Below, piece after piece: positions 1 through 64,000 of a stretch of 64,000 nt of DNA; the stretch's first letter is position 1, and the number at the start of each line of letters is the position of its first letter. Source of the DNA: Ectocarpus siliculosus (lineage: Eukaryota > Sar > Phaeophyceae > Ectocarpales > Ectocarpaceae); the NCBI GenBank assembly GCA_000310025.1, contig FN649743.1, positions 1,218,016 to 1,282,015 on the forward strand, written 5' to 3'. Below the pieces are notes generated by a model, which was not told the origin of the DNA, searched no databases, and worked only from the letters and a program-made list of their open reading frames with translations. The translations under genes were made by a program, and so were the position numbers.

Positions 1-249
1 GAACAAAATTTTTCACCAAACCAAAGGGTAAGCAAAGATGGTATTCATACTTTCTTCCTGTAAGTATCGGAGCCGCTGCCAAAAATATCACCGATATCTT
101 CGTATAAACACTCCGTTCGGCATCAAATCGCGATTTTACTCATTCGGGGTTCGCACATTCATTCCGGAGGAGATCCGACAGGCCACCGTCTAATTGGATC
201 TGTCTTAGTTTGCAATATTAAGGCCAAACAGCAAGGGTGTTCGCCTTAC

Positions 250-453
250 CAAATGCTCCGTCTTCGACGTAGCAACCATCATGGCATGCTCGACATCGGC
301 GGCTCCGAACACCTTAGGCTTGGTCCAGGTTGTGACACCCGTTGTAGCGTTCAGCCAGTAAGGTAGGTGCGTCGTCGGATCAATGAACTTGGAGATTTTT
401 GCTTGAGCGAGGCGGATCGCGCGGCAGCGCGCGCAGTACCTCCTTCCAAGAGA
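250..453 (-). other. Cys-pair plus WW-like exon of the multi-IQ gene
   Basis: A 68-codon exon, phase 0 at both ends, acceptor GCGCGCAG and donor GTAAGG. It begins with a YCARC cysteine pair and continues into a WW-like motif, with YWLNATTGVTTWTKP carrying the second Trp-Thr-Lys-Pro signature. The first aromatic position is Phe/Ile-Asp-Pro rather than a clear tryptophan, so the WW fold is degenerate or atypical. WW domains bind proline-rich ligands; whether this one does is unknown. Confidence 0.65.
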
Positions 454-3400
454 CTGCGCGCGTGAGCGAGGTCATGTATTGGGAGGTGTTAGAAACGGAT
501 TTGCAAGCTATTGGTGAACACGTATTTCGTTCACCTAGCGTAGAAAGCAAGACTGTTGCGGTACTTGTCTTTGTGCCCACTCGCCTGCAATTTGACCACC
601 TCCAGTGACTCTAACGCGGTTCTGGCCACTTTGTCGCTCTCCAGTTGCTTCTGCCTGAATCGTTTACGGCCGAGGTATCCTCGAATTGTCGCCTGAATCT
701 TGTTTGCCGATCGGAACACAAACCTGAGATGCGACGAGACGAGAATTTAGGGAAGGGGAGCGTGGATCTCGCTAGCTGTTCTCCTGGCCCTTGTCGTATG
801 ATGAGCATGATAGCCCACCGGTAGACGAAATAAAATCATCCCCTCAGTGTTAGCACTCTTGCATCGTCTTACTGTGCCTACTTGAGGTGTCTGAGTGACC
901 GGGGTTTCTTGTGGGGCCGGACGTCACTCTGAACGGCTATGTACTGCCACCTATTTTTACGCTGCGTACCGATTGGAGAGGCTACTGATGATGCGATACG
1001 ACGCTATCTTGACCGAAACAATGCGAGGTATCTGAATGGAGCCACCGACAGTACCTCGAACTACCCAAGAAGAAAGCTGGAAACCTTAACTTCAGAGCAT
1101 AGTGATAGGCTGCTTGGTGATGTTGGATTACCTTTCACCCGCTTTTTGGCAAAACTTGCGGTATTCCGTGGCTCCGGGAGCTTTGAGCACCTTCCCCTCA
1201 ACCAGCTCCAGCAGCCTCGCGGCCTTGGCTTTGAAAGCAAGGAAGTCACGAAACCGCTTGGTCTTCATCGTAAACCAGCCACAAACAAGCGGTCATGACG
1301 GGGGAGAGTGGGAGGGGAGCGTTTCACTGACGGACTGTGAGGCGGCTGACTGTCGATTCAAACATGTCTACGGTTGTCCCGTGTCTTCACCCTTTCCGTC
1401 TGCGAGAAACGTGTCAAGCATCACCAGTTGATTGATCGCTCGGATGGTGTCGAATGTAACCAACTCCTTCCAGACTTTGGAAGCACTTCTCAGCGTTCGA
1501 GTTTCAGCAACCTTTTCTCCCAAGACGTGGCGTGTAGTTTATCCCGCAAATGCAGGCGAACCCACACTACGTGATCGGGCTCATTTCTTGTCGTCGCTGG
1601 GTCCACAACAACAGTCTCAATCACCGATTGTTGTTCTTCACATGTTTGTGTCGTTCAACAATCGTTGTCTGCCACGAGGCTACGTTCGTCGGGTCTTGTC
1701 TATTTTACCTGCGCCACATAGGGTCCGACGTCAAACTTGCCGTGGCAATCGCGGTAGTTGTATGAACCTCTTCCAGACTTAAATTTGACTTCTTTCTTAC
1801 CTTCGGGAAGAGGGTGGCCGCTACCACGTTGAGGGCAGCAGCGAATTGCGCGTACGTGAGGGTCTTCTCGTCTTTGTCCTTGACCTGCGTCATACGAGGC
1901 GAGGCGATGTGATAGTCGACGTCGCCATGCCTCCGTTGTGTTACCATCCGTGAAACGAAACAACAAGAACCACATGTGTGTGGGTGGTCTACATTTTCGC
2001 GAGTGGTTGAGCATCAGTTTCTGTCGGTGGAAAAGCATATCGGATGAGGTGAAGATACCTATTCCTCCACAGCAGGATGGGGACACATGTGCAGCAAACG
2101 GGGTTAGCAATGGTTTCGATCATAGGTTTCGTCGTCGACGTTGGTTGCTGCCTCTTTCTCTTCCTGTTCCTTATTTGTTCCATGTCCTATCTAGTTGGCG
2201 TACTACTTTGGGGATAATCGCGTCTCTCAGACGCTGATTTGATGATAGGGGCGTTCTGCAGGGATGTGATAGGTACACGACAGAATCAAATTCTTTTCGT
2301 AGAAATAGGCGGTACTCTGCGTTGGCCCGTCAAATGAAAAGTTGGTTGAAGATCACACTCTACCATCGACGGGACGCAATGGATTGCGTTCATTTCAACC
2401 CCCCAAACTTGTTCATACTTGTTTAGAATACGACTGCTTCATGCCAGCCCTGGAAACACAAGCGACCCCAAAACGCGCCTATTTGTTGTCGTGGGGTTAC
2501 GGGCGTGCAACATGCTGAACAAAGGTGATATTGTTGGCATGGACATACATGTACTTGTGTTGTACCCACCCTGGCGAAGACAAGGTCGACATCGGTAGCG
2601 AGGAACGAAGAACTAAACACCCCAGGAGTGCTTGCGAACAGCTTGTTGAACGCCCTGCCTTCAAGGCGGAAAGAACCTGATCCTTCTTCTCCGCTCCGTT
2701 TCACCGCAATTTTTCTGAAAGTTTCAGGAGGAAAAGAGGGCTTGAGGGTTCGCTCCAGAATGACCAGGCTCGAAGCTGGCGATGGGAGGTGGTACTGAGG
2801 TTGGTGACGACGGGAAACCTAAGTTGTTCTCGAGCTCGAGCAGAACAGGTACGGGGGTAAAAGAGGGACGGAAACTCCGAGGCTAGGACCGGTACGGTCA
2901 TACAAGTCCCTCGGGAAGATACTGTTGGGACGATGGAAGTGAGCCGTAAGCTCACCGGAATATGAACTGTGTGACTCCATCACCCCTGCAGGTCGGCGCA
3001 GCGGCTCCCTCCACGATAACCCTTAACAAAAAAAATCGGGGAAGATACTATCAATCACCGGGGCTTGATATCGAAGTGCAGAGAGCCGAGAGTGCTGAGC
3101 CGCATTTGTGCAGCACCGCCCCAACGTCGGTGGGTCTTGCTCTCGCCAACCAAGGAAGAAATCAGGGCTTCAGTGTGGACGCTATTCGCGAGTCCCTCGC
3201 CTTGGACAGTGAAACCCGTGCAACCGACAACTATATCCTCGAATAGGGTTGCCGCCGTATGATTGTCAGGACGGCCAACGTTTGCCGCTCACACGTAAAA
3301 GAGAGCATAGGGCTGCTTCTACCACCACATTGTTCCCATCCGCGCGGGTGGGATGCGGTCAACGACTGCAGTGCCAAACGGTGTGATACGGAATGTATGA

Positions 3401-6400
3401 CACTCCCTGTCGTACTCATCACCACACACCTCAGTCTGGCTCTTTCGACGCAAAAGCGGCTCATTTCCTTGGCCATTGTGGTCATCTCCCACTCGATTTG
3501 CTTCGCCTTGACCAGCTTGTTGCGCCGCCGTCTGGCCAGGTATCGGCGTGCGGTGGCTTGTATCGCGATTGCCGGAGCTGATGTCGTGACGGCTTCTCGC
3601 CTCACACGAGCTGCCAGAGATCGAGCCTGCAAATATAGCGAACGTAGGGAGTAGGCAAAAATGGGCGGTTGTCAATTTGTTGCAGACTCTACTAGTTTCG
3701 TTCGACCACATTTAGGACTTTTGGTTCAAGACAGCTGAGGGTTTGGGGGGGGTTGGATGGAAGGAGGAATTATGGTGCTTATCGTTGAGGTGTGTCGAAT
3801 GGTTGTATGCTTGTATCGTGATACTTGTAGTCAACAGCCATCCCGAAGGACGTAGTACAGGCTTCAGCGACGGACAAATTTTCTTTCGCGAGTAGTGCAA
3901 CTTGCACTTGGTGTTGATGAGCAAGGAGACAGCCGGCCGACGGCCCCGTGCCTGGTCTCAATTTGCGATAGCTTGGAGGCGAGATCCACCCCCTAGGTAT
4001 TGCTACGTCCGGCACCACCGAGAACAAGTTGTTCAAATAAACTACATTGGTAGATAGAGATCCCGCTTAAGGCAACGATCTCCATCACCTGCGCTCCCCG
4101 TAGCCTTCGCTGCAGCACAGTGGCAGCCTGAACGCGTTGTCGCCTGTCTGCAGCGGCGCGCTTCCCCAGGAAACCCCTCCAGACCTGAAAAAGAGGCCAT
4201 AAAGAAAAAGAGGCCATAAAGAAGGACTTCGAGAGCATCTCAATAGCTTTCGTAGCAAACGTTTGCCACCGATATATCGCTCTGCGTCGTAGCGCCACAC
4301 GCGAACAAAGAACCCATCGTACTTGGCTAGTGTAGCTGAACTCGAACGTTTTAGTCCGGCAATATCGACGTCAAAGTTCCTCGTGAACCAAGTACCCTTG
4401 TGAGCGCCTGGAAATCGACCTAACTTTGGCTTGATGTGACTTGACTCACTTTTTGTACCCTGACAGCTCGGAGGCCGTATCGCCGAGACTTGGCCTCCAC
4501 CCTTGCGCGTCGTCCCCTGAAAACACGCTGGAGGTTGTTTGCTGCCTGGTAGTCCACAACGAGAGAATCAACTAGACAGTATCGTGAAACCATCGAAGAG
4601 ACGTGGAGTTGTAAAAATAGTGCTGCAGAGAGTCTCCCGACACAAGAGGTAGTCTCGCAGAAATTTGATACCGTTCAAGAGTTTCGTTATGGACTGATAC
4701 AGAACCACACCTTTCAAGTTGAATCATCGAACGGGCGAGGAGTAGTTGCAAGATACCCGTTCGTTGTCTCAGGTTTTCGAACCAATAATTAAAATTTCCA
4801 CCGAGTGCACCCGACATAGTTCCTTTTCTGCTTTGGAAGTACAAGCGTCAAACATCAGTGCAACTTGGCATCAGAACACAAAGTTGTATGCTTCGCACCC
4901 TGTACTGTGCTTCGCGGCGGGCTTCAGCATCCTGTCGACGTCGTTGAACCCTCATCCGCCGAATCCGCACGACCTTGGTCATGAGAGAGTGCAGTATGAC
5001 GACGGAGTGAACACGAGCATGTAGGGGGACGCGAGTCACGCGATCGCCGAACCGCGAGTTCTAGCACAGGAACGTGTAGTGGGGGGGGGCTTCGCGCAAC
5101 TTGGGGTATATTTTGGCAGGAAGGGACCGCCCCAGGCTGTTGCTCTCAAAATTGTCACGTTCCAACTCAGACGTTGCTCGGACACCATCTATGTCAAGCC
5201 ACAGCAGCTCCATGCTTACTTACTGAAACTTGTGTGGGCCCCCTTCTTTGTCTGCAGTCGAAACCCTAACGCAATCCTCTACCGTGTCAGGCAATAAACA
5301 CCTGTCTGTGAAATCGACACCAGATTCGTAGACGAGAACAGCCGACTGCAAGTTCGTACGGCAACATCAAGGGTCAATATCAGACCTGTCGGTGGCTCCT
5401 GAACAACGCCTGAATCTTGGTGGCAGCTTTTCTGTCCGTCGACTCCTGCCAAGGGTTAATTGCTCGTCTCTTGTCGGCCAGCAATATCTGTTACATTGGG
5501 ATTCAAAAGAGGAAAGGTTTGCTGCGTTTGTCGCCCTTGGTAGAAAGAACGACACCCACGAGATGTTCGCAAACGCCTCGAGCAGACTCCATAGCTGTTA
5601 TCGTAGCAGTCAGCACTCCCGTGCGCTCGGGCAACTGCAGGCGGTAGTGGAAGAGGCGCGTTGATCCGATCATGGATCCGAAGAGTGACACGATCAGCGA
5701 TGGCCGTTGTACGAGATTGAAGAGTGGGTAGGATAGAGGTATCATTCTGATACAGAAAAAGGACATACCAACACAGGGTACGCCTATACTTCCGACATAA
5801 GTGTTGAACTGTCAACGATGTTTAGTCGACTAATAGACGTTCGTAGATTCGTGCTGTGCTCGAGACAATTTAATCCAATCCTGGTATTCACGCAGATTCT
5901 GTTGAGGTACGGCCACTAACGGCTGTTGCGAGATGCAATTAAGCCTCTTTTCTAAGGTGTTCCTCAATAACCGGTCCCTGCACACCACTCTTGCAACTTT
6001 TCGGTACGATTTCCACTCCCTGGGTGGTTGGGCGCGGTGTTACCTCTGAGGAGGTTCGCTACGCCAAAGCAGGAAAGAGCAGCACGTGCCAAACCTTGAG
6101 AGCGACAGGATCGATGATGTAGGGCATCCCTTTCCCCTGGGCGGACAGTACGGCCCCTTCCCGTGCTGCAACAGCCTTGATCCTCGGTACCTCTATCGTG
6201 CGGTTCCTCAAAGCACGCTCCGCGTCCATGGTTGACACCAGCTGCTCTCTGGTAGATATGATAGGTTTTAGGATGGTTGGGAGCCGAGAAAATCGAATCG
6301 CTATGTTCATGAGCAGTAACGTCCTTGTTTCAAGCGCAAAGTTGTTGGCTAGTGATGTCGCATGCAATCCAGAAGATGTGTTTCCCGGAGGCGGGGTTTG

Positions 6401-9400
6401 CCTCGCAGAATGTGCGATGCTTCGATAATTGAACATGTAGGGGCAGATGAAATTCCATTTAGGGACTCTTTTCCTTGAATCGTAGCCATCAGCAGTGTTC
6501 TCAGACTGTACCCCCAAGACCTGGATTGGGCGCATGTGCATACCATGATATGTATCTCAAGACTCAAATACTCCCATTCTTCCTCACTTTGATCGTTGGA
6601 AGCGCCTCTCGTCCACCCTGTTCCAAGCGATCTTCCGCCTGACGATACTCTGAATTTTGATCGCGGAGGCTATTTCATCCGCGTATCTTTGCGACAATGA
6701 AGCGTCGTCATCACCATCACCATCACCATCACCATCAAACAACAGCGTGAACGTCGGGAGTGGGGCGGGGGGCAGTGTCCGACTTTAGTGTCGTGTGTTC
6801 GACTTGTGACATCCCACTCAATCCGTTTGAAACAAAGCACTCTATAGGCGAGTCAAGATAACTGCGTGGCCCTAGACCGCAAGCAATCTTTGATGTTTGG
6901 TTGGGAACGCAGACGGGCAGAAGCTTCGCAGAATGACTTGCACGGGCGGGTTTCAACTGAACCCGAGCATTTGTTCCCTTCAAGAACAGTAATCCAGGTC
7001 AGCCCTTCTCAATATGAAATGCTTTGTACAGATGAGGCCAACCTTTCCCTCCGCCTACCAATCTTGTCGAGGTTGTGAAACGAACTCAGCAGTGCTAGCT
7101 CCTACCTGATCAAGAATGCCTCCTTCCTCTTGTGCAGCTCCTTCTTGGCGAGATAGACCCTCGCGGCGCGCTGGATTCGGATTGCTCGCGTACGCTTGCC
7201 TATCCGTACGAGGGCGCTGAGGTTGCGTTTCAGCACGCGCGACCGCCAGACGGCCTGTATCCTGGTCACAGCCCCCTCTCTCCGAAAGCGCTCCTGGAGA
7301 TTTCCACACCTTCACCAAGTGCGGTGCGGACAGAATTACAGCTGTAGCGTAGTACTGGTATTCCGACAGGATTGTGCATCAAAAGACATGTTCTTTTACT
7401 GGATACATCGCTGGAGCGCATGGCATGAAGCGTTTTAACTGTGAAAAGCGAGGACCAGAAGCAGAGATATAAGACTCCAACGAAATATAGCATCCACGTG
7501 TTAACAACACTACTTCTAAAGTACACCCCACACTACCAGGGTTAAAGTAGAGCGGGTTGGTGGTTGACGTATGGCAGACGGGGATTTCTCCCACCTGCAG
7601 TAGCTACTGAGCGATTGTGCAGGTGCTTCCGACATACCCATTGGGCATATATTATAGCACATAAGTTGAATGTGGTAACCTTTTTTCAAACAGAGCCTCC
7701 CGCCTAGCTTGGGCTTCCACTTTGGCAGCAACCTCCGCGCGAAGTTTTTCTCTGAACTCTCTTTCACGTTGCTCTTCTTCTTCTTCAGCTTCTCTAACGC
7801 GTCTTTGCTCCTTCCGCCATCTCCGGGCGCGAGCACGAGCGTTCTTTTGCCTTTAGGCGTACGAAAAGTACCGATTCAGCATAAATGTGTGAAGCACGAC
7901 GCAGATTGTCAGAGACGGAGAGTGTCATGCTATTCCATGTCAACATCGTGGCACATTGTAGCATTGTGAGGTAGGCGGAAGAGATGCCTTAGAATTACAG
8001 GACATCCGTCGCAGACGAGCGGCTCGAATATTCCATTTCAATGGAGATCTAATGCACAGTGCTTTAGGCGGCTTCTGTAGGCTACACCATAGCGACCGAT
8101 ATTGAAAAAGGTGAGGTTACTTCGACGTCGGACAAGTTAAAGAACGTCACGGGTGTACCACATAAGGGCAAGTGATAATCGGCTGGCTTTCTGTTTGTCC
8201 ATTAAAGACAGAACGACGAAAGTTGTTCGGTATGAACGGTGGCGTACTGGAGCGGCGTGCTACGGAAGTCGCGTATCGCAACCCTTACCTCACAGCCCGT
8301 TGCACCCTGCGTGTGGCCTGCAACAGGCACCGCCTCCGTTGCGCTCGTCGGCGACCGCTCTCCCCACGAATCCACCTCTGCAGCGTCAACGCTTGATTTT
8401 GCCTGCGTTGTACAACTCGTTCCACCACACGCTTGGCGTGTCGGTCCTGACATGAGCATTTTTAGTTCTTATCGTTGAGTCTTGTCCAATGTTCGGTTTA
8501 AGGGACGCAGCCGCAAGGTAATGGCGGGCCAGTGTGTGCCAGCTTTTGAAGCAACAATCGACGGGAAAGTTCTCACAGCTGACCACTGCTTTGTGCCTTG
8601 TTCGGAAGCGTACAGAAACGTTTTGCATCGTATCTCCTACTGGTATTGTGCCATATCCGATACGTTAAGGGTAGGGGCATTCCCCGTGTGGCGTACTCGG
8701 TCTTTTGCCGCACAGAACCAACGACTGCGCAACAACCTTATTGCGGCTGGACCTGAGCGTTTTCTCTCACCTGGTTGTCTCTGAGTCTTCGCCTTTCCGC
8801 AGCTTCCGTGATGGCTAGCGTTCGCCGCAAAGAGCGTTGAATAAGCACTGTCGCACCCAGATACCCCGCGAGTACGCTTTCTCCAGACACAGTCTTGACG
8901 GCGCGGTGGATTTGGTTGGACGATGGAAAACTGTAGTCAGGACATGCAGTGTCTGATGGTGTACTCACCTTCCACAATCCGAAAGCATTAATATAGAAAA
9001 CGTAAGCGTTCTCTTCTTGTACGTATATGCTCCGATCGTATTCTCAAACCCATCAAGATTACCCGGTGTTTGTGCACATCACGTATTCTCTCTTCCACAG
9101 CTACGACGACGTAAGCCCAATAACCTAGTAGCCTTGTGTCTCGGATCAAAGAAAATAGCACGTCGTTTCTCACCTTCCATTTACGAAAGGCCAGGAGCAA
9201 GAACTCCTTCTGGGCTCTGAATTGCATCGACGAGAACAAGGTCTTGGCTAGGTCCCTGAGAAGAACATTCCCCTTTGCACCCAGTTCGTCCGCCGCCCTT
9301 TCCTGCTGTACCCCTTCATCCGTACTACCTTGTTGTGTTCCCCGACCAACAGCTAATGCATCCGCACCCTCCATTTTCGTGGTATGTTGCAGCCGCTGTC

Positions 9401-11444
9401 TTTGTGCGGCTCCTATTGCGCGCAACTCCCGAACAGAGAGAACGGAAGGGCTGCCGGATCGCCGAGCCTCAACTTTGTCCTCCGGCTCGCCCAGAAGGGT
9501 ACGCAACCGGCGCAGATTGTCCGCGAGATCCTCGCGATGCTGGGACTCGTCTACCCCGATGACCTTCATGCGTTCGCTCATTTCTAGACCCTCTTCGCTT
9601 TCTTCTGCCGATGCTCCTGCTGTTGTTGCTGTTGCTGCCGGTTCACTCGGGCCTCGCCCATTCGAGCGTCTTATCTTGGTTGTGCTACGGCTGAAAGGCG
9701 AACGTTTCGGAGAACCCGTGATGGGCGAGCTAGAGTCCAACGGGTCTTGAAAACAAGACGGGCTAATTGTCGGAAGAGTTGTCGTTTTGTCCGGTCTTAA
9801 AAGTCCGGCCAGGACACCGTTGCTGTGTTCGGTAAGGCTTTTTGCCACGGCCGTGCTTTTGGCGGCCGCCAGTACCTCCGTTCGACTGGTGATCGTTGCC
9901 GTGAGATCGTCTATGTCAGTTTCGACTAGGCCCACTTGTCTGCGGCCGATGGTGGAGTACAGGCCACCTGGTTTTTTTCGGTCGAGCTTCTGCGCCGAAA
10001 AGTTTCTGGCGGCTTGTTCGACGCGCTGTGGCAGCAATGGGAGCGCGTGAAGCCCGGAAGTAGCAAGGCGGCAGGGGGGCGTACGAAATATCATACAACC
10101 GCAACTTGGCGGAAAACAATCACCCTATGAGTATGAAGAATACAACAAGATAGTTGCGATTTCACATGGACACAAACATTGTCCTTACGCCATGTACCAT
10201 GAGTGAACCACCGTCGAACGCCAGTATAGTAACAGTTGGAAGAAACAGGATTGGGCGCATCTACCTGAAGGTTCTCAAGTTCGCTTTCTTCCGGCCGAGG
10301 AAGGCGCCGAATTCTCTTTGACGTCCTAGGAGATATGAGGCTTACTACTGCTGCGCCGGCTGAAATTGGGCGCGGCGGGTAGTAGTCGAATGAATCGTGT
10401 TCGCACGGAGATTTCGTTGAGCACCGCAGACTCGATCGAGAGCTCGATCTTTGACCATCATTGTTGTCATGTAGTGTCGACGATGATGCCAACACCGCTG
10501 TAGTGAGAGCCTCGACATGACGTCCCAGAGTGTCATAGCTTTGGCTCGGCCTGGTCTCTGGAGTCTGATTCGTCTTGCTCCCACCTAGCACGAATCCAAT
10601 GCTGCCTTCACCTCGTCTTTGGAACCTAGTGCCCTCTTCAAGCAGAACGGTACGCCCACCGCTTGTATGCGGTGACCCGTCATTTTGTGCCGTTTGGAGT
10701 TTTTTTCCGTCACCATTCGCTCGGCTATTCTCGACAGTTTTCAGTCGGTCGAGCTTGTGCTCTAGCTCTTCTTGCTTTGCCCTAGACGTCCCGATATTTC
10801 GAGCCCTCTTCGTGTTAGGGTATGGTCTCTTGCCGAGACGGCCGACAGCAGCTGAGCCGCTCAGTGCCAAGGGAGCACGCGCGCCGCCGTGGCCAAATGC
10901 CCTTGATGAACAAGCTCCATGGTTCACGGATAAGTATGCCTGTTTGCACGCGGTGGACCGAGTACACGATGGTCGCTAAGAATACCTGGAGAGTACCACA
11001 ACGCACATTATTTGCTTTGTAGTTAATCATGGAAGTGTATACGAGTAGTAACATTGCTACCCAAACCCTTACACCTTTGAGAAACAAATCTCCGACACTT
11101 TGTTGTACGGCAACTACTGCTGTACACAGCAGTACAAAGGTACATAAACAAAACAGCAATATTGTGTATACTATGACTCCAGTCAATGAATGCACTGTTA
11201 ATTGTGTAACCTGTACGATCTCGTCTGCCTCTTCAGCGGGATCGAGCACGTGTTTCGCCGGCAGCTCCTTCTTTACGGGGCCCACGCGCCTTCGGCTGGC
11301 GAAGTCGTCGAGGAGCTCGTGGTATGAACAACTGTCATGTTCAAGCCTCGACAGACGGTCTAGGATGCATGGTAGCGTGACCTCGCCATCAAGGTCATCG
11401 CAACCGGCATGCTGACGAACCCGAACCTCGGCGGTAGCAGCCAT
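250..11444 (-). CDS. Large multi-IQ-motif protein with p25-alpha and WW-like domains (3'-partial)
   Basis: Likely a calmodulin-binding cytoskeletal or ciliary scaffold; this role is inferred from domains. Phase-consistent exons, 5' to 3': 11211-11444 (ATG at 11444), about 10265-10828 (this acceptor is a guess), 9174-10025, 8969-9010, 8771-8893, 8289-8446, 7680-7850, 7106-7309, 6588-6686, 6095-6248, 5386-5487, 4899-4973, 4450-4545, 4089-4184, 3430-3626, 2570-2714, 1801-1884, 1425-1511, 1132-1262, 600-723, 250-453; roughly 1320 codons in the window. The N-terminal third is Ser/Arg-rich and low complexity. IQ motifs sit in exons at 8771, 8289, 7106 (two), 6588, 5386, 4450/4089, 3430 and 600, for example AIRIQRAARVYLAKK and AIAIQATARRYLARRRR. 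Exon 7680-7850 is an Arg/Glu-rich coiled coil. A p25-alpha domain spans 2570-2714 plus 1801-1884, and a WW-like exon is 250-453. No stop codon was reached, so the gene continues beyond base 1. Single-base errors in weak exon borders (8969-9010, 10828) are possible. Confidence 0.8.
1801..2714 (-). other. p25-alpha (TPPP-like) domain, two exons
   Basis: Part of the multi-IQ gene. Exons 2570-2714 and 1801-1884 join in phase 0 and together read as one p25-alpha domain of about 76 residues. The diagnostic strings are TDVDLVFARV at the end of the first exon, followed by VKDKDEKTLTYAQFAAAL in the second; this matches the family pattern TDVDxVFxKVK...R-T-I/L-T-F-xx-F-xxAL seen in tubulin polymerisation-promoting proteins. 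Known family members bind or bundle microtubules and are typical of ciliated eukaryotes. Microtubule binding here is inference. Confidence 0.8.
3430..8893 (-). other. IQ-motif array encoded one or two motifs per exon
   Basis: Consecutive exons 8771-8893, 8289-8446, 7680-7850, 7106-7309, 6588-6686, 6095-6248, 5386-5487, 4899-4973, 4450-4545, 4089-4184 and 3430-3626 carry IQxxxRxxxxR-type motifs. Some are canonical (ATKIQALFRSHRQ, ATVLQRRLRG). Others are cut by an intron: the end of exon 4450-4545 (RAVRVQK) and the start of 4089-4184 (VWRGFLGKR) form one motif only after splicing. IQ motifs bind calmodulin or related EF-hand light chains. The regular arrangement suggests growth by exon duplication. 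Confidence 0.8.
6704..6738. repeat. Microsatellite of CATCAC units
   Basis: TCATCACCATCACCATCACC and onward, ending CATCAAAC, about five hexamers in the intron of the multi-IQ gene just upstream (on the minus strand) of exon 6588-6686. Nothing else in the segment is notable. Confidence 0.85.
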
Positions 11445-11771
11445 TGTACATGCTCCTCGAGAGGGCGCGAAGCGCACTTGTGCAGGCAACAGAGGAACAA
11501 GGAACAGGGAATAAGGACCATGAGCTGACCGTGAGACCGTGCAACATTCGTGACTCGTGACCGGGTGGCCGTTTTTTTTTTGTTCCCTTGACGCTGATTG
11601 GCCGAAAAAGTGACAGTCTCAAGCCTCTCGGTTCCCCTCTTCCCTTCTCATGTCGCACGTCTCATGTCCTGCAGCATTTGCGAGGGCTCGGTCGGCCTCT
11701 TGCTCACGTTTTCACCGTCAAATCACACCACTGCCTGAGTCACCAGATCCCCGTAGGAGTACCTGTAGAGA
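11445..11771. promoter_or_regulatory. Short head-to-head intergenic spacer, probable divergent promoter region
   Basis: About 330 bp separate the ATG of the minus-strand multi-IQ gene (11444) from the ATG proposed for the plus-strand copper ATPase (11772). The stretch contains a nine-T run near 11572 and no convincing exon. No TATA box or other named element was recognised, so promoter function rests only on the divergent arrangement. If the ATPase has an upstream 5' exon, the true spacer is shorter. Confidence 0.4.
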
Positions 11772-14700
11772 ATGCAGATCGTTAGACCTCGTGACCTGTG
11801 TACCTCTTTGCTTGTTGCAAGCAGACCTCATCGACACGCGGTACGGCAATGTGCGAGAAGACCACGCGTACAGTGGTTAAGTGGCGCCGACTCTTACTCC
11901 CTGCCCAAGTCAAAAGGGTTGCCCTATCGGTTGCTCCAGCATGCTGGGGGAATCGAGGTGTCACTTCCAGAGCAACGCCGCTTTTTTTCGCTGAGGGGAG
12001 GAGGGAGCGCAGGTGGAATTTCATCGAGGAATGCCCGAGTGGTGATCGATGTGCAAGGGCTCAAGGTTTGGTGCTACATGGTACATGTAGATACGCCGTT
12101 CGGGCGTTGGACTCTGCGCACACGGTTGTAAACATATAACTCCATTTGGTGTTGGGGAGATATCTATCGAGGGGTCCGATGCCAAAGAAGGACGATTTGT
12201 GCTTGAGTACCGGCGAGACCAATCATAATGCTTGGTTTGAACGCAAGCAAGTTTGGCATTCCCCGTGCAAGTTGAACGCGTCTGTTTACTCTCCCCAGTC
12301 TTACGAGTTAGTGCCTGCGTGCCAGCCGCCAACCTCACGTTTTCGTATTTCTGTGCACCACGCCTTGCAATATGCACACCAAGTGATGTACACCACCATT
12401 CTTCACGTTTTGTAGTGTATTCGACGTGTTTGCACTACTGCTGTGCCATGGTGTGCGGTGGAGTTCCATGGCGTCCTACGATGTGCCGTCACGATGTGCC
12501 ATGGTGTGCCGTGGTGTCCCATGGCGTCCCATGGCACGGTCCATCGACCTGTCCATACTTTGTCCAAATAGTATATATGGTACGGTTGGGAGTGTCTTGG
12601 ATGATTTCACATCGCATTCGGCGTGATCCGATCCTGCACCTTACGTCGTGAGTCCCGTTCAAATCTCTGGAGTGTTCATCTGCCCTGTCCCGCAAGAAAT
12701 CAAGGACAAAAGAGGACACCCACGTACATATCGCCATTATTTCTAACGAATCCTACTCCAACGTTCTGCCGGTTGCAGTGCGGAGGGTGTGTGTCGAGGG
12801 GAGAGGCGGCTTTGAAGGGGGTGCCAGGTGTGGGAGAGGCCACCATCAACCTAGCAACAGGCACCGCCACTGTTTCACTATCCGGTAAGAAATATGTCGC
12901 AGGTCAAATACTGTCGGTTCGAACAAAATGATGATGTGCGCCAGCACTGCTTTCAGAATTGAATAAGCCCTTAGCAGTGGCACGCGGCCTTGTTGGAGTT
13001 GGAGGTCAGACGAGGCTGCTCAAATGGCTAGTTTCGTGCTGCACGCACGCACTCGGAAGTTTTCGAAGAATGACTCGAGGATTTTCACGCCGTCACTTCA
13101 TTTATGTTGCGCCTTAAGGTGCCACAGATGGAGGAGGAACCCCCGTCGCCACTCCAGCGGATCTCGTAGCAGCCCTCGCTTCACAAGGATATGCCTCCGA
13201 AGTCGTGCGGATCATCTCGGACCTGGAAACTGGGAACCAGCAAAGCGTATCGAGAGGGGAAGAGAGGTGCGGCCTGACCCTGAATGCCATAACATCCGCG
13301 CTTGTCCGAAATACGAGAAGATGAATAATTTCAGTTCAGTTGGTGGTGGTGGTGGTATGCGAAGACTAAAGCAACGTCCGTCATAACTGTTTTTTGTCTC
13401 CGCCCGTCTGTATGCGTCGGAACAAATCTCATGCAGTGAACATCCTCACGACAGCATTCTCTCTTCCTCTTTCTTGTCTTTTTTGTATCTCTTTTTGATC
13501 CATGTTGTGCACAAGACCTTCCCATACCTTTTCGGCAGCGGTTCGTGGATGCGACAGTAAACCAGCCCCGAGCCAACCGATCAGTAGCTTTACCCTATTT
13601 TGTCCTTTGCATACATCTCCCTCGTTGCCGCTATGCAGTATGCGCCTTCCCCCCGCCTTCTCTGCCACGACAGGGAAGCCATCACGCCTGCACAGCGCCA
13701 CGAGCGGGAAGCAGCGGAATCCCGACGGCGTGTCCAACTAAGCATCCTTCTCCTTGCAGTCTCTGCTACGGCGCACCTCGGACATCACGCTCATCACCTG
13801 CTTCCACTGGGGCATGTCCCGTTCTTCTCGTTGTTGCCAGCGGGGTGGTTCGATTGGCTTCAGGCCGGGGTTGCCACCGCAGCGTTGGTTGGGCCGGGTA
13901 GGTCGTGGGCACGCATACTTGCACCTTGTGTACTTGTTGGGGGCGGGCTGTCGCTCCGGTAGTAGAACAACGACCAGGGCCCTTTGAGATATTGTTGTAC
14001 AGTGCGATTTGATTCTCCTCTGTTTCGCGTAGGATTGTCATGTGTTTGGCTGGAAAGAACTGCAAGAACCCATGGAGTGTTGACGTCATGCATATACCAG
14101 TCCACCCGTCGCCCCTTCACCCCACCATCGCGCTGACCGGCTGTTGAAACAGGATCGAATCTTATCAAGTCGGGATTGGCATCGCTACGACGGTTGTCCC
14201 CCGACATGAACTCCCTAGTGTCGACGGGAGTACTAGCGGTGTACCTGTCTTCATTGGTCTCGTTACTGAAGCCATCTCTCGGACTAACGGCGACATTCCA
14301 CGAACCGGTACGCAACCGTTTTGAGACAAAGCTTAAGTAGTCGAAATGGGGAGGATTTCAGGGGCACCGCAGCAGAGGTTTTGGCCACTGTGGCCAGGTT
14401 GGTGTGGTGCAGACATCAAAGATTTCTCTCCACCCCATGATTTTCCTCGACCACAAGCTCCATGTTGTTCGTTTAAGGTTATCTCGTTGTTTCGAACAGC
14501 TTCAAGTATTCTAGTAATATTCCGGGGCACAACATATCCTATTCTTTGGTTCAAGCTAGCGACCGCTTGCGAGGATCGTCCGCGTCTGGGTGCCCTAGTA
14601 CAGCGGCGAAAGACGCATGTAGGATGCTGATCACCTGTTACCTACCCAATAAAAGCATTTTTTCGAAGAGATATTTCTTTCGTTCCCGAAGTCTTTTTGG

Positions 14701-17700
14701 ATCCGTACACCTGTGTCGCGCTTTCGGTTTCGATAGGTGATGTTGCTTGGAGCTGTTCTTCTCGGCAGGAGCTTGGAAGCCAGGCAGCGGCTAAAAGCCG
14801 CGAGGGGGCTGCAGAGTCTCTTCGACATCAGGCCCGACAAGGTGGATAGGACAAAGTAAAGGCGGACGACGTCATCCAAGTGGTTGGATAGCCTACCAAC
14901 GCCATTGGTAGCAACCTCAATATCATTAAGATGCCAGCGAGAGTAAAATGTTGAAAGTACGGATACGAGGTCCGGTAGGATGGTTGGCTGTTTTTTCTTT
15001 GCCCCCCCTCAACAGCAAGTCGGGGTCGAACGTATACGCTAGTGTTTGTTAAAATTGCTTCCTCAATATGGTTCAAGTTTGCTTCATTTGGTTGAGTCGT
15101 GTGCCTGATTGAACAATACTATCACGTACGCTGACCTCAATAGGTACTCTACGACAGCGGTCGTGGTGAGACGAGAACATGACATCATGATAGACATTTT
15201 CCTTTCCCCCCCCAGCCTTCTCTCCCTCTTCTTCTCGTAGCTTCCCAACCGCAAAATTGCCGCTTTCCAGCAGGCCGAAGTCTCAACCTCTGAGCTTCGC
15301 CAACCACAAACACATCTCTTTGTGCTCACTCGTTTGTGCGTTTCGTCCATCTTGCCTCCATAAACTTATCCCTGCGGGGCAGGCACGAACCGTCGACGCC
15401 GGCGGCAGAGTGAAGGATATCCCAGCGTCAAGGGTACGCGTTGGTGAGGCGTGATGGTCGTGATTGTTGCAGCAGGGGATAGAGTCTCCGGGACCTGTCT
15501 GCTGTTTACGCCACGCGCGTCCACCCTTGTACAGAAGATAACCCTCGCGTCGTCGTGAAACGTGTCTTATATCTCGTACAACTGAAAGTAGCGTGGCTTA
15601 CTGTGTCTGTGTACGGTGGGTGCCATCACCCGGTGCACCGCATTCGACTCTCTGACTCTCCGCCCTAGAATATTTTCGGTTTCGACCACTCTTTTGCGTC
15701 CTGGACCCAAACCACCCCTCAACGATAATGCTGAAACGTACTTTGCAAGCCGCTGCAGACGGCATGATAGCGCCCTCCGTTTCGTTTAGTGACTACTCAA
15801 CCAACCTTAATCTAACCAGCCAATGAAATGGTGCGCATATATTTGGTAGAATTGCCAACCGGTATGGTGTTTGCTGCGGCTTTCACAGGTGACACGGTAG
15901 AGGTGCTCCCAAGCGATCGATTTTCGGTGGACGGCGTGATTCTCGAAGGCCGGACTGCGGCTGATGAGTCCTCTCTGACAGGTGGATGTCCGATCTCTGG
16001 TTCCTAGCCAAGTTTTCCTTCTTCTGTTTTTGGTTTCCTCAACGCGCACTGCTGTTGATATTCAATTGTTCTATTGTGCAGGATGGTGGTCACGTCGCAT
16101 TCTCGATCATCTTTCCGTCGAACGTTGGGTGTCTAGACTGTATACTCTACTCTGCAAAAAGCCTACAAAAAGGTCGTTTTGGCTGCTGCTTCGCATGCGT
16201 TCTGCCACAGGAGAGCCGATCCCTGTTCCAAAGGGGCCTGGAGACGCAGTGAGGGCGGGAACCCTGAGCATGGGTGACGGCGGTGCCGTAAGGGTGAGGG
16301 CCACGGCTACCGGAGCGCAGAGCGTGCTTGCTTCGGTGATCGCCCTCGTCGAGGATGCCCAGGTGTGTTGTCGGTTGTGGGCTGTCGTTTGATTGGCTGT
16401 GCTAGCTAGCTGTTGGTGCGGGCGTTTGTGCGTCGTTCGTGAGGTGAATTGAGGCGAATTGATGGGATTTGGGTGGGCTGTATTTCGGACGGCCGTAAAC
16501 CAATCTGTTTCGTTTGTCCACGGCGTTTTCGCTGCTGTTCTCCTTGTGGCGTGTCGTGTACATCCAGGCGTACCCGCCCTGCATCTATTTCTGTCAAGCG
16601 CACAACAACGTGGGACTACTACTCGAGCAGACGGATGATAGGATTTTCACGAACCACACAACACATACCCGTCAAGTTAGTCGACCCACACCTCCCCCGT
16701 CTCCTTCCTTCCCCACGAAAACGAGTCCTCCATCGAAACTCCGCTCACGGGCATGCTGACCGTGGAAACGGCACTGATGATGACGACGACCAAACGAAAA
16801 ACCACCATTATCACACCATTATTCAGGCCCGCAAGGTCCCCGTGCAGCAGCTCGCGGACAGGATCGCCGGGAAACTCACCTGGGTCGTCTTCGCCGCATC
16901 GGCATCGACGCTCGTCTTCTGGGGTGCCTTGTCTCCGTCCCTCTTGGGCCTTGCAGCAGGGCCGGCGGCGGCGGCATCTACGGCAACACCGTCGTATCCG
17001 GCTCTTGCTGAGGCTCTCGCAGGGGGCTCCCCGTGGGTCCTTGGGTTGCGCCTAGCGGTGGACGTTTGCCTCGTGGCATGCCCTTGCAGTTTGGGCTTGG
17101 CGACACCTACTGCGATCATGGTAAGCAAGGGGCATTGGAGAGGTGGGTTTTAGGCAGCTGCGATAGGGCGGTGAGGTATGTGAGTCTATTCACGATCATT
17201 GAACCTCAAACATGTGCTCTTTTGCACAGGGATGCAATAGCATACTGGGGATAATTTGTTTTGACGTACCCGCTTCGTCTGGATGTTTTTCTGGAGGAGC
17301 ATGAGGTCTTATGCCAGTGTTAGTTTCGTCCCTTGCGTTTCAGTTAATCTGTACCATTGCGTCCATGCAAGGGGCACAGGCATCTTGCGAGATAATGGCA
17401 TCGATCGACAGTTGCAACAAACCTCTACAGGTCCTGGGAATCATCTGCACGCAAACTTTGCAGCAACTGAAATATCGCCTCTGCTAGCCCCTCGGCTGAT
17501 TTCGCAGTCTACACACCGATTACTTGGTGCATGCAGTTGATTTGGTCTTTGGTGGTGCTCAAACAAGGGTCTTTCATGTTAACACCCCAGGTGGGGACTG
17601 GCGTGGCCGCAGAACGCGGACTTCTTCTCAAAGGCGCAGACGTCCTAGAGACAGCGAGGAAGGTGAGTTTTTGTACAGTATTCTTTCACTCCGTGCTTCG

Positions 17701-20700
17701 GTGCGGTGCGGTAGTGTAGCGCAGACTGGTTCGACCCTCTCACTCGCTTATGGTCGATCAAGGTTATGAACTACAGTTCAAACTTCGTTTGGGAATCCCG
17801 CGTTGTTCCCGCTATTACCGCATCTACTCTTGGATTGTATGTAATGTAACGGGCGTATCGCGGGTGTGTGGTACAATATACGTATGACAAAACGTGACAG
17901 TCCGTATCCAGTTTGAAGATTATTGTTTTAATTCTTCCCGTCGGACGGGCTCAACGCTCCTAGCTGAGTGCGAAAGTTGCGGGGCGTTCTACTCGTATTT
18001 CCTAGACTAGTCTCCATAAATGCTTTTGCGCCGGTTTACATACCGTATGCAAGACACAAGAAAACACCCCCCGGCGATGGCGTTTGGGATTACAAAAAAG
18101 AAATCACTGGGTGGGTGTGTATTGTGTGTGTGGGTATGGTATCTTATGTTGACCTGTTCCTTGATCTGAGAATAGGTGTAATGTTCTATGTCAATGTTAG
18201 CAATATTACCTATGGGTGTGGTAATTGTTTGTGAGGGTGTTGTTTTATCTGATGTGGGTGTGTTGTCTTTGTGTCGTATGCTATACGGCGGTAGTTTCGC
18301 CTGTTTCTGACGGCCGACTTTCGCTCGTGTTGGCGTCGGTCGTGCTGCGCAGGTGACCACTGTGGTGTTCGACAAGACGGGCACGCTCACTCTCGGAAGG
18401 CCTTCCATCACCGGTGTGGTTAGTCTGGACCGGGAATGGGACAAAGGGAGGGTAAGCTTTTGGATGATATAGTATTGTGTGGTCTTGGTGTGGTTGCGTT
18501 CGGCTGGTGAACTTCCACATGCTGCTTTGCGTTAGCACCGAACCGGTTGACACCATGAGATACCGTGCACTGGACTCCGAACGAGTTCACTCTCTCGCTG
18601 GTTGGCCGCATTCGATGCAGGTTGCAGAGAACGGACGGTGTCCCGTTGAGATATGATGATGACGTTGTGCGTTACCAGCTGTGAAATGCAACATGCCTTT
18701 GTTTGTGTGTCTTTAACCCCCCCCCCGGCCTGGCTTGGAAGATACGATCGAAACAGTCGCCCAACCAAAAGCGAACGTCAATGGTTGAGCTTCGCGACGT
18801 CGCTCCCCTCCCCACTCCGTCAGTGCGGCTGTGCGTATATCGGAAACTTAGTGGTCTCAATGGACTCGGCTACCACGAGCTGTTGTCTTGCCACAAAAGC
18901 ACGCCGTGATCGAGGAGGGTTTGTAAGCTAAGGCGGAACGGCAGTAAGATTGTAGGTCCCCTTTGGTGCCCCGCATCCCTGTTGTCCCGTCTTGACACGG
19001 ACAGATCCTGGAGGTGGCGGCGGCGGTAGAGAGAGGCTGCCGGCATCCCCTGGCAGAGGCCGTGGTACTGGCTGCGCGAAAGGAGACGCTCGGGGAAGCA
19101 TCTCACCTAGAAGCGGAGGATCTTCGGACCGTGCCCGGTATGGGTGCTAGCGCACGGGTGGGTACTCTGCAATCGATTTTCATGCAACTCCCACCGAAAC
19201 GTTGTTGTGTCAGCGCAAAGGCACCCAGGTGAATGAGGCACATTTGGCAAATACGGGCCGTTGGTTGTGGTCCTTCCGCCGACCGCGCTTGGTTGGACCA
19301 AAGCTCGAACACACCACGCGACGCCAAACCAACGGACACCCACCCATGAAATATGTACGCGCGCGTGCATTACGTCGCCTGCATCGAAAACTGTGTGAAA
19401 CGAGTTTTAGTTCAGATCAACGAAAAAGCGCCCATTGGTGGTTGTTGAATCCCCCCCCCTTCTTGGCCCTAAGGTGAAGCTTGGCGGCGGGGGCGACGAC
19501 AGAACGAGCGCTGTCCACGTGGGCAGTCCCAGGTACATGAGGGAGGCCGGGTTCTTCACCAGTTCGCATCGCGATGCTTCTTCCTCTAGGCTTGATCCTG
19601 TCGTTCGACGGCTTCTGTCTGACGACGACACCGAAGCTGGTGCTGGTGCTGGTGCTGGTGCTGGTGCTGGTGCTGATGCTGATGCTGATGTCGGTGTCGG
19701 CGTCGGTGTTGTTGGGGAGCCCGAAAGCGACCGCAAGGAGTCAAGCGCTGCTCTATTGGTGAGCGTTTTTTGGTGATATGCAAGATAGATGTGGGGAGAC
19801 ACGATACGACGCAGTGGCTGGCGTCTCCCACGGTGCAGTCCCTCCGAAACTTTGCCTTCGCATCCATGTGTAGTGCTGTCCACTATTTTTCGTCTTCGAC
19901 TAAATCGACTCGATTCGACTCAATCCCGTGAGGCGCCCGCCAACACTCGTGCAGTTCGAAGCACATGCATTGTCTCGAAGGCGTCCAGCATTCCTCCCTT
20001 CCATCGTGAAGAGAGCTTCCTCGCATCAAGCCAGATTCTTCCGACGATGACGTCGCTGACCGCACGAAGACAGCATGCATCGGGCGTTTGGTTTCTTCAC
20101 ACAGCAGCCGCACAACGGGGGCCCTCTGCCGCTCCTTGCTCTTCTTCTCCACGCAACAAACGCACTCCCCTTTGCACCCGGCCCCTGTCTTTCCTCCCCT
20201 CGCTCCCAAACCGACCAGCACGACGTTTCGCAGCGCCTGGCAGACGGACAAAACACGGTGGTGGTGGTCGCTGTGAACGGCCGACCCGTCGGCCTGCTGT
20301 TTGCGGCGGATTCCATCCGTCCGGCCGCCTCCGATGCTGTGGCTTCCCTCGCTGAACGGGGTCTCAGCGTGAGGATAGCGAGTGGCGACCGACGGGAGGC
20401 CGTGTGGGCGGCGGCCGCGGCGGCTGGGGTACCGCAGGAGGCGGCAAGCTGGGGGGCGGCTCCAGGTGAAAGCCGGGGCGTATCGCCGACGTTGATGGAC
20501 GTGTTGGGATGAGGTGCTGTTGTTTTTGCAAGGACCACTCGTCAAGGCCGTTGGCGTTTTGTTGCTTTAACTCCGGGAGATGAAGGAGTACGGCGTTGCC
20601 TACACGTGTCTTGGCAGATGGGTTGTATTGGTAGCTGCTGCTGTAGTCCCCCGTCACTCGGTTGCAATTTAAGTTGGTAGAGACGATGTTTCTGCGTTTT

Positions 20701-21782
20701 TTTAGCTGTTATGGTATGTGTTGAGAGTTACTCCATTGTCGGCTCCCGAGATGTTTGTCCTCTCTAGCAGAGCATGAGTCCTCCAAACGAAACGATCAAC
20801 CAACGCCCCCGATCCCGCCGTGTTGGTTCTTAGTTTCCTCCGCCCGCATCACCGCTCCCCGCCTTACTTCCAGCGTGCGCGTCCATATACAAACAACCAC
20901 GATGATACCGGAACATTACTTTACGCGTTCTGATGCAGTGGATAAGGTCTCCCTGGTGAGATCATTGCAGGCTCGGGGTGAGGTGGTCATGCTTGTCGGC
21001 GACGGCGTTAACGACTCTCCGGCTCTGGCCGCGGCGGATGTTGGTGTCGCGCTGCGGGCCGGGACGGGGCAGGCGATGGAAACCGCCGATGTCGTGCTCA
21101 TGCGGGATGACGTTTGCGGCGCAGGAACCGCGATCGATGTCAGCCAGCTGACTATGCGGAAGGTGCTGCATAGTGATTGTCTGTCCGAGTGAGAATTCGG
21201 TGGTGTGCATGTAGCGGCGGAAAGTTTAGGGATGTCTCACACTTGATGCGGGCATACAGCAGTGTTGCCTGTCATCTTCTGCGCTCCTCATTGACGGGTA
21301 AGGGGGGGGCGAACACAACTGCGGTTGTTGTCGCTCACAATTTCGGTTTTTGCTGGTCATGTTCAGAACCTATGAGGCAGGCAGGTGCCTACCGCTCTTC
21401 TTGCCGTAACTAGCTGCACCGCGGTTTTTGTAAACTTTCTTGGTCGATATATTGTAGTCGCTTGAGAGCAAACTACACGTGATGATATATCCCTCTCCAC
21501 GATTCCCATTGGTTTCCGTTGCACCGTGCGGTTTCATGTCGTCAACAGGTGCGCGAGAACCTCGCGTGGTCGCTGGGGTACAACGTCTTGGCGATACCGC
21601 TAGCGGCCGGCGCCTTTCTTCCTGGCTGGGGCGTCATGCTGTCGCCCGCACTTGCGGGGGCAATCATGAGCTGTAGCTCGGTGGCCGTCGTGACGAACTC
21701 GCTCTTGTTGAGAAGGACGCTTGCGCGAGAACTCAACACGAAGAGGAAGAGGAAGAGGGGGGGATGGATAACCTCCAAGTAG
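11772..21782 (+). CDS. P1B-type copper-transporting ATPase, plastid PAA1/PAA2-like
   Basis: An ATP-driven Cu(I) pump for a plastid membrane, about 976 residues. Exons: 11772-12065, 12779-12884, 13119-13266, 13674-13897, 14153-14307, 14737-14841, 15383-15443, 15889-15981, 16211-16362, 16827-17120, 17591-17662, 18353-18451, 19005-19157, 19474-19758, 20234-20465, 20939-21162, 21549-21782; all phases agree. Domains in order: HMA domain with GLKCGGC; transmembrane segments; MNSLVSTG and EPVMLLGAVLLGRSLEAR; actuator TGEP; CPC in the transport helix (ACPCSLGLATPTAIM); phosphorylation DKTGTLT; nucleotide-binding HP motif (CRHPLAEAVV); hinge GDGVNDSPALAAADVG; C-terminal YN and MSCSSVAVVTNS, which specify the P1B-1 copper subclass. 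The EPVMLLG...LGRSLE string is typical of plant chloroplast HMA6/HMA8. The N-terminus (ATG 11772) is Arg/Ser-rich, as a transit peptide might be, but an alternative first exon cannot be excluded. An Ala/Gly/Asp repeat is inserted in the nucleotide-binding domain. Confidence 0.93.
11940..12884 (+). other. HMA metal-binding domain of the copper ATPase, split by an intron
   Basis: The exon ending at 12065 supplies VVIDVQGLK, and exon 12779-12884 starts exactly with CGGCVSRGEAALKGVPGVGE. Joined in phase 0 they give the GxxCxxC copper-binding loop and beta-alpha-beta core of one heavy-metal-associated domain. The 713-bp intron cuts the metal-binding loop itself between Lys and the first Cys. Only one HMA domain was seen, as in plastid copper ATPases. 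Confidence 0.88.
12426..12545. repeat. Degenerate tandem repeat around CCATGG in an ATPase intron
   Basis: Inside the first ATPase intron. The words GTGCCATGG, GTTCCATGGCGTC, GTGCCATGGTGTGCC and GTCCCATGGCGTC recur at 10-30 bp intervals, so five CCATGG palindromes fall within about 95 bp. It looks like an imperfect minisatellite; no coding role is suggested. Confidence 0.6.
16827..17120 (+). other. Transport-helix exon with the CPC motif
   Basis: A 98-codon exon with acceptor ATTCAG and donor GTAAGC. It encodes KVPVQQLADRIAG, a hydrophobic segment, and then LAVDVCLVACPCSLGLATP, the sixth transmembrane helix that carries copper. The cysteines of CPC are intact, so the pump is expected to be functional. 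Confidence 0.92.
19635..19715. repeat. Hexanucleotide repeat inside a coding exon of the ATPase
   Basis: GCTGGT repeated about seven times grades into GATGCT and then GTCGGT/GTCGGC units, inside exon 19474-19758. It keeps the frame and encodes alternating Ala-Gly, then Ala-Asp, then Val-Gly. The tract lies between the HP motif and the hinge, that is, in a surface loop of the nucleotide-binding domain. Length variation in multiples of six would be tolerated. Confidence 0.9.
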
Positions 21783-22072
21783 CTCCCCTTTGCTTGTGCA
21801 TTTTTCCGCTCAGCGAGCTTGGCGGATTCGATTGGTGCAGGAACTGCAACGAAATGGCCACAGAGCAGATTTGCCAATGCTGAAGCTATGATGCGATCTT
21901 GAAACTCGAGGCAAATGTTGGTAACGTTTACGTTGTTGGCATTCGTGTACGCCGACAGGCATACACCGCTATCACACGGACGGACTAAAACAGGCTCTTT
22001 GCAGTGGCTTCCTCTAGGAAGTGGAGGGGACGTTCGGGCCGAACCCGTCCCTGCTGCGACCAATCGTTTGGT
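21783..22072. other. Tail-to-tail spacer between the ATPase and the SET-domain gene
   Basis: Only 290 bp separate the TAG of the plus-strand ATPase from the TGA of the minus-strand SET-domain gene. Both 3' untranslated regions must fit here, so the transcripts may overlap. No open reading frame or recognisable terminator was seen. Confidence 0.6.
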
Positions 22073-25000
22073 TCAAGAAAGATGGTTGTCGCCGTGGACA
22101 TGAAAGGTCACGCCGTGGTCACCAAAGGATTCGAGAGCGGCGATTTCGCCCGAAAGCCCGCTGTCCCTTCCTAGACAGACCCAAATCCACCGCAGCCCTG
22201 CTGCCATCTCGCCGAAAGCGGCTGGATCCATGCTACCGCCTGTCTCTGGTTGTCCCGAAAGCTCGATAAGTCCCGGTAGAGCCTCTCCCACCTGCGGCGG
22301 GACCGTTCCCGGACCACATGTCACCTCGCTTAGCTTGTTTAAAACCAGACCGGCATCAACGCGCATGGCGGCTATATCCCACACCTGCTTGTTGTTGCCG
22401 GGTGAAGAGCGAGGCGGGCAGCGAGCAGCAGCGAAGGGCGTAGAAAGTTATTTGCTCCAATAGCCGTGCATGTATCAATGCATCGTGGGCGGTTCCGAGA
22501 GGCTTCCCTCGAAGCAGGCAGACCGCAGACTGACGTCCCCAACCACGCGCGCATGGCATCACTGCAGTGCGAAAATGTTCTATTTGGTTATTTATTGGGA
22601 GGCACGGAAGACAAAATCAAGTACCCGGAAGCACACACGAAACCTGGTACTGTACACTCGCGTCCTCGTCACTCTTTGTTGCTCGATTTGTCGATTTTTG
22701 AAAATACTTTTCAGTCAAGCGGAGAACTCTCACAACTACTGAAGGCCACTCTGAACGTCTGCTCACCTCCGCAGCACCGTACATCGCGTCCATGGGGTGC
22801 AGCCAACGACTCAGAAACGAGTAAGCCTTGGACCAGCTGTGCGTTGCGATCGCCGCGTAACTCGCATACCTAACGATGATATTTGTATAGCAAAAGAGTG
22901 CAAAAGTGCCCAGAAGAACATGCGTGTAAATCAATGGTTGCGGAACGGTTTCTTGTCTCATCGCCAAGAGAACATCCACCCTTTCGAGGAACGTTTTGGG
23001 TTCGTTGAGCCTCGTTCGCTGCTGTTTGGTCCGGTGTGGCACTGAGGAAGTGTGGGGCGATCAGACGTTCGTTCGCTCTTACTGTACGTTGGGCTTGACC
23101 AGACGCCAACAAGAGCACGTTCCTCACACAAGAAGTGACAAGCAATGCATTGCGCGTGTACTGCCTGGTGCATTCCGCGTCTACTGTTCGAGTGCGATCA
23201 CGTTTCCTCAGCTCAGATGACGTTACACACCAAAGGGTTCTATTTAGCTTAAAACGCGAGCTCAAGGTTAGAACCCCCCCCCTGCAGCTCACCGCAGTGT
23301 GCGCAGCAGTTCCTTGTTGAATGGGTGCAAGAGACTCTGCCGAACAAGCAAGCTCTTCTCCAGCGCCACGAGAGCAACCTGGTTTGGTTGGGATTTTAAA
23401 CCAGCGCATCGAAGTGGAAGAATCGTGAGGAAGAAGAACCCAGGAGAGGAACTGAATTCCAGCGGTCTTTCCTCTTGCTCCATGGAAGGTGTTGGCCCCA
23501 AGCAAAAGAAGGCCGTGAATCTATTGTATGCACCAAATTGACGTGCAATAGACCCCTGCTTCCCTTAACCCGCCGGAGTACTCTCGAAACAACCGCCAAG
23601 TTTGTTTTCCACCGAAAGGCTTTGACGCCCAAGAGCTGTCCCTTCAAGGTTACACGGGGGAGGGGGATATCTGGCGGCTCGAGCAAGTCACAACTCTCCA
23701 CCCACGTCTGGCTCTTCTTGCATGTACGCCTCCATGCCCTTTCGAAAGTTCCTTCCCGCTCCCAGAAGCCTTTCTTCGCAGCCCCTGTAATCGGCCTCTG
23801 GCAAAACTATCATCTCTTGTGCTTCTCGTGCTGCACAGGTAGACCGCGCCGTGCGTTCTTCAACATAAACGTTTTCCCCTTCTCCCGGTGGGGTTGGTCG
23901 TGTAGATGGCTTGTTAAAGGCATGGGATGTGCCACAGTGGCTGCACGCATGACCTGCGCGCGGAGGTGTGTTGACAAAACCACGGGAAAAAAAACTTGCG
24001 GAAAAGAAAAGGAAGGACCGATGAGCTCCCAGTGCACGGGACCGTCGATCATACAAATCCACCACCAAATTACCCCCCTATGAATGATGGGTGAAAATCT
24101 CCACGTTCGGTCAACAGCTGTGCAACCTTTCATTCAACCGAACTGCTCCGAAAACGCACGAGGCAACCAAGAGCGGTCTTGAGTGTACAGGCGAAGAAAA
24201 AGCGACAAAGTGAAGCAACCCTCATCCTCACCACCGCGCCATGGAGGGGGAGGCACAGCGCCAGCACACCCTTTCGTAGGGCAGCGCAGCCCTACCAGCT
24301 CAGCATCCCACTGCCTCGAAACACACCTCCGGCATCGGCACGCGAAAAACCAGCTGTGTCTGCCCGGGCAGATGAGGTTTTGACACGCAGTATGAACGTC
24401 GCCGCACGGAAGGGTCGCACGGAGCAAGCATCGCGAACGAGGGTGTGATTTCGATTGCCACTGTCCTTTGGCGGTATGCAGGTGCTCACTAAACACGACG
24501 CGTCGTCTGTCGTTGTGTCTCTTTGTGTTTTGCAAAACAACAGTCTTAGCATCGCGAAGTTCACTACTCCAACGCGAAAGCTTCTGCTGTACGGCGACAT
24601 ATAGCGAAGAGCCAGGCGTTCGTTTCTTTCTCCATCGGGATGCTTGAATACCGAAAACGGCCGCGTTGAAGCCATCTGGTCGAGAGCTCTCCGAAAACAT
24701 ATCGTTTCGTTTTGGATCCTCTTCGTCATGGAGATCTCGAGCTTTGAAAAATTGTCCAGGGGGTGTGTTATCTTGTGTATACGGTAGTTAGTTCTGCCGC
24801 CGAAAACAGAAAAGTCGGGCTCTAGTAGCGCCTCTTTGAGTGTCAGGCAGCTCTAGGTATATTTCTTCGATGCTTTGCTGACGACACCTGAGTTGCGCTC
24901 GTCGGACAGTTGAAGGCTGGTCGATGGGGATGTAGCTCAAGCATAACTCTTCTCCCGTCGCGACCGGCTTGGTGCATCGAATCTCCAGCTGTTGTGGGCG

Positions 25001-27570
25001 TGGAATGGGGTCAAGAAGAAGTCAGGACCAGACAGAACGAGGAATGGGAACATCATCGAGTAGAGAACGGCGTTGGTGGCTCTGGGTCAAATAGCAGTGA
25101 GGAACGAAGCAAGAATATTCACCAGGTTGATCGGGGACAGTCACGCCACGTCGGCCTGGGGAGATGCAGATACAGACACACACACACTGCGAACGTAGAG
25201 GCACATCGACTCTACGGACGGTCAGGTCGAGGGCATCGCTGGATTAGACATACAGCCTCTGTGCCCCACGCTCCGATAGAGTGGGGTCAGACCAAGCCAA
25301 TGGATGACCATCGTGACAGACACCCAAAGGAGCTGCAATTGCGAGAAAAACTACCTCCAGCCAACCAGTGTGTGCGCGCACCACACTCTCCGAAGGCCTT
25401 CGCGGTTGCTTCTTGGTCCGTTCGGAGCACCGACAAGGCAATCAATGATCATATATCGAACCCGAAACTCGGTGAGTCTCCCGTCGAATCGCACGAAAAG
25501 AAACCCCGGCTGCAGAGGGGTGTGCGGACGTGTCACTGCGACTACACAACAAGGGGACGAGGGGTATCACCTGGGAACCTCTCCACCAAGCCTGGCAATT
25601 GGGAGAGCAGCTGTGGTTGATCATCGCTCCGGACGGGAAGAGCCCTAGCCCGGTCGGGCCGGTCCCGTCGCAGGTCGTTATTCCGTTCAAGGATACTCGA
25701 CCGAGCTGACCCACACGCGAGAGACAGAGAGGTATTGACAGAACAGGACACGCGCTTTGGGTATCAGCGGGGAAGCAACAGCAGAGGAATAAGAGGAAGA
25801 CGCGGGAGACCTTGGGAGAGTTGAAGCGACAGGAACCACTTCGAAACGTGCTACCACATGTCGTGGTAATCTATAACGATCGTCGAGAGGGATGCACAAA
25901 AGAGGAGGAGAAGGTCTCGAGAACAACCACAAGAGGCGGTATGTTCGTAGGGACACACGAGGCATCGGGTGCACAAACAGCTTGAGCTTCTCTCCTGTTT
26001 ACCTACCTCTTTCCTAGCCAAGTCCAACAGAGCCGCACTCGGAACGGCCTCTTCGCCCGGCACTAGCAAGTGTCCCGCTCCAGCGCAACGGTCGAGCATG
26101 CCAGCGGCTAGCTTGGCCACCTGCCATGACAAAAGGAGTAAACCAAAGAAGGGACAAGTAAGAAGGGCGAACCCTGCAGGCGAAAAGAAGGGATGGTTGG
26201 CTGGGCGGGTCCCAGAACACCAATAAATTAGTTCACACCAGGACACCTTGGTGACTGCGGTGCCGGCCGCTCCCTTCCTTCAAGAAGCACCTCTTTCTAA
26301 TCAGACTCAACAGAGTTCATCATGACGGCGGGATTGAGAACTGGCGCAAACAGCCCAAGGTTTATTGAGCCACCTAATAACGATCATGGGTTCTTGTCCG
26401 CGATTTCCTCAAGATACTCCAAAAGCTGAGCACCACAACCACACGACTTCGCTTCCTATGAGCGAGCCGCCACTGTCATTACTTAGCTCTACCGCCACTG
26501 AAAGTAGCATCGATACACCAACGACAAGAAAACATCTTCCGCCAAAATGAGCAGAAAACTCCCTGAGTTCGGCGAGGGGGGCGCTCGCCAGAAAGTGCAG
26601 GACCTATCGAGAATCAACGGTAGCCCATTGTAGCCACACGCCTTCCTTTGAAGTCCCCCGTCAAACAATCTGGCGGTGTTTTTCGTCCCCCCTCCCCCTT
26701 CTCGCTTACCTGCAAGCAGTCTTGTTCGTTTTGTTCGGGCCTGCTACTGCTGCTGCTGCTGCTGCTGCTACTGCTACTTCGGCATCCCTCCTCCCTTGCA
26801 GCCTGCAGCTGCTGCTCGTCGTGTTTGTGCATCAATCTGTCTATCTTGGAGGCCTGCTCAAGTCCAAGCGAGCCCGAACATCTTCGAAAGAGAATCTTTG
26901 CGGACAACCGGACGGTTGAGTATGACACCCGCATATCTTCATGCACGTCGTTCAAAGACCTCGAACATTCGGGGCCACTGCTGAAGCCAGTGCCGCTGCT
27001 GCCGCCGAACACTGATCGACACTCAACGCATTGAAAGATGCCGCCCACCCTGCGTGTGTCATTTCACAGTTTGTTGTTTGGGAACAGAGGTCATCAACAC
27101 GTTGGTTCTGGGCAGCTGGCTCCCTCACTGGTCCACTGGTGAGCATTCGTTGGTTCGCATGGATTGGATGCATCGAAAATGGGACAAATCTCGATCAGCC
27201 CACACGTTTGTTAGTTGTCTAGATAAAACGAGTGAGATTTGGTGCGTTCATCACACGCAATACTACGACGAATGCGTTGTTGCTCGTTGTACAGGTCCGC
27301 ACTCCTACCGTATGGGATCCGCTCCACATAATGGCCTTTACCCAATGACAAAGAATCATCAAATTGTGTTCCTTGCCTGCTATCGGTAGTGGTGCGGGCG
27401 AGGCAGTCGTCGCAAAGCAGGCGTCCAGGCGTCGCCACGCAGGCCACGGCCCGCTCCGCCAGGACAACTTCGCCTGGCGTGAGGGAGCGAGCTGCCACAC
27501 ACGCACGGCCCCTTCTTCTATCTACCTCCACCACTCTGTATGGCAGGCTGCTGCCTCCATCGCCCATCAC
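22073..27570 (-). CDS. SMYD-like SET-domain lysine methyltransferase
   Basis: Probably transfers methyl groups from S-adenosylmethionine to lysines of histones or other proteins; the substrate is unknown. Ten exons: 27377-27570, 26710-27049, 26007-26120, 25571-25705, 24888-24988, 24232-24353, 23706-23797, 23293-23378, 22767-22869, 22073-22384; total 533 codons including the stop, with consistent phases. N-terminal SET segment: RGRACVAARSLTPGEVVLAE. Cysteine pairs CDDC and CVEC occupy the MYND position, but the rest of the finger is degenerate. Next comes VRLSAKILFRR, usual after MYND in SMYDs. The catalytic core has AMINHSCSPNC, then CTKPVATGEELCLSYIP. The post-SET cluster is FFACRCRRC followed by CPTKGC. 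The C-terminus is helical (HPFNKELLRTLR), as in SMYD TPR-like tails. The first intron appears to use a GC donor (AGCAG/GCAAGG). A serine tract follows residue 165 or so. Confidence 0.87.
24888..25705 (-). other. Catalytic SET core (NHSCxPNC and GEELxxxY)
   Basis: Exons 25571-25705 and 24888-24988 join in phase 0 across CAG/GTGATA. They supply the cofactor-binding and pseudoknot motif INHSCSPNC, followed by GEELCLSYIP with the catalytic tyrosine. Both motifs are complete, which argues for an active enzyme. The next exon (24232-24353) adds the post-SET zinc-binding cysteines. Confidence 0.9.
26742..26777. repeat. CTG/CAG trinucleotide tract encoding poly-serine
   Basis: CTACTGCTGCTGCTGCTGCTGCTGCTACTGCTACTT on the plus strand lies inside exon 26710-27049 of the SET gene, where the minus strand reads AGC/AGT as about twelve serines. 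It sits near the exon end, between the helix after the MYND-like region and the next SET segment. Confidence 0.9.
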
Positions 27571-29591
27571 CGAGTCTTGAGCCGCCCTGCCTGCTGTTGT
27601 CTACCTGGCTGGAAAGCTGCTGTGTAAAATTTCAAATTCAATGATCAACGGGAGCGTAATACGTTGGAGTTGATGTTGTGGAAACCACGAAATGTTACAC
27701 GCTGGTATTCATGGAGACCACTACACAACCACTAACCTAAAAATGAATACGTGGACCCGTAGGAAATTTCATTATTCATTACACTAAATAGTTCGTCCGG
27801 CCGACTGTAAGTGGAGAGGGACGGCGGCAGTGTTACAAGTTTGTGTGCCACAGACGTAAATTTTGTTGTACTCTGAAGAAGTGATTCAATATTGCATACG
27901 CCAACACCTTTCAACTGTATTCATCGACACCATATTTCGGACAACTGTACTCCTCACCGCCTTGACCACCTTCGCTTTCAAAATGCCTCCAATGCCGTGC
28001 CGCGGAGAGGAGACCGGTGTGTGCAGATTTGCTACCGGCAGTCTACGAACCTGACAGTCCCGTGTATATATTTTTTCCCTGGCTCGATCGAGTTGATCGC
28101 CAAGCCAAGAGCGTGCCAAGCAAAAAAGCCGTGCGCTCTCGTTATCTTGCCAGTGGTTCTACTGCTGTGAACTGACGTTAGCCTACTTCGGCAGCAAGGA
28201 CGGAGATAGATGACGAGCTCAACCGAAAGGCGTGCTGCCCACTTGTGCTTCAGAAACGCCAACACCGAACATGTTGGATTTGGATCCCTGTTTCGAATTC
28301 TTCACGAAACACTACTTGTATTATGACGGCATCATCAAGGTTTTTATCTGGCACACACGGGTATTTTATATTTTACTCGTGCCGGACCTAAACCCGCTGG
28401 TATATTTCCTGGTCGCGTGTTGTTCACCGGAACTCATGCGTGCACAATTCATCCCCTGTTCCATGTTCCTCGCCCGACAGATTCCGCACAGAGTGGAGAG
28501 TTGTTAACAGAGCGGGCAATCATGGCCTGCTGGAAGATGGGTGCTGGACCAGGTGCTGGTCGGGTGTCGTTAAGCGATGGTCAGCGATGTGGAACGATGC
28601 TTAAGCCGGGGTGAAAAGATAGAGGGTAGTTTCAGAGTAGGGTTACGGGCCTTTTCCATCGGCAGGAATGACCTTTGCTGAAGAAGAGCTTTGACACCAG
28701 ATTGAGCTGAACCCAGCTGGGTCATGATGGCAGGTTGCTCACCGGTACCGACGATGTCAGCGTTGAGGACAGGAGGCAGACTACTGGTGTCAGCCGTACC
28801 GATGCGGTGGACACGTTGCTTAGTCGTGCAAAGCCGAAGGCCACTTGCAACATATCATACATCCTCACACGTGCCTCGTCGGGGTTCAAAGCACTGAAGA
28901 TTTTAGGTAGGTTCAAATCAAAAGCCCACGATAACTGGCATCAACAGTCATGCCTCCAAAAACGAACCCAGACTCCGAGGGGCACAAAGCGCTCGTCAGC
29001 AGCCATGCACCTTCTAGCCGTGCTTTTCGATAGGCTTCGACCGGGTTGCCTGGCTCACCAGTGAAATATGCCAGGTTCACCAAACATGTGTTCGCCGTCG
29101 CATCTACAATCTGCTTGGCAGTTGGTTGCGCACCTTCCAGAGCGTGTCTTTTCTGCATTAATTAGCCGAAATCGATGGACAAAATCCATTGTCTATGGGG
29201 TTTGGTACAACCCTCTTTCCTAGGCGCAACAGAGATCGCTGCTCATCGAAACACATGACTGTTCACAACGACAGGGTGTGCGTCGGGTTCCTCACCAACA
29301 TCAACATTTGACCGGCTTTCAACATACCTCCCACGGGTATATGTACACGTACGGATCGACACCACACACAGTAAACAGTACATATAAGACACCGCGGCAC
29401 CAAGACCAAAAGTCCGAAAAAGTCATACATCGGTACACCGTATATATCCGGAACAAACAATACAACGATCCAGCGCTGACGTGCTTTGCTTGTTCTTCAA
29501 ACGATAAGTCAATCCTCAACGCGCTATCTTGTGCTGGATTGTTGTATTGGACACACTGTCATCTATCGGATAGACCCAGAGATACGTAGAT
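27571..29591. other. Intergenic region with two unexplained minus-strand reading frames
   Basis: The stretch between the SET-gene start and the UTP10 stop. Minus-strand frames at 28913-29158 (81 codons) and 28722-28916 (64 codons) adjoin in different frames and have protein-like composition (for example NTCLVNLAYFTGEPGNP and LNPDEARVRMYDMLQ). They resemble no family I know and lack clear splice sites at the junction. They could be a decayed gene or element fragment. The rest is AT-richer sequence with no exon that I could support. Confidence 0.35.
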
Positions 29592-31183
29592 CTACACCAG
29601 GTAGCTCTCGATGGATTCCCCCAAGACTCCTTCGATGTACTTGACCAAAGCGCGGCACTCGCTCTCAACTTCCGGATGACCGTCCTGCGAGGGAAACAGC
29701 GTAGACGAAAAGAAACAATCGACGTCAGAGGGGTGAAACACAAATCGGTACTCATGCGATATGCAACACGAGTCTTACCAGGAGCGGCCACGCAAAAAAG
29801 TGCTAAAGGGAATCCAAAGCTGTCTTCCAAACACAAGAGAACAACAGTTCAATTCGTAGACCCTAACGACCATCCATCTATCTGCATTTCATACAACTTC
29901 TGTTAAGCTTTCTCACCTCCAGTAGCTCACTCAGGAATGGCAAGCACTCCGGCAGCAGCGCCAGGAACTCCTCCCCGACCACCTCGAAACACTGCCGCAA
30001 CGAAACCAGCGCCGCCACCCTCACGCCCGCCCTCCTCGACCTCGTCTTCATCAGCACGGCGTTCGCCAGCGCCTTCCACAGCGCGTCCTTGCCCGACGCC
30101 GACGCCAACTGAGCCAGGCACGGCCCCACCAACTCTTCCGCGTGGAGCCGACAGGACGAGACGTCATCCTCCGCTCCTCCTCCCGCTGCGGCAGCGGAGA
30201 AATCGGAGCCGCATTCCAGCTGGGCCACCACGGCAGGCAGCACCAGCTCGAAGCGGGTCTTGTTGACGAAGCCCGATCGGTCCGACTGGAAGCAGCGACG
30301 GAGGGCCGAGAGCACGAGGCGCGAAGCGGCCGACCGTCGCCACCGGAGCTCGGGAGTATCCTCTCCCTCTCCGTCGTTGCCTTCGCCAATCTCTTCGTCC
30401 GAATCTGATGCATCGCCCGAGGACAGAGTCTTGCGGCGCTTTCTCTTGCTGGAGGCTTCCTCACTGGCGCGCTTTCGCTTCTTCTTCTTCGCAGCAGCAG
30501 GAGAGCCGTTGGCTGCGACACTCGTCAGGAGGCTGGCAGCTTCCATGTCATCGCAACAGTCCGTCAGGACATGCGCGAAGTACGGCGTGAAAATGCTCTG
30601 TAGGATGGCGTAACGAGGGATCGTGCACAGCGTCAAAAGCACAAGAAACACTCAGCCCTGGAGACCCTTCTTTTATTCCGTTCAGGGTAATATAATCCCT
30701 CTGCTGCATGCCTTCACTCTCGGGATTCTCACAAGGCACTTCGGGGGCGTACATTCGCGGTTAAGGTGATCCCTGATAGAGACTCTAACCTGCATCTAAA
30801 GCGAGACACATTTCGGCATAAAACGCACCACTCAATTATGGCCCCACCTTTAAAGCCCCTGCAAGGCCATCGAGAACTCGGTAGAACGAAAGCCGTCGGT
30901 CCAGCGCCCCCAGAGTTGCCTTGAGGTCGCCCTCTCCAGACGAAACACCTGCCTTCCACTCGCAAAGGTGCAGAAACAGTGGCCTTAGCTCCACCTCGCT
31001 CAGCCTCATCACCAGGCCCACCAAGGCCGAAGACGCCTCGGTTTCCACGAGTGCGGCGCTTTCCCTTACTTGGGGAGTCGATCCACTCGCATGCTGTCTT
31101 CGGAAGTCGAGCGCTTGGGTCAGCAGGCGGGTTAACTGTGGAAGAGCCGCGGACGCTGCCGCCTTCTCCAGCCCCGCAACGAT
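29592..31183 (-). other. BP28CT C-terminal domain of UTP10
   Basis: Exons 30848-31183, 29917-30597 and 29592-29684. They encode MRLSEVELRPLFLHLCEW, a Lys/Arg- and acidic-rich linker (KKKKRKRASEE, then DSDEEIGEGNDGEGED), VRVAALVSLRQCFEVVGEEF, LLPECLPFLSELLE and the terminal EGVLGESIESYLV. This is the most conserved part of the family and fixes the identification. The basic run may act as a nuclear or nucleolar localisation signal (inference). Confidence 0.93.
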
Positions 31184-34100
31184 CTGAACGAGCGCGAGAA
31201 CACACGCGCGTACACGTGCCAAGGCACAAAAAACTGAACCCTGATTTGTGTCATGCGTCCTGACAAATTCCCCCTTGTATGTGCATTCACCGCATACGCC
31301 AAAATTGACAGAACGAGAAACATCCCATGTGTCACGCCCCCCAACGACTCTCGCTTCCCTTCTAGTACTACATGGTGCACTAGCTCACCTCTTGTACGTA
31401 GGCCAAGAGCCGAGCTATCGACCTCCCCGCGGCTCCCACTCCCTCCTCCTCGCCCGCCTTGACGCTCTCCACGCAGCCGGAGTAAGCTCCGCACACCGCC
31501 GGAACTAACAACCTCGCCTCGACCCCCGTCGAGAGCAACGACAGCACCCGGTCTGCAGCCTGCTTACTACCCGCCGCAGCAGGACTACCACTGGAACCAG
31601 CGCCAGCCGAGGCAGGCCGCAAGGCGACAGCCAAAATTCTCCCGAGGTACGGGCTCAGGAAGGACGGCAGGCTAGCGGCGACGGTGGCCACTGCCGACAA
31701 GGCGCTCGTCCAGAGCAGGCTCCTTCCCCCACCGCGCCCTCCGGCGCCAGCAGCGCCGTCCGTGACAGCCGTTGTAAAGGGCGTCTGAAACTCGAGGGCT
31801 TCGAGCATCGCGGGAAAGAAACGCGGCAGGCGGGGGAAGGCCCGGACACCAAGGACGGCGCATAGGGTAGCCACCAGAAGGAAGGCGCTCGCGCGAAGAG
31901 GAAGGATCCCATCGGAGCCTGGTTGGCCAACGGCTAGATAAACATTGCAGTGACATATGCATATATGGGGGAAGGAAAAGAAAAAGAAAAGAGAGATGAG
32001 CAAACGAGATGTGCATGGTGTAGAGCCCGCAGGTCTCGATCAGGGCGCACGGGTTTGAAACCGCTGCATGGGCATAACACACATCGTCCGCGCGGGTAGG
32101 TCCGGTATCGTGCACGTACGTCATGTTTCACGCGTTTCGTTACCTTACCTTTCGTGGTACTTTTCGAATCACAGAAAGAAACGTCACACCGTCCGCGTCT
32201 AGATACATGTAGACTGAGGGATTGGGAAGAAAGCAAAATAGAAAGCAGATTGTAGGCGACAGTACCAACAAAGCTCACCAGGCAGAGCGCCGGGTCCCAC
32301 CCCAGCCACCATTTCAGTGACGTCACCGAGGACGCCCTCGAACGCTCCTTGGTGCCGCCTTCCAAGCACGCGAGCAAGCACGTCCAGGCTCAGCAGCGCT
32401 GTCTGACGGTTGACGGCGCTCTCCTTCATGCCGTCTTCGTCACGATCTTGGTCCATTGCATCGGGTCCTCCTTCTCCTCCCTCCGGAGAAGACGGCCCCA
32501 TGACCTGATTTGATGATTTGATACAATTCATCAGCAGTTCAACGTCGAAAAAATGGAGGGTTTCAGCCACGACGTGAAATTTCGGGCAAGAAAGGTCATA
32601 GAGTACACGGTATCGCAATTTTTCGTGGTGAGTAAACCCGCCGCTACAGAGTGCTCACCCGACCGGATTGAGTAGACGCACGCCACATTAGTACTACATT
32701 CGAAAGTCCAAATAAAAATGCCAAGAGGACAATGCCACCCACCAACTGTACCCCAAAGCCAAACCAAAACCCTTCGCCATGTCACCGACCTCTTCGATTC
32801 CTTCTCCAATGTCATCATCGTCCTCTCCTGCCCTGCCGACAGACCTCTTGCCCATGGCCACGAGCCTCAAGGAGGGCACCATCTCCACGAACAAGCTTTC
32901 TTCACCCGGGGACAGCCGCGGCGCGCCCCCGCTCCCCCCTCCCTCGGCCGGATCTAGGCGGCGTGTGAACATCCGCAGGGCTTTCCGACGCAGGTGGGGG
33001 TCCTGACCCCGCAGACACACAAGACACAATCCACAAAATTACACAACACACGAGAAAGGGAGAACCACACGATGGGAGTACGTCAGTATCGAGTGTGGGA
33101 GAAGGAGAGCAAGTGCTGCTGTTGTGGTATATGGGAATGTCGTGACGACCAGCACGAGTCTGGGACAAGGAAAGGAGCAGGCTTCGGCAAGGACAACACC
33201 TTTTCAGCAGCGAAGCTGCACACCGGCGGGTATGGTTTAGACAAGACGCGTTCTTCCTCTGTTGCCTGGTACAACACGATTGCGTCATCGACAGCATCGC
33301 GCAACGGTTCACGACACGACCAACACCAGACCTTAAAAATCGGAATACAAACCAAGCACATCGGCGGCCGTCTACTTCGGTTCAAAGCCAATCTCAACCA
33401 TGTCCAACAGTAGATACGTAGATTCATGCACACAGATGTATCGGGTTGTATATCCGCAACACCAGAGAAGCAAAAGGCTGGAGCGGGAAAGTAGACCCGG
33501 GCCGCAATAAAACATGCGTTCGATGTAGCAGGATTGGACAAACCTCGGCAGGTGGGGAAAAAAGGCCCCGCCGGGGTAAGTTTTGTTCCTGCAGTCAAGC
33601 ATTGGGACACGTAGCGAAGAAAGCAACAACCCATATTCTACCCTTCCGACTACGACTGCCGCAACCTTTCGCCAAAAAGAAGAACGGCGTATCATCCAAC
33701 AGCATAAAAAATATGCACAGCGTCGAACAGAGGGAGGCCCCCAAACTTGCCGCACCTAAAATTGCGAATCCACGCGCATGTTCTACAATAGTACGAGGTC
33801 AACCATAACAACACACGCCGCAGTGAGGTAGGGACCCAAATCATTGTTCACGACAAAAAAATACACAGCAAACAGGTTCAATTCAGACAGGCAGGCGCTT
33901 CACCAGTCGCCTGTCAAAAGTACCGCGGCACGACACCACAACGACGCCAGTCCTCATTGGAAAGAAGTAGTCTGTTCCACAGGTTTGCCTTCTGGAATTT
34001 TAATCAGCATACTTTTTTAATCACAGGACGGTATTAGAAGCTTCTCGTCATGACGTAGCCAGAGTCAAACAACACGACACACTCGTACACATACGGAGGC

Positions 34101-37100
34101 CACAAAACACACACACACACACACACAAAACGGACCTGGTGCAGAAGGAGCTCCTGCGTGACTGCAACGAAGGACGGGACCGATAGCAGAGACTGAAGAG
34201 TCTCAAACACCGCGTAGGCTAGGCCCTGAAGAGAGGACCACGCAGGCTCGTCTCCGCTACCGCTTGAAGAAACCCGACCGCAGACCGACAGAGTTCGGAG
34301 AAACAAGAGCAGCTCCTGAAACCAACGTGAACAAAGCGGGAGACCAAGAAAAGCTCAGAAAAGTGCCAAGGGCGTTTTTGCGCGTGGTGCGTGGATGGGA
34401 TGATTGAACGTGGGGATTGGTGAGCGGTACAGCTCATGTCGGCAACGACATATAAAGAGCCATGAGGACTCACAAGGACAGCGCGGTTACAGGTCGTACA
34501 GAGGTGCGTCGCCGCAGGTGTAGTCCAGAGAGCAGAGCAAGAAAAAGACATCAAAATAGAACACCATGGACCACATGATGGCCACAGAAAAAACAATCCG
34601 AGTCCTAATGGAGCTGCTTGCTCGTGCACTAGCTCCACGTTGGTCGAGATAAATAGACTATTAACTCATCGATGAACTCAAGTGTTTACCGGAGCAAGAA
34701 TGTGCGGGCTCTGATTGTCCAGGTCGTCGTGGGAAAAAAAACAGACCAGGAATGCCCAGAAGCCCATCGCTGTCAGACGATTGATCTTGCGCTGCCATAT
34801 GGAAGACTCGGTGTTGGGTGGGGATGATCCACACCGAGAGGCAAAGAGGAGCGCTGTCAAAAAAAGCTGTCGCTATAAACAATCCAAGGTCGGAACCGGG
34901 CTTCGTGAGCCCAGCCTGAACGACAAGTACCAACCAAAATCCAAACATTGATCGAGACCCTTGATCAAGCAAACCTTGGGACCCCGGGCACAACACTTCT
35001 CTCTCCTCACAAAACGAGCGTTCATCCTTCATGCACACCTCGCAGAGGAGGAGAAACCCTTCTTGAATCCCTTCGTCCTCGCTCAAGCCTTTCCCGTCGG
35101 CTCCACGCTCTGCCGCCGCCGCGACCGCCATCACCAGGGGCCTCGACACCAAGTGGTCCCGCACAAACGACAGCACCAACTCAAGGAAATTTCCCGCCAT
35201 GTATTTGCTATCTTCCTCGGACAGGGCTCTGAGGTCCATAGTCATGAAGGCGGGGCTCGAAGCCTTCTTATCTCGTGCTGGTTCCTGCTGTACCAGAGGG
35301 AGCTGCAGGTAGTCCGTCTTTAATTGATCTTCTCCTTTCTCGCTGGCGGCAGAATCTTCGACGAAGCACTCCACGGCTTCGTCGAGAGCCTGTCCGGAGA
35401 GGCTCCCGGAACGTTCTGCGGCACTCACCGACAGCCTGTGGCAGGCTTGGACCAGGCCCACCAGCGTTCTCACCTGTAACAGACAAGAGGATCAAGTCCG
35501 ATCGGGAACGAAAAAATGGCGAATATCGAGACCGCGGCAGGGCAAATCGGAAAGCAAGCGGCAGAAAACATTTCGAAAGCCAAGAAGCGGTAGAATGTGT
35601 GGGTCGTCTCATCTCAACCTACTTTTCGGTGACCGGCGTCACAAAGGAATTCTACTTGTGGTGGTAGGCGCTGAAACCTTCCCGAGTCCAACATTCAAGT
35701 CAAACGCAAGGGAAAACGTTCAGAACTGAGTAAGGTTTCGGCCTGATAGTTCACGTTCTAACCTGTCCCCGTGCTCTCGAGCGGTGGATCGTCTGGTGCA
35801 CGAACTCAATCAGAGCCGACGTCGTCTCCTCATCCGCCGACTTGCCACCGACATCCGGCCTACCGGAAGAGACCGCTCTCCGCAGCAGCAGGGCCGACAT
35901 GATGGCGAGCGACTCCTCTCCGAGGGAGTCGACGAGGGTCGAAAAGAGAGCTCGCCGCGCATGGGCGGGGGCATCATCGAGCGCTTCCACGAACACCTAT
36001 CATACAAATTCAATATTGAATAAGCAGTTGCGTGGTCAGTTTTCCGAATAAGTTCGAAACAGGGGGAACAAAATACAGCGATGTAGTTCATGTGACGTGA
36101 TGAGCTAGGGGACGCGACGGGAGGAAATTGCTCTGTGGTATGCATATAATTATTCTGGTTGGGCCGGATGTAGACGTGTGACCAAAGGGTGCCCGGAAAC
36201 AAAACGAAACACAAAACGGCTACGAAGCGTTGGCTGCCACACGCACGGCAGGACTTCCCGAGCACATTCGAAAACACTTTGGCGTCCGATTCATGGGACA
36301 GCACAATAGTTCTCAACAGGCCGACCACAGACCGTAAACTACCACCCCCCGCCCCGTACCCTCGGTCAAATACGACGCTGCTGCATACCTGAACGACAAA
36401 GTGGGCACCAACTCCGGCCTCGGAGCCGTGCGCCTTCAGCGCAGGCACTACACTCTGCACCGCCTTCTGAGTTTGCCGCAGCGCAGCTCGGGCACCACCA
36501 CCACCACCACCTCCGCTCGATCGGCCCTCGCCACCCGCGGCGGCAGCACACACAGCATCCAAGAGGGAGCGGAGCCTTGAAGCCATCTGCGCCGGGAAGA
36601 GCGTGGCCATCCTCGACAGGAGAGCCAGAGCGCTATTCCTGGAAACGCCGAGGGCAACCACAGCAGCACGATAGGTCTTGTGTGGTTTGAATGGGTATAA
36701 AATGCATTGATGAGATCGGTCAACCCACCGTCGAGTACAATGCTTGCCCAGACATCGAGTCCAGCTGCGTTCGAAACGGAATATTCAAGTGCGGGAATGT
36801 GGCACAGGCGTTGCTCTGGCAGTTCAACATTAGTGGATATCCAACGCATGCCGAGGAAAAAAGGCGGGCGTTCTGGTTCATGTTTGACACAAACACGTGG
36901 CAGAACTCGAGAGGGGCGGTTCTAGGCGCGAAACACAACTGTCAACCTACTGGAAAACGTTCAGCCACCAGGTAAAGAGCAGTGGCTGAAAGCTCGGTTG
37001 TTCAACTGGACACAATGTCGAACATACGCAAAATGCTCCAGATTCGTTTACTACGCACACTTCAGGGCATCTGACAAGCGCTCAGCATTAGCATGGAATA

Positions 37101-40100
37101 TTCGAGCAGTTCCTCTTAACGAAGGATCTCAACTACAAAACGATTTGATCATCTTTGCGCCAGTCTGCATGCCTCCAAAACAACGCGCTAAGTACCTTCA
37201 ATCAACCGGGACACAGATGTGCATAGGCTATCATTTCAAAAAGGTGTGGACGGAAGCGGCACCGATCTGCACAACCCCGAGACACGCACCAAGTTGTCAC
37301 CTCACAAAACACAAGGAACAACAATACAAGAAAAAAATTGGTGAATCACGAACCACAGACGTGGGAGTGAAAGGGTTCGTCCCTTTGTTCATGCAGACAA
37401 GCGCTCAGCATTAGCATGGAATATTGGAGCATTTCCCCTCGGAAGGAGATCTCACTATTCGAAAAGTTTGTCGTCAAAGCGCTTGCCCCCATGCAACCCG
37501 GAGTCACCCGCCTGCCTCTATCAAGCCACCCCCTACATATGGCAACACCACTCTCCACACCTTCCCTGCGAAAACACCAACCAATCGTTGTTCCAAACAA
37601 TCATCAAGGCTTGATGTTTTCAACAGAATTCAGCACCTCTTGCTGGGAGAAGCGGCTCGAATGGAACGGGCCAAAAAGAACACAAAAAACACGCCCAGCC
37701 TCCTGTTCGAGAGACCACCGAGACTGGACATGAAAAGGTTACAACCTTACCTGGTCTGTGGACTAGGGTTCTCCCTGACGCAGGCCAACACCGTCTCCGC
37801 ATCTTCCCCGGCGCGGCACCCCTCGTACAGCTTCTCCGCGGCCGCGCTGCCGCCACCGCCGCCGACGCCGCCCTTGCCCCACCGCCGCAGCACGCCCCCC
37901 AACACGTCCATCGTTAACCAGAGCCCGTACTCCGCGGCATCAACAACATCGCCCCCCCCTACTGCTGTAGAGGAGGAGCCTTCTTCCTCCGCCGCTCCCT
38001 TCGTCACGACGGCGATCAGCGAAGGCAAGACGTCGAACAGCGGGCGCGCGATCGCCAGAGGGCCTGCCCAGCCCCAGCCTTCAGCGCTAGTCGTCGCCCC
38101 GGCGGTAACTGCACCACGACCGTTGCGAACGCCCTTGGTTGAATGGGATTCGGATTGGGACTGTTGCTGTTGGTCCGGCACAGAAGACGAAGACGACGAA
38201 GGACCGCAGAGGGCCTGGGCCAGCTCGACCAGGCCTCCGAGGGTTAACACCCAGCCGGTCTCGGTGGTTGCGGTATCGGCCTTGAACGCTGCTGATGATT
38301 TCTTCTTGCGCCCCTGTACCAATCGCAATTCACCGCACATTGGTTGATGGGTGGGTGGGGGGGGGCGGGAAGGGCGTGAGTCGTGGGGTGGGGGGGGGGG
38401 CGAAATGTAATCCCCAATAGCAACCAAACCAAAACACGAAATAAAACACCTCTGGCACCATTTTCTGGGTGTGGTGGGCATGTCCCTCTCGCTCACGGGA
38501 GGAATCTAACAAACAAAAAAAGAAATATACGCGGGGGCACCCACGACATCCGCCGTGCCGGTCGGATAAGGGGGAGGGGGACGGCATCATCGTTTACGTT
38601 TTGGAAAATGTGCGGGCTCTGATTGTCCGGGTCGTTGTGGGAAAAAAAAAAGACCAGGAATGCCCAGAAGCCCATCGCTGTCAGACGATTGATCTTGCCC
38701 TGCCATATGGAAGACTCGGTGGTGGGTGGGGATGATCCACACCGAGAGGCAAAGAGGAGCGCTGTCAAAAAAAACTCTTTCCTAGTCAAACCAGACCCGC
38801 AACGTGTACATTAGTCGAACCCAATTCAAGCCCAGCCAATCGCGAGCAAACCCGCCAGCGTAGTTTTTCTATCACCGCCAACCGGGGGATTCCATGAATA
38901 TTCCCACCTCGCGCAATCGACGACACAACAGAAAAACCTTCCCCGATCCATAAACCCAACCACTACCAAGAAGAACCCATGCCCAGAAAAAGAAACAAGC
39001 GCTCTCATCAACCAATACTAACGGGGTCGATAGCAACAAGACCTTTTTGCGGGTTATAGCCCGGGGCGTCAGGTCTACGCTCGGCACAAAGGCCCAACGC
39101 ACAAAGAAAAATTCAGGATCTGCCACAAAAACAGCACCGAAACGCACGAGACCCGTATGTCATCTTTACCTTGGAAGGGGTCGAAGCTCCAGCACCAGCA
39201 CCCGAGAGAGGTGGCAAGCCAACAAGAAGAGCCGCCATATCGCCCGGCAGGCAGGGCAAAGCCCGCGCCGCCGCAGCCACCAGACTCCCGTCAGCACCGG
39301 CGAGACCCGCCTCCACGAGGACAGCCACCAGATCACGCCTCTGGCGGGTGGATTCATCTTCCCCGCGTGGTTGAGCACCGACGCCACAGCTCGGAAGGGA
39401 GGTTGCACACAGGCAGTGCAGAGCGTGACTTTGCGCGGGTCCGGGGCTCCTCAGCGCCCGGTGCATCAGCTGCTCCGCCTCGACGCTCGCGAAAATCGTC
39501 GAAGACGCGGATGCCGGATAATCTTCGGCGGCGCTTGCCTTGTCCTTGCTCCCGCGCGTTGTTTTCTTGGGACTTTTGGTGTTCCTGCTGCTCTCTTCAC
39601 GTTCAGCCACTGCTACTGCCACCGCCGCCACGGTTGCGTCGCCGACGGCAAGGTTGAGGGTAACTCCAAGGAGGATGTTGAGGAGGCGTTCGTTGTTCTG
39701 GTTGTTTTGTGCCTGCTCCGAGTCCAGGCAGCAGCGCAAAAGCGGCAAGCAGCACTCCCTGGAAAGCACAACACACAATGGCGAAAAGGACCATCAATTC
39801 ACAAACAAGCACCGGTGACGCATGACGGACAAACGGAGGCGCAACACCAACTGGAGATTGACGACAACCAGTCTAGCCGACAACTTCTCAGAATGGGAAG
39901 CAATCGTGCTTGTGGCCGGGATTCTACCAGAAAATAGGCGCCCGAAATAAAATGGCGGCAAACCCACACCGATGCATCACTTGTGCCGCCCTATTCATGG
40001 GTAAACTTGCGCAGAGGTTGTGTCAAGTCTCGCAAGCAAAATATCGAACACGGTCAACTTTGTGCAAGAAATCGTGCGGACCAACAAACGGAAACCGGAA

Positions 40101-43100
40101 CACATACGCCAACCGGAAAGAAGAGTCTCGGTAGGGCTCGGACAGCCAAGGGTGTATCTGCAGTTCAGTTCTTGAACTGATCAGAAACTCTAGTCCATTA
40201 TAATTCGTCATAGCCCGGACACTCTTCTCCCATCAAATACCTCACCGTTGAGTTCACATTAAAATTCGTCATAGCCCGGACTCTTCTCTCCCATCAAATA
40301 CCTCACCGTTGAGTTCACAAACACCACGAAAAAACGTATATTCGGGATAACACATGTCCGCGTAAAATGTCTTCCCGGTAGGGGTACTGCTCGACGGTTA
40401 CAAAACATACCGTGCACGGGCATAGCCAGGAGCGCGCGACAAATCATTCCGGCAACCGTCACGACCGGGACGGAAAAAATCCTCACCTCATCGGTGTCTT
40501 CGCCCACACCAAACACTCCAGCAGGAGCGCAGAGGCGGTAGGATCTCTCCACCCGAGCCTTGCCGCCCACGCCACGAGGTAACGCAAGACATCTTCCTGC
40601 CAGCCGCCACCGGCAGCTTCTCCGAGAACGGTGGCGAGGTGTCGGGTCAGCTCCCCGGCGTCGAGTGCGGACTCGCGATTTTTGCCGGCAAGCGCCGCGG
40701 CAAGCTCGACGAGACTAGACAACGACGGCGCGTTTAGAGATGACGGCTCGGCCGCACCATCCCCCATCTGTCCCAATGGCAAGAACTCGGAGTCCTCAAC
40801 CCTCGGACCGGGGGAGGGGGCGGGCTTGCTTTTCTTGGCCCCGCTTGTAGAAGCGCCGCCGCTGCTGCCGGACAACTCCGCGCTGAGAGCATCGCCGTGC
40901 GCAGACACAGTGGTGATGAACAGAAGGCCGCTATCTCGTAGGCCCTTTTCGTTCGCCGACAAGAAAACATGAGGCAAAAACCCGAACGGAAATGTGCTTA
41001 TTGATCTCATCACTTTGCAAACTGGTCAATGGCAACCCTGAACCAACGTGTACATTTTTGCACTGACTCGATCAAACCAACGTGGCACACCGATGGTTGT
41101 AAGAAAGCCACCTCTCAGTGCATCCTACAAAACGATCGTTACAAGCGAAAAAAAAGGGACATGCGTCGTAGTAGCACATCGGCCACAACACAGCCATGTC
41201 AGCATTCTAGCACTACTTTTGATGGAAACCCTCGCCCGACAAAACGCAACATTCATTCGCAGCTTCAAAAAATCCAGCAAAAGAACAACACGTCGCCAAA
41301 AACTGGCAATAATGTGGCGGCGGCGAAGCGACTTGTTCGAGCGGCCATGGGGAGCTCACGGGGTTCAAAGCCCTAACCCACACGGCGCAACGTCGGTTAA
41401 AACAGCTCGGGTAAATCGCCACGAAAACGCAACCGCCTCACTTAAGGGCAGCTTTGCAGGGCAACCTTTAAATGGTGGTTTAATCTCCCTGGGTTTCAGT
41501 ACCGCAGATCAGCCTCATGAGGGTGCCGAGGCTAAAAAGCTTCGGCGCGGCGGCGGTTATCATCCCAGGCGGAAGTTCAGTCAAACTCAAGATAGACAGC
41601 ACGTGCGCCAAAACACGGAATGGACCGAGCGAACTCAAGTGTGACTCCTCTCAACAGCAGCATGCGCGCTAACGCTCCGCTAGCGTGCTCAGCGACGGCA
41701 TCTTGGTCAAGACAGACGTCGACACTGCAAAACTCTGGCTAAACAAAGAGCAGCCAAAAAACCATCAATGGGCTGCCACACTTCCATGTACCGAACGCAA
41801 ATACTGTGGGGAGTACACACCTCATCATCCGACGCGACAGCCAGCACCGCAGCGGGGAAGACCGCAACGATGTCTCTCTCCGCCGCCTTCGACGACTCCC
41901 CATCCTCGACCGTATCTCCAGATGCCACCGCCTCCGCCCCTGCTCTCACAAACGTCGCGGCCACGCAGAGCGCACGGGCGGCGGCAACCAACTTCGCGTC
42001 GTCAACCCCTCCGCCACGTCTCGGCTGCTGTCGCGCTGCGACCCCACGACCCCGTCTTCCGGCCACGGTGACGCCTTCTATCGCAACGGCGGCGAGGGCG
42101 GGCAGTGGCCGCCGCTCGTACCCGTGCAGCACCACGGCGCTCACGGCCTCCCACACCGCGGTGGCCCCTCCTTTGCTGCCACCCTCGGCTGTTGCCGTCA
42201 AGACCGACACCAGCACGTCGCCGAGAAGCGGGGCGGGGGTGACGGCGAAACCATCCCCACCCACGGACGTGTCACAGTTCCCGCCAACGGACGGAGTCGC
42301 CGCTGACGCCGCCAAGTGATCCTCGGCAAAGAGTGACGACGACCGTTCCAGACGGGGCAGGTGCGCCGCGCAGGCTCGGAGGTACCGCAGGAGGTCCGCG
42401 GCGCCGACCGCGCCCACAACTTTGGCATCATCTCCGTCCGGACTGGCAGAGAGGAGGTGAGGGCGGAGGCGAAGCTCGGACGTCGCCAGTGAGGCCAGCA
42501 ACGAGGAGAGGCTGGACGCTGCTGCTGTAGCCGCCGCTCGAGCCTTGGCGTTGCCACCACCGCTAGAACTGGCAGAAGCGAGGTTCAGCGCGCGGTATGT
42601 GCACTCCAGGACGAGCCAGCGACCACCGGCACCGCAGGTATCTCGAAGAGTCTGCGTTGGCGCGGGCGTGTTTTGGTTCAAATATTTCAGGACAATACGT
42701 GAGATACGACAGAAAGGAAACTTCGGATCCATGTTGTGCAGGCTGCAGGCTGAACCCACCACTGCGGCGAAAAACAAGCGCCGCTAAATATGCGTACGTG
42801 TCAACACACTGGCAAACGAAAGATTGATTGGTACTGTAATCCAAGAGTCGACGGTTTTAAAACAATCAGCACAGCAGGGAGGGCCGGATCATTCGAACAT
42901 CAGCCTAAAGACGAGCTACATTGCCAAGCTCGTCTGAAGCACATCAACATGAATTTAGATCAAAGCTCTCCCTAAACGACACGTGACAGGGCGAAGCGAA
43001 TACGGACGATTCAGACTGCAGTTAAAAAATTTCCTCCATGGAGCATCAAGGACACGTTCGTGCCGGTTAAAAGCTTCATCATCACCGTCCAGCCTTTCGT

Positions 43101-46100
43101 TCACCTTGCCAACTACAACAACGCTTTCCCTGACACTCAACACCCAAAACGAACGCAGACCCAACTTCATGACCCCGATATAAATAGCGAGTTCCACGTC
43201 TCACTACAGAGAACTGGAAGGAGTCGTTTTGCTGAAGCCCCACGACGAACGAACATTCACACGGCCTCCAGTTCACACCCAATGCTTCCAGCAGTGGAAC
43301 CAAGGATGCAGAACTTCTCTACCGCCATGCCTAACAAGCTCACCTGCAACTGATGATTTTTGCTGTCCAGATCGCCTGGACCGACAATTGCGGCCGCCAG
43401 AGCATCGCAAACCTCCTCCCCCATCACCTTGAGGCCCTTCGACTTGACCCCTTCCGCCTCCAGGTCGTCGGCGTCACCCGACTTTTTCTTCTTGCTATTG
43501 TTCTTCCCGGGGGACTTTGCGGCGGAACCCTTGCCGCTTCCTTCGTCGTCGGACTTATTCAAAACCTTACCGACAACGGCGAAGAGACCGGCCAAGGCGT
43601 CGCCCTCCACGCCAACACCCAACCTGCTGACGGCCTCTATCGCCGCGCGACCGACCGCTCTCGAGGCCTTCTTGCAAGCCTTTCCGGTGGCGGCGGCGGC
43701 GGCGGCCGGGTCCGTGGCACCCTCGTCAGTAGCACTGTCCCCGCGGCCGTCTGCACCGACGGCCTGTCGCTGCGCCGACCTCACGCGAGCGGTCGCGTGC
43801 GGGCCCGGCAGACACTCCAGCAGCAGCGACAGCGCCGGATCTCTGGCCTGTTTGACCCCCGCAGACCCTCCTTCACCACACGCGGAAGACGCAGCGGCCG
43901 CGAGGCGGACGAGACCGCACAGCACCCTACCCGCCGAAGCCACGGGGTGCTTCGGCCTCACCTCCGAAATAGCCGACAACCACGGACCCGCGGCCGTCAT
44001 TGCGGCCGACGCAACAGCAGCGGCTCGATCAACCACATCCGAATCGTCGGCGCCGCCGACACCATCGCCACCAGTAGAATCGTCCGCCATAGGAGAAAAG
44101 GAACGAGGACGGAGAAGAACTCGTTGAACCAGGGTATCACTTTCGGTGATAGCGAGGACGACGTCTGGGTCCTCGTCGTGCAGCCGCCTTACAAGCACCG
44201 GCGATAGTTCTTCGACACCCCCGGCGGACGTTGATGCTGATTCTCCAGCCGCCGCGCCATCATTCTCCGCCGCGCTCAATATTGCGCGAGAGAGTTGTTC
44301 GACGGCTCGGGCTCGCACAACGGCGGACGAGTGCTCAAGAGCCACCATCAGTGAACCATGAACAGCACCATCTTCACGGCCTTCCTGGCCCACAGTTGCA
44401 GCCTTCGCCATCGACATCGGCGCAGGGAAGAAGGGTGCAGTGTACAACGAGACAGCGGTTTGGACAAACGAAAACACAGGTATGAGATTGTACGTCGGAG
44501 CGGTAGAGCACTCATGACAACCACGGGCGCGATTTCAACAGTCATGGCATTGCAACCTCCGAAATATGTGCGGCCTGACCGAACCGGCAACAACGGTAAC
44601 CTCCACCTAAGGTCGGCGCTAAACTTACAACACAAGAAAGACTGACAAAGCCACGAACTCACATCCTCCTCCTGTTGCTGCAGCGGCAAATGCGGAGCAA
44701 GCTGTGCGCCGGCGAACGTAGAGACCAACAAAGACGACAACGCCTCCTTCTTCAGATGAGCCTCGCGTTTGGCTGTCATGACCCCGGCATCGTTTCGCTT
44801 GTCATCGTCTTGCAGGGCCGCTTTGGCCGTAGCCGTCCTGGCCTTGGTCACGCTACGGCTGATCTTCGCAACAGCGGCATCCACTTCTTCAGGGTAACGC
44901 TGGCTGAGCACCCGCAACACCTAACGTAAAAGAAGACAAAAGAAGGCAGGCAACATTCAAGTCGAGACTACAGGTTCGACACCAAACCAAACGCAACACC
45001 CCGCCCTGGCTGTCGCGTATGCTCATGTGTGGTTCATCGTGAAGAGTCGCAGCAGTTCGCAGTTCGCCATTCTTGTCGCAGCCATCTCATCAGATTGTGT
45101 CACAACAGCGGCCTCCCACCCATGTTCCACATCCACTGATTTTTTTTTTAATTATCGGAGGAAGTAGGCACTGGCAATTGATGCCGCACCAACAATTGAA
45201 ACCGTTTCATCTGTGACGTCACCAAGGGACAACAGCGCCGTAAAACCCCTCGGCACGATGGGAGGCCTCCCATTGTGCCACGGGCGATGGCCGACCACAA
45301 ATGACAAACTCTGCCAGCACCAACCACGCTCTTGCGCTCGCTCTTCATTTCTCGAGCAAGAGAATCACAAGAGACGTGGTCCGCGTTTACCCGCTTTAAG
45401 CTAATGTTGTAATATCAGTACGCTTGTCCACCGTCTCACAGCAGCATTTGTTGTTTCTATTAGTTGGTCATTTCCGAGGTTCAGATCTACTCGAATACAT
45501 ACACGCATCATGGTTCAGACTTTGCACGGGAGCCGGGATTGTGCTACAGTTGCCTTGCCTTTCCCAGTGTTCGGATCGGATGATCCAGCCGTTTTGTTAC
45601 ATTCAAGGCTTGTGAGGTTCGCGAAGTGATTGCACCGGCGTGGTAGCTATCTACCGAGCCTATAAATATCACCCATCGAACGCCACATCGCCGCCGCACT
45701 CGTCCTGGACGGACCGGGCGGGAACCCAATATACCGGACCAGCAATTGGAGACAAAAAACTCGGTGATGTGGACTTACAAGGGAAATCAACATCACCGAC
45801 TTGATTTCTCATTTGTCGTTGTGGTATGTTGAACTCAAGGTCTGTTCATCTAGCCTCGCGTTCGATGGGTCCTAAAAAGTCTAGGTAGCCACCACGCCGG
45901 CGTACTCATCTCCGAGAACCTCACAAGCCTTGAATACAACAATACAACAAAACGGCTGGATCATCGAATCCGGACATTAGGATAGGTAGGGCAACTGTAG
46001 CACAATCCCCGTTCCCTTGCACTCTCATAAACCATCACGAGTGCACGTACTCGAGTAGCTGAGACCCTTGACACTCGGAAATGCACCAACCAATAACAAC

Positions 46101-49100
46101 AAAAACTGCTGCTGTGAGACGTGTGACAAGTGTACTAATACACACGACCTTCAATTGATGGACACGAGCCGCGTCCTCTTTTCATCATGTCTGCAACTTT
46201 CAATAGGGTGTCGTGTGTACAACAGAACATCACAATAGGCCACGTGCTAACGATGGTTGTGGCGTTGTGGTAGTGTTGTTACCCTTGGTGGCTATAATAC
46301 CTATTTGGGGCTCTACACCAAAATGATCAAAATGAGGCGTGTCTTGTTTTCGCCTTGGGTGTTTTTGGTTTTTGGTTTTCGGGACGCATACTAGGCAGAA
46401 CGCATACCAGTATTAGGCAAAAGGGACGCATACGCATTCAAGCAAAACGGAAACATCCGTGTTTTGAAATAAAAGAGAAGATGTCCGGGACCGGGCGCGG
46501 CCATGCTCCGCAGGCCGCCAAAAGGCAGCACTGGAGAACAGCACAAGGCACGCCCAACCACGGCACACGCATCGACCAAACCGATATACGGGAAGGACGT
46601 GCATGCATTAATGTATGCTCCATACCCGAGGATTCCTTCCATCCCCAGCACGCGGCCGGGGTCCAGCGCCCTTGAAACGAGGAGCAGTCAACACAAACGT
46701 CCAAGCTTACAGCAGTAATGCTGTTTCACGAAAAAACAAAGGAGGTGACCAACACCGATGACAGACGATCAACACAAAAAAAATCAGGGCTACAGGAGTA
46801 CCGCCGTTTTACGGGGATAAAGCGGTGAAAGACCGACACCCACGACAGACACAAGGACCCAAACCACCTTGACGAAAACGAAAAGGTACGAAGCCTACGG
46901 CTTCCCAGAAATATGTGAAACCTTTTCAAATACTTCCACGTCTCAAATTGACGCGTCAACAAAAACAAGGCACTTGACGACAGCAGCGCATACGATATGT
47001 AACCGAACGCAATACCAGCAGGCTGCACCATCGACAAAAGGTTTAAGCGGTTGCCACGAGCGTGTGTCAGGGTTTCTCTGTTTGAGACACTGGTTGCGTC
47101 ATAGCGCGGGTCTTACACCGGCTGATCCAAAACACGGACCAAGTGAATCGCTCATCATACACACAAGGAACCACCTCTCGTACCCGCAACAAAAACAACC
47201 AACCCCATTCAAGTGCTGGCCGCTAAAAAATCATGAGTACGTACGCATCCAAGAGGACTACCCTCAGTGTGCACCACTAGAGACAAAACGAACAAAAGGC
47301 AATATCAACTGCATTTGCAAGAACTTTCCACAGACTCGAAGCGAACACAAAACATTGATGAAAAACAGTGGACATACAAGCGTGACAAAAGGGACCCGGG
47401 GGCAATAAAACAAAAACCTTGATGGTTCCAACAAGACGGGATCATCATCGGTCCAATCGCGATCGACCACTGCTTCAAAGACTTTAGTACCACACCACTT
47501 CGGCCCCAAGTTCGTGTGACATTGAAGTTCTGGATGCAGCGGTCGTCCGCGAGCAGACCCGACAGTTATGCCATATTTTTGAAGTAAGAAAAGGTGTCTA
47601 CAACCATGAATATGGTTTGATCTTTTTATCCCATGATCATGTTTTTGTCACATCGACAAATGGGTCAGCATCACTAGCGTGTGTCAGGGCTTCTCTGTTT
47701 GAGACACTGGTTGCGTCATAGCACGGGTCTTACACCGGCTGATCCAAAACACGGACCAAGTGAATCGCTCATCATACACACAGGGCATTGCAGTACCGTC
47801 TCTTATCCACGACTTGAAAATCCAACCCCATGCAAGCGCTGGCTGCTTAAAATTCGTGAGTACTCTACGCAGAAGGATGACAGTCGGTGTGCACCATTAC
47901 ATAGAGACAAAACGAACAAAACGCAAGAACAACTGCAGCAAGAATTGTACACAGACTAGAAGCGAACATACGACGTTCATCAAAAACAGTGGATATATAA
48001 GCCTAAAAAAAGGGACCCAGGCAAAACGAAATGAAACCCTTGCTGGTTCAAACAAGACGGGATCATCATCGGTCCAATCCATCGACCAGCGCTTCCAAAG
48101 CTTCAGTTTCACACCACCTTGGACCCATGGTGTGATGTGAAAGTCTTGGAAGCACCGAACGCTTGAGGGGAGACCGATAGTTATACTGTCTTTCTGAAGT
48201 AAGCAAAAGGTTGTGGACAACCATGGACATGGCTTGATCTTTCTTATCCCATGACCATGTCTTATCACATCTTGTCACATCGACAGAAAGGGTAGGCACC
48301 AATAGCGTGTGTCAGTGTTTCTCTGTTTGAGACACTGGTTGCGTCATAGCACGGGTCTTACACCGGCTGATCCAAAACACGGACCAAGTGAATCGCTCAT
48401 CACACATACGCCACGTCGTGCAAACCTCATTTGTCCGGTCGACACAAAAAAAAATGTAAAAACTGTTTACTGAATATGTACGGTCAACACAAGCAAAAAA
48501 TGTATATAAACTGTTTATTAAATAGCTTCAATGCAACACACAGAACAACGTCGGGTCAGGCTTTCTCTGTTTGAGACACTGGCTGCGTCATAGCACGGGT
48601 CTTAAACCGGCTGATCCAAAACACGGACCAAGTGAATCGCTCATCATTCCCCTTCGAGGCCCGTTGAGGGCGAGTGGCCTTCCGCTTCCTTACACTCACT
48701 TCGACATTTCGAAATATTGCTTTCGCTCACAAGTTCCAATGTGTTCATTTTTCCAACGAAACATGGTGAACTGACACAACAATAGGGATGAGACAACACG
48801 AGAGAACAAAGGGTCGGACGCACCGAACGTCGCTCAAGAGAGTCGACAAAGAGTATGAGTTTGAATGTTACCGACCAAACGATGGTATATTAATACGAAC
48901 GGCAAACCAAATCAAAGTCACGACACGACAACAACGACAACGATTGACTGATTTCGTGGAGTTGGTGAAGTCAATTGCAATTGGACCGCCACAGACGGCA
49001 CCAACATCAAGAACGATTCTTGTCGATTTGTGTTCAAACTCACGGTCTGGCTCTCGGTCTTCATCGCGGTAGATCGGCGGCTCTTTTCCGGTGCGTCGTC

Positions 49101-52100
49101 TACTTCCATGGCGGCTTCATCTTCGGCGCCTGTCAGAACCAACCAATTCATGGACCAAACGTCAGTCCAAGAGTACGAAAGCGATTGAGAAAAACAGCAG
49201 ACCATGAGGCCGATTTGTCGTCAACCGGCCACGCAAGTGGTCGCCTACACAAGTCGACCACGGCTGCATTCGTTCAAGACAAGCAGGAAGGTGGACCGTT
49301 ACAGACGGGTACCACAGCAACAAACCTGATATAGACAAAACGCCGACCAAATAGCCAAGCCGCTCTGTTCGCCCACCCGCTTATACTACGAGCAGATTTT
49401 GTCAAATTGTCCGAACCGTGTGATTGAGCGAGGCAAGAACCACAACGAAACAAGCTCACCTTCCAGAGTCAAGGCCAGGTACGACCTGATAAGGCGGTCA
49501 ACAAGTCTCCTAATGAGACGTGGAAGCGAGTGCGAAGGCCAGTAAGGGTAGGTGCAGAGCCTTGTCAGGGACTCTCCGTGCCGGCTATCTTGGTCAGGTA
49601 GGTGCTGCACGTAGCTGTCAGGGTACAGACAAGAAGAAGAAAAAATATCGCAACACCAGAGCAAGGGTGAGTCAAGTCGTCCCGCAAACCAACCAAGAAC
49701 CAAAAGAGAAAGGCATGGTTGAGATGTAGGCCGTGAGAGGCTCTTGACGGCCGAAGGTCGGTTCAGCGTATGATTGTGGTCACACGGGCGAGGTTTTTTC
49801 TTTTCACCCCCTATCAAATGAATCTTAACCCCTTAAGATATCAAAGACGTGCGCATTTTTTGTCTCGGTGCACGCGTCTTGATTACAATATTACCCCCCC
49901 CCCCATACACACAAATACCTCACGGCGCTTCGCGCTTGGTGATGTGAGAGCCTGGTCCGGTGAGAACCCGGCGTGCTCCGTCCCGGCTTTGTAGGGATGC
50001 GAGGTCAATGGTCAAACGACTACGGCATGCACGACTTTGAGTACACCCCCCCCCCCCCCCCCCCATACACACACCCACACTCGACGAAGAGGGTAGATGG
50101 AATCAACGACGGGCCAACGTTTGTTCGACAAGCACAACTTGTGCGTCGACAGCGACAATATTCAGTTCGCCTCTCGGCTAGGCTATAAGCAACTGACCGA
50201 ATCCTGTACTGGGCGGCAACAATGACGCAGACGGCGTGGTTTTCCCTAGTTCATTCTTCGATAGTTTTCTCACGGCTCGTACACACCTCTGAAGCAGTAG
50301 CCACAAGAACGCTGTGGCGTCGAACTTCTGGGCAAGGCCCGCAAGGACACCCGCGAGGGATTCCATAGCCGATAACTTCTCGAAAGCAGCGGTTGGAAGC
50401 AACAGAGGTGCCGCCGCCGACGAGTTTGAAGGATCCTTCTTCGAATAGAAACCCACTTGCGTCTGCGCCAAGAGAATGTCGCGGTACCAAGAATGCCAAG
50501 AGAAACCGCGTGTAAGAAACAAGAGGAATTTCTTGCGTGATACGCGGACGCCGGACCTGAGGTCCACCCTCGAACAAAAGAAATTGACACCAAACCACGG
50601 CAACAGGCCGGTACAAGGAACTGTGTGGACGAAAGTTCGTCAACCGAGAGCAACTCCCGACACGAAATCGCTGGTAAAAACGACCACGCGGAACATTCGC
50701 AACGAACAGGAACAGGTTGTAAGTCGATGGCAGAAAATAAGCTTGGAATCCACCTTTTGCCGCGCGTGTACATTGTAGCCACATCGTTGGGGCGCAAAAA
50801 GTCAAACACACTCTGACGGAGAAGAACCTGTGTACAATTACGATGCCTGAGGGCATGGCAGCAGCGTCATCTGCAACGCACAACTCATAACGGCAACATT
50901 TAACCAGCAGAACGTCACCTCAATGCTGCGAATCAATGATCCCCATCAAATCAAAGGTGCTACACACAAGCGGCCCGGGTGCATCGGAATCTAAGCAGTG
51001 AGATCATGCAACGGCCACTACAGCCGCAGTCATCTGACACGCATGAATATATTGTTGGAAAATTTCGTCATCAGCACCGAGCGGCTCACACCAAACACCA
51101 CACACCAAACACCTATGCTCTTCACCACTGGCGTCCTTGAAATTCGCTCGCCGGAATGCCATCAACCAGAGCAACCAACAGCACGCGGAAACATAACCAT
51201 AACCCACAAACCTTCACACACAACAGTAGCGGGGGGCAAATCGCTCTCCCAAACATGGACGAGACGAGAACAGACGTACCTGGGCGACAGCTAGGGCACA
51301 CAGCAGGGATGGCTCTAGCCCCCCTTGGCAAGGCTTGCACACGAGGGCGGTAAGCGCTTGGCCGGTCACGTCCAGTGAAAGAGGGCCCTTGCCCGACAAA
51401 GCTGAGAGGATCATGTACGAAGCCATCTGGGAAGCAGTTGATTCGGGTTTGGTTGGTAAAAGTGAGCCAGAGTTTGTACCAAAAAGTGATGTTGCGACGC
51501 GGCACGGCAGGAGATCCGAAGGCAAAGGAATGGAAATGTGTGGCGGATAAGCTACGCCTAGCCTTCCGCATTGTACAAGAGACAACGCCCGGAGGGTGGG
51601 AGGGGGGCAACACACAACAACAAACGCCCCCCCACTTTAGGTCACGCAGTCGACCAAATTCACGATATCGCACAAACCACAGGTTACACACGACGCGCTC
51701 CCGTACTCAAGCTGTTAACAACACGTGAAAGAACAACAAATATATATTGCCTCGGCCGCGCCGCCACCACCCACCTGATACTCGGGGGACTTCGTGGCAG
51801 ACAGCCCGTGCACGACAGTGGGCACCAACGCTCGGAGCAAAGGATCGGAGGTCGTGCCCAGGGACGCTAACGCCTCAACCACGGTCGCGGCGTAAAACGA
51901 GAAAAGCTTCGCCCTGCCGGCTGCCGTGGCCGCGCTGACAGACGACGTCGATGTCGATTGCGCCGTCGCCACAGAACAGGACGCGGCACGGGCTGCGGCA
52001 CGGCGCGCCGATACGCAGAGGAAGCGGAGGAGGCCGAAATCTCGTGCACACCTCCGGGCGATCGCCTCCCGGGGGAGCGGAGATCCGGTCTTCTGGACAG

Positions 52101-55100
52101 GGGTCAGGAACTCCCATCTGTTCATTAAATTATTGCAAAACGCGGCGCGATTGCGTCATGGGGCACGATTGGGTCAGGAACTCCCATCCTTCATTGTATC
52201 ATCATTTTATTTTATTTTGAAAATGCGGCGAGATTGCGTCATGAACTCCCATTTGTTCGTTGCGTCACCGCCATCGGGCCTGAATGAGGGAACGTTCGTC
52301 TCCGCGCTGCAAAGAGTGGACCACTCCTGGTGGTGTGTGGTGTAGTGCGGGAGAGTTAGCAGACCATGTTCAAATCCTGTACTTCCTTACTATGTTCCGC
52401 TGGTTTGAAAATGCTTTGGGTTGAGAGAGACACAACAGATACGAGAGATTGTCCACAGAGGGAATTGCGCCACTTCTGCTTCAACAAAGAGGAAAAACAT
52501 ACTGCGTGACACTGTCCTCTAGATTTGCTGCAACTCAAAACGGCGACCACAAGACCAGTCACAACAAGGACAGACTTAAATTGGCCGCCGAAAAAGTTGC
52601 TGCGACCAACATAGATAAATAGGATGTGTTGGTTGTTTTACCAGTGGAATCCAACAAGTTTCGTTCACATAAAATGCTTATATTTCCTTAATGTATTGAC
52701 AGCTTATGTACCAGTGCAAAAGTTAAAGGTTGCTTAGATCCTGCATCTGGCAATTCTCGACAAGAGCAAGTAAATTATTTTTTCTGCCGGAAGGAAACGT
52801 CGGTTCCACAGACACCGACAGTGCAGCAGCCAGATGTCATCCTTCAGATTTGCTTATGATCGTATTTTCTCTGGGGGGCAAGAGGAGTCTCCGCAAGAAA
52901 AGACAGGGCCAAGCTGTTTAGAAAATTCGTGAGGAACCTCTACCGGCCATGGAGACGGAATGTTTTTAATGGAGAACTTGATCGTGATAACATGAGAAAA
53001 CTTCTTCCTTTTGATCATGAACTTAAGCGAGGCATTGGCGTACGTTCTTGACTGCTGTTGCTGACAAAACTCGACAGTTACAAGATCGACCAACAACCTG
53101 GACCGTCACCTCAGCAACATTACTCCTCAGACCCTTTCTTGACTTAAGAGTCGAAAACGTGCCTGTGTTGGCGCCGTTCCAACAAAAGATGTAACCTCTT
53201 CACACCGTGTGCGTGCAGACGACGAATCTTGATTCTTTGCTCCCATCCAACACTTCGCCGTCACCTCTGCTACTTGCTACCTGCAGTTGCTTCTTTCGAT
53301 GAGTTATCGGCAACGAAACCCCTATGCGGGTGTCGTCCCAAGGCTGGCAGAAGTGGCCTAAGCCCCTGCTGGTGCAGGACTCACGACAAACAACGCCCAA
53401 CACGCAACACCAAGGACAGAAACCTCGCGGCAAGTAGACAGCATTCGTTCATCGCCGTTCGCTCACCTCGACCCCTTGAGGCTGAGCAGCTGAACCATCC
53501 GCGCGAAGGCCACGGTGTCGTGCCAAGGCAGGCAGCACTCCACCACGGCGTCGACGTTGTACTGGTAGACCTTGTAGTGCCGGATCAGGTACTCGAGGCA
53601 GAAGTGCGCCTCCCGGCAGGCGAAGTGAGGGGACAGCAGGGCCAGGAAGGCCGAGATGCTCTTGTCGATGCGGTCATTCGACTCCTTGGTCTGAAGGTCA
53701 CGCAGGGTGCCCTCCGCTTCCTTGCTGAACAAAGTGTCCTGTGACATGATAGAGGGGGGTACAGGGAATAAACTCGTCATATGCTTCGGTTATCCTAAAA
53801 CTGCGGACTGATCGGACATCAGATTGACAAGGAACAAAGACACGCCGGAGGGCGGGGGTGGTTGGAGAATCGATTTGTCATACAGGGTTGGCAATTCCTA
53901 ACACTGTTGTTGACTGATCGAAAATCAGATCTTGAAGAAACCAAGACACACGCTTGACGGGGTGGTGGTTGAATCGGGAAAACATGAATTCGACGTTCCA
54001 TGGTGGCAGAGAACTCAAACAAAAAACTTCATCTACTCTCGGTTTATCACTCTGCAGAGGACGTATCACGTCATCACATGATTACCGCTGTACGTGTACG
54101 CGCAGCCAGGAGCAAAACATAATGTGCGGGCTCTGATTGTCCGGGTCGTCGTGGAAAAAAAACAGACCAGGAATGCCCAGAAGCCCATCGCTGTCAGACG
54201 ATTGATCTTGCGCTGCCATATGGAAGACTCGGTGGTGGGTGGGGATGATCCACACCGAGAGGCAAAGAGGAGCGCTGAAAAATACAACACCTTGCATTTT
54301 CGTGGTGTTTTTTTTTTCAACCACGGCGTGTGGGTCAAGCACGTACCGAAAGCTGTAGACTGGCGTCCCGTATATTTGTACATGGGACGGAAGACATAGT
54401 ACAGAATGCCTCGCTAACGACTGCCGTAGAACAGTCCTCTGGAATCAGTTCAAAGTCGGCTCGCTACGATTGGGCCAAGACTTATTACGGGCCAGACAAG
54501 ACAAGCATTGGACGAGGAGGCATTTATAGGGGAGAAAACGATTCTCTGGATTTGCCCTGCACAAAACCTTTCTTTAGTACGGAGCCACACTTTTCCACGA
54601 GAATAGTGTCGGCGAAGCAGTGTCATTGCTGCTGCTACATGCTATTGTAGCTGATTGACAAGTCGATTTGATGGCTCTCGACACTGCTGTGCACCACAAG
54701 AAGTGACTGCCATGAACAGGGATGGATGCGTCCAAGGGTAAGTGACTGCCATGAACAGGGATGGATACGTCCAAGGGTAAGTGACTGCCATGAACAGGGA
54801 TGGATACGTCCAACGGTAAGTCACTGCCATGAACAGGGATGGATTCGTCCGAAGGTAAGTGACTGCCATAAACAGGCATGGATACGTCCGCAGGTCGAAT
54901 AAAGGTCACTCACGCCCCAAGATTGGGGCGGGAGACGTTGCGCGAAGGCTACGTGCCACTGCTGCTGTTGCGTCGAGTTCCGCGCGCATTCCTCCCTCCG
55001 TCACGTCTTCAAGGAAACAGACCTCTTTTCGCGTGCGTGCATACACAGAAACGAATGAACACACCTACCTGGAAGGGGGAAAAGTCTTGGTCCACGGCCT

Positions 55101-55652
55101 CTAACCGCTGAAGCCCCATTACTGCAGTCTCCCTAACGGACGACAGGTCCACTTCGGCCGCCTGGCGCGATAGAGTTTTCAAACGTGAAGCGCGGAAAGA
55201 GGAGGACACAGCGGCTCCTGTTTGTACACATGGGCATGTCTGTCGGCTAATATTTTCCTGCGGAGATTATATTTCCTGGGGCTCGGTGAAACTCACACGG
55301 ACAATAAGGCAGCAGCGGCATTTTTGTACATGCGCGCGTGAAAAAAGAACACGCCTTCTTGTGTTAGCCGGCCACCAGGTGTTGTAGGAAGGGAAAGCGG
55401 GGGGGGGGGATGGTATCTAAGAAAAGACACAGGTGGTGATGACTTCTGTCCGTCACCGCTCCCACAGGAAACAGGTTAGACACGTGGCTATATGTAGTCC
55501 AAGACGCGTTTACGGCACTTCTACCATCGTCTCACCTGATCAGGCGTGAGTAGCAGCGACGGCTTGCCCTTCTTCCTCTGGATGTACCCGGACGAGGTGC
55601 CGGAGGAGGCATGCCGCAAGGCGTCCACCTGCCTCCTGAGAGACGACGCCAT
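29592..55652 (-). CDS. UTP10: UTP10/HEATR1 (BAP28), U3 snoRNP-associated HEAT-repeat protein
   Basis: Nucleolar subunit of the small-subunit processome (t-UTP/UTP-A module), needed for pre-18S rRNA processing and linked to Pol I transcription. Exons: 55536-55652, 55069-55161, 53467-53738, 51775-52117, 51280-51426, 50287-50462, 49460-49614, 49044-49129, 44663-44920, 43344-44384, 41821-42651, 40487-40944, 39170-39758, 37751-38313, 36278-36638, 35763-35996, 35039-35473, 34136-34315, 32739-33002, 32279-32504, 31389-31918, 30848-31183, 29917-30597, 29592-29684; 2823 codons with stop, every phase matching. Signatures: N-terminal VDLSSVRETAVMGLQRLEAVD; CLEYLIRHYKVYQYNVDAVV; RWEFLTPVQKTGSPLPRE; HEAT unit RRLHDEDPDVVLA; DDAPAHARRALFSTLVDSLG; BP28CT stretch VELRPLFLHLCEW; end EGVLGESIESYLV. 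It is longer than yeast or human homologues because of Ala/Gly/Ser inserts. The 3' border of exon 32739-33002 is least certain. Confidence 0.95.
34105..34129. repeat. AC dinucleotide microsatellite
   Basis: About eleven AC units in a UTP10 intron, eight bases from the donor of exon 34136-34315. On the transcript this is a GU run directly after the splice donor and could influence splicing. Confidence 0.9.
34699..34865 (+). repeat. Dispersed 165-bp repeat, copy 1
   Basis: Starts AATGTGCGGGCTCTGATTGT and ends GAGCGCTGTC plus a seven-A run. It lies in the UTP10 intron between exons 35039-35473 and 34136-34315. It shares more than 90 percent identity by eye with copies at 38607 and 54121, all in the same orientation and antisense to UTP10. 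An internal stem CTCGGTG/CACCGAG flanks a G-rich loop. Confidence 0.9.
37073..37460. repeat. Two direct copies of a ~65-bp segment in a UTP10 intron
   Basis: GACAAGCGCTCAGCATTAGC and the following 40 bases occur at about 37073 and again at about 37396, with the second copy diverged toward its 3' side. They are 323 bp apart in the intron before exon 37751-38313 is reached from the 5' side of exon 36278-36638. Probably a partial local duplication. Confidence 0.75.
38607..38774 (+). repeat. Dispersed 165-bp repeat, copy 2
   Basis: Same element as at 34699, here in the intron between exons 39170-39758 and 37751-38313. It ends GCGCTGTC followed by an eight-A run. Differences from copy 1 are scattered substitutions and a longer internal A run. 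No clear target-site duplication was found around it. Confidence 0.9.
40199..40319. repeat. Tandem duplication of a ~60-bp unit
   Basis: Two adjacent copies of a unit containing AATTCGTCATAGCCCGGAC and ATCAAATACCTCACCGTTGA, at 40199-40258 and 40260-40319. They differ by a few bases only, so the duplication is recent. It lies in the UTP10 intron between exons 40487-40944 and 39170-39758. Confidence 0.9.
45409..46143. repeat. Long imperfect inverted repeat (foldback), arms ~280 bp
   Basis: Left arm about 45409-45690, right arm about 45858-46143, spacer about 170 bp. For example ATTCAAGGCTTGTGAGGTTC (45600-45620) is matched by its reverse complement AACCTCACAAGCCTTGAAT near 45920, and CAGTACGCTTGTC at the left edge pairs with GACAAGTGTACT at the right edge. 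It sits in the 4.1-kb UTP10 intron. It could be a foldback/MITE-like element or a source of hairpin RNA. Confidence 0.85.
47053..48660. repeat. Tandem array of a ~620-bp unit with truncated copies
   Basis: The module GTTTGAGACACTGGTTGCGT followed by CTGATCCAAAACACGGACCA recurs near 47085, 47698, 48326 and 48569. The first two units are full (about 618 and 627 bp, with matching interiors such as ACAAGACGGGATCATCATCG at about 47433 and 48054). The third is about 245 bp, and the fourth is partial. All are in one orientation in the same intron as the foldback. Confidence 0.88.
49895..50066. repeat. Two poly-C tracts with CATACACACA flanks
   Basis: C runs of about 12 and 20 bases, at about 49895 and 50047. 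Each is preceded by a short T/A-rich word and followed by CATACACACA, suggesting a roughly 150-bp local duplication. Both lie in the UTP10 intron between exons 50287-50462 and 49460-49614. Confidence 0.7.
52104..52255. repeat. Threefold repeat that duplicates a UTP10 3' splice site
   Basis: GAACTCCCAT followed by a TTCAT/TTCGT word and then GCGGCGxGATTGCGTCAT occurs three times, at about 52109, 52176 and 52240. The first copy contains the real acceptor and start of exon 51775-52117 (minus strand GAACAG/ATGGGAGTTC). The other two are upstream, inside the intron, and carry altered versions of the acceptor. Confidence 0.8.
53807..53980. repeat. Diverged tandem pair of a ~105-bp unit
   Basis: GACTGATCGGACATCAGAT...AAGACACGCCGG...GGGTGGTTGG near 53807 recurs as GACTGATCGAAAATCAGAT...AAGACACACGCTT...GGTGGTGGTTG near 53912. 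It is in the UTP10 intron just upstream of exon 53467-53738. The copies share perhaps 75 percent identity by eye. Confidence 0.7.
54121..54282 (+). repeat. Dispersed 165-bp repeat, copy 3
   Basis: Same element as at 34699, in the intron between exons 55069-55161 and 53467-53738. The 3' end is GCGCTG followed by five A, so it lacks the TC before the A-tail. The body is as conserved as in the other copies. Confidence 0.9.
54701..54895. repeat. Minisatellite, five copies of a 39-bp unit
   Basis: Units start at 54701, 54740, 54779, 54818 and 54857; the unit begins AAGTGACTGCCATGAACAGG. Units 1-3 differ by one or two bases, units 4-5 by more, so the array grew from one side. It lies in the UTP10 intron between exons 2 and 3. 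The long minus-strand open frame through it is a by-product of the 13-codon period. Confidence 0.95.
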
Positions 55653-57619
55653 GGTGAACGATGGCGATTCCTACGCGCCTGCTTACGCGGGATGCACAAA
55701 CCAGGTCACGCCGTCAGTGCATGTCAATCAATAAGGGCAGCCGCTCTGTTGTTGACTCTCGTGGACGCAGGTTTGGTATCTCGCAGAGGGGCATATGTCA
55801 ACAACATCGGGCGATGATGGCAGCAGCTTGATTTCGCATGGCACAGCAGTCGCGGCGGAGCACGGGGATGCCTGCCGTGTGAACCTACTGCTTATTTGTA
55901 CTTCATGTAACAGCGGATTGAAGTACAACGTGTTGGTGAAAGCCAGAGTGAGAGGAGTGAGAGGTACTGGGGTGTACCTCAAGGAGTGGCCACTAGGGGA
56001 GACGAGAGCGAGACGAGTTCGTTGCTGTTGCCCACAGCCACCCACCCAAATTACACATGTTGGGAGATGGCTCTGCTGTTGTCAAATCGGTTTGTGTGGT
56101 GGACCCCCCGCACAAATTGCGAGCAATCCAGACAATCCTTTCGCATATCAAACCACGGACGCAGCAACAAGGAAGGTGTGAGCGACCTTTGCGTCTTGGA
56201 CGCGCAGCAGCACCAGCGGGAGGCGAGGGCGCATGGGAGGAGCTCGGCAACCACAGCAAGGAACAAAGCTCAGCAACCACCCAACACAGGCTTCGGAAAC
56301 GTCCTTAGCTGCAGAGCACAGGAGCGCCACAGAGGCATAGACTATTCTCTAATACATCACGCCACCTTCGTGTCTGCCTCACCTGGTGCCGGTGGAGGCG
56401 CCTATGCCTCGACCTCTGGGAGCAATCACAGAGGCGTGTGGGCGTGTGAGAGAGAGAGCTGTGGAGCCAGAAAAAAAAAATAGGGGGGATTATTGGGACA
56501 GATCCCCTCTTTTGCGACAGAGGCGTACAGACTCTAGGATGATCGAGCGGATCGAGACCCGAGGCGCGCGGTCACTGCCACACAGAGGGAAGGAAGCGTA
56601 ATATCGTCGACGAGTTTTGCCACAACAAGCGAGTAAACATTCGAGCAGGGTGAAAACCTAAGGGACATACCGTTATAAAATCGCTGTCTACTGCTGTCTT
56701 GTGAAGTAAAAGCGTCACAGGGAGAGGTTGACGCCCCCACATCATCATCCACATGGCGCCTACACAACTCTTCCACTGCTGTATTTCATCATTCAGACCG
56801 GGTGCGAGGCGTGGGCGAAGGGCGCCACGCTTGCCCGCGAACTTTGGAACCGCGTCAAGAAAATGTCGAATAAAGTCAATATTTACTGAAATTGCCAAGT
56901 TGCTTGAGTGCGCCTGTACTGCACTTAATTGCATAAATATTATATTTGCCGTTGACTCAAGTTTGACTCATCATTTAGTCTTTTACGCAAACAAAGACAA
57001 ATGCCTCTTTCTTTACCTTTCACCAGCAGAAGAAGAGCATTGATCGTCGGCGTCCTAGCGATGAGTTCTACTTCTAGTCCTTTTTCGCTATTAGCTCCTC
57101 GTTGTTACTTCGGTTGATTGTAGACGGTAGTCCAACCATCGACCGCAAGAAAATGACACCACAACGTCGCCTCCGAGGATTCAGTGCGGAAAAAGGAGGC
57201 CGTAGTCTCACCACTGCAAGGCTTGTTATCATGCAGTCTAGTAAAGGTTTCTGCGGCAAAAAGTATGGTGCTCGCGAAAACCTACCGCTCAACATTTTTC
57301 CAAAGAGACACAGCCGAAAGAGGCTGAATCATCATCATCGCCACACCAAGAGCGCCACGGACGCACACAAGAGAAAACCCCGACAAGTTTCATTGCCTGT
57401 AATATAAATGGGACACTTGATTTCTCCGGAAACATCTTCTTTCACTCATCTGTCCTTAAGAACTATGCTCGTGTCTGGTAAACAGTCAGGTTCCTTCCCC
57501 TGAACATGAATCGAACGTGTCGTCTGCTGTTATATTAAACAGACCGATCGCTGTCCGCCATCAACGCGTGGCATTGACACCTAGGCCGCGGCTCCAACAG
57601 CCAACAAATGATAACCTAC

Positions 57620-57721
57620 CTCCGTGCTTAACGTACGAAGTCCTGCCGTCATAGTGCCCATGAGCTTACTGAGATACGTTCGGCACGTTCTGCATTGCCT
57701 GGGAAAAGCATCAGGGAAAAC
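57620..57721 (-). CDS. Candidate isolated exon, unknown product
   Basis: A 34-codon stretch bounded by a good acceptor (GCGGCAG) and donor (GAG/GTAGGT), encoding VFPDAFPRQCRTCRTYLSKL and more. It has a protein-like composition with a CRTC cysteine pair. It lies downstream of the stop of the acidic-tail gene and upstream of UTP10, so it would belong to a separate minus-strand gene. No neighbouring exons could be chained to it with confidence, so it may be spurious. Confidence 0.25.
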
Positions 57722-57853
57722 CTGCCGCATGGCACCAGCGACACCGAGGAAAAAATACCCAAAGTCAGAACAAACGTTTCGTGGGCAACAAGAAATACTT
57801 TGTTGCTTGTGCCACAACTCGAAACATCATGCTTCAAGTACACTCTAGCGAAT

Positions 57854-58050
57854 GCAGTCGAACCTCGGTTGAGGACAAACCTGTTTTTTTGCTAAAAAAG
57901 TGTCCTCAAGCCGGGGAAGTGTCCTTAAGGTTGATACCCCTCCTTATGTCGTACATTCTCCGAGCCACCATGCTCGTGGACAAAAGTTGCCCTTAACTGG
58001 GGGATTTCCTTCATGTTGGTGTCCTTTAAGCGAAGCATAACTGCTTGTTC
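57854..58050. mobile_element. Possible end of a pogo/Tigger-like DNA transposon
   Basis: CAGTCGAACCTCGGTTGAGG at 57855, followed by GTGTCCTCAAGCCGGGGAAG and GTGTCCTTAAGG, resembles the terminal inverted repeat style of pogo/Tigger elements (CAGT, then GAACCTC and repeated GTCC-TTAA words). A similar GTGTCCTTTAAGCG word is at about 58020. No opposite terminus or transposase was found in the window. The assignment is pattern-based only. Confidence 0.3.
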
Positions 58051-58419
58051 ACCGTATGTATACCATTTCGCTACAAACCACTTAACGAAAACACCAATTA
58101 CATGTAAAGAGTGTAGCGCGAATCCAGCGTCGTCATTCCCAACAGAAGATAAGAAACTCTGTAAGACGCACCCTCGTGGTAACTGCTGTATAGTCGTAGA
58201 GAGAGAAATATTCGACGCAGCGACAAGCGCCACACCCTCCTGGAAGCTTGGTTGACCACATTGAGGTCACAACATAGACCCAACACGCAACTCAGTGCCC
58301 CCGGTTCCGTCTCAAGCTTTCCTTTTTCGAATTGCTTCTGGTGCTGAAGAACATGCTATCTACTGTCGGCGACAAGGCCAGCGCTGATCGCAAAATGCAC
58401 AACAAAATTGCGACAAGCA

Positions 58420-61400
58420 TCACTGAGACTCGGTTTCATCCTCCTCCTCCTCCTCTTCATCATCATCATCGTCGTCATCGTCGTCGCTAGAGTCCTCCCC
58501 CCCGAAGGAGGTGACAGTCTTGCCGCCGAAGGACAGCTTGCTCTGCACCCCGGAGGAAGCGGGCAGGAACGGAGTGTACTTGCTCTTCATCAAGTCCAGA
58601 AGGGTTTTGCTCTGCGTGGATGGGAAGGGGGGGAATGAACGGGCGAATCGGAATCCATTTGGGGCAACAAGCTGAGATCAGAGGAGGTTTGGTGGGGCCG
58701 GGGTCGGGGTCGGGGGCGGGGACGGGGGCGAGGGGGGGCGAAAAGGCCGGGCCATATGACGTACTTCGTGTCGTATCACGAGTCGAGTCGAAACCAGTGT
58801 CATGAGCCAGGATAGCAGAGACACTGGGTGTGGGGGCTGAGTAGAGACGACCACACGACGATACAACCAAACGACAAACGAATCAATGCTTCGGCGGGGG
58901 GTCTGTCGGATGATGCTTTCTGCTACACGAAAAAAAACAACTCGTATGTACTTTCGTCGTTAAATTTTTATGAACCCGCTCAAGGACCCACATATATTCA
59001 GGAATGACTTGCAGAGAGGTAGAGTAAGTGGACGATGTGCACCCGCTTGATTCCGGGGCAGCCTCGGCCCACACTGATTTGAAACGCACAGTATCATCTC
59101 GAAATCCCACACGATGCGTATCGTAGATAACCACGAACTTCCCCAAGGATTTGGTTGGTCCCTCCACGTTCGTCTAGGAACGGCTAAAAGGGTCGTGCCA
59201 TGTATGTAGCTCTTCTCCCCCAAAATCTGTTTCCTCGCCTACAACGGATTTGGGAGACGCAAAGGGGAGCTTTTGTAAGCCGAAATCTAGAATCGTGCAA
59301 ACATTTTCATCCAATACACTACATAGAGAGGTGTGAGTGCGATCTTAGCTAAATTGTGATTTGGGGAAGTTTTTTTTTCTTTCTCCCTTCGGGTCCTTTT
59401 TTTTTTCGTATACCTTTTTTGGGTAAGCTAGCCTGTGACCACGGGAATCGACCCCGTCAAGTGTAAGACTAGTACGGACAGAAGAAGGTACTAGGCAGAG
59501 AAAACGAAACGGTTATTAACGTGAAGACAACAACAACAACAACAACAACAACAACCCAGCCCGCCGGCGGAGGGCAGAAGAAACACAAATAATAGAACAT
59601 TGAGTCGATTTTCGAGGTTGCTTGGGAAACGCTGTTGTACACAATTAGTAATTAGTTTTAATTATGGTTTTTTGTTTGGATTTTGGGAAGACAAGCCAGG
59701 GTGCATGCCCCCCCCCCGCCGTTTGCGACCGACCGACCGACCGACCGACCGACCGACCGACCGACCGCGCGGCGGCTATCGCCCCGTGCCCGCTCACCAT
59801 CTGGACGCTGTTCTGCATGACGCTGGTGAGCTCCCTGTTGATGGCCTCCAACAATCTGACCATCTTCTTGCACTCATCCCCGTCAGGCTTGGCGGTCCGA
59901 GACACCGCCATCGATCCCGCCGCCATCTCGTTGGCGAGGGCCACGACAACGTACTGCCGCTTGTAGCCCTCCTGGGTCTCCGACTTGAGAGAGGGAGGGA
60001 CGGACGGGGGGGGGTTCACGCGATTAGCGTTCACGCGTTTGATTTTTCCACTTCTTGGAGGAAGCGTGTGCGCGCGCGTGTTCTTTTTCGTTGCTTCGAT
60101 AACCGCTGCACTGCTAAACACGCCTCTCGTCTCTCTTCCCGAGGACGGGGCACTGACACTACACTACTGCTCTAAATAGAGACACCGCAGACACTCGGGC
60201 GCTAATTTTCTCTTTTATGTGTTTTTTCCATTGTTCACACGATAAGTTCTTGCTCGTCCCCCCACCCGTTCCTTACTACGGGCTTTGTGTCCACCACTTA
60301 CCTCCAAGAACAGCGATCGATTTTTCACCGTGGCGTGTCTGCTGAACCAACGGATAGGGGGTTGGTCCGCAGTGTGCCTGCTTGGTTCGTCGCGTATGTT
60401 TATGCACTGCTCACGGGCGAAGCAACCGCTGACGGCACCAAGGCCACCTTAAAACATCCACATAGTTCCCCCCACTTATTTGAAGCTAGTGTCAGGGATA
60501 CCAAAATAAACAGCTTTTTTAACTACAGGCATGGCGCTCAACGTGGTGGGTGTCTACAACAGCACAACGTGCGCGCTTGCGGATAATCAGAAAAGCAATT
60601 GAGTTCGCACAGGGTACAGTACTTCATAGGCTTTCCGTACGCGTTGTCCAGGTCAACTTCAAAATTCAGCAGCTTAATCAGCTCTTAGTCTGTGCCATTT
60701 TCGCCACCTACTCTCTGCAAACAATTGCACACAACTCCACCTACAACAACAACAGTCCCGACAGAAGGCACAAGCACCAACGGCGGCAACGACGGACCAA
60801 GCACCGACAACAGGAAGAACAACACCCGGCACCAAACACCAAGACAACCAATCACCTCAAGCACGTCGTCCTCGTTTTCCAGCAGCACGTCCAGCGCCTT
60901 GAGGGCACGCCCGAGCCCTTGCGGCGATTCCTCCGCGTCCGCGTACGACGTGTCCTTCAGGAACCGCTCCTTCAGCAGCCGGTGACAGACCTCGTGGCTT
61001 AGCGATGGCACCACAGCCGCCGAAGTCGCAGCTGCCGCAGCAACGGTGATGTCGGCCGCTACTGTGGCGTTGTTATTGTTTCCCCCCTCCCCACCCCCGA
61101 CGACAACGCCGTGGCCGCTCGAACCGTGAGACGGAGAGGAGGAGGAGGAGGACCGCTTGAACGGAACGTTCCTCGCGAGGAGCGGCCACGTGAAAGTCGT
61201 CACCCGAGATTCTAGCCCACGCGCTGAACACGAAACGAGACAAGGCCGTTAAGGAAACGCCACACGACGAGAGAGACAAGGCCGTACGCGGAACAACAAA
61301 AAAAAACGAACAAAACACAGGGCAGGCAGATAAGAGTGGCAGCGGTGGTGATGTTGACGGTGTGGATGGAGAGGTGGATGGAAAGGGAGGTGGCTTGTTC

Positions 61401-63847
61401 GTCGTTGGCCAGGACAAAAAAACGAGGGTAACGAAGATGAATAGCAGGCGGTAGGTAGATCGGTGACTGTAGTCGGACGCCAGCAGGTGAAGCGGGTGCC
61501 GAATTGAGGGCTTAAAGCCTTCGAGCCTAGAGCGAGCTTGGTCTTGTCTTTTGTCAACCAGAGCTACTGCTATGCATACGTCACTTGTGTAGATATGTCG
61601 ACCTGGAGGTGTTGCCACATCCACGCCAGGACAACCTTCCAAAACACGAAGCAACCTAGACGGGGATCGAAGCTCTACACGACCACCTTGCAAGCGATCT
61701 TTACAGGCGTAAGGTCCAATCCCTGACACTTCAACACAAAAAAAACATGATGTCCTACTCACCTTTCTCCGTTGTTCCTGCCGATATACAACCACAGGTA
61801 ATTAACAGCACCATTTTTCACACAAACAAGTCAGCGGGAAAAGCGCATACAAGAACTCGGTCGACAAATTCGCTCACCGGAGGGGTCGCATAAACCGGCC
61901 ACCAGCGAGGAGAAGGCGTCTCCGTACTCTCGAGCCGGCATGGCATCCACCACGGCCACCAGGGCTCGACACGTCTCGGTCTCGCAGGACCCGTTCTGTT
62001 CGTACAAACAGCAGCATCAATCGCGACGCTTTCCATTTCTCACTACTGTCTTGTAGAAGTATTTCTTACGTTGTTTCGAAAAAAAAAAACTCGTTACGCG
62101 TAACGCGTTACTTTAATTTTTATTTGGCCTACAAAGTGGCATGTTTGTCGTCAATTGTCGTCTCAACACCACCACCTCAGCACAACCGAACTCGAACAAC
62201 ATGGACCCGATGTGCGTTATTCTGCTGTGTCCGAGAGGGGCTGTTCAGAAACGAGCTACTCTTTGACTTAGACCACAATAGCACGGTATGGTATGTTGCA
62301 GAGCGTCTCGAGTTTGGTTGTATGAATCGCCCAACAAAGTGGGGACATCACCGCTCGTCTGATCCAGCCATGGCCTAAGAAACGCCAAGTACACGTGATG
62401 CATACACGCAGCCTACTGTTGCCAATCGCACCACCTCTTCGAGCGGAGCGTTACATGAAAGCACCGCATGGTGCGTGGTGAGCGAGTGGTTGAGTGAGGG
62501 AGCGTGCCGTGGTGGTATTATAGTGCATGGAATCGTGACATGCGATGCTGAGGCGAGACAAAATAGCAGAGAGATGACATGGCCAACGTGCAAAATCTGC
62601 TGTGTCAAACTAAATTCTGCTGTGGCGTCTGTCAACGCACTCGCGATCCGGACTTGTGTTGGTTCGTCTCGACCCGAATCGACTCACCACCTCCTCGTCT
62701 AGCGATGCGGCAGCGAGGTCCAGCATTAGTTCTCGGAGATCGGCAAGGCCCATATCGTGGGCACTTCGTTCGACCATCGCATGCGGTACAGAGAACCAAG
62801 GACAAGCACGCCGCACAGACACACACGGCGGCACACACGAGGGGAAAACGCCATCATCACGCGGGGAGGGGGGGACAACATGCCCAGGGGTACCGTGCGG
62901 TAGGGCAACAAAGAGCTATATCGGTTGGAGTGCCCTAGGAGGGGATAGACAAGGGAGCATGAGAATTTGACCTACTGCCCAACTTGACACTTAACGTGGC
63001 GGCAGCAGTAAAACGCCTTTCGCCCCGCAAACACCAACACTCCCCGGTGTGTGTGCGTCTTGAGCAACATCGAAACAAAAACCGCGGAAGAACGCTTGCC
63101 ATGAAAGTGAATAGGGGCCCGATCGTACCCTCGGAGAATCAGGCGCTCTTCTCGTCGATTCCGTTTCGGTAATCCACTTGCCTTAGAATCAGAACTCAAA
63201 GTTACCGTGCGAAGCACATTCGACGAAACCTGCGCCAGTTGAATGACGGCACAGGGTATGTTTTCTCCGTTCAATTCCCCGGCCAGAATTGCCGGAGAGA
63301 ACTATCCCACCGAAAACGTTCCGAACAAATCAAGCCTCAGCGGTGGAACCAGTCAGGCTGCTTTCCGCTGGCTCTCTCTCGATTGATTGACCCCGCATCA
63401 CCATTTTCTCAATGGCAGAGACCACCCCTATAGCCTCTTTTTTGTTGTTTTATTGCGTGATAGCAGTCGAATAAACAACAAACCTACGCCACAGATGTCG
63501 ACAACATTCCCTTGAGAAGGACTCGCTTCGGAAAAACGGCCGATACGACTGTAGAAACTCCCGCCTTGCGTGCAGGTTGCTCTCACACACTCCTTAAGCC
63601 ATATCAAGACGTAACTACAAGCGCCCACTGCAACCGCTCACCCTCTTCGCAAGCACGCCACCACGACGTTCAACGCCGGCCCCAGGTTTCTCCTCAAGCA
63701 CACGTTGTCCTCCTCCTCCTCCCCCTCCTCCTCTTCTTCCTCTCCTTCATCAACCATACCATCACCGCTGCCGCTAGCGGCGGGTAGCCACACCGCACCG
63801 CAAGCGCGCCAGACATCGAGGATGTCCTGGTAGCGGAGCCTCCATCC
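58420..63847 (-). CDS. Unidentified helical protein with acidic C-terminal tail (5'-partial)
   Basis: Supported exons, 5' to 3': 63642-63847, a segment ending at 62688, 61878-61995, 60856-61211, 59798-59983, 58420-58611 (TGA at 58420). The last four chain perfectly in phase. Seen: WRLRYQDILDVWRACGAVWL, then a long Glu run; MVERSAHDMGLADLRELMLD; ETETCRALVAVVDAMPAREY; a Ser-rich and Asn-rich linker; HEVCHRLLKERFLKD; YVVVALANEMAAGSMAVS; KKMVRLLEAINRELTSVMQN; and a terminal SKLSFGGKTVTSFGGED followed by about 19 Asp/Glu residues. The predicted helices and leucine spacing suggest a HEAT- or ARM-like solenoid, possibly nuclear. I do not recognise the family. Exons between 62.0 and 63.6 kb are unresolved, and the 5' end probably lies beyond 64000. 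Confidence 0.65.
58436..58491. repeat. Purine/pyrimidine triplet tract encoding the acidic tail
   Basis: CATCCTCCTCCTCC, then TCATCATCATCATC and CGTCGTCATCG on the plus strand. Read on the minus strand as GAT/GAC/GAG codons, it gives the run of Asp then Glu at the end of the unidentified protein. It lies in the terminal coding exon 58420-58611. Confidence 0.9.
59526..59556. repeat. AAC trinucleotide microsatellite
   Basis: Ten consecutive AAC/ACA triplets in the intron between exons 59798-59983 and 58420-58611 of the unidentified acidic-tail gene. Not coding. Confidence 0.95.
59727..59767. repeat. GACC tetranucleotide microsatellite
   Basis: About ten GACC units, thirty bases downstream (minus strand) of the donor of exon 59798-59983. 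It lies within the intron, next to a C run at 59708-59717. Confidence 0.95.
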
Positions 63848-64000
63848 CTGTGGGGAAGAGGGGCACGTGCAGCAGGCGAAGGAGGTGGAGTAGATCACGA
63901 AAACGAAGCGCTGCTGTCAGACTATCTGCTCTTGCCCTTGAAAGCACCACTCGACACAACACTGGCACACACGTGCACTGCTCCATGTCCTCCCCCCCCC

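Follow-up and report, generated by a model that had tools for sequence, protein, structure and literature searches.

The window analysed here is a stretch of 64,000 nucleotides from contig FN649743.1 of the Ectocarpus siliculosus assembly GCA_000310025.1, and at one end of it we predicted a gene on the minus strand, running from position 11444 down to 250. The model was built from stop-to-stop frames and splice-site scoring. It has 19 exons separated by introns that all have GT-AG ends (18 of 18), and these exons join into a stop-free spliced sequence of 3882 bases, or 1294 residues, with phase kept throughout; the last exon of the model also terminates at a GT. The predicted protein begins with a low-complexity N-terminus, followed by an IQ array, the front part of a p25-alpha domain, one further IQ motif, and a Cys pair with a WW-like stretch, and p25-alpha is thus flanked by IQ motifs on both sides. 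This domain order had been proposed in a first-pass annotation of the same DNA and is borne out here in one open spliced predicted frame. The exons are given below in the order of the predicted protein.

11211-11444, minus strand: exon 1, amino acids (aa) 1-78, with the predicted start codon at 11444 (ATG in ACAATGG) and a weak donor (2.3)
10265-10939, minus strand: exon 2, N-terminal region of low complexity and mildly enriched in Ser/Arg; frame open, GT-AG, phase 0
9174-10025, minus strand: exon 3, N-terminal region, within a 378-aa open frame; donor 10.3
8771-8893, minus strand: exon with an IQ-like stretch, the pattern seen by eye; no Pfam family; acceptor -3.0
8289-8446, minus strand: exon with one or more IQ-like stretches, loose motif matches at aa 650 and 676; no Pfam family
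7680-7850, minus strand: Arg/Glu-rich linker exon, placed by open frame and splice sites
7106-7309, minus strand: exon with two IQ motifs; Pfam IQ, three stretches jointly with 6588-6686, 33.3 bits
6588-6686, minus strand: exon with one IQ motif, in a joint Pfam fragment with 7106-7309
6095-6248, minus strand: linker exon, placed by open frame and splice sites only
5386-5445, minus strand: exon with most of one IQ motif; Pfam IQ 25.4 bits, two stretches in the fragment
4899-4973, minus strand: basic exon, placed by splice-site scoring; alternative acceptor 5060
4450-4545, minus strand: exon with one IQ motif plus the beginning of a second, which runs on into the following exon; Pfam IQ fragments and motif matches
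4089-4184, minus strand: exon with the end of one IQ motif and most of the following one; Pfam IQ 20.9 bits, two stretches in the fragment
3430-3626, minus strand: exon with one IQ motif; Pfam IQ 14.1 bits, below the cut-off; motif match at aa 1021
2570-2714, minus strand: p25-alpha part 1; PF05517 E 2.8e-10 over the three p25-alpha exons, TPPP in the PDB E 1.8e-6
1801-1884, minus strand: p25-alpha part 2, same evidence as part 1; unspliced open reading frame (ORF) alone E 0.0015
1132-1262, minus strand: p25-alpha part 3; TPPP alignment reaches query residue 109; weak acceptor (-4.2)
600-723, minus strand: last IQ motif exon, after p25-alpha; Pfam IQ 25.3 bits, best stretch aa 1189-1208
250-453, minus strand: exon with the Cys pair and WW-like stretch; PF00397 25.0 bits against a cut-off of 26.9; three-stranded model, mean pLDDT 66

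In the surrounding DNA, a Pfam scan of 10 frames of the window gave no match at E up to 0.01 for eight of them. A frame at 12605-12931 on the plus strand, divergent from the gene studied here, carries a heavy-metal-associated domain (PF00403, E 7e-9) and is probably part of a metal-transport or metal-binding gene. Farther along, a C-terminal BP28CT domain (PF08146, E 2.4e-6) was identified at 29881-30651 on the minus strand, and the rest of a UTP10/HEATR1-like ribosome-biogenesis protein may be encoded by the long frames that extend on this strand to about 44.9 kb.

Overall, the most likely reading is a single nuclear gene, rich in introns, from a flagellated alga-like eukaryote; the scaffold protein predicted from it has at least about 1290 residues. 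The start ATG at 11444 lies in good context (ACAATGG), and because the PF00403 frame lies on the opposite strand at about 12.6-12.9 kb, this position is a sensible 5' end. The splice sites of the model score well above those of the region as a whole: the 19 model donors average 6.9 versus -0.07 for 715 GT sites (a mean in which impossible sites are clipped at -20), the 18 model acceptors average 0.9 versus -4.1 for 756 AG sites, and none of 20000 random draws reached the model average for either, although both averages are partly a selection effect because the exon boundaries were picked by hand from the splice-site listing and good sites were chosen. Several acceptors in the model are weak (-4.2, -3.0, and -2.6). 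Phase was assessed by fixing the exon frames first and then checking whether the best-scoring donor and acceptor agreed; most frames were taken from the motifs, and those of three exons (7.7k, 6.1k, and 4.9k) from openness or charge. Across the 15 exons from 8.3k to the WW-like exon, 12 of 14 junctions were compatible (binomial chance 8e-5 at a one-in-three expectation), a figure tilted in the model's favour because the anchors were set after the splice listing and because the first four exons (the three N-terminal ones and that at 8.8k) were left out. The two failures were the junction from 7.7k to 7.2k and that from the last IQ exon to the WW-like exon, and the four that link the IQ array, the three p25-alpha exons, and the last IQ exon in succession were all compatible. 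In addition, IQ motifs span exon junctions at aa 967/968 (mid-motif) and aa 999/1000 (final residues).

An unguided exon predictor, which was forced to start at 11444 and used a codon table partly trained on the exons of this gene, returned an exon set that differs from the final model and agrees with it only roughly. In its three best paths, a single frame was maintained between the start and the last IQ exon. The predictor skipped exons 8893-8771, 7850-7680, and 6686-6588, used different frames near 10.3k, 8.3k, and 4.9k, and shortened the 7309, 4545, 2714, and 1262 exons; its extra short exons, including 10124-10097, 6058-6044, 5783-5769, 5634-5560, 5251-5220, and 3021-2956, were omitted from the final model. 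At the C-terminus, three endings are available: the frame stops at 205 if donor 250 (score 7.5) is unused, an in-phase acceptor at 57 (2.3) or 75 (0.3) adds 14 or 20 residues before a stop at 15-13, or the next exon lies past base 1.

The N-terminal region had been described as Ser/Arg-rich, and it is indeed enriched in these residues, if only mildly (aa 1-303: S 11%, R 10%); for exon 3 (9174-10025), no Pfam family scored above the cut-off and the single match was at chance level (E 0.13). In the whole model, Pfam IQ (PF00612) scored E 5.8e-13 (47.8 bits versus a cut-off of 20.3) with five stretches at E up to 1, and counting stretches at that same threshold in separate fragments gave some Pfam support to nine IQ motifs, namely three, two, and two in three fragments, plus one each in the 723-600 and 3626-3430 exons. 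A loose IQ pattern matched aa 588-1294 nine times against a mean of 1.6 in 5000 residue shuffles, none of which reached nine, and a stricter pattern matched seven times against 0.34, again with no shuffle reaching the observed count; both patterns were written from the IQ consensus. The count of ten or more motifs in the first-pass annotation was therefore slightly generous with respect to the nine supported by Pfam, although exons 8893-8771 and 8446-8289, for which no Pfam family was found, also look IQ-like. Taken together, the predicted protein would hold about nine to twelve IQ or IQ-like motifs in a strongly basic array (net charge +88 over aa 588-1064). The Arg/Glu-rich exon at 7680-7850 (minus strand), located between IQ exons, perhaps forms a charged helix or coiled coil.

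The p25-alpha domain became recognizable only through splicing. The unspliced ORFs containing exons 2570-2714 and 1801-1884 matched PF05517 at E 0.18 (12.4 bits) and E 0.0015 (19.1 bits), respectively, both under the 22.6-bit cut-off. A first rough join by hand gave E 4.4e-11, the spliced p25-alpha exons cut out of the model gave E 2.8e-10 (41.0 bits versus 22.6, profile positions 16-84 of 153), and the domain inside the whole model gave E 1.3e-8 (35.7 bits). As the cut-off is passed once the exons are joined, the p25-alpha assignment previously made for 2570-2714 and 1801-1884 stands, the significant match (2.8e-10) being that obtained with a third exon, 1132-1262, which was absent from the first-pass annotation and into which the best PDB alignment extends. 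Among PDB sequences, the p25-alpha piece matched TPPP (9j4d, 1.8e-6; 9j4e, 5.2e-6; 9j4f, 1.8e-5), TPPP3 (2jrf, 5.2e-5), and CGI-38 (1wlm, 1.4e-4), the last of which we take to be TPPP3 as well. These five TPPP-family chains were all the PDB sequences listed at E up to 10, and a search with aa 588-1294 (E up to 0.01) likewise returned five chains, all of the TPPP family.

What the gene encodes is, as predicted, the folded front part of p25-alpha, and the C-terminal tail was not found in the part of the gene within the window. The GxGxGxxGR motif of that tail is absent from the spliced model and from every unspliced frame of 1-11444; its sole match in the window is at 32949. It may lie beyond base 1, because a fragmentary partial p25-alpha domain after the short one is mentioned for E. 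siliculosus (Orosz, 2012; PMC3498115). The predicted protein is thus not a long-type TPPP, which has the C-terminal GxGxGxxGR part, within 1-11444 or the spliced model, nor is it a TPPP in the strict sense, which has no domain besides p25-alpha, because the IQ array and the WW-like stretch lie in the same predicted frame. Searches with the p25-alpha core gave no match in a phage collection, 28 pattern matches of which none was confirmed in viral contigs, and 209 of which none was confirmed in prokaryote genome contigs; as these are collections of viruses and prokaryotes, the lack of matches says nothing about how the domain is distributed among eukaryotes.

Two alternatives to a single gene with this domain order concern its 3' part. 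In one of them, an IQ-array gene ends near 3231 and a separate downstream gene encodes p25-alpha, the last IQ motif, and the WW-like stretch. The frame of the 3626-3430 exon would indeed reach a stop at 3231 if its donor were unused; however, donor 3430 and acceptor 2714 are the best-scoring sites and are phase-compatible, the open frame upstream of the first p25-alpha exon contains no Met, so that the p25-alpha domain cannot start a gene there, and IQ and p25-alpha occur in single proteins of Ectocarpus and Phytophthora (PMC3498115). We therefore consider a pair of genes highly improbable. In the other alternative, the WW-like exon alone belongs to a different transcript or is a chance match. 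WW (PF00397) is the best Pfam match of the exon (E 1.9e-5), but at 25.0 bits it falls short of the 26.9 cut-off, and inside the whole model it drops to 19.6 bits (E 9.2e-4), also below 26.9. The match begins at profile position 8, and the first signature Trp of the WW profile lies within positions 1-7. A single-sequence AlphaFold model of the exon, of middling confidence (mean pLDDT 66), has three strands (20-24, 31-35, and 41-43) with helices around them. When this model was searched with Foldseek, none of the 268 matches had E up to 0.001 and the lowest was 0.34; WW domains (2ysi, 8pxw, and Pin1) were among these chance-level matches, none below E 0.70, and the best E against PDB sequences was 0.13. 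The junction joining the exon to the last IQ exon uses donor 600 (score 4.2), second to donor 535 (5.8), and the three best paths of the unguided predictor do not contain the WW frame. Against separating the exon stand its Pfam ranking, the three-stranded fold with WW domains among its weak structural matches, and the listing of p25-alpha, IQ, and WW together in one Ectocarpus protein (PMC3498115), and on these grounds we regard the separation as unlikely. The Cys-pair and WW-like exon of the first-pass annotation is accordingly retained as a WW-like stretch that is present but sub-threshold. The single Cys pair does not by itself make a B-box, and no B-box match at E up to 1 was found in the 1294 residues of a model that may lack the C-terminal end.

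With the single-gene model preferred, the question turns to what the protein might do. It had been suggested that fusing p25-alpha to IQ motifs would tie tubulin binding to calcium signalling, but this is unsupported by the domain as found. In human TPPP, the core alone neither bound microtubules nor promoted their assembly, and mapping placed the microtubule-binding sites in the disordered tails at the N- and C-terminus (PMC4542545); proteins with a short p25-alpha may lack microtubule function according to Orosz (PMC3498115). The step from p25-alpha to tubulin binding does not follow here because only the core was found and GxGxGxxGR is absent from the unspliced frames of 1-11444 and from the model, and tubulin binding through p25-alpha was rejected as a demonstrated property. 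A true microtubule-associated protein could still arise in another way, if the basic IQ arrays flanking the p25-alpha core replaced the TPPP tails and bound the acidic ends of tubulin, with calcium-calmodulin releasing them. The net charge of the array (+88) would fit, as would the electrostatic binding to microtubules suggested for the basic TPPP tails, which flank the core (PMC4542545). However, since basicity is a general property of IQ motifs, charge by itself is not very informative, and no conserved C-terminal part of p25-alpha was found in the portion of the gene that the window covers. We consider this reading possible but rather doubtful.

We find it reasonably likely, from the domains predicted, that this multi-IQ protein with a p25-alpha core and a WW-like module functions as a scaffold loaded with calmodulin in the flagellar apparatus. 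The IQ array would be covered by light chains such as calmodulin or centrin, which would make it stiffer in a calcium-dependent manner; the p25-alpha core would mediate contacts between proteins instead of polymerising tubulin, and the WW-like module may contact a proline-containing partner. The flagellar or basal-body apparatus would be the likely site because the p25-alpha domain has been reported to track the presence of flagella (PMC12731214; PMC10455874). It is a long shot that this scaffold works more specifically as a mechanical ruler or hinge at the base of the flagellum, set by calcium and docking through its WW module. A flagellar location, if correct, would make the protein a link between calcium signalling and the basal apparatus in algae.

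Raw genomic sequence thus supports a multidomain TPPP-like protein, and the gain is mostly a gene model together with a correction that can be tested, namely that tubulin binding should not be taken for granted for the p25-alpha part. According to Orosz (2012; PMC3498115), physiological data exist for two human TPPPs only. The architecture had also been put forward as undescribed, and this claim falls because the combination of p25-alpha, IQ, and WW is already in print for Ectocarpus (PMC3498115, Table 3); p25-alpha with IQ is listed there in further Ectocarpus and Phytophthora proteins, and we rejected the reading of an undescribed architecture.

Comparison with known proteins places the predicted protein in an existing group. 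Table 3 of Orosz (2012; PMC3498115) lists six stramenopile multidomain proteins, each with one short p25-alpha domain; four of the six have IQ, which together with B-box is the commonest further domain. The predicted model shares with this group a single incomplete p25-alpha domain within a long, IQ-bearing protein, and by its predicted domains the protein belongs with these stramenopile proteins. Human TPPP/p25 and TPPP3 (9j4d, 9j4e, 9j4f, and 2jrf) align over the core (query residues 15-109 in the best match), but TPPPs are short, stand-alone proteins with disordered microtubule-binding tails (PMC4542545), whereas no conserved C-terminal tail was found in the predicted protein. The WW domains of PRPF40A/Prp40 (8pxw and 1o6w) resemble about 20 residues of the WW-like exon at only E 0.13 to 0.56, and the first part of the WW profile is unmatched in this exon. 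Ectocarpus CBN75312 and Phytophthora XP_002905233 and EGZ26181 likewise have a single short p25-alpha and IQ in a long protein; in Table 3 they are listed with B-box and without WW, and in Phytophthora with the myosin-like COG5022. E. siliculosus CBJ49059 is listed in the same table with a short p25-alpha, IQ, WW, B-box, and zf-SNAP50_C. The last two were not found in the 1294-residue part predicted here, but both proteins have one short p25-alpha, IQ, and WW (WW-like in our model) within one long protein, and CBJ49059, compared here by its listed domains, may be an orthologue or a paralogue, or could even be the product of the very same gene.
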